Assembly (NCBI GenBank): GCA_016839875.1
Contig: JAEOTK010000137.1
Span: 1-39,247 of the forward strand
Direction of reading: 5' to 3'
From: Candidatus Heimdallarchaeota archaeon
GTDB taxonomy: Archaea > Asgardarchaeota > Heimdallarchaeia > Heimdallarchaeales > Heimdallarchaeaceae
DNA length: 39,247 bases
This document shows, piece after piece, positions 1 to 39,247 of this stretch. How positions within the stretch are numbered: the first letter of the stretch is position 1; every line of letters begins with the position of its first letter. Made by a program: the position numbers and the translations under genes. The notes under the pieces were generated by a model. The model did no database searches and was not told where the DNA came from. It saw only the letters and a list, made by a program, of their open reading frames with translations.

Positions 1-894
1 AATGAGAATGGTGGATATAGAGATGATACAATTATTGGAAAGAAAAGTGAAACTGATTTCTTCAATGTATGTAATGCAGGAGATCAGACTACTAAAGTTT
101 TAGCTTGGATAGGTCAATTTGTTAAAATCTTCGAAGAATTTACTGGAGAACCTCTTGAGTTCAAAGATTGGACTCTGGGAACAACTATGTTCGCAGTACA
201 AGGACCAAATTACAAAGTAATTTTAGATAATTTGGGTGTTCCAGACACAGGAAGATGGCAGATGATTGAAGCTGAAGTTGAAGGATGCAAATGCTTATTC
301 ACTGGTACAGGATATACTGGTGAGATGGGTTTTGAAGTAGTTATTTTTGATTCTGATTTACAAAATCCTGAAAAGGGTATTAAGGTTTGGAATGCAATTC
401 TGGAAGCTGGAAAAGATGTTGGTATCGCTCTCTGTGGTCTTGGTGCCCGTGATGCTCTTAGGATTGAAGCAGGATTACCTCTCTATGGTGAAGACATACA
501 CGAAGAAGTTAATCCAGTTGAAACAGGATACGACTTCAAGATGTTCTGTAAACATGACAAAGAACCATTTTACTTCGGAAAAGAAGCTCTTCTAAAAGCT
601 AAAAATGAAGGTGTCAAAATCAAACATGTTGGAATACAACTTAAAGAGAAAGGTATTCCTCGTGCTGATTATGAAATTCTAAACTCTTCTGGAGAGAAAA
701 TTGGGTACATGGTAAATGGTGTACGTTCCCCATCTATAGGTAATATCGGAATTGGAATGGGTTTTATAGACATCAAATACGCCGAACCTGGAACTGAAGT
801 TTTAATCCAAATTCGTAAGAATCAAGTTAAGGCAGAAGTTGTCAAATTTCCATTTTATGATCCAACTAAATTTGGTTGGAAAAGAGAAGCATAA
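1..894 (+). CDS. gcvT: Glycine cleavage T protein (aminomethyltransferase), 5' truncated
   Basis: The T protein transfers the methylene carbon from aminomethyl-lipoyl-GcvH to tetrahydrofolate and releases ammonia. The frame is open from the first base of the window, so the N-terminus lies outside; 297 residues are visible of the roughly 370 usual for the family. Visible family features are the MFAVQGP segment, the GYTGEMGFEV motif and the GLGARDALRIEAGLPLYG block, followed by the C-terminal barrel (RSPSIGNIGIGMGF). The partner genes gcvH, gcvPA and gcvPB start only about 6.4 kb downstream on the same strand, with unrelated genes between, so the system is split. The family is certain; the start codon is not visible. 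Confidence 0.95.
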   Translation, partial: NENGGYRDDTIIGKKSETDFFNVCNAGDQTTKVLAWIGQFVKIFEEFTGEPLEFKDWTLGTTMFAVQGPNYKVILDNLGVPDTGRWQMIEAEVEGCKCLFTGTGYTGEMGFEVVIFDSDLQNPEKGIKVWNAILEAGKDVGIALCGLGARDALRIEAGLPLYGEDIHEEVNPVETGYDFKMFCKHDKEPFYFGKEALLKAKNEGVKIKHVGIQLKEKGIPRADYEILNSSGEKIGYMVNGVRSPSIGNIGIGMGFIDIKYAEPGTEVLIQIRKNQVKAEVVKFPFYDPTKFGWKREA

Positions 895-924
895 TCTTCT
901 CTCTCTTCTTTATTTTTTATAATC
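895..924 (+). terminator. Pyrimidine-rich archaeal-type terminator after gcvT
   Basis: A stretch of almost only T and C, with TATTTTTTAT in its middle, follows the gcvT stop directly. Archaeal RNA polymerase terminates at such T-tracts without needing a hairpin. The rest of the gap up to the next gene holds no open frame of note. Confidence 0.45.
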
Positions 925-1092
925 TTAGGATCATTTTACACAGGAAAACTATGAATCATATTTTCCTTGTATAATAAGAATAACTGAAATTTTTAGAGAG
1001 TATTAAAGACTTTCTCATTTTTTATTTCAAACTTAGTATAGCATTAATAAGTGTCTGAAATTAGGTTAAAAAAGCTACAAAGGTGGAAACAT

Positions 1093-2184
1093 ATGGGAAA
1101 GACTAGTAATTGGAAAATTCTTGTTATAATACTTTTAATATTTTCACTTGTTTCAAATATAAGACTTATAGCATCAAATAATTCAACCGAATGGTATATC
1201 AACAGTATTAGTAGAGTAAGTGGAATGGGGTATGACATTAAAATAAATGACGATTACGCTTATGTAACTTCAAATGAAGGTCTCGAAATAATTAATATCC
1301 AAAACCCATATAATCCCAAAAGGGAAGGGATTGTTGAAATATCCAATGGAGCTTTTGGAGTTTTCATAAAGGACAACCTAGCATTTATTGCTGCTGGTGG
1401 CAGTGGTTTAGTTATTGCTAATATTACTGATCCTACAAATCCAGTTACTCTTGGACAAAGCTCGGTAAATGGTTTAGCAAACAATATTTTTGTAAATGAA
1501 AACTATGCCTTTGTCACATGCTATGAAGAGGGTTTACAAATATTTGATATCAGTAGTCTATCAAATCCAATCAAAGTAGGTGAATATTTTGATAGAGGAA
1601 GGGTAGATAATGTTATTGTACTTAATGATATAGCATTGTTAGCAAACACTCTATTGGGTATAGAAGTAGTTAATGTTACTCTTCCATCATCTCCTCATAA
1701 AATAGGATCCTTTTCAAGTGCTTCAGGAGCTACAGGTTTATCAATAAATGGTAATGAACTATATGTTGGATGTTATTCAAGTGATGTCTGGGTGCTGAAT
1801 GTCACAATTCCTGAGACTCCGACTATGTTAGGAGTTCATAGAGATTTAGATGATGGAGAAGCACAAGGAGTAGTTGGTAATGGTACTCATGTTTATGTTG
1901 CTGATAACTATGGTGTTGAATTCTTAGACATCAACAATTTGCCAGAGATAACCAAAGTTGCTGAAAATAGAGATGGTATAGGTGCTGCACATGATGTAGA
2001 TTTTAAAGGAAATTTTGTTTTCATAGCTGGTGGAGGAGGAATGTCATGTCTGCGAGTTTATGAAGTTAGTACAGAACAGAAAATACAATTTCTTGGACTT
2101 TATATCGGAATTCCAGTTGCTTTGGTGGTTGTTACTATTTTATTTATATTCTTATACAAATACAGGTTTAAAATTAAGAAGTGA
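1093..2184 (+). CDS. Membrane-anchored LVIVD-repeat beta-propeller protein
   Basis: Probable cell-surface protein of unknown ligand. After a short basic N-terminus there is one hydrophobic segment (about residues 8-26, signal anchor or signal peptide). Seven repeats of about 42 residues follow, each with a pattern like 'YAFVTCYEEGLQIFDIS..SNPIKVG'. These are LVIVD repeats, which normally close into a beta-propeller. A second membrane segment (about residues 330-355) and a basic KYRFKIKK tail end the protein, which fits an extracytoplasmic propeller held by a C-terminal anchor. A GTG at 1051 is in frame, but the ATG at 1093 has AGGTGG six bases upstream and is preferred. Several N-x-S/T sequons are present. 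The gene stands alone and converges on the GTPase gene, one base apart. Confidence 0.8.
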   Translation: MGKTSNWKILVIILLIFSLVSNIRLIASNNSTEWYINSISRVSGMGYDIKINDDYAYVTSNEGLEIINIQNPYNPKREGIVEISNGAFGVFIKDNLAFIAAGGSGLVIANITDPTNPVTLGQSSVNGLANNIFVNENYAFVTCYEEGLQIFDISSLSNPIKVGEYFDRGRVDNVIVLNDIALLANTLLGIEVVNVTLPSSPHKIGSFSSASGATGLSINGNELYVGCYSSDVWVLNVTIPETPTMLGVHRDLDDGEAQGVVGNGTHVYVADNYGVEFLDINNLPEITKVAENRDGIGAAHDVDFKGNFVFIAGGGGMSCLRVYEVSTEQKIQFLGLYIGIPVALVVVTILFIFLYKYRFKIKK

Positions 2185-2185
2185 T

Positions 2186-3031
2186 CTATAGTTTTTCTTC
2201 TTCTTTCTTTTTCAAATATTCTTCTGGATCTTCCCATACAGGTATTCTTGCTTTATTTATGTGTTCATTCATAAATATGAGAGCTGCAGTATCTAAGTCA
2301 AGATCTCCACCTTTCTTTCTTTTATGTCTTATTTCTGCAAATTTCTCCAGAAACTCAGGTGGTTTCTCATAGTCAATCTTGTAAGCCTTGGATATTGCTC
2401 CAGGATTGATTTGATCTATTTTGTGTACCAAAGCCCAAGCAGCTTTCACAAAATCAGGTAATTTTTCTGGACGTGTAACACCCAACAAAATTTGATCTGC
2501 CAGAGATAGTTTAACTGGAATAACCCCCGGAGTGTCAAAAATCCTTAGACGAGTGGTTATCCTCAGAACTTGTAAAGCTCTAGTAAAACCTGGAATGGGA
2601 GCTACAGGAGCACTTGATCTTCCTTTGAGTATATTAATCAAGGAGCTTTTTCCTGTATTTGGTAATCCAATGAAACAAGAAGTGATATAGAAGAATTCTT
2701 TTCCTGCTGCTCGAATAATCGAATTTCGTAGAACGGATGTACTCAATCTTTCTCTTGCTGAAGTAGGAATTACATGAATTCTTTCTTCCTTAAGAATCAT
2801 TTTCCACTCCTCAACCACATCGTCAGGAACAAGATCAACTTTGTTCATAGCAACAAGTAATTTCTTTGATTTATCTCTCAGTACCATTCTTTCATATCTT
2901 TTTGCCCTAGAGAGACTTGGGAAGCGTGCATCTATTACTTCTACAACTACATCGCTTCCTCTTATCATCTTGCGTACCATGGTATCGAAGTCTTCTTTTT
3001 TTGGCATCCTTTTCACTATTCTACTAATCAT
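2186..3031 (-). CDS. Circularly permuted GTPase of the YlqF/RbgA-Nog2-Lsg1 family
   Basis: Likely a ribosome large-subunit assembly GTPase. The G motifs come in permuted order: G4 NKVD (about residues 63-66), a G5-like TSARE (about 90), then the G1 P-loop GLPNTGKSS (about 122-130) and G3 DTPGV (about 166-170). G4 before G1 is diagnostic of the circularly permuted YlqF-type family, known to act in ribosome maturation in bacteria and eukaryotes. The N-terminal DVVVEVIDARFP block is also typical. At 281 residues it is a compact archaeal form ending in a Lys/Glu-rich tail. It lies 8 bp downstream of the small coiled-coil gene on the same strand, so the two are probably cotranscribed. The client ribosomal step is inferred from the family. 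Confidence 0.88.
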   Translation of the reverse strand: MISRIVKRMPKKEDFDTMVRKMIRGSDVVVEVIDARFPSLSRAKRYERMVLRDKSKKLLVAMNKVDLVPDDVVEEWKMILKEERIHVIPTSARERLSTSVLRNSIIRAAGKEFFYITSCFIGLPNTGKSSLINILKGRSSAPVAPIPGFTRALQVLRITTRLRIFDTPGVIPVKLSLADQILLGVTRPEKLPDFVKAAWALVHKIDQINPGAISKAYKIDYEKPPEFLEKFAEIRHKRKKGGDLDLDTAALIFMNEHINKARIPVWEDPEEYLKKKEEEKL

Positions 3032-3039
3032 AAAGAATA

Positions 3040-3246
3040 TTAATATTCCTTAGGTGGACCAACATCAGGATGACCTGGCTTGAAAGGTCTTTTTGATGGT
3101 TTGGAAGGTTCTGATGGATCTATTGGTCTAATTGGAGGTCGAGTACCATGATCTCTAATATGAGATTCGACTAACTTCTTTAGCATTTCAACCTCTTTTT
3201 CTAGTTTTCGAATCCTTTCTTCCATAGGAAGTAATTCTCTTTCCAT
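3040..3246 (-). CDS. Small coiled-coil protein with Pro-rich basic tail
   Basis: No recognised family. The 68 residues divide into a short coiled coil (about 8-32, heptads around RKLEKEVEMLKKLVE) and a Pro/Lys/Ser-rich tail (IRPIDPSEPSKPSKRP) that should be unstructured. It ends 8 bp before the circularly permuted GTPase gene on the same strand, so the two probably form an operon, and it may assist or oligomerise with that GTPase. The shared upstream region also holds the TATA box of the divergent TatD gene. Its coding status rests on the clean heptad pattern and the tight spacing; function is unknown. Confidence 0.55.
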   Translation of the reverse strand: MERELLPMEERIRKLEKEVEMLKKLVESHIRDHGTRPPIRPIDPSEPSKPSKRPFKPGHPDVGPPKEY

Positions 3247-3268
3247 ATCTGATTAATTGACACGAAAA

Positions 3269-3276
3269 GATATAAA
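3269..3276 (+). promoter_or_regulatory. TATA box of the tatD-like gene
   Basis: GATATAAAC-type box about 25 bp upstream of the ATG at 3298. The predicted start of transcription is within a few bases of the start codon, so the mRNA is probably leaderless. Confidence 0.5.
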
Positions 3277-3297
3277 CGATGTGATTGAAGTTCTGTC

Positions 3298-4077
3298 ATG
3301 AAATTCCACGATGCACACTGTCACATTGCAGATAAAGGTTTCATGAAGGATTTCGATTTGGACACGTGCATAGTTGAATGGGTAAACCAAGGAATGGAAT
3401 TTATCATTGGTGTATCTACGAAGTATTCTCAAAGTTTGAAGATTATCGAATTAAGTAAGAAGTATTATGAAATAATTCCTGGGATAGGAGTACATCCGTG
3501 GAGTGCAAAGAAATCAATGAATGAAGAATTAAGAAACAACTTCACTTCTCTTGTAGAAGAGAATCCAATTCTTGTCATTGGTGAAATAGGATTAGATCGA
3601 CATTTTATTAAGAAAGAAGAGTATTATTCTTCACAAGAAGAATTCTTCCGTTTCTTTCTAGACTTAAGTGTAAAATACAATCGTCCTGTTAATATTCATC
3701 TTAAAGGTGCAGAAAAAGAGGTTGCTAGTATTCTAACTGAATACGACATACCATCTCACAATGTTCTTATTCATTGGTATTCAGGACCTCCTGAAATTTT
3801 AGATGAGTTTATAGAAAGAGATTATTTTTTTACAATTAATCCATCTATTCTTGGAGGATCATCTCATATATCCGTTCTCCATAAAGTGGCACGTAATCGG
3901 ATGTTAACTGAATCAGATGGAAATGTCAAATATACAATTAACAATGAAAGAATTATTGGTTCTCCTGGTATAATTCCTCAAGTAATAAGCAAAATTGCTG
4001 AGATTAAAAGCGAAACTGTAGAAAGGATTTCAAGTGAACTTCAGACCAACTTAAGAAGGTATTTAAATTTGAATTAG
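3298..4077 (+). CDS. TatD-family metal-dependent hydrolase (DNase)
   Basis: A TIM-barrel metallohydrolase of the TatD family, typically a Mg2+-dependent 3'-5' exonuclease acting in DNA repair. The metal-ligand motifs appear in order: DAHCHI (residues 4-9), GIGVHPW, GEIGLDRHF with the bridging Glu, NIHLKGA, LIHWYSG and, at the end, LTESDG, where the family usually has E-T/S-D. The length of 259 residues is normal. Transcription is probably leaderless from a TATA box at 3269. The DHH gene follows after 11 bp with a strong ribosome binding site, so the two hydrolases probably form an operon. The exact substrate cannot be told from sequence. Confidence 0.85.
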   Translation: MKFHDAHCHIADKGFMKDFDLDTCIVEWVNQGMEFIIGVSTKYSQSLKIIELSKKYYEIIPGIGVHPWSAKKSMNEELRNNFTSLVEENPILVIGEIGLDRHFIKKEEYYSSQEEFFRFFLDLSVKYNRPVNIHLKGAEKEVASILTEYDIPSHNVLIHWYSGPPEILDEFIERDYFFTINPSILGGSSHISVLHKVARNRMLTESDGNVKYTINNERIIGSPGIIPQVISKIAEIKSETVERISSELQTNLRRYLNLN

Positions 4078-4088
4078 AGGGATGTTTT

Positions 4089-5114
4089 ATGAGCATACGC
4101 AAAATTGAGGATCTTTTAGAAAGAAAAGAACAGTATCGAACTGAAATCATATCCTTAATCAAACGACCAGAAGCCAAAGTAGCATATCATTTTAATTGTC
4201 CTGATGGATTCATTTCTGCAGCAATTTTTCGTTATATGTTTTCCTCTAAAGAATTGATTTACATCCCATTTGATTATGCTCTTTTCAAAGATGATGAAGT
4301 AATTAAGGAAAGCTCAAAAACCAACTGGTTTGCAATTGTTGATCTAGAGCCTTTTAATTCCAAGTCTGCAGAGTATTTTATAGATCATCATATTTCTAAT
4401 AAAGAAAAAGAAATGAATGCTAAACACATCAATTATGAAGCAGGAGCTCCAAGTGCGGCTTATTTAATTGAAAAAATCTTTTCCGCACAGTTACCCGATT
4501 ACATCAAAGAATTAGTTGAAATTTCTAAAATAACTGATACTGCAAGTTATGAAATTCCTGCCCCCCTTACTCTTCAAGAAGACCCAGATAACTTATCTTG
4601 GGATGAGAAAATCTGGTTCCTTCAAGATGCATGCAAGACTACTTTCTTAGTAAAGGATCACGATGAACTTATTGAAATCTTAGCATTTGAAGGATGGAAT
4701 GGGTTGTGGAAGGAACATATCTTACAACGTGTAAGGAATCTACGTCTAGCAAGGAAAAAATCTGTTGAAGTTGCTCAGAATATTGTGATAACAGATTTTG
4801 TTGTTGTTATTGATCATCCTCTACATCTTAATCTTGCTTTCATAGCTAATGAAGTTATGAAGAGAGGAGCTACTGGAGCAGCTTTCATTACTGAATATCC
4901 AGATGAAGTAAAAGTGAGTTTAAGATTGAGTAGAGCATTACCAGAAGAACTTGTAGAAAAATATCGAGTTGACCTCTTAGCAAACTCTATGGATGGTGGA
5001 GGACATAAAGGTGCCTCAGGAGCTGAAGCTGATAACATGAGTGATGTTCTTGAAAAGATAAGAAATTGGTCAAAAAAAGTAGGACTAAACATGTCCATTG
5101 TAGATTTTAGATAA
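4089..5114 (+). CDS. DHH/DHHA1-family phosphoesterase
   Basis: A Mn2+-dependent phosphoesterase of the DHH superfamily (RecJ, NrnA and archaeal relatives), which usually hydrolyses single-stranded nucleic acid, nanoRNA or cyclic dinucleotides. Visible motifs are HFNCPDG (about residues 34-40), the third-motif Asp in VDLEP, the signature DHH followed by IS (about 98-100), and the C-terminal DHHA1 motif GGGHKGASGA (about 303-312). The 341 residues cover a complete DHH plus DHHA1 architecture. GAGGGATG lies a few bases upstream of the ATG. It follows the TatD-like gene by 11 bp. Substrate is not assignable; a RecJ-like or NrnA-like role is possible. Confidence 0.82.
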   Translation: MSIRKIEDLLERKEQYRTEIISLIKRPEAKVAYHFNCPDGFISAAIFRYMFSSKELIYIPFDYALFKDDEVIKESSKTNWFAIVDLEPFNSKSAEYFIDHHISNKEKEMNAKHINYEAGAPSAAYLIEKIFSAQLPDYIKELVEISKITDTASYEIPAPLTLQEDPDNLSWDEKIWFLQDACKTTFLVKDHDELIEILAFEGWNGLWKEHILQRVRNLRLARKKSVEVAQNIVITDFVVVIDHPLHLNLAFIANEVMKRGATGAAFITEYPDEVKVSLRLSRALPEELVEKYRVDLLANSMDGGGHKGASGAEADNMSDVLEKIRNWSKKVGLNMSIVDFR

Positions 5115-5130
5115 AAGATAAAAGGGAAAT

Positions 5131-6606
5131 TTATCCCTTGACATTTCCAATAGGTCTCACTCTAACTATGGGGTGTCCTATTCCAGCAGATTTCAGAGCT
5201 TTAACAACCTCGTCTATGTTCTTATAAGCAAATCCTGCTTCTTCAGCTAGTCCTGGCATAGAAGCTCCTTTAACATAGATTCCTTTTTCTCTCATTTTTT
5301 GTTGTAGAAAATCTCCTCTAATTTTTCTCTTTGCTTTACTTCGACTCATAGTTCTTCCAGCTCCATGAGCAGTTGAACCAAAACTGACATCCATTGCTTT
5401 TTGGGTTCCTGTTAGTAGATAAGATCCAGTTTCCATTGAACCTCCTAGAATTATTGGTTGTCCAATATCTTGATATTCCTGAGGAATTTCTGGATGATTT
5501 GGTGGAAAACCTCTAGTTGCTCCTTTTCTATGAACCATTAATTTTTTCTTAACTCCATCTACATTGTGTTCTTCAATTTTAGCAATATTGTGAGCAACAT
5601 CATAGATTAAATCTAATCCAAGTTCATCTTCACTTTTGTTAAAAATCTCAGTAAATACTTGTCTTACGTTATGAGTAATAATTTGTCTATTTGCATAAGC
5701 CATATTAGACGCACAACTCATAGCTGAGTAGTAATTTTCTCCTTCTCTGGATTTCACAGGAACACTAGCAAGTTCTTGATCTAAAACAGGAATGTTGTAT
5801 TTTTTCATAGCAGTTAGACATGTTCTCAAATAATCAGTAGCTACTTGATGTCCCATTCCACGTGATCCACAATGAATCATTACAGTGACTTGATAGGGTT
5901 TTCTGATTCCAAGTTTAGCTCCAATTTCACTATCGAAGATATCACCTGGTTTTATTACTTGAATTTCTAGATAATGATTTCCTGATCCTAATGTTCCTAA
6001 CTGGTTTAAACCTCTACTTTTCGCTTTATCGCTAACGGAATTATGATCAGCAGTTTGCATGTTTCCATTGCTTTCAATACGTTTTATGTCCTCTTCACGT
6101 GCATAACCATTTTCTAAACACCATTGAGCACCATTATCTAAAACGGAGTTAAATTCAGAACGAGATAAATTCACTAGTTTCGGATCATGTTTTAGTTTTA
6201 CACCTACACCAGCGGGAACTCTACGAAATAGTTGTTCGACTAATTGTTTTATCTTTGGTTTTACATCTCTTTCCTCAAGTGTTGTAGTTAACATTCGCAC
6301 TCCGCAATTGATATCAAAACCAACACCACCAGGGCTTATTACACCTTCTTCCATGTCCATAGCTGCTACTCCACCTATTGGAAACCCATAACCAGCATGA
6401 GCATCAGGTAGTGCTATTGCATATTTTTGAATTCCAGGAAGTGTGGCTACATTAGTAATTTGATCGACAACTCTTTGCTCTATACCTTGTTTAAGAGCGG
6501 GGGAAAGTATCAATCTTGCAGGAACTCTCATCCCTTTCTTGTAGGATGTTGGAATTTCCCATGTAAAATCATTAATCTTGTTCATTGGGATATTGTGATG
6601 TGACAT
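5131..6606 (-). CDS. rtcB: tRNA-splicing RNA ligase RtcB
   Basis: RtcB joins 2',3'-cyclic phosphate and 5'-OH RNA ends with GTP and Mn2+, sealing tRNA exons after intron removal. All signature blocks are present: GGVGFDINCGVR, GTLGSGNHYLEI, HCGSRGMGHQ, DVAHNIAKIEEH, HRKGATRGFPP with the histidine that is guanylylated, and FGSTAHGAGR. The reading frame continues 30 codons further upstream, but that stretch is hydrophobic and unlike RtcB. The ATG at 6606 has GGTGAG just upstream and is chosen, giving 491 residues. No intein interrupts it, unlike some archaeal RtcB genes. It is divergent from archease, its known activator, across a 110-bp promoter region. Confidence 0.96.
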   Translation of the reverse strand: MSHHNIPMNKINDFTWEIPTSYKKGMRVPARLILSPALKQGIEQRVVDQITNVATLPGIQKYAIALPDAHAGYGFPIGGVAAMDMEEGVISPGGVGFDINCGVRMLTTTLEERDVKPKIKQLVEQLFRRVPAGVGVKLKHDPKLVNLSRSEFNSVLDNGAQWCLENGYAREEDIKRIESNGNMQTADHNSVSDKAKSRGLNQLGTLGSGNHYLEIQVIKPGDIFDSEIGAKLGIRKPYQVTVMIHCGSRGMGHQVATDYLRTCLTAMKKYNIPVLDQELASVPVKSREGENYYSAMSCASNMAYANRQIITHNVRQVFTEIFNKSEDELGLDLIYDVAHNIAKIEEHNVDGVKKKLMVHRKGATRGFPPNHPEIPQEYQDIGQPIILGGSMETGSYLLTGTQKAMDVSFGSTAHGAGRTMSRSKAKRKIRGDFLQQKMREKGIYVKGASMPGLAEEAGFAYKNIDEVVKALKSAGIGHPIVRVRPIGNVKG

Positions 6607-6716
6607 TATTCTCACCAGAAATGAAAAATTCTTTTTAATAAATATCGTGATTAGACAGAAAACTATCAAAAAAGGGATTATTTTTATTTCGTGCATTTTT
6701 CTGAATTGTGAGATAA

Positions 6717-7145
6717 ATGTTCAAATACAATATCCTTTCAGAAGAAGTCAAATCAGATTATGCTTTTGAAGTCTTTGCTGATTCACTTCCTGAACTGTTT
6801 AGAGGAGCAGGAATTGCTATGATGGGAGCTATGATTACTTTAGATAATTTCAAAGCAGATAAAGTCTGGGAATTCGAGATAAAATCTGAAAATCTTGATT
6901 TGTTATTATTTGATTTTCTGGGGGAAATTGTATACCTTAAAGATGTAGACGTTGCACTTTTCAAAGATTATGATATCATAATCGAAGAAAATAAAGAATA
7001 CAAGTTATTTTGCAAAGCACATGGAGCAAACATAGATTACGAAAAAGATGAATTACTTACAGATGTAAAAGCTGTGACAATGCACAAGTTTGAATTGGAA
7101 AAGAAGGAAAACGAGTGGTATTGTCATGTTATAGTAGATTTGTAA
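6717..7145 (+). CDS. Archease, RtcB activator
   Basis: Archease is a small metal-binding protein that speeds RtcB guanylylation and turnover. The 142-residue length is normal. Family features are the N-terminal SDYAFEVFADSLPELFRGAG block, the Asp-rich ENLDLLLFDFLGEIVYL segment and the C-terminal TDVKAVTMHKFEL motif, ending in IVDL with the conserved terminal Asp-Leu. It is divergent from rtcB and probably co-regulated through the shared 110-bp gap, which fits the functional link. The ATG is preceded by GTGAG at short distance. Confidence 0.93.
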   Translation: MFKYNILSEEVKSDYAFEVFADSLPELFRGAGIAMMGAMITLDNFKADKVWEFEIKSENLDLLLFDFLGEIVYLKDVDVALFKDYDIIIEENKEYKLFCKAHGANIDYEKDELLTDVKAVTMHKFELEKKENEWYCHVIVDL

Positions 7146-7183
7146 TTAGCTCACATTAAATATATCTAATTTTTAATTTTAGA

Positions 7184-7214
7184 TAGGAATATCATTCCTA
7201 AATTTGATTTAGGA
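7184..7214. repeat. Three alternating TAGGA/TCCTA half-sites forming overlapping palindromes upstream of gcvH
   Basis: TAGGAAT (7184-7190) and ATTCCTA (7194-7200) form a perfect 7-bp inverted repeat with a 3-base spacer. TCCTAAAT (7196-7203) and ATTTAGGA (7207-7214) form a second, perfect 8-bp inverted repeat sharing the middle half-site. The block ends about 15 bp upstream of the gcvH TATA box, so it should not be in the gcvH transcript. It fits a regulator operator such as an Lrp-type site, or it may act as the 3' end of the archease transcript. Confidence 0.45.
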
Positions 7215-7228
7215 CTATGTAAAAAAAA

Positions 7229-7237
7229 CTTTATAAA
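7229..7237 (+). promoter_or_regulatory. TATA box of the gcvH-gcvPA-gcvPB operon
   Basis: ACTTTATAAAC after an A-run, about 50 bp upstream of the gcvH ATG. The predicted transcription start is near 7259, leaving a short leader with AGAGG at 7273-7277 as ribosome binding site. Confidence 0.55.
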
Positions 7238-7284
7238 CTGAACTTCTTTCCGTTAAAACAATTCTACAAAAAAGAGGAATAAAA

Positions 7285-7707
7285 ATGGGCGATATAAGAG
7301 TTAAAGATAAATATACAATAAAAGGAGACGTTAAATTCACTAAAACCCATGAGTGGGTTCTAGATGAAGGTGGCGTTTGGAATTACGGTGTTACTAACTA
7401 CGCTGCTGTCGAACTAGGTGAACTTGCATATGTAGAACTTCCTGCTGTTGGAGATACCTTCTCTGAAGGCGATTCCATGGGTATTATTGAAGCCTTGAAA
7501 GCAGTTTCTGATTTTTATGCACCTTTCGATTGTGAAGTAGTTGAAGCAAATTCAGATCTTGAAGATGATGCAGCCCCCATTACCGAAGATTGTTACGGTG
7601 AAGGTTGGATTGTTAAAGTCAAACCTACAAATGGAACTGATAGTCTGATTAGTCCTGAAGAATACGCTAAACAAGTTGAGAAAGAAGTAGAAGAAGGTTC
7701 TCATTAG
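7285..7707 (+). CDS. gcvH: Glycine cleavage H protein (lipoyl carrier)
   Basis: H protein carries the aminomethyl group on a lipoyl arm between P, T and L proteins. The lipoylation site is Lys72 within IIEALKAVSD (the family usually has ESVKAVSD), followed by the conserved YAPFDCEVVEAN and DCYGEGWIVKV blocks. The 140 residues are typical, with a slightly longer N-terminus and an acidic C-terminal helix. It is the first gene of an operon with gcvPA (20 bp gap) and gcvPB (overlap). The lipoylation machinery is not in this window. Confidence 0.95.
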   Translation: MGDIRVKDKYTIKGDVKFTKTHEWVLDEGGVWNYGVTNYAAVELGELAYVELPAVGDTFSEGDSMGIIEALKAVSDFYAPFDCEVVEANSDLEDDAAPITEDCYGEGWIVKVKPTNGTDSLISPEEYAKQVEKEVEEGSH

Positions 7708-7727
7708 AACTTTAGAGGTGATTTTTT

Positions 7728-9116
7728 ATGGGTGAAAACTATGCTCACCCTTATTTAGCTAATTCTAAACAAGATATAGAAGAAATGCTCGAATATCTAG
7801 GGATTAAGGATATTGAAGAACTATTTTCTGACATTCCCCAAGAAATTCGATTTAAGGGTAAACTTGAAAATATACCACATTATAATAGTGAATATGAATT
7901 AGCAGAGGCAATAAAAAAGAGATTAAGTAAAAACATATCAACAAGAGACGTTCGTTCTTTTCTTGGTGGTGGTTTACTTGACATTTACATGCCTGCTGCT
8001 CAAGATGAACTAGTAAGAAGAACAGAATTCTATAGTGCTTATACCCCCTACCAACCTGAAGTAAGTCAAGGAACTACTCAATCATTATTTGAGTATCAGA
8101 GTATGATTTGCGAATTAGTAGGTATGGATGTTGCTAATTGTTCCCTTTATGATTGGGCAACTGCTGTGGGAGAAGCTGCATTAATGGTTTCTAGAATCAC
8201 AAGAAAGATCAAATTCTTGTATACAAAAGCAATCGGTCCAAATCGTGAGGCTGTTTTGAAAAACTATGTTACTGGTGCACATATGGAGCTAACTGAAGTT
8301 CCCTATGATGAAACAACAGGTAAAATGGATATAGCAAAAGCAAAAGAATTGATGGATGATACAGTAGCTGGAATTTACATTGAAAATCCAAATTTCTTTG
8401 GTGTCATTGAAGATGAACTTGAGGAAATAATTAATGATGCTCATGAAAAAGGAGTAAAAGTTGTTATTGGAGCTGATATGAATTCTCTAGCACTTCTAAA
8501 ACCACCAGGTGAATATGGAGCAGACATAGTTATTGGTGAAGGTCAATCCATAGGTGGTGGTCCATTGAATTTTGGCGGTCCTCTCTTAGGAATTCTTGCA
8601 ATGAATTTCGATAAAAGAGAAACAAGACAAATGCCAGGTCGTTTAGTTGGTCTCACAATTACATCCAGAGAAGGAGAAAGAGCTTTTGCTAATACTCTCC
8701 AAACACGAGAACAACACATTAAGAGAGAAAGAGCTACAAGTAATATTTGTACTAACGAAGCTTTGATTGCTCTTAGTGCAGCAATTCACTTATCTCTACT
8801 TGGTCCTGAAGGGTACAGAGATACTGCAGAAACAATGTATCTAAGTGCTCACTACCTAGTAGAGGAATTAGAAAAGATTGGTGTGAAGAGAGTTTTTGAT
8901 ACAGAATTTTTCAATACATTTTTACTTAATCTTAAAATTCCAAAAGATAAGAAAAAGAAATTCACAGATTTCATGTTAGACAGGAAAATCTTTGCTGGTA
9001 TTCCTATTTCCTTAGATGGTGAAACACTGGATTACCTAGTTACCACTTCGTACTTATTATGCGAGAAAGACCTAGACGATTATGTCAAGGCACTTGAAGA
9101 ATGGAGGAATCTATAA
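7728..9116 (+). CDS. gcvPA: Glycine dehydrogenase (decarboxylating) subunit 1
   Basis: N-terminal half of the split P protein, which decarboxylates glycine with pyridoxal phosphate and loads the rest onto GcvH. The 462 residues begin with the family's ENYAHPYLANSKQDIEEML and contain FLGGG, the YTPYQPEVSQGTTQSLFEYQ segment, NCSLYDWATAVGEAALM, and the C-terminal TSNICTNEALIALSAAIHLS block. This subunit lacks the PLP lysine, which is in GcvPB. GAGGTGA lies just upstream of the ATG. Its stop overlaps the gcvPB start by one base, indicating translational coupling. Two-subunit P protein is the usual archaeal form. Confidence 0.95.
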   Translation: MGENYAHPYLANSKQDIEEMLEYLGIKDIEELFSDIPQEIRFKGKLENIPHYNSEYELAEAIKKRLSKNISTRDVRSFLGGGLLDIYMPAAQDELVRRTEFYSAYTPYQPEVSQGTTQSLFEYQSMICELVGMDVANCSLYDWATAVGEAALMVSRITRKIKFLYTKAIGPNREAVLKNYVTGAHMELTEVPYDETTGKMDIAKAKELMDDTVAGIYIENPNFFGVIEDELEEIINDAHEKGVKVVIGADMNSLALLKPPGEYGADIVIGEGQSIGGGPLNFGGPLLGILAMNFDKRETRQMPGRLVGLTITSREGERAFANTLQTREQHIKRERATSNICTNEALIALSAAIHLSLLGPEGYRDTAETMYLSAHYLVEELEKIGVKRVFDTEFFNTFLLNLKIPKDKKKKFTDFMLDRKIFAGIPISLDGETLDYLVTTSYLLCEKDLDDYVKALEEWRNL

Positions 9117-10618
9117 TGTACAGACAAGCAAAATACGACGAACCACTAATTTTTGAATTAGGAAAGAAAGGAAGAAAAGGTCACTTACCTCCAAGATGTG
9201 ATTTCGCAAGAGACAAAATCAACATTCCTGAACATATGCTAAGAACAACTCCACCAGAACTTCCAGAAATACATGAAGGGGAAGTGATGAGACATTTCAT
9301 TAGACTATCACACATGAACTACTGTGTAGATATTGGTCCCTATCCATTAGGTTCCTGTACAATGAAATACAATCCAAAAATCAATGAAACCATAGCAAGA
9401 TCTGAAAAGATGATGTATATGCATCCAGATCAACCTGTTGAAACTGTTCAAGGATTACTTGAAGTTCTATATGAATTGCAAGTCGCTTTAGGAGAACTCG
9501 CTGGTCTTCCATACACAACACTACAACCACCTGCAGGTGCCAGTGGTGAATATACAGGGTTAGCTTTAATCAAAGCTTACCATGATGATCATGGAGAAAC
9601 TCAAAGAGATGAGATTATTGCCCCAGATTCAAGTCATGGTACAAATCCTGCAAGTACCGTTCAAGCAGGTATGAAACTTATTGAAATCAAATCCAATGAA
9701 GATGGTCGAGTAAATATGGATGCGTTAAAGGCAGCTGTTTCTGAAAAAACTGCTGGACTAATGTTAACCAATCCAAATACACTAGGAATCTTTGAATCAG
9801 ACATCATTGAAATGTCCCAGATAGTGAAAGAAGCTGGAGGGCTGTTATATTATGATGGTGCCAATTTCAATGCCATCGTAGGAAAAATACGTCCAGGTGA
9901 CATGGGTTATGATGTACTGCACTTTAACCTGCATAAAACATTCTCTACTCCTCACGGAGGCGGAGGTCCAGGTTCTGGAGCAGTTTGTTGTAATGATGTT
10001 TTAGAACCATACTTACCAGTTCCAACTATCGAATATGACAAAGAAAAAGATTTCTATGATTTCAACTATGACAGACCAAAATCAATCGGAAAACTACATG
10101 GATACCATGGCAATATCGCAATTGCATTAAGAGCTTATGCATATATTGCAGCTCTTGGAGAGAAAGGTCTAAGACACACTGCTGAACAAGCAGTATTAAC
10201 AGCGAATTATGCAATGAGAAAATTGGAAAAACTCGATGGTTTTAGACTAAGTCATAATCCTGCTCTGCCAAGAAAACATGAATCAGTTCTAGAAGCAACA
10301 CCCTTCCTAAGAAATTATGATGTTTCTGGAATGGATATTGCAAAGATGATCATTAGTCGTGGATTCCATGCACCAACAGTCTACTTCCCATTAATTGCAC
10401 ACGAAGCTTGGATGGTTGAACCAACTGAAAACGAAAATAAGGACAGTATAGATAGATACGTTCAAGCTGTTTCAGAAGAAATGGAGAAAGCTAAGAAAGA
10501 TCCTGATTATGCACACAATGCTCCAGAGTGGTCAGCTGTTGGTCGTATAGATGATGCATATTCTGTAAGAAACCTAGTTCTTTCTTGGAAAATGATGAAA
10601 GAAAAGAAGGAAGAATAA
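9116..10618 (+). CDS. gcvPB: Glycine dehydrogenase (decarboxylating) subunit 2
   Basis: PLP-binding half of the split P protein. The PLP lysine lies in HFNLHKTFSTPHGGGGPG (about residue 274). Other family blocks are YPLGSCTMKYNP, HPDQPVETVQG, PPAGASGEYTGL and DSSHGTNPAS. An in-frame ATG exists at 9101 inside gcvPA, but the ATG at 9116 has GGAGG eight bases upstream and overlaps the gcvPA stop (TAATG), giving 500 residues; this start is preferred. The gene ends at a long T-rich terminator shared with the convergent membrane-protein gene. Confidence 0.95.
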   Translation: MYRQAKYDEPLIFELGKKGRKGHLPPRCDFARDKINIPEHMLRTTPPELPEIHEGEVMRHFIRLSHMNYCVDIGPYPLGSCTMKYNPKINETIARSEKMMYMHPDQPVETVQGLLEVLYELQVALGELAGLPYTTLQPPAGASGEYTGLALIKAYHDDHGETQRDEIIAPDSSHGTNPASTVQAGMKLIEIKSNEDGRVNMDALKAAVSEKTAGLMLTNPNTLGIFESDIIEMSQIVKEAGGLLYYDGANFNAIVGKIRPGDMGYDVLHFNLHKTFSTPHGGGGPGSGAVCCNDVLEPYLPVPTIEYDKEKDFYDFNYDRPKSIGKLHGYHGNIAIALRAYAYIAALGEKGLRHTAEQAVLTANYAMRKLEKLDGFRLSHNPALPRKHESVLEATPFLRNYDVSGMDIAKMIISRGFHAPTVYFPLIAHEAWMVEPTENENKDSIDRYVQAVSEEMEKAKKDPDYAHNAPEWSAVGRIDDAYSVRNLVLSWKMMKEKKEE

Positions 10619-10659
10619 TTCCTTTTATCTTTTTTCTTTTTTTTTTATTTTATTTTCTT
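10619..10659. terminator. T-rich terminator between convergent genes
   Basis: A run dominated by T (including ten consecutive Ts) follows the gcvPB stop and overlaps the 3' end of the convergent minus-strand gene. This is a typical archaeal T-tract terminator for the plus strand; on the minus strand it reads as an A-rich coding end. Confidence 0.55.
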
Positions 10660-11132
10660 CTACGTCTTAATTGTATTTTAATTGGTGGATTAATGAAAAC
10701 ACCAATGATTAGAATTACAGACATACCAAGAATTTCTTTAAATGCAACGCTGTCTATTGGGTCTGCAGGTAGACTTCCTCTAATAGATCCAGCTGCTTCA
10801 AATAAGAAGAAGATTAATAGGAATTGAACTACAAAATAAATGAGAATTGCAAAGAAAGATCCTCTTAATAGATATCGGAAGATTTTCCTCTCTTTTTCAT
10901 CTCTTACTCGTTTTAGAGAATAATCAGTAATTAAAAGTGATACAGCGCTTAATCCTATTGCACCAAATATTGGAAAAGCTATTAGAAGAGCTAATGTATC
11001 CCAATTGTTGAATTCCATAATATCATGTAAATAATAAAAATGTGGTACTTGTGCTAAGAGTGCAATTGAGAAAACTGCAATTAAACTAGGCCATGCAGTT
11101 CCTTTGTCAAACAATTTGGATTGTGTACTCAT
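10650..11132 (-). CDS. Four-helix integral membrane protein, unknown function
   Basis: No recognised family. The 160 residues show four hydrophobic segments: about 13-32, 44-66, 85-108 and 129-150. The loop between helices 2 and 3 is strongly basic and charged (KRVRDEKERKIFR) and the tail is Arg/Lys-rich (KIQLRRRRK). By the positive-inside rule both the middle loop and the C-terminus face the cytoplasm, and so would the N-terminus. There is no signal peptide or catalytic motif. It is monocistronic, converging on gcvPB. The base composition matches the neighbours, so transfer is not indicated. Confidence 0.6.
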   Translation of the reverse strand: MSTQSKLFDKGTAWPSLIAVFSIALLAQVPHFYYLHDIMEFNNWDTLALLIAFPIFGAIGLSAVSLLITDYSLKRVRDEKERKIFRYLLRGSFFAILIYFVVQFLLIFFLFEAAGSIRGSLPADPIDSVAFKEILGMSVILIIGVFINPPIKIQLRRRRK

Positions 11133-11267
11133 AAGAATCTTCCTATCTATTAACTATCTTTTTGAAACCTACAAAATCGTTTAATTATAACTTTTTTGAT
11201 GGATAATCAAATTTTCCAGGTGATTTTTATGAAATAAGTAAGAATTAATAGAAAAATGGTTTATTCT

Positions 11268-12833
11268 CTAGTGTTCAGATTCATCGAAAGAATATCCTTT
11301 CTCAATTCTAAATTCACAATGACTGTGTCCAGTTCCATGGCATTTAGTCTCTGATACAATGGGTGGATCTTTTACTATCAGTGCCAAACGACCTGCCAGA
11401 TAACCTGCAGTAAAGTCACACAGTGTTTCGTTTAAATTGGTTTCTGATAGATTAGCACCTGAAGCATAAGCATTCTCATGTATTTTTAAAATCATCTCAT
11501 CTTCATCTTCGCCATCTAAAGCCTCAACAAAGGAATATTCGCGTTTTAGATAATTTGTTGGATGTGTCAGATACTTCTGTATTATTTCTGTAGCTTTCTT
11601 GAGTGATTCAATTGGAAGTGATTCTGAAGCCAATAAATCATAGATTATGTTTTTACCAGGACCGATGACACCCAATTCTCTACCTGCTGAATATAGCAAT
11701 GCTCCACAAAACTTGTCTCTAAATTTGAGTGACATTATCTGTTGTTGTAAAGAGCTAATGTGAACATAATCTCTGAAATTTGGTCTTAATGCTTCTGTCA
11801 TCAGTAGAGAATTATACCCATGTTGTGTAGTTTCATGAATAAATTCAAAGAATAATTGACGTCGATATTCATCAGCTGGAAAATCCCCAAGAAACTTTAT
11901 TTTTTTATCCTTATCTTTTAACTCGAATCTTCGATATGGAGCTTTTCCTGGCTCTTTACCCTGAAATACTTCAATTTCAAACTCGCAGAATTCATCCCCA
12001 AGACCTTTACATTTTGTTTCAACTACACTTGTTGCTGAACCAATCATTGCTTCAATAGTCCCAGCAATTTCACCAGCAGTGTAATGACAAAGTGTTTCTC
12101 CAATGTTTATTGCTCCTGCGCTATTGGCTAATTCATATATTCGAAGAGTTGCTGTATATCCTTCCATCTTTGCGATATCACAGTGTGTAGCTTGGTATAG
12201 TGGAACAATGTTATTTCTACTGTATAGCTGAGCCAAGGCAATCAGTGTTTCTTGAAATCTTTCCTCAGGTTTTACTGCACCTACTTTCGGATTAAGAACT
12301 GTTAGATAATAAGGAGCAGCTCCATACATTCCTAGTTCTTGACCACTTTGGTAAAGAAGCTGGGGAACAAGGGGATCAAGAGCTTGCAGAGACATCATAA
12401 CTTGTTGATAAACGCCTATATGGACATAATCACCAATATTTTTGCGAACAAGTTCTTGTGAGATAATACTGTTAATAGTGTTCTTTGTTAGAATCATCAT
12501 ACTTTCTTTTCTTCTTGTATCACGTTCACGGCTGATGATGTTTGGTAGAAGCTGAGACCAGAGTTTTTCTCGAATTACATCTTCAGTTATTAGACCTTCA
12601 GCAATTCGTTCTTCATTCATCATTACAACAGGAACACTCTGAATTCCATATTGTGCTGCTATTTCGGGTTCTTCGGATATATCTATCGTACTAACATGTA
12701 ACATACCTTTCATTGAAGTTCCAGTAATATTTTCTACAACTCGTTCTACTTCAGGACATGCAAAACACGTAGGACTAGTAAAGAAGAGTAATCTAACTCT
12801 CTCTGTATCTTGGACAGGATCTTCATTAGACAT
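11268..12833 (-). CDS. Thioredoxin-like domain fused to two V4R domains
   Basis: The N-terminal domain (about residues 10-90) is a thioredoxin/glutaredoxin fold with a CxxC centre, Cys23-Phe-Ala-Cys26 after FFTSPT, and a cis-Pro site (QSVPVVMM). Two V4R (4-vinyl-reductase-like) domains follow, at about 115-310 and 340-521. Each contains CDFTAG- or CHYTAG-type and GxLxG segments and ends in the V4R cysteine motif: CKGLGDEFCEF and CHGTGHSHCEF. V4R domains bind small hydrophobic ligands or act as sensors. The frame is open 47 codons further upstream, but the ATG at 12833 with GGAG upstream and a TATA box at 12897-12905 fits the fold start. It is divergent from the thermosome gene. A redox-linked sensor is plausible; the actual function is unknown. 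Confidence 0.78.
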   Translation of the reverse strand: MSNEDPVQDTERVRLLFFTSPTCFACPEVERVVENITGTSMKGMLHVSTIDISEEPEIAAQYGIQSVPVVMMNEERIAEGLITEDVIREKLWSQLLPNIISRERDTRRKESMMILTKNTINSIISQELVRKNIGDYVHIGVYQQVMMSLQALDPLVPQLLYQSGQELGMYGAAPYYLTVLNPKVGAVKPEERFQETLIALAQLYSRNNIVPLYQATHCDIAKMEGYTATLRIYELANSAGAINIGETLCHYTAGEIAGTIEAMIGSATSVVETKCKGLGDEFCEFEIEVFQGKEPGKAPYRRFELKDKDKKIKFLGDFPADEYRRQLFFEFIHETTQHGYNSLLMTEALRPNFRDYVHISSLQQQIMSLKFRDKFCGALLYSAGRELGVIGPGKNIIYDLLASESLPIESLKKATEIIQKYLTHPTNYLKREYSFVEALDGEDEDEMILKIHENAYASGANLSETNLNETLCDFTAGYLAGRLALIVKDPPIVSETKCHGTGHSHCEFRIEKGYSFDESEH

Positions 12834-12896
12834 ATCGAAATAACTCCAGTAAATGACAATGAAAACAAAATGATAAAAACCTTTTCTTAAAATCCA

Positions 12897-12905
12897 ATAT
12901 AAAAG
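12897..12905 (-). promoter_or_regulatory. TATA box of the thioredoxin-V4R gene
   Basis: Read on the minus strand, CTTTTATAT lies about 65 bp upstream of the ATG at 12833. The predicted transcription start is near 12872. This position excludes the longer N-terminal frame extension, whose start would lie upstream of the promoter. Confidence 0.45.
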
Positions 12906-12962
12906 GAGATGGATTCTTATTTCTGATAGAGTGCGATTTAACTTTTTTTTCAAATCGTAAAG

Positions 12963-12971
12963 ATTATATAT
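12963..12971 (+). promoter_or_regulatory. TATA box of the thermosome gene
   Basis: GATTATATATC about 75 bp upstream of the ATG. The expected transcription start is near 12992, giving a leader of about 50 nt with AGGTG before the start codon. Confidence 0.5.
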
Positions 12972-13040
12972 CAATGAAAGAAAAGACTGCTTGAAATTTA
13001 GAAATTAATCACTAAAAACTTCAAATAAAAAGGTGAAAAA

Positions 13041-14705
13041 ATGATTGGTCAAGGACAAGTCCCTGTTATTATTCTAAAAGAAGGAACTGATCGTACCAAG
13101 GGTAAAGATGCACAAAAAAATAACATCATGGCAGCAATTATTGTTGCTGATACAATTAAAAGCACTTTAGGCCCAAAAGGTATGGATAAAATGATGGTTG
13201 ATAGTCTTGGTGATATTCTTATCTCCAATGATGGTGCAACACTTCTTGATGAAATTGATGTTCAACATCCAGCTGCTAAGATGATAGTCCAAGTTGCTAA
13301 AGCACAGGATATGGAAACTGGAGATGGAACTACTAGTTCAGTAATTATTGCAGGTGAATTACTTAAAAAAGGAGCAGAACTACTCGATAAGAGAATTCAT
13401 GCATCTCTAATTGTTGAAGGATATAAAGCAGCTTCAAAGAAAGCTCAGGAGATTCTTGAAGAGCTATCAAAAACCTTAGAACCATTCCAAGAAGATAACA
13501 AACTTCTACTCCAGATTGCGGAAACATCCCTACACAGTAAAGCAGTTCATGCTGCTAAAGAAAAAATGGCTAAAATTGCAGTTGATAGTGTTAAGATGGT
13601 AACTGATGTTGACAACGATGTTAATGTTGTTGATTTAGATAATATTAAAATCTTACAAAAGACTGGCAAAAGTCTACTTGAATCTGAGTATATCGAAGGC
13701 GTTATTGTAGATAAAGAAGTAGTTCATACAGGTATGCCTAAATCTGTTAAAGAGGCAAAGATTCTTCTTCTGAATCAGAATATTGAGGTTCAAAAAGGCG
13801 AGTGGGATCGTGAAATCAGAATAAATGATCCTCTTGAAATGAAATCTTTCTTAGATAATGAAGAACAGATTCTTCAGGAAATGGTTGATCAAGTTGTTGC
13901 GACAGGAGCCAATGTTGTAATCTGTCAGAAAGGTATTGATGACATGGCACAATACTTTATGTCAAAGGAGAATATCCTAGCTGTTCGAAGAGTCAAGAAA
14001 AGCGACATGGAAAAACTGACACGAGCAACCAGTGGTAAAATTGTCACCAATTTGAAAGATGCTAAAGCAGAAGATTTAGGTTATGCTGGTTTAGTTGAGG
14101 AAGTTAAACTTGGAGATGATGATCATGTATTCATCAGAGAATGCAAAAATCCAAAGTCAGTTTCTATTATTCTATATGGTGGTACAAAGTACGTTACAGA
14201 TGAAGCAGAAAGAGCTTTGCATGATGCACTTTGTGTAGTTAGAAACGTAGTAGAAGATAAAACCTATATTCCAGGTGGAGGAGCAATATTCACAGAATTA
14301 TCATTTAGAATAGATGAATATGCAGACGAATTCAAAGACAAAAGACAACTAGCAGTAAAAGCATTTTCAGATTCTTTACTAGCAATTCCAACAACATTAG
14401 CAGAAAATGCAGGAATAGACCCGCTAGATATCTTAAATGAACTTCGTGCAGCACATGCTGAAGGAAATCCATATCACGGTATTGATTTATTCCAGAACGG
14501 AAAAATTACTAATATGTTGGAAGCAGGCATTATAGAACCCTTAAGAGTAGTTTCTCAAGCAATCAAATCAGCAAGTGAATCTTCTATCTTAATCCTAAGA
14601 ATAGATGATGTAATTATTGCAAGATCTGAAAGACCAGCTATGCCTCCAGGAGGTATGCCTCCAGGTATGGGTGGAATGGGTGGAATGCCACCAGGTATGA
14701 TGTAA
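13041..14705 (+). CDS. Thermosome subunit (group II chaperonin)
   Basis: Cytosolic ATP-dependent folding chaperonin of the TCP-1/thermosome family. Visible motifs are the nucleotide-binding [13 protein letters not shown] (about residues 38-50), SNDGATLL, the ATP-site GDGTTS (about 95-100) and the late GGGA motif ([10 protein letters not shown]). The C-terminus carries Gly-Gly-Met repeats ([18 protein letters not shown]), as in archaeal thermosomes and eukaryotic CCT subunits. The 554-residue length is normal. AGGTG precedes the ATG. The gene is monocistronic, ending in a pyrimidine-rich terminator, and shares its promoter region with the divergent thioredoxin-V4R gene. Confidence 0.97.
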
Positions 14706-14738
14706 TTTTTCTTTTCTCTTCTCTTCTTTTCTTTTTAC
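14706..14738 (+). terminator. Pyrimidine-rich terminator after the thermosome gene
   Basis: More than thirty consecutive T/C-dominated bases directly follow the stop codon, ending before an A-rich promoter for the next gene. It matches the archaeal T-tract type. Confidence 0.5.
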
Positions 14739-14776
14739 AAATGATAAATTTTTAATAAATAGCATAACTTTATAGA

Positions 14777-16120
14777 ATGATGCTTAAGCAAGTAGAAGTT
14801 TTTCTTAAAAAACAAAATACGTTGTCACTTGCAACTAGTAGTGGAAAAAATTCAAATCTAGCTGAATGCTCTTACATTAGTGAGGGAATGAATCTTTTCA
14901 TAGCAGGTGTTCAAAACAACGTTTTTGTAAAGCAGATTCAATATAATCCTAAAGTAGTCTTAACAATAAAGCTACCAGATACTACCATAGAATTTTCCGG
15001 CATTGCTACATTTGTTAAATCTCATCACAAAAAAATGCAATTCTTAGAAAAACTTGCTAAGATGGATTCCTTGTCTCCACAAGGAATTTATGGAATTGTT
15101 CTTATCAAAATTATTCCTGTTGAAATTAACATTCCAGAAAAGAATTTCAGTGAAGAAATTGAGGAAAATAAACCTTCGTTCTTCTCGAACTTATTTCAAA
15201 GATTATTTCTTCAAGTCAAACTATGGCTTGATGCCATTCGATTTCCATTTCTAATTGTAAGTGTTCTTGCTGTTCTTGTTGGTACTGCTGTAGCTTTTGT
15301 TGAAAATAGCAGTTTCTCAAAATCATATTTTCTATTAGCTTTTCTTGGTATTGCTCTATTTCATGCAAGTGCTGATCTCTTTAATGATTTCTTTGATCAT
15401 CTATCCGGTAGTGACGAAATTAACATCCAGAAAACTCCTTTTTCTGGAGGATCTCGCATGATACAACTTAAAGTAATGTCTCCTGCAAAAGTACTTACTG
15501 GGGCAATTCTCAGTTTGCTAGGTTGTTCCGCTATCGGAATATATCTAAATTTCAGAGTAGAAGGAAATGTAATTCTGTACATTGGTTTAGCAGGAGCTTT
15601 CTTCGGAATCTTTTATGTTGGTATTCCATTTAAGTTGGCACATTATGGTTTAGGAGAAATTGCTATCTTCTTAAGCTTTGGACCAGCTATTGTGTTTGGT
15701 TCATATTACCTTCAAACAGAACAATTCTCCTGGGATCCAATTTTCATATCAGTTCTGATTGGTCTTTTAATTACACTTATCCTTTTTATTAATCAGTTCC
15801 CAGATTTTGAGGCTGATAAAGAATCAGGTAAGAAGCATCTAGTTATCCGAATGGGGAAGAAAATTTCTGTGTATGCGTTTATTATTGCAATGGCTGTAAC
15901 TTATGCTCTTCTAATTTTGTATGTTCTTTTAAATATACTTCCACTAATAAGTCTGATAGTTTTAATCTCGCTTCCATTTCCAATCATAGCTTCTATTGGT
16001 TTATGGAAAAATTATGATAATTATCTAGCTTTAATCCCATCGCTAGCCATGACGATATTAACATGTATAACCTATTCTGTGCTCCTATCCATAGCTCTTT
16101 TTGTTGCTCCCACCCTGTAA
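14777..16120 (+). CDS. Flavin split-barrel domain fused to UbiA-type prenyltransferase
   Basis: A two-part membrane enzyme. Residues 1-115 look like a pyridoxamine-5'-phosphate-oxidase-like split barrel (TLSLATSSGKNSNLAECSYI, a KQIQYNPKVVLTI strand pair), which binds FMN, heme or F420 in known relatives. After a charged linker, residues 150-447 form a polytopic UbiA-family prenyltransferase. Its two Asp-rich Mg2+-diphosphate motifs are visible: NDFFDHLSGSDE (203-214) and DFEADKESGKK (about 340). UbiA/MenA enzymes attach isoprenoid chains to quinone, heme or lipid head groups. The fusion suggests a quinone- or tetrapyrrole-type acceptor, but the substrate is not clear. Two ATG codons are adjacent, with a TATA-like TTAATAAATA about 25 bp upstream, so the transcript is probably nearly leaderless. 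Confidence 0.8.
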   Translation: MMLKQVEVFLKKQNTLSLATSSGKNSNLAECSYISEGMNLFIAGVQNNVFVKQIQYNPKVVLTIKLPDTTIEFSGIATFVKSHHKKMQFLEKLAKMDSLSPQGIYGIVLIKIIPVEINIPEKNFSEEIEENKPSFFSNLFQRLFLQVKLWLDAIRFPFLIVSVLAVLVGTAVAFVENSSFSKSYFLLAFLGIALFHASADLFNDFFDHLSGSDEINIQKTPFSGGSRMIQLKVMSPAKVLTGAILSLLGCSAIGIYLNFRVEGNVILYIGLAGAFFGIFYVGIPFKLAHYGLGEIAIFLSFGPAIVFGSYYLQTEQFSWDPIFISVLIGLLITLILFINQFPDFEADKESGKKHLVIRMGKKISVYAFIIAMAVTYALLILYVLLNILPLISLIVLISLPFPIIASIGLWKNYDNYLALIPSLAMTILTCITYSVLLSIALFVAPTL

Positions 16121-16136
16121 GAAAATAACAAAATTA

Positions 16137-17435
16137 CTAGTTTACTCTTTCTTGGTTTTTTACAATTATCTTGCCATTTTTGATGACAGTATCAGTATGA
16201 TTGATTCCAAATTGGTATGGTATTGAAGATAGACTTGGTAAATCAAGTATCAACACATCTGCATTCATACCTAAATCTAGAGTACCAACAGTATTTTCAC
16301 GCTTGAGAGACTTGGCACCTCCAAATGTAGCAGCTGTTACAGCTTCCTCTGGAAGCATTTTCATCATAAAACATCCTAAACCTACAATAGTTTGCATATT
16401 CAATAAATGGCAATTAGGATTGAAATCACTAGACAAAGCAACAGTTGCTCCTGCATCTTTAAACATCTGATAATTTGCATAATGTTTTGACATAAGTACA
16501 AATGGCGTTCCTGGGAGAAGATTCGCTACTACGTCCGCATCAGCCATTGCTCTTGCTGAAACTGCTTCTGACTTGAGAAGGTGTTCTGCAGAAGCTGCTT
16601 GAAATTCAGCAGCTAATAAGGCACCACCAACATTATCTAATTCATCAGCATGGATTCGAAAAGCAAAATCATATTTTGCAGCTCTTTCAAGAAACATTCT
16701 TGATTCTTCTACGGTGAAAGCTCCTTGATCAACCCAGATATCAACAAATTCAGCAAGGTTTCGATTCTTAATATCAGGTAATAGCGACGCCATACTATCT
16801 ATGTATTCCCATTCATTCCCAACAAAGTCTGGAGGTTTCATATGACACCCTAGAAAGGTTGGAATAACATCAATAGGATGCTTTTCATTTACTTCATTTA
16901 TTACCTCTAATATTCTCAATTCAGAATCTGGAGTTAAACCATAACCTGATTTAGCTTCTACTGTTGTAGTTCCATGTAGGAGCATCTGATCTAACCTATG
17001 CATTGCAGCTTCAACTAATTCTTCTTTTGAAGCTTTCCTGGTTTTATTAACAGTATACATTATCCCCCCGCCACTTTGAGCAATTTCTCTGTAGGTTTTT
17101 CCTTGAATCTTGAGCTCGAGTTCGTGAGATCTATCACCAGCAAAGACAAGATGAGTATGAGAATCCACAAAACTTGGACAAACAGTCTTGTTATTGCAAT
17201 CTATTACTTCAAAATCCCTTCGGGGATATTCTCCTAGCAATCTTGAAGTTTCCCCTATAGCTTCTATTTTTCCATCTTTAATAACAATACTATCTAGTTT
17301 TTCATTTGAATAGATGGGTTCATATTTTGTGTAGGGTCCTAAAAACAATTCTCCCACATCAGAAAGGATTATTCCTTCTTTCTTTTCTGGATACATAAAT
17401 CTCAATATTTCGCCTCTGGGGAGACTTTTAAACAT
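16137..17435 (-). CDS. hutI: Imidazolonepropionase
   Basis: HutI hydrolyses 4-imidazolone-5-propionate to formiminoglutamate in histidine degradation. It is an amidohydrolase-fold enzyme, and the motifs are SFVDSHTHLVFAGDR with the metal-binding HxH, the AQSGGGI loop, EAKSGYGL, FRIHADELDN, SAEHLL, and ALSSDFNPN with the catalytic Asp. The 432 residues slightly exceed the usual 400-410 because of the N-terminus; an in-frame ATG at 17396 is an alternative start. It follows hutH by 59 bp on the same strand, forming a hutH-hutI operon. No urocanase or formiminoglutamate hydrolase gene is within the window. Confidence 0.94.
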   Translation of the reverse strand: MFKSLPRGEILRFMYPEKKEGIILSDVGELFLGPYTKYEPIYSNEKLDSIVIKDGKIEAIGETSRLLGEYPRRDFEVIDCNNKTVCPSFVDSHTHLVFAGDRSHELELKIQGKTYREIAQSGGGIMYTVNKTRKASKEELVEAAMHRLDQMLLHGTTTVEAKSGYGLTPDSELRILEVINEVNEKHPIDVIPTFLGCHMKPPDFVGNEWEYIDSMASLLPDIKNRNLAEFVDIWVDQGAFTVEESRMFLERAAKYDFAFRIHADELDNVGGALLAAEFQAASAEHLLKSEAVSARAMADADVVANLLPGTPFVLMSKHYANYQMFKDAGATVALSSDFNPNCHLLNMQTIVGLGCFMMKMLPEEAVTAATFGGAKSLKRENTVGTLDLGMNADVLILDLPSLSSIPYQFGINHTDTVIKNGKIIVKNQERVN

Positions 17436-17494
17436 TACCTAAAAATGTAAAAAAATAGAAAATAGAATGAGTTGTTAAGCTCATTACGTTGAAA

Positions 17495-19018
17495 TTAATC
17501 TAAACTTCCTACTTCTTTCTCAACTTCTTCGAGAATTTCACATGATTTGACAAGAGCTTTCATAGCGTTATGATCATCAAACAGAGGTCTATCTTCATCT
17601 AGATATTTAACATGTCTTCGAATAACCTCTTTAGCTTTAGTAACACCTTTACCAAACTCAAATTCTCTAAAGTCCAAAGCTTGTGCTGCTGCCATTAACT
17701 CAATGCCTAACACTCCGTAAGCATTATCTATTATCTGGAAATTCTTGAGCGCGGTGTTCATACCCATGGACACAAAATCCTCTTGATCTGCTGCCGCAGG
17801 TATTGATTGAATACTAGCTGGCATTGATAGAATTCTCATTTCAACAATTTGCATATCTGCAGTGTATTGACTTAACATTAAACCGGACATTAAGCCTGCA
17901 CCTTTAGTTAAGAATGGCGGTAATCCTACGCTCAATGCTGGATGATTTAACCTATTCATTCGACGTTCTGACATTACACAAACCATAGTTATGGCAGCTC
18001 CTGCTAAATCCATCGGTAAGCAGACAGGAGTACCTTGGAAATTGGCACCAGTTAATGTGAGCTTTTCTTCTGTAAAGAAAACAGGATTATCACCAACACC
18101 ATTTAGTTCTATCTCAACTTGAGATCGAGCCCAAGCTAGAGTATCATGAGCAGCTCCTAAAACTTGTGGAGCAGAACGCATTGAGTATGCATCTTGAACT
18201 TTAACTTTCAATTTTCCTTCATAGAGATCTCCGCCCTTAAACAATTTAGTTAGAGATTTTGCACATCTCACAGCTCCTGGAAATCCACGAATTTCATGCA
18301 ATTTTGGAGTATAAGGTTTCATATTTCCCATTAGAGCCTCAATTGACATTGCACATGCTATTTCAGCTTGTTTCATAAATCGCAATGCATCATAAAGCCA
18401 GATAGCACTCATTGCTGTAAGAAGATTGGATCCATTTATTGCAGCTAAACCATCTCTTGCTTGTAAACCAGGTACTTCAATACCTGCCCGATCCAAAGCC
18501 TCTTTTCCAGGTAGTAATTCTCCTTTGTAAAATGCTCGCCCTTCTCCCATTAGTAAAAGAGCAATCTGAGACATTGGAGCTAAATCACCTGAGGCCCCAA
18601 CAGATCCTTTTTCACAAACTTCAGGCGTAACTCCTTTATTTAACATCTCAATAAATGTTTGTGCAATAATAACTCTATTACCTGAATATCCATTTGCTAG
18701 AACATTTAACCTTCCTAACATTGCTGCTCGGATATGCTCTATTGGAGCAGCTTTTCCAATTCCAGCAGCGTGATTATATATCAAATACTTCTGAAATAAC
18801 AAAACTTCTTCATCGTTTAGGACCACTTCTGAAAATTCTCCTATTCCTGTGGTTATCCCATACATAATTTCTTTTGCTGCAATTTTCTCTTCTAGCATAT
18901 CCCTACATTTTTGCATTCGGTCAATTGCATCTGGATGCAGCTCAACTTTTTCATTATGTCTGGCAACATTTACAACATCTTCTATTGTCAACCCTTTTCC
19001 AGTAATTACATAAGTCAT
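17495..19018 (-). CDS. hutH: Histidine ammonia-lyase (MIO enzyme), copy 1
   Basis: Releases ammonia from an aromatic amino acid, most likely histidine to urocanate, with a self-formed MIO cofactor. With the ATG at 19018 (AGG nine bases upstream) the Ala-Ser-Gly triad that makes MIO falls at 142-144, the catalytic Tyr at 53 and His at 83. These match Pseudomonas putida HutH numbering; an in-frame TTG at 19024 is less likely. Other motifs are GVGDNPVFF and AADQEDFVSMG. The residue before His83 is Asn, where classical histidase has Ser, so other substrates are not excluded. Cotranscription with hutI supports histidine as substrate. It is divergent from a second lyase gene. Confidence 0.9.
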   Translation of the reverse strand: MTYVITGKGLTIEDVVNVARHNEKVELHPDAIDRMQKCRDMLEEKIAAKEIMYGITTGIGEFSEVVLNDEEVLLFQKYLIYNHAAGIGKAAPIEHIRAAMLGRLNVLANGYSGNRVIIAQTFIEMLNKGVTPEVCEKGSVGASGDLAPMSQIALLLMGEGRAFYKGELLPGKEALDRAGIEVPGLQARDGLAAINGSNLLTAMSAIWLYDALRFMKQAEIACAMSIEALMGNMKPYTPKLHEIRGFPGAVRCAKSLTKLFKGGDLYEGKLKVKVQDAYSMRSAPQVLGAAHDTLAWARSQVEIELNGVGDNPVFFTEEKLTLTGANFQGTPVCLPMDLAGAAITMVCVMSERRMNRLNHPALSVGLPPFLTKGAGLMSGLMLSQYTADMQIVEMRILSMPASIQSIPAAADQEDFVSMGMNTALKNFQIIDNAYGVLGIELMAAAQALDFREFEFGKGVTKAKEVIRRHVKYLDEDRPLFDDHNAMKALVKSCEILEEVEKEVGSLD

Positions 19019-19165
19019 ATTCAATCGCCTAATTTGATTTTTAAAAATCTTTTCGAACTAAGTTTAAAATTCTTGTCAAATGTATCCGAAATATAATACA
19101 TAGAATTAGAATTTGGGGAAAGCACAATGAATAAATAATTCCTAATCTAAAATTATTAGATAAAT
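19019..19165. promoter_or_regulatory. Divergent promoter region between the two ammonia-lyase genes
   Basis: The gap holds a perfect 14-bp palindrome, GATTTTTAAAAATC (19036-19049), just upstream of the minus-strand start, and a plus-strand TATA-like AAATATAATAC (about 19090-19100). That TATA lies inside the inverted repeat ATGTAT/ATACAT (19080-19085 and 19096-19101). ATCTAA/TTAGAT (19145-19150 and 19156-19161) forms a third inverted repeat just before the plus-strand ATG. Shared regulation of both lyases is plausible. Confidence 0.4.
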
Positions 19166-20707
19166 ATGGACCAAGAATTTGTAGTTTTAGATGGAGAATC
19201 TCTAACTATTGACGATTTAATTATGATAACTCGTTTTGGAAAAGAAGTTAAAATTAGTGAGGTTGGAAGAAAAAGAATCAAAGATGCAAGAAAAATCATT
19301 GATGAAAAACTTGAGAAAAACGAAATCATTTACGGTGTATCTACTGGTTTTGGAAAGTTAGCAAATACGGTAATATCTCCTTCAGAGAGAGAGATTTTGC
19401 AAAAGAACATTATACAATCACACAGCATAGGTTTTGGTCCTAATATACCTGATGAAATCGTTTTAGGTGCAATGGCAATTGAACTTAATTCTTTTTGCAG
19501 AGGAGGAAGTGGTATCAGAATTGAGATTGCTGATATGCTTGAACAATTAATTAACAAAAGAGTTATACCTTTGGTACCTAGCATAGGTTCTTTGGGTGCT
19601 AGTGGAGATCTATCCCCACTTGCATATATTGCAAGAGTTATCATAGGTGAAGGAAAAGCTAAACTGAATGATGAGGTACTTGATAGTGCAGAAATTCTTT
19701 CAAGATTAAATTTGTCTCCTATTGAACTTATAGCCAAAGAAGGGATATCTCTGATTAATGGTACTCATGTTCTATCTTCTTATGCTGCACATGCAGTTTT
19801 TGATGCAATTAACGTTTTAGAAAATTCAGTCATAGCAGTTGGTTTTACTTTAGAAGCTTTTGAAGGGAACATTGATGCTTTCTCTCCTTTTATTATGAAG
19901 TTACGTCCGCACAAAGGTCAAATGAAATTTGCAAAAGCTATTTGCAAGGTTCTACAAGGAGGAGAATTACGTAAGAAAAAACCTAAACGAATTCAAGATC
20001 CTTATTCAATAAGGTGTTCTCCACAAGTTCATGGAGCTATCATTGATGTTGTTGAATACTGTAAGAAAGTAGTAGAAGTTGAAATAAACTCTACAACAGA
20101 TAATCCATTAATAAATATAGAAGATTCAGTTGTAGCTTCAGGTGGTAATTTTCATGGAGAACCTATCGCTCTTGCAATGGATTATCTAAGTATATCTATG
20201 ACAGATCTAGGAAATATTTCTGAACGAAGAGTAAATCTCTTGTTAGATACATCCATATCTGAACTTCCAGCGTTCTTAACTAAAAAACCAGGATTAAACT
20301 CAGGCTTGATGATGATTCAATATGCTGATGCCGCCCTATCAGCAGAAAATAAAATTCTGGCAACACCGGCTTCAATAGACAATGCAACTGTATCTGCTAA
20401 CCAAGAAGATCATGTATCTATGGGATTAATTGCAAGTAAGAAAGCTTATCAACTCGTAAACAATGTTGCAAAAATGATAGGCATAGAAATATATACTGCA
20501 TGTCAAGGGATAGAATTTCTTGAAGACAAAGATCTATCTGCTGTTCTAGATTCAATTTATCAATTTATCAGAAAGGAAATACCACCTTTGAAAGAAGACA
20601 AACAATTTGATGAAGAGGTTTATTGGGTTATAGATAGAATTGAAGACAGATCATTTATCAAGCTTGCACATAAAGAAACGGGAGAGTTACTTGGTGATAT
20701 CAAGTGA
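19166..20707 (+). CDS. Histidine ammonia-lyase family protein, copy 2
   Basis: A second MIO-dependent aromatic amino acid lyase of 513 residues, divergent from hutH copy 1. The MIO triad Ala-Ser-Gly is at 145-147 (GSLGASGDLSPL), the catalytic Tyr is in IIYGVSTGFGKLA (about 56), and the selectivity pair is Ser-His (85-86, IIQSHSIGFG), as in classical histidase. SANQEDHVSMG also matches the histidase pattern, so by these residues it is the more canonical histidase of the two. It is translationally coupled to a phosphoesterase (GTGA overlap). Either it is the true HutH and copy 1 is divergent, or the two act on different amino acids or under different conditions. Confidence 0.88.
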   Translation: MDQEFVVLDGESLTIDDLIMITRFGKEVKISEVGRKRIKDARKIIDEKLEKNEIIYGVSTGFGKLANTVISPSEREILQKNIIQSHSIGFGPNIPDEIVLGAMAIELNSFCRGGSGIRIEIADMLEQLINKRVIPLVPSIGSLGASGDLSPLAYIARVIIGEGKAKLNDEVLDSAEILSRLNLSPIELIAKEGISLINGTHVLSSYAAHAVFDAINVLENSVIAVGFTLEAFEGNIDAFSPFIMKLRPHKGQMKFAKAICKVLQGGELRKKKPKRIQDPYSIRCSPQVHGAIIDVVEYCKKVVEVEINSTTDNPLINIEDSVVASGGNFHGEPIALAMDYLSISMTDLGNISERRVNLLLDTSISELPAFLTKKPGLNSGLMMIQYADAALSAENKILATPASIDNATVSANQEDHVSMGLIASKKAYQLVNNVAKMIGIEIYTACQGIEFLEDKDLSAVLDSIYQFIRKEIPPLKEDKQFDEEVYWVIDRIEDRSFIKLAHKETGELLGDIK

Positions 20708-21558
20708 ATATTGCAGTAATTGGAGATATTCATGGTAGTATTGCGAATCTAAAAAGAATTATTCAACAATCGAAAAAAGCTCAGATAATTTTTATTACTG
20801 GAGATATCACTGGAACAATCTCGTATCCATTAGTTGTGAAATCAATACTTAAAAGCAAGAGAATCTCTAGAGAGAAATATGCTGAACTTGTCTATAATGA
20901 TTATCTTCCTGAGTTCATCAAATACCAATTAAAATCTGCAGAAAAAATTATCAAAATTCTTCTGAAGATTGATAAACCGATCTTCTTTACTCATGGTAAT
21001 AGTGACGTAATAGAAGCGAGGGATTTTTTCACTCAAATCTCCAAAGAACATGAAAATCTTCACTATATAGGAAATTCTGTTCAAATATATGAGAAGTGGC
21101 TAGTATCAGGATATGGTTACTGTTCACCAGCTAAATACAGAACACCTTTTGAAACACCAGGAGAGAAAGAGGAGAAGGAGATAATCAAAGATTTAGCTGG
21201 ATTAGAAAAAGAAATCCTAAACTATTCTGAATCAAATGATTACACTTTAGTTGGTCTTTTTCATGAACCACCATTAAACTCAAAGTTAGATTTCATATCT
21301 AATAAGTCTCATGTAGGTAGTGAACTAATCTTGAATCATATTTCGAAGATCCCATATGATTATGTTTTTTCTGGACACATCCATGAATCTCAAAATTACG
21401 AGAAAACAAAAAATCGAATATTAATTAATCCTGGTCCTTTAGTGAATGGTGAATGGGCTTCTTTGGATATTGATAAGAAAAAGGTTCAATTAAATCAGCT
21501 CAAATTGAATTTTACATTGAAAGGATTTGCCTATAAAACTCGTGATATTTTCAAATAA
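20704..21558 (+). CDS. Calcineurin-like metallophosphoesterase
   Basis: A dimetal phosphoesterase of the calcineurin superfamily with unknown substrate. Motifs in order: GDIHGS (residues 7-12), TGDITG (about 32-37), THGNSDVIE (the GNxD motif, about 97), GLFHEPP, and SGHIHES with the two late His ligands. It starts with GTG overlapping the stop of the preceding ammonia-lyase (GTGA), so the two are translationally coupled, an unusual pairing. The 284-residue length fits a stand-alone archaeal phosphodiesterase of the YfcE/Icc type. The link to histidine metabolism is only positional. Confidence 0.82.
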   Translation: MNIAVIGDIHGSIANLKRIIQQSKKAQIIFITGDITGTISYPLVVKSILKSKRISREKYAELVYNDYLPEFIKYQLKSAEKIIKILLKIDKPIFFTHGNSDVIEARDFFTQISKEHENLHYIGNSVQIYEKWLVSGYGYCSPAKYRTPFETPGEKEEKEIIKDLAGLEKEILNYSESNDYTLVGLFHEPPLNSKLDFISNKSHVGSELILNHISKIPYDYVFSGHIHESQNYEKTKNRILINPGPLVNGEWASLDIDKKKVQLNQLKLNFTLKGFAYKTRDIFK

Positions 21559-21564
21559 CTATTC

Positions 21565-21633
21565 AGTCCTTAGACACATCAATACAACCACAAAATTAAT
21601 AAGGACTTATTTTTACTCAAAATTAGTAAAAAT
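21565..21633. repeat. Two tandem inverted repeats before the aminotransferase gene
   Basis: AGTCCTTA (21565-21572) pairs with TAAGGACT (21600-21607) across 27 bases and is followed by a T-rich run, which could end the upstream transcript. ATTTTTACT (21609-21617) pairs perfectly with AGTAAAAAT (21625-21633) across 7 bases and ends three bases before the ribosome binding site of the next gene. The second repeat lies where transcription should start downstream of an ATTAATAA box, so it may be an operator. Confidence 0.4.
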
Positions 21634-21647
21634 ATAGGTGTTAGAAT

Positions 21648-22790
21648 TTGACAGACATGATACCAGTAGTTGACGTAGATATAAAGGATAAAGAGATCAA
21701 AGCTGTTGAGGAAGTAGTAAAAAGCAAATTTTTGATTGAAGGAAATAATGCTCGATCATTTGAGAAAAAGTTTTCTGATTTTTCAGGATGTAAATATACT
21801 GCAACAGTTGTCAATGGTACATGTGCTTTGCATCTAGCACTTGTAGCTTTAGACATTGGACCACAAGATGAGGTAATAACAACGCCATATACTTTCATCG
21901 CTTCATCAAATTCAATTTTATTCACAGGAGCAGTACCAATTTTTGTAGATATAGACAAAGAAACGTACAACATAGATCCAGAGAAAATTGAGGAGAAAAT
22001 CACAGAGAAAACAAAAGCGATTATGCCTGTACATATATTTGGAAATCCCTGTGACATGAAAGCTATAGAGGATATAGCAGAGGATCGTGACCTCATTATT
22101 ATCGAGGATTGTGCCCAAGGACATGGGGCTTTAATTGATGGGAAACACGTAGGTAACTTTGGGGATATTGGATGTTTTTCCTTTTATGGAACAAAAAATC
22201 TAATCGGAGGGGAAGGAGGAGCTGTAGTAACCAACAATGAAGAATTATCAGAGAAAATTAAAAGCATCAAAAATCATGGAAGAAGTCCACAAGGAGGGTA
22301 TGCCCATTATCTGATTGGCTACAATTTTCGAATGACAGATATGACAGCGGCTATTATGAATGTTCAAATGGATAGAGCAGAAGAGATTCTTTCCAAAAGA
22401 CACGACAACGGTGATAGATACAGACGAGAATTGAGTGAAATTGAAGATCTAATGCTACAAAAAGTGTTACCAGGTCATCAACATTCTGATTATATAATGG
22501 CCCCATTGGTTCTCAAAGAAGATGTTAGTCAAGAACAGATGATAGAGTATTTGAAATCCAAAAATATTGGTTCAAGATCAATCTATTCAATGCTATCATA
22601 TCAACAACCAGCTTATCAAGACCTATCGGGATGGCATCTTTCTAAAGTTGTAGACTATCCTGACTATTCAACTACATCATGTTTAAATGCAGAATTCATA
22701 GCTTCAAAGCACTTCGAATTACCAATGGTTACTTCATTAACCGAAGAATCGATAGATTACATTGTCAAAACACTTCATGACTTTTTCTAG
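21648..22790 (+). CDS. DegT/DnrJ/EryC1/StrS-family PLP aminotransferase
   Basis: A fold-type I aminotransferase, typically transferring an amino group to a keto-sugar nucleotide for surface glycans. The PLP lysine is Lys183 in FSFYGTKNLIGGEGG, with the cofactor-binding EDCAQGHGA and NGTCALHLAL motifs upstream. The 380-residue length is normal. A TTG is taken as start because AGGTG lies seven bases upstream; an ATG three codons later is possible. No glycosyltransferase or nucleotide-sugar genes are adjacent, so the substrate cannot be inferred. Inverted repeats lie directly upstream. Confidence 0.86.
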   Translation: MTDMIPVVDVDIKDKEIKAVEEVVKSKFLIEGNNARSFEKKFSDFSGCKYTATVVNGTCALHLALVALDIGPQDEVITTPYTFIASSNSILFTGAVPIFVDIDKETYNIDPEKIEEKITEKTKAIMPVHIFGNPCDMKAIEDIAEDRDLIIIEDCAQGHGALIDGKHVGNFGDIGCFSFYGTKNLIGGEGGAVVTNNEELSEKIKSIKNHGRSPQGGYAHYLIGYNFRMTDMTAAIMNVQMDRAEEILSKRHDNGDRYRRELSEIEDLMLQKVLPGHQHSDYIMAPLVLKEDVSQEQMIEYLKSKNIGSRSIYSMLSYQQPAYQDLSGWHLSKVVDYPDYSTTSCLNAEFIASKHFELPMVTSLTEESIDYIVKTLHDFF

Positions 22791-22899
22791 TGATTATTAA
22801 ATCGGAATAGAACTTAAAATCAAGGTAATTTCGGATAATTTGGTGTTTATCAGTTCCGAAAACCTTTTTTGAACAAAAGAAAAAATAGAAGTGAGAGAT

Positions 22900-23805
22900 A
22901 TGAGTAGTTCAGATGGAGACGATTTTCCTTTATACATGTACTCTGTTAATGTAAAAGAAGATAAGGATGTTCAACTTGAAGTAGTATACCAAGGAGAGAG
23001 TGCAGGAATAGATAATGTATTTCTAATTGGAAAAAAGAATAATCTAGTTTCAGACATTGCCAAAGCTGTTGTCTTTACAAAGGCAAAAGAAGGAAGTTCA
23101 TTCACAATTAGCTTTCCAATTTGGGAGGATGGCACATTTCAAGCTGTTGTTGAAAAGGAAGGAAAATACATCTATGAACCAGGAGAAGCTCATAACATAG
23201 TTTTTCGTGGGAGAGGTGTATTCTTAGATCTAAGAAAAATATTCCACTTAGCAAAAGACATTGAATTACCAAAAGGGCTACCAAAAGAAAAGACCAAAAA
23301 AGCTAAGAAAGCAGAAAAAGAGGAAACCCCTAAAGTAGAGGAAGATATCTCATTGCCTTCTGCATACGATGATGATAATATGCTAACTTTGAAACCAAAG
23401 GATTTCAGAGTTTTTGGACCAGAATTAAAAAACAACTTAATCCAGCTGTTAGAATATCTTGAAAATAAGAAGAGTCAGAAGCTAATTTTTGATAGAATAA
23501 TTCTACCTGATATTTCACGATCACTCAAGCAATGTATTTCTGAAGAAGGTCGTGCTTCAGTCTATGACTTGTGCTTTCCTATCATCATCTTTGTTGAAAA
23601 AGCACTAATTTTCGGTGGTATGATTCATGAACAAGTTGAAGATGAAGATAGATATCATAAATACCAAAATGAAGTAGTTGCTAATATAAAAGAAACAAAG
23701 AAGAAGATAAAGAACACAGAATTCTTACATTCAACTGACGTTATTAAAAGAGAATATGATGATGATGTTCATGAATTGAAGATGAGACTTCGTCGAGAGA
23801 TTTAG
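22900..23805 (+). CDS. Unknown two-domain protein with charged linker
   Basis: Not recognised. The 301 residues appear to comprise an N-terminal beta-rich domain (about 8-120), a Lys/Glu-rich flexible linker (about 120-150, with KKAKKAEKEE) and a helical C-terminal domain (about 170-301) with SRSLKQCISEEGRA and a long charged final helix. There is no signal peptide or membrane helix, so it should be cytosolic. A GTG at 22891 is in frame, but GTGAGA there looks like the ribosome binding site for the ATG at 22900. It converges on the kinase gene, the stop codons overlapping by four bases. Confidence 0.6.
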   Translation: MSSSDGDDFPLYMYSVNVKEDKDVQLEVVYQGESAGIDNVFLIGKKNNLVSDIAKAVVFTKAKEGSSFTISFPIWEDGTFQAVVEKEGKYIYEPGEAHNIVFRGRGVFLDLRKIFHLAKDIELPKGLPKEKTKKAKKAEKEETPKVEEDISLPSAYDDDNMLTLKPKDFRVFGPELKNNLIQLLEYLENKKSQKLIFDRIILPDISRSLKQCISEEGRASVYDLCFPIIIFVEKALIFGGMIHEQVEDEDRYHKYQNEVVANIKETKKKIKNTEFLHSTDVIKREYDDDVHELKMRLRREI

Positions 23806-24968
23806 TTAGATTCTTGAACATTTATCTCTTTCATGGCATATTGATGGTATCCAGTTAAAACTCTGATGTAGTTATATCTTATATCAGGAATATCCACTTG
23901 TTCATCTAAATCGATTTCTAATTTTTCTATAGTATCAAGTTTATTTTCAGTTGAAACAATCAAGAATTCAAAACTTTGGGCATTCTTTAAAACTCGTGAA
24001 CTTATTTGCTGGTTACCCCGTCCTAGTAGAAAGCCTTGCCCACCGATTGGAGTTAATATTATCTTGATATCTTTTCCCTTTGTTAGTTCAAACAAGCCTT
24101 CTTCATTTACATCTCTAGCAATAATTTTACCCTCAGAAAGAAGGTCAACTCCTAGGAGAGTTTTATCGACACCTAATTCTTTCATAACATGGAACACTGT
24201 ACTCCCTGTTCCTAATACAACAAAATCCTTCAGAACATCGCTCTCTTCTTTAAGTTCTAAAGAAATTGATGAATAAATATCAGGAGAGTCAACAGATGAG
24301 GAGACCTTTCCTCCTTGAATTAGACCTAGTTTTTGAGGTACCATTAACTGTCCATATAATCTAGCTTGAACTTTATTTTCTCTAAACAACTCTTCATTAA
24401 CATCCATAACATCTTCAGGAGCTAATACTGTCTCTCCATGAACCATTTCATCCAAAATTTCTCCTAAATCTTGAGGTCGGTATAGAAAACAACCACTAAA
24501 CATCTTCACTCCTGACGGGATTCCAAGAACTGGTATTTTGTCTCCAATGATCGATGTTACATCCCTTGCTGTACCATCTCCCCCAACAAAGATGATCAGG
24601 TCTACTTCTTTTTCTAAGAAAACCTTACACGCGCTTTTTGTATCTTCTGAAGATGTTCGATCTTCTACAGGTGAATAAACGATTTCCTTGTTTATTTCAA
24701 AATCATCAATAATATTTGCACCCATTGGATCATCACAATAATAGAAATGAAGAGGTAATTGAGGGGGTATCGATTTTAATGCTTGTTGAACTCTTTCGAA
24801 AGAATACTCCTCACCTTGTTCAAAAAAGTCCCAAGCTTGTTCTATATCATCAGTTCCTTTCCATGCTTTTTTTCCACCCAAACCTGCTATGGGATTAACA
24901 AGAAAACCAATTCTCAGCGTCACAAGAGTGTCTTTATTTGTGGTTAATTTAACCTTTTTGTCACGCAT
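23802..24968 (-). CDS. ATP-NAD kinase / AcoX-like protein
   Basis: Belongs to the NAD-kinase/diacylglycerol-kinase superfamily, AcoX branch. Evidence is the N-terminal RIGFLVNPIAGLGG, the nucleotide-binding IFVGGDGTARDV and the GIPSGVKMFSG block, followed by the late GGQGFLLGRGNQQIS segment. The 388 residues fit the AcoX-type family, which is larger than NadK, and the true phosphate acceptor is unsettled in this group. The family motif begins only at residue 18; the first 15 residues (RDKKVKLTTNKDT) may be a real extension, or translation may begin at the GTG at 24923. It converges on and overlaps the upstream-strand unknown gene by four bases. Confidence 0.82.
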   Translation of the reverse strand: MRDKKVKLTTNKDTLVTLRIGFLVNPIAGLGGKKAWKGTDDIEQAWDFFEQGEEYSFERVQQALKSIPPQLPLHFYYCDDPMGANIIDDFEINKEIVYSPVEDRTSSEDTKSACKVFLEKEVDLIIFVGGDGTARDVTSIIGDKIPVLGIPSGVKMFSGCFLYRPQDLGEILDEMVHGETVLAPEDVMDVNEELFRENKVQARLYGQLMVPQKLGLIQGGKVSSSVDSPDIYSSISLELKEESDVLKDFVVLGTGSTVFHVMKELGVDKTLLGVDLLSEGKIIARDVNEEGLFELTKGKDIKIILTPIGGQGFLLGRGNQQISSRVLKNAQSFEFLIVSTENKLDTIEKLEIDLDEQVDIPDIRYNYIRVLTGYHQYAMKEINVQESN

Positions 24969-24993
24969 TATTAACTAAAAACGGATACAACAA

Positions 24994-25374
24994 CTACTCT
25001 TTTGATTCCTCTTTCTTTGGAGAGAAATAAAGATCAATAAGTCTTGAGAAAGAGATTTTCTTCCCCAGTCTTTTCTCAACACTGCGTTTGTGTAGAAAGT
25101 AAGCTAATACATATACTCCAATTATTATAACATATCCGAAAAGTGTGAAATATGGATTGACGGCTAACAAATCTGCTCGTGCATCAGTAAAGAACATTGG
25201 ATACGCAAACATTGAGACCAACCAAATTAATCCCCATAAACTGAATGTTAATAATAAATCAAAGCCTGTCCATTTACCTAAGATAATAGAAAATAATATT
25301 GTTTCAAGAATAGCTATTATTAAGTAAGCAGAACCATAGAAATACAATAGTTCGCGTCTTTTAAATTCAGTCAC
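24994..25374 (-). CDS. Small three-helix membrane protein, unknown function
   Basis: No recognised family. In 126 residues there are hydrophobic segments at about 10-32, 37-60 and 74-93, then a long basic cytoplasmic tail (HKRSVEKRLGKK) ending in Lys/Glu-rich sequence. It starts with GTG; no better-placed ATG is nearby. It lies 25 bp upstream of the AcoX-like gene on the same strand and could be cotranscribed with it. Nothing in the sequence points to a catalytic role. Confidence 0.5.
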   Translation of the reverse strand: MTEFKRRELLYFYGSAYLIIAILETILFSIILGKWTGFDLLLTFSLWGLIWLVSMFAYPMFFTDARADLLAVNPYFTLFGYVIIIGVYVLAYFLHKRSVEKRLGKKISFSRLIDLYFSPKKEESKE

Positions 25375-25507
25375 AAGTTTGATTGGGTAAAAGTTGTTAA
25401 AAAGTTAACGTATTGTCTTTTTTAATCAAACAAATCTATTTTCACTGAATTACAACTTTTTTAAGCAATTTTATCAGTTTTTAATTTTCTTGCACTGAAT
25501 TAGGAAA

Positions 25508-25515
25508 AATATATA
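25508..25515 (+). promoter_or_regulatory. TATA box upstream of the structured leader
   Basis: GGAAAAATATATAAG combines a purine-rich BRE-like element with a strong TATA box. Transcription should start near 25538, leaving about 240 nt before the next start codon. A weaker CTATATATGA at 25527-25535 is an alternative. Confidence 0.5.
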
Positions 25516-25537
25516 AGTTAAAATGACTATATATGAT

Positions 25538-25776
25538 TACTAGAACGTTAGAGTCGGAAAAATACCAGAAAAACTGGTAAGTGAAATACGTATTTTCAAT
25601 ATGTATGGAAACCAACTGAACTAGGGTAGATTAGCGGTAATTGGACCTACCAAACATTTATAAGGATGGAAGTTAGGGGTGATTATCACTGGCAAAGAAA
25701 CGACTCTTAGAGAGGCTCTAAAGAGTAAGACAATCAATAGAATTGATTGAGTGCAAGAAAATAAAAGGTGTAAAAA
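25538..25776 (+). ncRNA. Hairpin-rich leader or small RNA upstream of the winged-helix gene
   Basis: This part of a 400-bp gene-free stretch folds into several perfect hairpins: TACCAG/CTGGTA (25563-25579), ATACGTATT/AATATGTAT (25586-25606), GGTAG/CTACC (25625-25651), ACTCTT-AGAG/CTCT-AAGAGT with one bulged A (25703-25726), and CAATCAAT/ATTGATTG (25731-25749). The TTGG/CCAA and GGT/ACC pairings around 25636-25653 compete with the third. A GTG frame of 23 codons (25679-25750), ending at the last hairpin, could be an upstream peptide. It matches no tRNA, SRP RNA or RNase P signature that I can see. It may be a regulatory leader or an independent RNA. The rest of the gap, 25375-25500, holds only T-rich and A-rich sequence. 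Confidence 0.4.
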
Positions 25777-26049
25777 ATGAAAAGACGAAAACTCCCACGT
25801 GGTGGAGAAGACATCATTAAAGTCTTAGATGTTAGTGGTCCTATGACTCAAAAGCAGATATTAGGGTCTGTTGACCAACCTGAAAGGACCGTACGTTACG
25901 GTATCAGAAGGCTACTAGAGAAAGGTATCCTTAAGAAAATGTCAAATTTAAGCGACATGCGTAGTGTGTTCTATTATTTAGATCCTGCAATCAGAGAAAA
26001 TTTCGAATTTCTGGTAGAGGCGAAAATAGAAGTTAGTCAAGAAGTATAA
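25777..26049 (+). CDS. Small winged-helix DNA-binding regulator
   Basis: A 90-residue protein that is essentially one winged helix-turn-helix domain: helix 1 (GGEDIIKVLDV), the SGPMTQKQILGSV turn, the recognition helix PERTVRYGIRRLLEKGIL and the wing KKMSNLSDMRSVFYYLD. This resembles MarR/TrmB-like or TFE-like domains used for transcription control. The N-terminus KRRKLPRGG is basic and may contact DNA. AGGTG lies a few bases upstream of the ATG. The gene has an unusually long, hairpin-rich leader and is followed by a strong hairpin terminator, so its expression seems tightly controlled. Its target is unknown. Confidence 0.75.
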   Translation: MKRRKLPRGGEDIIKVLDVSGPMTQKQILGSVDQPERTVRYGIRRLLEKGILKKMSNLSDMRSVFYYLDPAIRENFEFLVEAKIEVSQEV

Positions 26050-26059
26050 TTCTACTTTT

Positions 26060-26113
26060 GGGGCAAAGGCTCCAAGTTATCGGGAAGGAGAGGGATTTCA
26101 TCCCTTTTTTTTT
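26060..26113 (+). terminator. Double hairpin with T-run after the winged-helix gene
   Basis: GGGGC-AAAG-GCTCC (26060-26073) is followed by AGGGAT-TTC-ATCCCT (26091-26105) and then nine Ts (26105-26113). This is a bacterial-style intrinsic terminator, uncommon among the plain pyrimidine tracts seen elsewhere in this window. Confidence 0.65.
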
Positions 26114-26145
26114 GTTTCTATCTTTAACTAAATAAGCTCTGATTG

Positions 26146-26706
26146 TTACCAAGTTATTTTGAAAATCATTTCTGCAAGTTTAGATTCGATAAGTTTACCT
26201 TCTTTATATTTCAGTAATGTTAGGTTATTATCTAAATAAGTCACAACATCCTCTGCCAATATTTCGAAAGCAATATCATCAATTTCCTTTTTTAAATCAA
26301 GAGTTAAAGAGAAATATTTGAAGGAGCTATCGTATTCGATATCGAATTTATTATAAGAATAACTGAAGAATTCGGATTTAAGCATTTTTTCAAGTTCATC
26401 ATATCGTCCTTTAACAAACCAATCAGGAATTATATCCATTTTTTCTTCCTTCACTTCTGTATATGAACCTCTCTTCTTAGTATGATGGATACTAAGCCAA
26501 ATCCAAATTAGCTCACTTGTTTTTTCTAAAAGATAATCTGATAGTCCATCAGACTCTTCACAACCATCTTTAATATGATTAAAATAATCTTCAAACATTT
26601 CATCAGAGTAATGTATTCGTTTTGCTGAAAACCAATCTCCAACAATTCGAAGAAGATCTTCAACACTGACCTTATAATCTAAAATTAATGCTTCATCGTC
26701 AGTCAT
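26146..26706 (-). CDS. Unknown acidic cytosolic protein
   Basis: Not recognised. The 186 residues are acidic and largely helical in the first half (VEDLLRIVGDWFSAKR, LEKTSELIWIWLSIHH), followed by an alternating strand pattern (FDIEYDSSFKYFSLTLDL) and a C-terminal helix. No signal peptide, membrane segment or metal motif is visible. Two Trp-rich stretches suggest a folded core. It is monocistronic, between the winged-helix gene terminator and the divergent GTPase operon, so it may share regulation with the latter. Confidence 0.55.
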   Translation of the reverse strand: MTDDEALILDYKVSVEDLLRIVGDWFSAKRIHYSDEMFEDYFNHIKDGCEESDGLSDYLLEKTSELIWIWLSIHHTKKRGSYTEVKEEKMDIIPDWFVKGRYDELEKMLKSEFFSYSYNKFDIEYDSSFKYFSLTLDLKKEIDDIAFEILAEDVVTYLDNNLTLLKYKEGKLIESKLAEMIFKITW

Positions 26707-26840
26707 TTTTTTTCACTTTCTTTAGATTTTCAAGAATCGGTAAACATTAAGCATTACTGACTTATATATTCTCTCATAATTTCAATAGTTTTCTTGAATA
26801 TTTATTTCTACAATTACCTTTGATAATTCTTAATGCAAGC

Positions 26841-26851
26841 AAAATATATAT
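26841..26851 (+). promoter_or_regulatory. TATA box of the small-GTPase operon
   Basis: AAAATATATATTAAAG lies about 30 bp upstream of the ATG at 26880. The predicted transcription start is about 26872, leaving almost no leader. Confidence 0.5.
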
Positions 26852-26879
26852 TAAAGGCTGAATCATTGCCTTATTTGTT

Positions 26880-27200
26880 ATGAATAACCCGGAACCATTA
26901 GATGATTTTGAAAGTCTAAAAAAACCTATTTCTTGGATGCTCTCATCGATTCATGCATTTGAAGAAGGGTTATTGGACAAAAAAGCAACATCGAACCTTG
27001 CTAGTAAAGCCTTGAAGAAAATCAGAAAACATACCCCAAATCCAGAAGAAAAAGAGAAATATGAAACAGTTATTGATCTGTGTGTTTCTTTATCAACAAT
27101 AGATAGAGCTGAGAATAATTTCCAAAAATTTTATTTATCAAGTCTTAAAGAAGAGTTAAATAAAGTGTTATCATTACTAGAAGAGGAGAATAATGAGTAA
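26880..27200 (+). CDS. Small helical protein preceding and overlapping the small GTPase
   Basis: No recognised family. The 106 residues are predicted to be almost wholly helical, with segments around ISWMLSSIHAFEEGLL, SNLASKALKKIRKH, KEKYETVIDLCVSL and SSLKEELNKVLSLLEEE, as in a helical bundle. Its 3' end overlaps the GTPase start by eight bases, so the two are translationally coupled and probably made in fixed ratio. A role as a GTPase partner (effector, regulator or membrane adaptor) is an inference from this coupling only. Confidence 0.6.
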   Translation: MNNPEPLDDFESLKKPISWMLSSIHAFEEGLLDKKATSNLASKALKKIRKHTPNPEEKEKYETVIDLCVSLSTIDRAENNFQKFYLSSLKEELNKVLSLLEEENNE

Positions 27201-27723
27201 GCAGCCAGATTATAATTTCAAAATTCTGCTTTTAGGTGATGCAGCTGTTGGAAAAACAAGCCTTGTTCAAAGATTTGTTCATGATAAATTTGACAGCTCG
27301 TATCTTATGACTATAGGGATGGAGCCTTCAGAGAAACATGTAGATTTGAAAGATGGCACAAGGGTAGCACTTTCCATTTGGGATCTTGCAGGACAAGAGC
27401 GTTTTAGATTCATAAGGCATACATTCTATAAAGGAGCAAAAGCTGCTTTGATAGTCTTTGATCTCACACGTTCTGCAACTTTGAAAAGTGTCCAGAAATG
27501 GAATAAAGAAGTTAAAGATAATTGTGGATCGGATGTTGTTAGAATTCTTGTAGGTAACAAAGAAGATCTAAAAAAAGAAATTGCAATTTCAAAGAAAGAA
27601 TGCGAAGAAGCAAATACAAAAATTAAAAGCGAATCTGTAATCCTCACTAGTGCTTTAACTGGTAATCATGTTGAGGATGCATTCACCAAAATTGCAGAAT
27701 TACTTGTCAAGAATGCTAAATGA
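27193..27723 (+). CDS. Ras-superfamily small GTPase (Rab/Ras-like)
   Basis: A compact 176-residue eukaryotic-type small GTPase. G1 is GDAAVGKT (15-22), G2 is the Thr in the switch I segment LMTIGME (Thr40), G3 is WDLAGQE (63-69), G4 is NKED (122-125) and G5 is TSAL (152-155). The WDxAGQE form and LIVFDLTR strand match Rab/Ras/Arf-like families, which are expanded in Asgard archaea. Switch II keeps the catalytic Gln. There is no C-terminal Cys, so it lacks a prenylation site; membrane contact, if any, must come through a partner such as the overlapping upstream protein. Confidence 0.93.
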   Translation: MSKQPDYNFKILLLGDAAVGKTSLVQRFVHDKFDSSYLMTIGMEPSEKHVDLKDGTRVALSIWDLAGQERFRFIRHTFYKGAKAALIVFDLTRSATLKSVQKWNKEVKDNCGSDVVRILVGNKEDLKKEIAISKKECEEANTKIKSESVILTSALTGNHVEDAFTKIAELLVKNAK

Positions 27724-27745
27724 ATATACTGATCAAATTATAATT

Positions 27746-28375
27746 CTATTTTTCTTCTTCAGTATCGTTTTCTTCCGTTTCTTCATCGACTGGAGAATCA
27801 TCTATTTCCTCTTCATCAAAGAGTAGAATAGTATCAAGAACTGATTCCAGAGAAGGTCTATCAGGAGGAGCTAGGGGGATCTCATCTGAATCAGCAAAAT
27901 TGACTTCTAATGAAGATAAATCAGCCTTAGATCTTCTTGGTCTAGAACTGATAACACCATTTGATTGGATACCTTGAATCATAGTCTTAACAGAAGAGAT
28001 TTCTTCTTTTAGTTCATTTATTGATGATAGATCACTGAGTTTATCGATTAAGTTATCTACTTTTTCAAGGTTTTTCTGTGTTCTTTCCTCGAATTTCTTA
28101 CCATTTTCTCTAATTTTAGCAAGTTTTCCATCTGTAACAGGTGTATTCATCTGAGCAACAGAATGAATTGCGCGTGTTGAAGGAGGAGTAAAAACAAACT
28201 TAAAATCATCTAGTGTCCCAAATTTCTCTTTGTGATGAGCTTTAATAGCTTCTAAAATTGCTTTTTCTTGGCTACCGTATTGTGTTGTAAGATCTTCCAG
28301 CATATCGAAGAAATCAATTGGTATTGGTAATTCAATGATTCGAGCGATTCTTCGTTTTTTCTCTTCATCAAACAT
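27746..28375 (-). CDS. Ribbon-helix-helix-like N-terminus with coiled coil and acidic tail
   Basis: The first part (RIARIIELPIPIDFFDMLEDL, then YGSQEKAILEAIKAHHKE) follows the strand-helix-turn-helix pattern of ribbon-helix-helix (CopG/Arc) DNA-binding domains. A coiled coil follows (NLEKVDNLIDKLSDLSSINELKEEISSV, split by a short turn), then a linker with RPRRSK and a very acidic C-terminus. It could be a DNA-binding protein or nucleoid/segregation factor, but the domain call is by eye. The ATG at 28375 has AGGGG upstream; an ATG seven codons earlier (28396) is also possible. It is divergent from the PIG-L gene, with a shared TATA region. Confidence 0.55.
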   Translation of the reverse strand: MFDEEKKRRIARIIELPIPIDFFDMLEDLTTQYGSQEKAILEAIKAHHKEKFGTLDDFKFVFTPPSTRAIHSVAQMNTPVTDGKLAKIRENGKKFEERTQKNLEKVDNLIDKLSDLSSINELKEEISSVKTMIQGIQSNGVISSRPRRSKADLSSLEVNFADSDEIPLAPPDRPSLESVLDTILLFDEEEIDDSPVDEETEENDTEEEK

Positions 28376-28424
28376 CAAAGTAGCCCCTATATTCATAATG
28401 CTCTTTTATTTATGATAGATTTTG

Positions 28425-28436
28425 CTATTTATAGTA
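28425..28436. promoter_or_regulatory. Shared TATA region for two divergent genes
   Basis: CTATTTATAGTA contains a box readable on both strands (TTTATAG on plus, ACTATAAATAG on minus). Initiation about 25 bp away on either side would serve the minus-strand start near 28375-28396 and the plus-strand ATG at 28516. It also argues against a TTG start at 28438 for the latter. Confidence 0.4.
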
Positions 28437-28515
28437 TTTGTGTAAATTGAGTACAAAAAACCAACAATTTCTATTAAACGCAAGATTAAAAATAGAACCA
28501 GAACAAACTGATTCA

Positions 28516-29223
28516 ATGACAAATGATAATCAGACCATTTTCGCATGTTTTGCTCATCCTGATGATGAAATTGGATGTATAGGAACACTTTGCAACCATG
28601 TTGACAAAGGAGATAGAGTTGTCTTAGCTTGGACCACTAGTGGCGAATTAGCATCTCACTTCAACGGTATGGATTTTTCTGAAGTGAAGAAAATAAGAGA
28701 AGAACAAGGAAGACAAGTTGGAGAGATTGTAGGATGCGAGACTCTATTCTTAGATTATGGTGACACTCATGTGAGATCTACAAGAGATAATGCACTTAAA
28801 ATGACAAAAGTTATTGCTGAGATTAAGCCCGATGCAGTAATTACATGGTCTATGAACACTAGACATCCCGATCACAGAGGAACTGCACAGATTCTTTATG
28901 ATGCTTTAACTTATGCACGTATCCCTCGGATTACTGAACCCATTGCTCCACATCGACCCCCTTCTCATATTCCAATGTTTTTCTATCACGAAGAAATTTC
29001 GTCATTACCTATTGTTTATGTAGACATTAGTGATAATTTCAAAAAAGTCAAAGAAGTAACTGAACTATATGCCAATTTCTACAAATGGAAAAGAGTAGAC
29101 GATTGGTTGAATACAATGAAACATGCAGATGGCCTTCGATGTGGGGTAAACTATGCAGAGAAATTTAACGTATTAACAAGATTGATGCCAGTTGACAAAT
29201 ATCTGCCATTGAATAGAGAATAA
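28516..29223 (+). CDS. PIG-L/LmbE-family zinc deacetylase
   Basis: PIG-L family enzymes remove acetyl groups from N-acetylglucosamine-containing lipids or thiols. The zinc motif AHPDDE lies at about residues 12-17, the second ligand motif RHPDHRGT at about 115-122, and the third His is probably in FFYHEE. The frame continues upstream to a TTG at 28438, but the ATG at 28516 begins right before the family's first strand and downstream of the likely promoter; this gives 235 residues, the usual size. The adjacent genes give no pathway context; the substrate is likely an N-acetylated sugar conjugate. Confidence 0.88.
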   Translation: MTNDNQTIFACFAHPDDEIGCIGTLCNHVDKGDRVVLAWTTSGELASHFNGMDFSEVKKIREEQGRQVGEIVGCETLFLDYGDTHVRSTRDNALKMTKVIAEIKPDAVITWSMNTRHPDHRGTAQILYDALTYARIPRITEPIAPHRPPSHIPMFFYHEEISSLPIVYVDISDNFKKVKEVTELYANFYKWKRVDDWLNTMKHADGLRCGVNYAEKFNVLTRLMPVDKYLPLNRE

Positions 29224-29237
29224 ATTAGAAATATGCA

Positions 29238-30668
29238 TTATAACAAGCCTTTCTCTACATCTTTAACCATTTTTGAGTCAGCTTTTTTCCAATCTTCGCT
29301 AGCATTCTGAAAGATTTCAATTGCTCTATTATTTGCTTCAGATATCAGTTTTTCTTCGTTTATTTCTTGAAAACAGTTATCTGAGAAAATTAATCTTCCA
29401 TCTATTATTACGTTGTCAACTTCTAACCCAGTACCAGAATATACTAGATTTGGGATAAATGTGTGAAAGGGTTTGTCCACCACTGGTGTTAAAAGGAAAT
29501 TGTTAAGATTAATAGTAATTATATCCGCTTTCTTTCCTACTTCCAATGTACCAATCTCATTTCCTAATCCCAGAACTTTAGCACCTTTGATCGTAGCTAT
29601 CTGAAGAGTCTCCCAAGCAGGTAATAATGTTGGATCTTGGAATTGAGCTTTTGTAAGAATACTGATAGTTCTCATTTCTCTGAATAAGTTGTGATTTCCA
29701 GTTCCAGGTGCTTGATCAGTAGCAATCCCTACATCCCCACCTAATTTATAAAACTCATAAATAGGAGGTACAATTCCATCTATCATACTTATAGAACTGG
29801 GACAACCAACCATCTTAGCACCAGATTTAACCATCAGTTCTTTCTCCTCATAACTTGTATCATGGCAATGAGCTGCAATAAGGAAATCACCCAGTAAACC
29901 TTGTTCATGAAGAACTTTCACAGTAGAAGAATCTTTACCAAATCTTCCTGTAATTTGTAATCTTTCTCTTCCACCTTGTGCAACATGCATATGTAACTTA
30001 CTATTTTCAGAAGTAGCTTTTTCTTTAATAGCATGTATAGTCTCTAAAGACACCATATCAAGCGCTTGAGGTCCATACAAACAACTAACTAGTGGATTGT
30101 TTTTATATTTCTTAAAAAGCTGATCATTCTTTGATAAAGCTAAACTACCTTTCTTCTTATCAAACTCATAGAGATCAGTAGGTTTTAGCTCTGCTCTATT
30201 ATCTTGAGAAACCTCATTAATTGTTTCTGTTGCTACAACGCGAGCTCCTATATTCAAATAAACATTCTCAACTAGATTCTCAACATCTCGGGCATATTCA
30301 GAAAAAGTAGTTGTTCCAGTTCTTATTCCTTCCAAAACACCAAGTCTAGAACCAACCATAATATCTTCGTTTGTAAGGTGTTTTGCTAATGGACCAATAC
30401 CTTTATTCATCCACTCTATTTCAGGCAAATCTTGAGCTCCGCCCTTTAACAGCTGCATGCTTGTATGAATATGGGTATTTACCAAACCAGGCATAACAAG
30501 ATGTTTAGTTCCATCTATAACAAGATCAGCTTCTTTAGGATTCAACCCATCTGATGAGCCTATGTAGCTAATTCTATTACCTTCTATTCCAACTGCTCCA
30601 TTCTTTATAATTCCCAATTTATTTTCCTTCAATGTTAATATCCATGCATTAGTTATTGCTATGTTCAT
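29238..30668 (-). CDS. Amidohydrolase, SAH/MTA or guanine deaminase-like
   Basis: A metal-dependent deaminase of the TRZ/ATZ-like amidohydrolase group. Motifs are PGLVNTHIHTSMQLLKGG (HxH, about residue 58), HMHVAQGGRE, AAHCHDTS and the catalytic Asp in GIATDQAPGTGNHN. SAH/MTA deaminases share this arrangement, but so do guanine and chlorotriazine hydrolases. The frame is open 12 codons further upstream; the ATG at 30668 has GGGAG nine bases upstream and starts with the typical strand NIAITNAWILTL, giving 476 residues. It is monocistronic. Confidence 0.85.
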   Translation of the reverse strand: MNIAITNAWILTLKENKLGIIKNGAVGIEGNRISYIGSSDGLNPKEADLVIDGTKHLVMPGLVNTHIHTSMQLLKGGAQDLPEIEWMNKGIGPLAKHLTNEDIMVGSRLGVLEGIRTGTTTFSEYARDVENLVENVYLNIGARVVATETINEVSQDNRAELKPTDLYEFDKKKGSLALSKNDQLFKKYKNNPLVSCLYGPQALDMVSLETIHAIKEKATSENSKLHMHVAQGGRERLQITGRFGKDSSTVKVLHEQGLLGDFLIAAHCHDTSYEEKELMVKSGAKMVGCPSSISMIDGIVPPIYEFYKLGGDVGIATDQAPGTGNHNLFREMRTISILTKAQFQDPTLLPAWETLQIATIKGAKVLGLGNEIGTLEVGKKADIITINLNNFLLTPVVDKPFHTFIPNLVYSGTGLEVDNVIIDGRLIFSDNCFQEINEEKLISEANNRAIEIFQNASEDWKKADSKMVKDVEKGLL

Positions 30669-30803
30669 CAATATCTCCCGAGTCAAGAATAAATTAAACA
30701 GCACTAAATTAAAGATTTCTGCAATTTTATTGGATTACTGAAAGAATAGTAGTGTAAAAACAAACTTATTAACTTATGATTTTGTCCTCTTAACGGAAGA
30801 ATA

Positions 30804-31193
30804 ATGACCACTGATGAAGAGCTTGAGAGGATAAGACAAAAGAAAGCTCAAAAATTACTTGAGATTGCAAACATACGAAAACAGAGGATGGAGGAATTAA
30901 AAAACGCAGAACAAGCTCCTCAAAGTGTTGACGAAAATGAAAAAATATCCTTGATGCAATTCTTTCTGGTACCAGAAGCTTTTGAATACTGGACAAGTTT
31001 AAATGAAAATCCTTCCAAAAAACCAACAGCTGAAACTATCTTCAAGAATGTTCTTTATATGATTAAAATTGGATATCTTGAAGGCAGACAGATAACAAGA
31101 ATAGGAATAAAGAGGTTGGAGAGAGATATAGAAGGAATACCTCCATCTATTACTATAAAACGGAAGGGAGAGAAGAAGAAAACAGTCAATTAG
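30804..31193 (+). CDS. PDCD5-like DNA-binding protein
   Basis: Resembles PDCD5/TFAR19, a small archaeal and eukaryotic DNA-binding protein. The N-terminal helix DEELERIRQKKAQKLLEIA, the following basic helix, the middle LMQFFLVPEAFEYW (family: LxQxLxPEARxRL) and the C-terminal ETIFKNVLYMIKIGYLEG with IKRLERDIEG and IKRKGEKKK correspond in order to the family pattern. The sequence is divergent and the alignment was made by eye. The 129-residue length is slightly above the usual 110-125. It stands just upstream of the ubiquitin gene on the same strand, with a separate promoter for the latter. Confidence 0.6.
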   Translation: MTTDEELERIRQKKAQKLLEIANIRKQRMEELKNAEQAPQSVDENEKISLMQFFLVPEAFEYWTSLNENPSKKPTAETIFKNVLYMIKIGYLEGRQITRIGIKRLERDIEGIPPSITIKRKGEKKKTVN

Positions 31194-31225
31194 TTGATTG
31201 AATATTGAACAAATAATTTGACAAG

Positions 31226-31235
31226 CTTTAATAAT
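31226..31235 (+). promoter_or_regulatory. TATA box of the ubiquitin gene
   Basis: GCTTTAATAATG about 40 bp upstream of the ATG at 31270. Initiation near 31254 leaves a short leader ending in AGGTGA, and it excludes the in-frame ATG codons at 31234 and 31240. Confidence 0.45.
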
Positions 31236-31269
31236 GAAGATGTCAATAAGAAAATTAGGTGAAAGTAAA

Positions 31270-31506
31270 ATGCAAATTAGTGTTGTTACTGCGATTGGTG
31301 GAGGTTCAATTGAGCTAGATGTCGATCCTCATTCTACAGTTGCTCAATTAAAACGAGAAGTTGCTAAGAAGAAGAAAATACCTGCAAATACTGTCATTAT
31401 TGTTTTTCATGGTAAACAGTTGGATGATAGTGAAATCTTGAAACAAACTGGTATGATGGACGGAGATAAATGTTACTTGATTGCCAGAACTAAGGGTGGA
31501 TATTAG
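31270..31506 (+). CDS. Ubiquitin-like modifier ending in Gly-Gly-Tyr
   Basis: A 78-residue protein aligned over its whole length with ubiquitin: MQISVV for MQIFVK, IELDVDPHSTVAQLKREV for the second strand and helix, IVFHGKQLDD for LIFAGKQLED, and CYLIARTKGG for LVLRLRGG. After the Gly-Gly there is one extra residue, Tyr78, so a protease must trim it before E1 activation. Two earlier in-frame ATGs exist, but AGGTGA seven bases before the ATG at 31270 and the ubiquitin-like MQI start decide. The E1-like gene follows 160 bp downstream, then ESCRT genes. No deubiquitinase or JAMM protease is seen here to make the cut. Confidence 0.93.
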   Translation: MQISVVTAIGGGSIELDVDPHSTVAQLKREVAKKKKIPANTVIIVFHGKQLDDSEILKQTGMMDGDKCYLIARTKGGY

Positions 31507-31572
31507 AAAATCTATTTTTCTTTTCCTTTAGACTAGCTATCTTATTTATTTAGAAAAGCGTCTATTTTTCTG

Positions 31573-31590
31573 CTTAACAGCTTTGTTAAG
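31573..31590. repeat. Inverted repeat CTTAAC/GTTAAG between ubiquitin and E1 genes
   Basis: A perfect 6-bp inverted repeat with a 6-base loop, about 28 bp upstream of the E1 gene's TATA box. It may be an operator or part of the ubiquitin transcript's 3' end; T-rich sequence around 31516-31535 is the likelier terminator. Confidence 0.3.
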
Positions 31591-31616
31591 ACTTTATTCG
31601 AAGAATTGATTGAAAG

Positions 31617-31628
31617 GAAATATATATC
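31617..31628 (+). promoter_or_regulatory. TATA box of the E1-like gene
   Basis: GAAATATATATCAAG about 45 bp upstream of the ATG. The predicted start near 31650 leaves a leader just long enough for AGGTG at 31655-31659. Confidence 0.5.
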
Positions 31629-31666
31629 AAGTAAAACTAGAAGTATACATTCAATAGGTGCTTTGA

Positions 31667-32674
31667 ATGACCGAAGAAGACAGATATTCTAGACAACAGC
31701 TGATACCAGGATGGGATCAAGCGAAACTTGATAACAGCACAGCAATTATTGTGGGAGTAGGAGCTATTGGAAGTTACGTAGGTACAATCTTGGTTTCTTC
31801 AGGAATAGGGAAACTCATAATTATTGAATATGATACAGTTGAGATTTCGAATCTTAACAGACAGTTACTTTTTCACGAAGAAGATATAGGAGAATCGAAA
31901 GCTGAAATTGCAGCAAAAAAATTGAAAGTAATTAATCCTAGCATTGATATCAATTATTTAAACATGAAAATGGAAGATGTGCCAGTATCAACATATGAAG
32001 AAGCAGATGTGATAATTGGATGTTTGGATACTTTTATCGGTCGAAGATGGATCAATTCGATGGCTTTAAGAGTTGGAAAACCACTAATTTTAGGAGGAAT
32101 GTTTGCTTTTCTAGGGAATGTGCAGGTTATGATTCCAGATATAACTCCATGTTTTGAATGTCAACCTTTGATCCCAGAAGAAGAACTTGCACAAGCTTGT
32201 ACTCCATTTGGAGATGAAAGAAAAAAAGATCGAGACGAATTGGAAGAAGAGCTGCCTTTACCTGCAGTTGCTACTCTCTCAAGTATTATAGGAGGACTTA
32301 TGGCTCAAGAAGCTCTTAAGATTTTACTCAATTTAGGAACAAATATCGATAATTATCTGTTTTATGATGGATTGAACAATGCCATAACTATACTTACTCT
32401 TGCCAAAAACAAAGAATGTCCAGCATGCGGAGAAATGTATGAGCTTGAGCAAATAGAATTTGTTGTAAATCCTAAAGAAACTGTTAAAGATCTCATTCTA
32501 CGCTTGGCACTTACATATGGACTAGAAAAACCTGATATTATGATACAGGGACAATTACTTGAAATAGATAAGGAAATTGAGGAAACTAACTTATCGCAAA
32601 AAGCTGTAGCCTTTGTTCTAGACAAAAATCTTGCAAAACCCATTAAAATAGTAATCCAAGTACAAGATAGTTAG
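31667..32674 (+). CDS. E1-like ubiquitin-activating enzyme with C-terminal beta-grasp-like domain
   Basis: A ThiF/MoeB/E1-family adenylating enzyme that should activate the neighbouring ubiquitin-like protein. The nucleotide site is GVGAIGS (30-36), with NLNRQ (63-66) and the GCLDT strand (118-122). Zinc is held by Cys162, Cys165, Cys251 and Cys254. The candidate thioester cysteine is Cys178 in ACTPFGDE, placed as in eukaryotic CTxxxxP motifs. Residues about 262-332 form an extra domain (EFVVNPKETVKDLILRLAL to IKIVIQVQ) resembling the ubiquitin-fold domain with which eukaryotic E1s recruit E2. MoeB/ThiF proteins lack this. At 335 residues it lacks the inactive second adenylation half of UBA1, so it probably works as a homodimer. 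Confidence 0.9.
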   Translation: MTEEDRYSRQQLIPGWDQAKLDNSTAIIVGVGAIGSYVGTILVSSGIGKLIIIEYDTVEISNLNRQLLFHEEDIGESKAEIAAKKLKVINPSIDINYLNMKMEDVPVSTYEEADVIIGCLDTFIGRRWINSMALRVGKPLILGGMFAFLGNVQVMIPDITPCFECQPLIPEEELAQACTPFGDERKKDRDELEEELPLPAVATLSSIIGGLMAQEALKILLNLGTNIDNYLFYDGLNNAITILTLAKNKECPACGEMYELEQIEFVVNPKETVKDLILRLALTYGLEKPDIMIQGQLLEIDKEIEETNLSQKAVAFVLDKNLAKPIKIVIQVQDS

Positions 32675-32755
32675 TTTTTTTAAGAAAATTTCGCGATTTG
32701 AATGCAATATTTTTTAAAGTTCGGGGGTCATCAATTAATATAGAGAGATAAAAAG

Positions 32756-34165
32756 GTGATACAAATATCTACAGATGATTTCCTCCTTGCAAATGAAACT
32801 CAATTAATATATGAAAATAGTTCTGGTTTTGAACCAGTTAGAGGAAACCTTAAGCACTGGAAAGGGCATTGTGGGATTATAGAAGGAACAGAAATTCCTA
32901 TTTTTGCTAACATCTATATCCAAGATGGATTCCCAGATATTCCTCCAATAGTTGACATTACTCCAAAAATCAATCATCCTAACGTTGAGGATGATGGTTC
33001 ATTAAGCTTAAGAATTCTTTCTCAATGGAACTCTACCTATCACATATTCCAAGTGGTAAACGATATCAAAGATTTGTTCAACAAAGTTCCAGGGAAACCT
33101 CTAAAAACAAAGAAAGTAAAACGAGCAGAACGTATTGGAGTCTTACCAAGGCTTGAAATCCCAATCAAGCCACTTCCTCAAGCACTAGCAGTTGGAGAAG
33201 CTTCTGAAACTCAATTAGATATTGATAAACGATCTATTGATGGAAGCATTATTGAATATCAAGCAGAGATAGAAAAAATTACCAAAGAAATTGAAGATGA
33301 ACGAGAGGCTCTTTTGAAGGAAGGCGGTGTAAGTATTGAAACTGGGAAAAACGAGATCTCTATATCCAGAGAAGAGGATTTAGAAGCAGATGTTAGAGCG
33401 ATTCAAGACACATTAGAAGTAATTGAAGAAAAATTCGAAGACGGAGATATGACTAATGTGGACTTTCTAAAACTATATAGACGATATTCCAAAAAAGGAT
33501 ATAAAGCAGAAAAATACCTCCAACAGATTAAACTAGGTGCTGATAGTAGTATGACAAAAGAAGAAAGCAAAATTCTTGAATTAGAATCTGATTTGTACGC
33601 ATCTATAGTGACATTAGATAATTTAGTTCAAAGTTACGATAATAATGAGATAGAGCAAATTGCCTATAAAAAACAACTTCGTTCTCTTATTCGAGGAATT
33701 TTCAAATCTCGAATGCAACTAGAGAAAATTGGATTTGATCTTGAAGAATTTGTCAAGAGAGAAAAGATGGATGCTAGATATCCTAAAGGTCTGCAACAAC
33801 TTCGTGTAGTAGAAGGAGTTGAAACAGCTGATGCAATATCCATACCCTTTGACACACTGAAAAAGATGCCAGCTAAAACAGCAGATTTTGTTTCATCGGC
33901 CATAGAATTGATTGATCTTACAAGACTCAAATCTGTAGCTAGAGCAGACTTGCTATTAGCAGACATTGATGAGATGCTTCACATACTGAAAACATTTCCA
34001 TCCATACCCCAAGATCATTGGGCAATAGATGATATGAATACATGGCGTGATATCATTTCAAAATATAAACCTCAAGAAGTAATCAAGGAAGAGGATTGCG
34101 AAAAGTTAGAATTTCAAGCCGCAAGATGGCTTAATGACTTCAGAAGGCTTTTGAAAGAGTTATAG
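32756..34165 (+). CDS. Single-chain ESCRT-I: UEV, steadiness box and Vps28 in one polypeptide
   Basis: A 469-residue fusion. Residues 1-125 are a UBC fold (FPDIPPIVDI, then HPN at 74-76), but the catalytic Cys is replaced by Ser84 in GSLSLRIL, so it is a UEV-like ubiquitin-binding domain, as in Tsg101/Vps23. A Pro-rich linker (115-147) and coiled coil (165-215) follow. Residues about 212-262 match the steadiness box (EDGDMTNVDFLKLYRRYSKK). Residues 272-352 match the Vps28 N-terminal core (LYASIVTLDNLVQSYDNNEI) and 374-467 the Vps28 C-terminal four-helix bundle that binds ESCRT-II in eukaryotes. The start is GTG; an in-frame stop lies 15 bases upstream. Eukaryotes encode Vps23 and Vps28 separately. 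Confidence 0.88.
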   Translation: MIQISTDDFLLANETQLIYENSSGFEPVRGNLKHWKGHCGIIEGTEIPIFANIYIQDGFPDIPPIVDITPKINHPNVEDDGSLSLRILSQWNSTYHIFQVVNDIKDLFNKVPGKPLKTKKVKRAERIGVLPRLEIPIKPLPQALAVGEASETQLDIDKRSIDGSIIEYQAEIEKITKEIEDEREALLKEGGVSIETGKNEISISREEDLEADVRAIQDTLEVIEEKFEDGDMTNVDFLKLYRRYSKKGYKAEKYLQQIKLGADSSMTKEESKILELESDLYASIVTLDNLVQSYDNNEIEQIAYKKQLRSLIRGIFKSRMQLEKIGFDLEEFVKREKMDARYPKGLQQLRVVEGVETADAISIPFDTLKKMPAKTADFVSSAIELIDLTRLKSVARADLLLADIDEMLHILKTFPSIPQDHWAIDDMNTWRDIISKYKPQEVIKEEDCEKLEFQAARWLNDFRRLLKEL

Positions 34166-34186
34166 TCAAACAAATTCCAAAGTTGC

Positions 34187-34218
34187 TTCCTTTGATTTTT
34201 CTTTTCTCTTTCCTCTTG
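34187..34218 (+). terminator. Pyrimidine-rich tract after the ESCRT-I gene
   Basis: A T/C-dominated run follows the ESCRT-I stop, with TTTTTCTTTTCTCTTTCC at its core. It would at least partly end the transcript before the small helical gene. Confidence 0.4.
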
Positions 34219-34234
34219 ATGAAGCCTGTAAAGA

Positions 34235-34552
34235 ATGGTGATTGCTGTGATTAGAAGAGATGTACTTAACACACTATTCATTAACATTCGAAAAGATCTA
34301 TTCGAGTTAATCAATATGATAGAAGTAAGAATAGATATAGGTTATATCCTTGAGGAATTAGAAGAAATTTCATATGAAGTTAAGAAGTTGAATATAGAGG
34401 GAGAAAAAATAGCAAAAGAAATGAAAGAGATATATAATTCTCTTTACAAAAACTACGAAAACAAACTTGCTTCTTTTCTATCTTCTAGAGAAGCAAATCA
34501 TCTAATTGATAAAATTGAAAGCTGGTTGCAAGTTCTTCCAAGTTTAATATAA
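34235..34552 (+). CDS. Small helical protein between ESCRT-I and Vps22 genes
   Basis: No recognised family. The 105 residues are predicted helical, with a long charged stretch (YILEELEEISYEVKKLN, then EKIAKEMKEIYNSLYKNYENKL) and a C-terminal SREANHLIDKIESWLQ helix, which would fit a helical hairpin. Eukaryotic ESCRT-I has a headpiece built of three helical hairpins from Vps23, Vps28 and Vps37; the fused ESCRT-I upstream supplies two. This product is therefore a candidate for the Vps37-like third hairpin, an inference from position, size and fold only. The ATG at 34235 is used; a GTG follows immediately. Confidence 0.55.
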   Translation: MVIAVIRRDVLNTLFINIRKDLFELINMIEVRIDIGYILEELEEISYEVKKLNIEGEKIAKEMKEIYNSLYKNYENKLASFLSSREANHLIDKIESWLQVLPSLI

Positions 34553-34597
34553 AATAATAACATGAGAAAAACAAGAAAGAAATTAAATTTGCGAAGA

Positions 34598-34604
34598 TAT
34601 AAAT
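34598..34604 (+). promoter_or_regulatory. TATA box giving a leaderless Vps22 mRNA
   Basis: GATATAAATA ends about 22 bp before the GTG at 34626. Initiation about 25 bp downstream would fall on or beside the start codon. Confidence 0.5.
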
Positions 34605-34625
34605 AATTGCGAAACAATATCAAAT

Positions 34626-35363
34626 GTGGAGATCAAATTGGGTTTAAGAGACATTGAGAAAAAAATCAAAATCAAATCTGCTTTTCAAGTGAAAGATGCA
34701 GAACTTATGATTAAAGAATTAGAACAAATGATTGAAAACATCAATCAAGTGAAAAAACAACTAAAGAAATTTGAAAATAAATATGGAGATAAAATCTCTG
34801 AAAACAAAGAATATTATGATAAATTGTCAGGTCTCCGAGAAGAATTAGGTCTGCCAGCAGAGATTGGACGCTTTGATTGGAAAGAAGCTCCTTCATTCAT
34901 GGATAAATTGACAGGTAAAGGATTTTATGATATTTTAGCAAATGAAATTCTTGAGCTAGGTCAAAAATTGACACCAGACAATGGAGGGATTATGTCTGTA
35001 GGAGAATTATTCACACAATTAAATAAAACTAGACCTGGAAAAATGGTTTCAATTGATGACATGTATCGTTCTCTTGAAAAGCTAATTAATTCTCAACTTA
35101 TTCCTCCATATAGAATATTGGAATCAAGCACTAAAATTATTGAATTTACTACCGTTGAGTTTAGCCCAGATCACGATATAATCTTGAATTATGCATCTAG
35201 AAACGGATTTGTAACAAAAGAAGATTTACTCATGAGAACTAGCTGGGCAGAAGAAAGAATAGATAGATGTCTAACTTTCTTTGAAGAACATGGAATCGCT
35301 AGAGCAGACAAAAGTTACTCCGAAGGAACCAAATGGTGGTTTCCTGGTTTGATGAGTCTCTAA
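34626..35363 (+). CDS. ESCRT-II subunit Vps22/EAP30-like
   Basis: Matches eukaryotic Vps22 (SNF8/EAP30) along its whole 245 residues. There is an N-terminal helix and coiled coil (25-70), the FYDILANEILELGQKL block (100-115), then winged helix 1 starting with TPDNGGIMSVGELFTQLNK (116-134) and winged helix 2 with HDIILNYASRNGFVTKEDLL (183-202). The end is KWWFPGL, where SNF8 has YWLPAL. In ESCRT-II, Vps22 pairs with Vps36 and two Vps25 chains; no Vps36 gene with a GLUE domain is in the window. It starts with GTG, the overlapping ATG frame stopping after seven codons. It converges on the Vps25 gene. Confidence 0.92.
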   Translation: MEIKLGLRDIEKKIKIKSAFQVKDAELMIKELEQMIENINQVKKQLKKFENKYGDKISENKEYYDKLSGLREELGLPAEIGRFDWKEAPSFMDKLTGKGFYDILANEILELGQKLTPDNGGIMSVGELFTQLNKTRPGKMVSIDDMYRSLEKLINSQLIPPYRILESSTKIIEFTTVEFSPDHDIILNYASRNGFVTKEDLLMRTSWAEERIDRCLTFFEEHGIARADKSYSEGTKWWFPGLMSL

Positions 35364-35384
35364 AATTTCATTTTTCTCCACAGA

Positions 35385-36140
35385 TTAAAATACTTTATCT
35401 GCTTCAAATTGAATGATAGTTTTTTCTTTATTTAGCCATCTTGCTACTTTTCTTTCTACTAGCATTTCACAGACAATTATTAAATCGTCTGCAGGTAGAT
35501 TACTCCATTTTTCCTCGAGTTGTGTGATATCATAAAGCGAATGGATTTCAACTACTCTCCCTGTTTCAATCATGAAACCAAGGAGTTCATCAGCCCATTC
35601 CTCATTATTTCTCCAATAAATTCTTGCTCTTGTTTTGTTCTGTTCATCAAGCCATGTAGCTATATTTTGTTGAACGAGTTGATCAATGATTGCTCGAACT
35701 TGTTCTATTGTTAATCGTTTGCTAAGTTTTTTGTTGTTAAAAGGATATTCTGTTCTTAACTCGTTTATATTGATTATGTGAATGACAAAAATTCGAGAAT
35801 AGTCGAGAACTATTGCAGACCAGCTTTGAAGCCATGATTCCACGTCTGATTCTTTCTTAGGTTTTATGTACATCCATGGAGCTTTTACCCATTTTGGAAG
35901 ACTATCCTCAAATTCCAGTTCCAGAACTGCACGTTGATCTTTTGATAGATCTTCTTTCACAGTTATCTTTTCAACAGGCATAGTAGCTTTTAGATCTTCT
36001 TTAGTAATTTCTAAACCTTTGATACTAGCTTCAATTAATTTCAGTTTCTCCTCTGAGACCTCTTTTTCTTTCTTAAGCTTCTTGAGATCAATATCTTGAG
36101 ATTTCTCTTCTTTTGCTTTTTTCTTTTCAAGAGTTGACAT
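35385..36140 (-). CDS. ESCRT-II subunit Vps25-like
   Basis: Two winged-helix domains as in Vps25. The N-terminal core motif PKWVKAPWMYIKP (82-94) corresponds to the aromatic-proline entry of Vps25, and WLQSWSAIVLDYSRI, the FNNKKLSKRLTIEQVRAII helix region, IYWRNNEEWADELLGFM and EIHSLYDIT follow in the family's order. The first 75 residues are a strongly charged Lys/Glu extension that eukaryotic Vps25 lacks; it may form a helix binding membrane or a partner. In eukaryotes Vps25 engages the ESCRT-III subunit Vps20. It lies 22 bp downstream of the Vps4 gene, giving a Vps4-Vps25 transcript, and converges on Vps22. Confidence 0.9.
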   Translation of the reverse strand: MSTLEKKKAKEEKSQDIDLKKLKKEKEVSEEKLKLIEASIKGLEITKEDLKATMPVEKITVKEDLSKDQRAVLELEFEDSLPKWVKAPWMYIKPKKESDVESWLQSWSAIVLDYSRIFVIHIININELRTEYPFNNKKLSKRLTIEQVRAIIDQLVQQNIATWLDEQNKTRARIYWRNNEEWADELLGFMIETGRVVEIHSLYDITQLEEKWSNLPADDLIIVCEMLVERKVARWLNKEKTIIQFEADKVF

Positions 36141-36162
36141 AAGGAGACGACCACCTAGTTAT

Positions 36163-37317
36163 TTATGCACTTCCGAATTCTTCATTCCAATCATCGTATT
36201 TTTGAACTTCATCATCACTTACTGAAGGATTAATTGCTTCTATTGCATCTAAGAAATCGTTTTGAGTAACAGGACGAGCTTTAACTGAAGTATCATCTAT
36301 AGCACCTGCCATATCTAGTTCTCGTATTGGAGTCATAATCGCTTCTCTACAGACCATTGCAATATCCGCACCTGAATATTCTTCAGTTATCTCAGCTAGA
36401 ACTGCGAAATCAGTATCTTCTCCCATCTCTACACCTCTAGTGTTATACTTGAATATTGCTTCTCTTGCTGCTTCATCAGGCAGAGGTATATAGATACGCC
36501 TCTCAAACCTTCTACGAAACGCACCATCAATAGCATCAGGTAAGTTAGTAGCTCCAACAGTTACAATTCGATCAGTCTCTGAACTTGATAAACCATCCAT
36601 AGATGTTAGAAGCTCTGTCTTAACTCGTCGCATAGCATCGTGTTCTCCACCCCTTGCTCCTGCCATTGCATCTACCTCATCAATGAATATTATACTCGGT
36701 TGTCTTTCTTTGGCTAATTGAAATAAAGTCTTAACTAATTTCTCTGATTCTCCTAACCATTTGGAAATAATAGAAGAAGCACTAACATTGAAGAATGTTG
36801 CTTCAACTTCAGCAGCTGTAGCCTTCGCAATCAAAGTTTTTCCACAACCAGGAGGACCAAATAGTAATATGCCTTTCCAGGGTCTTCTCGCTCCTGAAAA
36901 GAGATCAGGTCTCATGAGTGGGAGAACTATTGCTTCTCTAAGAGTTTGTTTAGCAATTTCTAGTCCCGCTATATCTGAGAGAAGTATAGATGGTTTTTCA
37001 GTAACTATAATATCAGAAATAGCACTTGATAGTTTATCATCATCCACATCGCTACCAGCAGTTGATTTTCTTTCCTTTCGTTTTTCAAGTAATTCTTTTA
37101 ATTCCTTTGCTCGTGCTAAATACATCTCTGCTTTTTTCTTCAAAGAACGAGCAACCTGAGGATTGCGTTCGAATTTTATCGCCTTCATTAAAGCTTCTGC
37201 AGCGTCTAAGTAATATGGAATTGCCTCACTGAAATTCTTTTCCTTGTCAAAATTGTATGCTCGTTGAGCAAATTGCTTCGCATGATCTATTAATCCTTGT
37301 GCTGACACTAGAGACAC
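36163..37317 (-). CDS. Vps4-like AAA ATPase with MIT domain
   Basis: Disassembles ESCRT-III filaments. The MIT domain is at about 5-80 (AKQFAQRAYNFDKEKNFSEA, then YYLDAAEALMKAI). The AAA module has Walker A GPPGCGKT (154-161), pore-loop KWLGE (186-190), Walker B IIFIDEVDA (209-217), sensor GATN (255-258) and the RRRFERR arginine fingers (268-274). The C-terminus INPSVSDDEVQKYDDWNEEFG matches the terminal helix of eukaryotic Vps4. It starts with GTG and appears to have its own TATA box (ATTTTATAT, read on minus, at 37361-37369) downstream of the two ESCRT-III genes. The 384 residues are slightly shorter than eukaryotic Vps4; the beta-domain insertion looks reduced. Confidence 0.95.
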   Translation of the reverse strand: MSLVSAQGLIDHAKQFAQRAYNFDKEKNFSEAIPYYLDAAEALMKAIKFERNPQVARSLKKKAEMYLARAKELKELLEKRKERKSTAGSDVDDDKLSSAISDIIVTEKPSILLSDIAGLEIAKQTLREAIVLPLMRPDLFSGARRPWKGILLFGPPGCGKTLIAKATAAEVEATFFNVSASSIISKWLGESEKLVKTLFQLAKERQPSIIFIDEVDAMAGARGGEHDAMRRVKTELLTSMDGLSSSETDRIVTVGATNLPDAIDGAFRRRFERRIYIPLPDEAAREAIFKYNTRGVEMGEDTDFAVLAEITEEYSGADIAMVCREAIMTPIRELDMAGAIDDTSVKARPVTQNDFLDAIEAINPSVSDDEVQKYDDWNEEFGSA

Positions 37318-37360
37318 ATCCGTTATTTATCTAATTCTATGATATTTAATCACACCATAG

Positions 37361-37369
37361 ATATAAAAT
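37361..37369 (-). promoter_or_regulatory. TATA box of the Vps4-Vps25 unit
   Basis: ATTTTATAT on the minus strand, about 45 bp upstream of the Vps4 GTG. A-rich plus-strand sequence at 37411-37436 reads as a T-tract terminator for the ESCRT-III genes before it, so the two units are probably transcribed separately. Confidence 0.4.
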
Positions 37370-37451
37370 GTTTTATTTAATCTCGCTTTAAATATTTCAA
37401 TTGTAACCTAAAAACTCTATTAAAATAAAAAATAGGAATGAAGAGAAGGTT

Positions 37452-38111
37452 TTAGCCTTTATCCTCACTTACTTTTTTCTTTAAACTTTCAAGCTCTGCT
37501 TCTAGATCAGAAGTATCCTCTTCTTTCTCTCCTGAAGTACCTACAGGAGTGGAAGGCAGACCAGACACATCTGGTAATGAAGTTGTAGTTCCCAAATCCA
37601 TTTCTGCTTCTAGTTGTGCAAGCTGTTCATCAATAGCTGCATCATCCTCAAAATCTAATACTCCTTCAGATAAACTTGGATCGGACAGAGCTTCAGTCAT
37701 CATTTCAATCTGATCTCTTTGCTCCATCACTGTATCCATAACACGTTCAGTTCTCTCAGGTGACACTGTTTTAATCTTTTCTCCAACTACTTTAGTTCCA
37801 AGTTCCATTGCTTGAACTGTATCTGCAGTTGAAGTAGCTGTTTGAATACTATCTATTTGAGCTTGAAGATTCATTGCAGTGTTATGAACTGTATTCAATC
37901 TTTTCATGAAAACAGCTCTTCTTTTCAGAGCTTGACGAGCTCCTGCCTTATTACCTGCTTTAAGCATTTTTGAAGCGAGAACTTTCTGTTCGTCAGCTTG
38001 TCTTTCAAGATTTCTAGATTCAGCTTGAAGTCTGTTTTGCTGTGCTTTCAATGTTGAAAGAGCATCAGCATCTTCTTTTCGTTTTTTACCAAAAAGCCAA
38101 TTTTTAACCAT
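37452..38111 (-). CDS. ESCRT-III subunit, Snf7/Vps20/32/60-like
   Basis: Membrane-remodelling filament protein. The N-terminus MVKNWLFGKKRKE is short, amphipathic and basic, as in Snf7-type subunits. Helices 1-2 (residues 15-90) hold LKAQQNRLQAESRNLERQ and the GARQALKRRAVFMKRL segment, resembling the Vps20/32/60 class. Later helices include MDTVMEQRDQIEMMTEAL. The tail contains two Pro motifs (SLPDV 178-182, GLPSTP 184-189), like MIM2, and a final DLEAELESLKKK (202-213), like MIM1, both able to bind the Vps4 MIT domain. It is 10 bp downstream of the second ESCRT-III gene with GGTGAG before its ATG. Confidence 0.88.
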   Translation of the reverse strand: MVKNWLFGKKRKEDADALSTLKAQQNRLQAESRNLERQADEQKVLASKMLKAGNKAGARQALKRRAVFMKRLNTVHNTAMNLQAQIDSIQTATSTADTVQAMELGTKVVGEKIKTVSPERTERVMDTVMEQRDQIEMMTEALSDPSLSEGVLDFEDDAAIDEQLAQLEAEMDLGTTTSLPDVSGLPSTPVGTSGEKEEDTSDLEAELESLKKKVSEDKG

Positions 38112-38121
38112 TATTACTCAC

Positions 38122-38736
38122 CTAATCCTCTTCTCTTTTTCTTAATTTTTGGATCTCACTTTCTAGATCATCTGTTTCAACTACGCCTACAGAAGGCAAT
38201 CCTGCTTGTGTAGACACTCCTAATTCTGCAGCTGTTTGATCAATCAATCTATCTACCTCATTAGGATCAGTATCGGAGATTAGCAAATCATCAATACCAT
38301 CTTCAATGGTACCTGTTGATTCTTCTATACCATCAATAGAACTTTCCATATCCTGAATAACTCTATCTAAGTCTGGTATTTGTAGTTGAGCATTTGCTGC
38401 TCTTAGAGCTGAAGCCACACCATGCATCTCTTCTGCCATACTAGCTGCAGTATCTGCTCTTTCTAATTTGAAAATTAATCCGTTTATTCGAGAAACTAGT
38501 TTTTGATACCCTAGTTCCCATCTTCTATTTCGAACTATATCTGTTGCAAATAATCTGGCTGATTCTAGGTCTCCGCGTTGAATACTTTGTTTCATTTTTA
38601 GATTCATTTTAGATTCGTCGCGCTCGAGTTTTCTTTGTGCTCTTTCCAATCTACGAACAGTTAATCGAAGATTTATAATATGATCGCGAGGGCTTTTTTG
38701 CGTACCTAATAGCCATCCCATAAAGTTTCGGAACAT
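38122..38736 (-). CDS. ESCRT-III subunit, Vps2/24/46-like
   Basis: Second ESCRT-III subunit, of the CHMP1/2/3 class. Indicators are the basic N-terminal core (LRLTVRRLERAQRKLERDE), RGDLESARLFATDIVRNRR, and a segment close to the CHMP family's MxxVxxALxxANxQLxIP (MHGVASALRAANAQLQIP, 104-121). The tail has LPSV (180-183), like MIM2, and DDLESEIQKLRKRE (189-202), like the MIM1 of eukaryotic Vps2/CHMP1, where the two signals are usually found on different subunits. The N-terminus MFRNFMGWLLG is amphipathic and could insert in the membrane. It is the first gene of the minus-strand ESCRT-III pair, with a TATA box at 38767-38775. Confidence 0.88.
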   Translation of the reverse strand: MFRNFMGWLLGTQKSPRDHIINLRLTVRRLERAQRKLERDESKMNLKMKQSIQRGDLESARLFATDIVRNRRWELGYQKLVSRINGLIFKLERADTAASMAEEMHGVASALRAANAQLQIPDLDRVIQDMESSIDGIEESTGTIEDGIDDLLISDTDPNEVDRLIDQTAAELGVSTQAGLPSVGVVETDDLESEIQKLRKREED

Positions 38737-38766
38737 CTAAATCACAGTTTAATTTTTTTTCTTTAA

Positions 38767-38775
38767 CTATTTAAG
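38767..38775 (-). promoter_or_regulatory. TATA box of the ESCRT-III gene pair
   Basis: On the minus strand GCTTAAATAGTT lies about 32 bp upstream of the ATG at 38736, giving a very short leader. Confidence 0.45.
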
Positions 38776-38855
38776 CTTTCGTAGTTATTATATGTATTGT
38801 TTTAATTCAATTTCAATTCTAAGTAATCCTAATGTCCTTTCGAAATTCTTAAAAT

Positions 38856-38864
38856 ACTATAATA
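38856..38864 (+). promoter_or_regulatory. TATA box of the ATPase proteolipid gene
   Basis: ATACTATAATAG about 33 bp upstream of the ATG at 38894. Initiation near 38883 leaves the ribosome binding site AGGTG at the extreme 5' end. Confidence 0.45.
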
Positions 38865-38893
38865 GAAAAATCCTTGAATATTAGGTGTTATAC

Positions 38894-39199
38894 ATGCTTA
38901 AGTCGAATAAATTATCAAGGAATTTAATACTAATAGTATTTGCTGTCAGTTTAGTAGTTTTTGCTGCTGAAACAGCTTCTGCTCAAGGAGAAACCAGTGA
39001 TTTGAAACCTTTAGGTGCAGGTCTTGCAGTAGGTATTGCAGGCTTAGGATCCTCAATAGGTATGGGTATGGCAGGAAGTGCTGCAATAGGTGCTATTACT
39101 GAGAAACCAGAAGTATTTGGTAGAGCTTTCCTCTTCATTGTACTTATCGAAGCTGTAGCCATTTATGGATTACTAGTAGCTATTCTTCTAGTACTCTAA
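38894..39199 (+). CDS. A/V-type ATP synthase proteolipid (subunit K/c)
   Basis: Rotor-ring subunit of the archaeal A-type ATP synthase. After a signal-peptide-like segment (LILIVFAVSLVVFA, then AETASAQ with a plausible AxA cleavage site), two transmembrane helices form one hairpin. The first is glycine-rich (GAGLAVGIAGLGSSIGMGM); the second carries the ion-binding Glu in FIVLIEAVAIYGLL. The conserved TEKPEVFGRA loop lies between them. There is no Gln in helix 1 of the type used for sodium binding in well-known c-rings, so proton use is likelier but not proven. The ATG at 38894 has AGGTG six bases upstream; a GTG at 38885 is in frame. It is probably the first gene of the ATPase operon that continues past the window. 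Confidence 0.92.
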   Translation: MLKSNKLSRNLILIVFAVSLVVFAAETASAQGETSDLKPLGAGLAVGIAGLGSSIGMGMAGSAAIGAITEKPEVFGRAFLFIVLIEAVAIYGLLVAILLVL

Positions 39200-39227
39200 A
39201 CTTCCACCTTTTTCTCCACGGTGAGAA

Positions 39228-39247
39228 TATGACAGAAGAAAAAATAA
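39228..39247 (+). CDS. Start of a further gene, probably the next A/V-ATPase subunit, 3' truncated
   Basis: GGTGAG (39219-39224) precedes an ATG at 39228 and the frame (Met-Thr-Glu-Glu-Lys-Ile) runs off the window, 28 bp after the proteolipid gene. Its identity as an ATPase subunit is inferred from operon order only. Confidence 0.5.

What the first reader, a model, noticed from the sequence alone, without database searches (positions are those of the whole stretch)
32756..34165. ESCRT-I encoded as one polypeptide: UEV + steadiness box + complete Vps28
One 469-residue chain carries, in order, a UBC-fold domain, linker and coiled coil, a Tsg101-type steadiness box (about 212-262), the Vps28 N-terminal core (272-352) and the Vps28 C-terminal four-helix bundle (374-467). 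In eukaryotes these come from two proteins, Vps23 and Vps28. A fused form could be an ancestral or derived ESCRT-I that guarantees 1:1 assembly. Vps28-like and steadiness-box proteins are known in Asgard archaea; whether this complete four-module fusion has been described I cannot check.
Basis: partly seen in the sequence, partly recalled or inferred. Interest (0 to 1): 0.85.

Follow-up and report, generated by a model that had tools for sequence, protein, structure and literature searches.

The report
Single-chain ESCRT-I in a Heimdall archaeon
An Asgard archaeon makes two partner proteins of the ESCRT membrane-sorting machine as one chain; this fusion was already reported in 2022, but related genomes show how it probably arose, and one feature hints that the gene may still make the second partner separately.

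Summary
Confirmed. ORF 32756-34165 (469 aa) carries a UBC-fold UEV-type domain without the E2 catalytic Cys, a stalk helix, a Vps23 steadiness box and a complete Vps28, inside a ubiquitin/E1/ESCRT-II/ESCRT-III/Vps4 locus. The architecture is already in print: Hatano et al. 2022 purified the ortholog HeimAB125_14070 (68% identical, full length), which binds ubiquitin and is said to dimerise. It is not an artefact: 19 of 26 loci found in genome assemblies, one a complete chromosome, have the same frame. It looks derived: of 115 Asgard-type genomes examined, 19 are fused, 56 have separate neighbouring vps23 and vps28 genes, 39 a vps28 without vps23 beside it (one is a contig-cut fusion) and 1 gave no hit. 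The fused genes form one clade; most of its sister clade has the two genes overlapping by 38-62 nt. In the passages I read I found no mention of the following: Met266, where the separate vps28 would start, is invariant in 47 of 47 fused proteins inside a variable linker. It may be a retained, possibly live, internal start for free Vps28; the ribosome-binding evidence is mixed. A downstream 105-aa ORF is a Vps28-C-type four-helix bundle.

The parts
32756..34165 (+). Fused ESCRT-I gene: UEV + stalk + steadiness box + Vps28 (469 aa)
32762..33109 (+). UBC-fold / UEV-type domain (residues ~3-118); HPN motif present; the E2 catalytic Cys aligns to Ser84, and none of 20 aligned fused proteins has Cys in that column
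33212..33322 (+). Stalk helix (residues 153-189)
33368..33532 (+). Vps23-type steadiness box (helices 205-228 and 234-259)
   Evidence: Vps23_core
33551..33553 (+). ATG codon of Met266, where separate vps28 genes start; Met in 47 of 47 fused proteins
33557..33814 (+). Vps28 N-terminal core (residues 268-353)
33851..34159 (+). Vps28 C-terminal four-helix bundle (residues 366-468)
34235..34552 (+). Stand-alone Vps28-C-type four-helix bundle protein (105 aa) between the fusion and vps22; an ORF of this size lies there in 19 of 20 fused loci (not in L015) and in 20 split loci, six of which were aligned with it
34626..35363 (+). ESCRT-II Vps22/EAP30-family subunit; probable start is the TTG at 34638 after GGAGAT
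   Evidence: EAP30 1.6e-18
35385..36140 (-). ESCRT-II Vps25-type subunit
   Evidence: 4.6e-20
36163..37317 (-). Vps4 ATPase (MIT + AAA + Vps4_C)
37452..38111 (-). ESCRT-III (Snf7) subunit
   Evidence: 1.3e-23
38122..38736 (-). ESCRT-III (Snf7) subunit
   Evidence: 1.5e-19
31234..31506 (+). Ubiquitin; ends in GGY, so the di-glycine would need one residue removed
   Evidence: 5.7e-14
31667..32674 (+). E1-like ThiF-family activating enzyme
   Evidence: 7.8e-59

Best explanation
The gene encodes a single-chain ESCRT-I. The UEV domain should bind ubiquitin on cargo, the stalk and steadiness box should build the headpiece with the Vps28 core, and the Vps28 C-terminal bundle should hand over to ESCRT-II (Vps22/Vps25, encoded next door), leading to ESCRT-III and Vps4. 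The domain architecture is shown here. Ubiquitin binding and dimerisation are published for the ortholog and inferred for this protein; the ESCRT-II hand-over is inferred. The gene most likely arose once, in the clade that holds Heimdallarchaeum, by merging two adjacent genes, vps23 then vps28, which are still separate in the other Asgard lineages examined and overlap in most members of the sister clade.
For: Pfam and structure. The same frame in separate assemblies, including the complete chromosome CP084167. Of 115 genomes examined: 19 fused, 47 adjacent (gap or short overlap), 9 overlapping by 38-62 nt, 39 without a vps23 beside vps28, 1 no hit. Careful tree of 53 of 76 rows: fused clade 100/100, fused + sister clade 100/98, sister 98/94, one change of state; the quick tree of all 76 rows agrees. 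Published biochemistry of HeimAB125_14070 (passages) = P0024, 68% identical over 100%.
Against: No experiment exists on this protein. The UEV score is under Pfam's cut-off (24.0 against 27), so the UBC fold is clearer than UEV membership by sequence alone. The full-length model has pTM 0.37, so the arrangement of the domains is not resolved. The root among the separate genes is my choice; the method does not infer it. In the sister clade L021 (24-nt gap) and L085 (genes abut) do not overlap and L096 overlaps by only 26 nt, and short overlaps (1-26 nt) also occur elsewhere, so the order gap, overlap, fusion is not forced. 33 of the 148 genomes with a VPS28 match were not fetched. Hatano et al. 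call the ESCRT-I genes 'not tightly clustered' in the genomes they compared, which is unlike the adjacency counted here.
Confidence: 0.88

Rival explanations
1. Dual-product gene: the full-length fusion is made from the first start, and a free 204-residue Vps28 is also made by internal in-frame initiation at Met266, restoring an adjustable Vps23:Vps28 ratio.
For: Met266 is Met in 47 of 47 fused proteins; the 7 other Met columns of the window protein show 4-14 changes on the tree and the other linker columns in 256-273 show 7-17, against 0 for Met266. It sits where free Vps28 starts. Ribosome-binding energy upstream averages -6.1 kcal/mol over 20 loci, against -3.2 at other in-frame Met codons, -1.5 at the gene's own first start and -6.5 at vps22 starts of the same 20 loci. 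H. endolithica (L016) reads GGAGG, 7 nt, ATG. Precedent in an archaeon: Cas11b from cas8b.
Against: Against a synonymous-codon null the fused genes show little excess (mean -6.1 against -5.7; 1 of 20 loci under 0.05), while true overlapping starts in the sister clade show more on average (-9.3 against -6.3; 1 of 9 under 0.05). No conserved motif or spacing; L014 is weak (-3.9). Folding around the codon is not unusually open. Other invariant residues also stand in variable stretches, Glu200 in one as variable. The 20 loci are close relatives, not independent.
Confidence: 0.35
2. Met266 is a fossil of the old start codon kept for a protein-structural reason (turn between the steadiness box and the Vps28 core); only the full-length chain is made.
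For: It lies in a short loop between helices 234-259 and 268-295. The SD-like bases are about what the residues would give anyway.
Against: The other Met positions of this protein swap with Leu, Ile or Val; mean model confidence at 261-270 is only 70.
Confidence: 0.55
3. The fusion is the ancestral form of ESCRT-I, later split in other Asgards and eukaryotes.
For: The named fused loci are labelled Heimdall-type archaea (one 'Asgard group archaeon'), and the Heimdall supergroup is often placed nearest to eukaryotes (PMC10936438, passage).
Against: The fused genes are one nested clade; the other genomes examined have separate genes.
Confidence: 0.04
4. Assembly or frameshift artefact joining two genes.
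For: None for this locus. One metagenome contig seems to carry the reverse: a fusion read as two ORFs (P0078 and P0051).
Against: 19 of 26 loci from genome assemblies, one a complete chromosome, have the same open frame.
Confidence: 0.01

Closest known systems
HeimAB125_14070, UEV-Vps23-Vps28 fusion (Hatano et al. 2022, PMC9192718; passages read)
   Same: Same four modules in the same order, 469 aa, 68% identical over the full length (P0024); Vps28 part modelled there as 278-466, the same span as the Pfam match here
   Different: Another genome in the same fused clade; the words 'overlap', 'internal' and 'start codon' do not occur in its main text, and no passage read mentions Met266
Separate Asgard Vps23 + Vps28, such as Odinarchaeum (PMC9192718; Makarova et al. 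2024, PMC10936438; passages read)
   Same: Homologous modules; here often adjacent genes in the same order; Makarova et al. note that vps22 is co-directed with vps23 and vps28
   Different: Two polypeptides; in Odinarchaeota a Vps23 dimer with one Vps28 is reported
Eukaryotic ESCRT-I (Vps23/Tsg101, Vps28, Vps37, Mvb12)
   Same: UEV, steadiness box, Vps28 core and C-terminal bundle; profile hits to human and yeast VPS28 chains
   Different: Separate chains; Pfam named no Vps37 or Mvb12 among the ten locus proteins scanned
Thorarchaeial Vps5-BAR fused to Vps28 (Eme et al. 2023, PMC10307638; passages read)
   Same: Another Asgard fusion that involves Vps28
   Different: Different partner and lineage
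Cas11b from cas8b in Haloferax (PMC11899642; abstract and section 4.1 read)
   Same: Precedent for a second archaeal subunit made by internal in-frame initiation
   Different: Unrelated proteins; shown by experiment there, only a hypothesis here

Membership tests
Heimdall UEV-Vps23-Vps28 fusion | UEV, coiled-coil stalk, steadiness box and Vps28 on one chain | tested here: met
Heimdall UEV-Vps23-Vps28 fusion | Full-length homology to HeimAB125_14070 | tested here: met
   68% identity, 100% coverage; same clade (L018 is AB_125)
Heimdall UEV-Vps23-Vps28 fusion | Binds ubiquitin through the UEV | not testable with these tools
   published for the ortholog only
UEV domain (PF05743) | UBC fold lacking the catalytic Cys | tested here: met
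   alignment (Cys to Ser84)
UEV domain (PF05743) | Score over the Pfam cut-off | tested here: not met
   24.0 bits against 27; UQ_con scores better
Vps28 (PF03997) | N-terminal core and C-terminal four-helix bundle, complete | tested here: met
   profile 2-188 of 188
Vps23 core / steadiness box (PF09454) | Helical hairpin over the cut-off | tested here: met
   30.2 bits against 26.8
Active E2 enzyme | Catalytic Cys | tested here: not met
Stand-alone Vps28-C (ORF 34235-34552) | Homology to Vps28-C and a four-helix bundle | tested here: met
   against it: no Pfam family over cut-off, no PDB profile match under E 0.4, structural match tied with unrelated bundles

The most novel reading that the evidence does not exclude
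A merged ESCRT-I gene that still makes two products: the one-chain UEV-steadiness box-Vps28 protein, and free Vps28 from the preserved vps28 start codon (Met266) inside the fused frame. This would be a gene fusion that kept both the old and the new way of making the complex, so that the Vps23:Vps28 ratio stays tunable.
Probability: 0.35. Interest if true: 0.68.

Novelty: already known. Interest (0 to 1): 0.4.

Why it matters
The fusion itself was described in 2022. What the survey adds is direction: separate neighbouring genes are widespread in Asgard archaea, overlapping reading frames are found in most of the sister clade, and the fusion sits in one clade. So the Heimdall one-chain ESCRT-I looks like a side branch and not the form that eukaryotes inherited. 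If the invariant internal Met is a working start, one gene would supply both the fixed and the free form of a membrane-sorting subunit, and a simple experiment could show it.

Tried and rejected
Assembly artefact: rejected. Ancestral fusion: disfavoured. Borrarchaeum and Sifarchaeum as fused: their long tblastn matches looked like full-length fusions, but the ORFs are two genes. Clean re-splitting at Met266: the 204-aa free Vps28 entries P0049 and P0051 start exactly there, but P0051 shares its source and contig length (3897) with P0078, whose frame breaks about 20 residues before, so this pair is most simply a frame-broken copy; P0049 could not be traced to DNA. The Foldseek list of the whole model showed E2-type chains in its 50 printed rows except one VPS37A row; the Vps28-C match comes from the VIA second look. 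RNA openness around Met266 gave nothing. NCBIfam has no match for the fusion. The paper Lu et al. 2024 (Cell Rep 113781), seen only as a reference in others, is not held and was not read; it may already treat the gene history. The statement that Met266 and the overlapping relatives are not in print covers only the searches, 84 of an open-licence library and the passages read.

Full report

Already described. P0024 is HeimAB125_14070, 469 aa, 68% identical over 100% of the window's protein. Hatano et al. 2022 describe it as a fusion of Vps28 to a UEV-Vps23-like structure with coiled coil and steadiness box, purified it, showed ubiquitin binding by cross-linking and by two-hybrid, and state that it dimerises (passages read, not the whole paper). 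The architecture is therefore known.

Not an artefact. A scan of genome assemblies with two C-terminal peptide patterns gave 26 loci: 19 with the full fused frame, 1 cut at a contig end, 6 with two separate genes. One fused locus is in the complete chromosome CP084167 of Heimdallarchaeum endolithica.

Derived, not ancestral. Around that genome, 227 genomes of the phylum were searched; 148 have a VPS28 match. I fetched loci for 115 of the 148. Of the 33 left out, 3 had full or nearly full matches in 215-218-codon frames (G063, G104, G156), 16 had partial matches, and 14 were not in the printed list. Of the 115: 19 fused; 47 with vps23 directly upstream as a separate gene (gaps, or overlaps of at most 26 nt); 9 with overlaps of 38-62 nt counted from the first possible start; 39 with no vps23 found beside vps28 within the stretch fetched (one of these, G027, is the fused gene cut by a contig end); 1 without a hit (G111, where I fetched the place of a long protein with a partial match). 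In a tree of Vps23 and Vps28 together the fused genes are one clade (100/100); its sister clade (98/94) has the long overlap in 9 of 11 rows; the two together are supported 100/98 (53 of 76 rows, 5 long-branch rows and 18 near relatives dropped). The 76-row quick tree agrees, with 9 of 12 rows in the sister clade. The root among the separate genes is my choice. From the conserved ATG, the nine overlaps are 38-47 nt, all with the same frame offset; 8 of 9 start 58-79 nt after a tyrosine of the steadiness box (not the same residue in all), in a shifted frame. In the window gene, Met266 lies 66 nt after Tyr244, in frame (by count). In G037 (L085) the two genes abut in frame, separated by one stop codon. 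The merger thus needed only a small change, by either route.

The odd residue. Met266 stands where free Vps28 proteins begin. It is Met in 47 of 47 fused proteins; the other seven Met positions of the window protein vary, mostly with Leu, Ile or Val. On a tree built without the linker, Met266 has 0 changes, the other Met columns 4-14, and the other linker columns in 256-273 have 7-17. A Met kept for packing should also tolerate Leu or Ile, so selection on the ATG codon itself is a fair reading; but other invariant residues also stand in variable surroundings, Glu200 in one slightly more variable. The ribosome-binding evidence is mixed. Energies upstream of Met266 average -6.1 kcal/mol in 20 loci, near the -6.5 of vps22 starts in the same loci and stronger than the -3.2 of other in-frame Met codons, and H. 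endolithica has GGAGG seven bases before the ATG. But a null of synonymous codons gives -5.7 on average (1 of 20 loci under 0.05), so most of the signal comes with the amino acids, while real overlapping starts in the sister clade exceed their null more on average (-9.3 against -6.3, though only 1 of 9 under 0.05). The 20 loci are close relatives. Two database entries, P0049 and P0051, are 204-aa Vps28 proteins that begin exactly at this Met; one seems to go with a frame-broken upstream part (P0078), so they do not settle it. Internal in-frame initiation is reported as proven for one archaeal gene, cas8b/cas11b (abstract and one section read).

Verdict. A sound observation of a known protein type, with a clear gene-merger history and one testable loose end. 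Interest 0.40 overall; the dual-product reading has a probability of about 0.35 and would deserve 0.68.

Noticed in passing
34235-34552 (+): Stand-alone Vps28-C-type four-helix bundle protein between the fusion and vps22, with ORFs of like size at this place in 20 split loci; why ESCRT-I needs an extra free Vps28-C is unexplained.
   Followed up: yes
34626-34638 (+): Vps22 probably starts at TTG 34638 after GGAGAT, not at the first GTG 34626; the GLRDIEK start is seen in all 20 fused loci examined, 19 of them (not L016) after a GGAGAT-like site.
   Followed up: partly
30804-31193 (+): 129-aa ORF with weak similarity to the PRK04239 DNA-binding protein family (E 2e-4, far below cut-off); PDCD5-like by recall.
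   Followed up: no
27193-27723 (+): Ras-family small GTPase (PF00071, 3.3e-46) a few genes upstream of the ESCRT locus.
   Followed up: no
31234-31506 (+): Ubiquitin ends in GGY, so its di-glycine is masked by one residue; no deubiquitinase was looked for near it.
   Followed up: no
L020, L022, L043, L049, L058, L079, L084, L088, L089: vps23 and vps28 overlap by 38-62 nt, always the same frame offset (2 mod 3), so the stretch upstream of the vps28 start is coding sequence of vps23.
   Followed up: yes
L021 8685-9611, L033, L038, L041: Some separate Vps28 proteins (280-319 aa) are 70-110 residues longer than the usual ~210, with N-terminal extensions.
   Followed up: no
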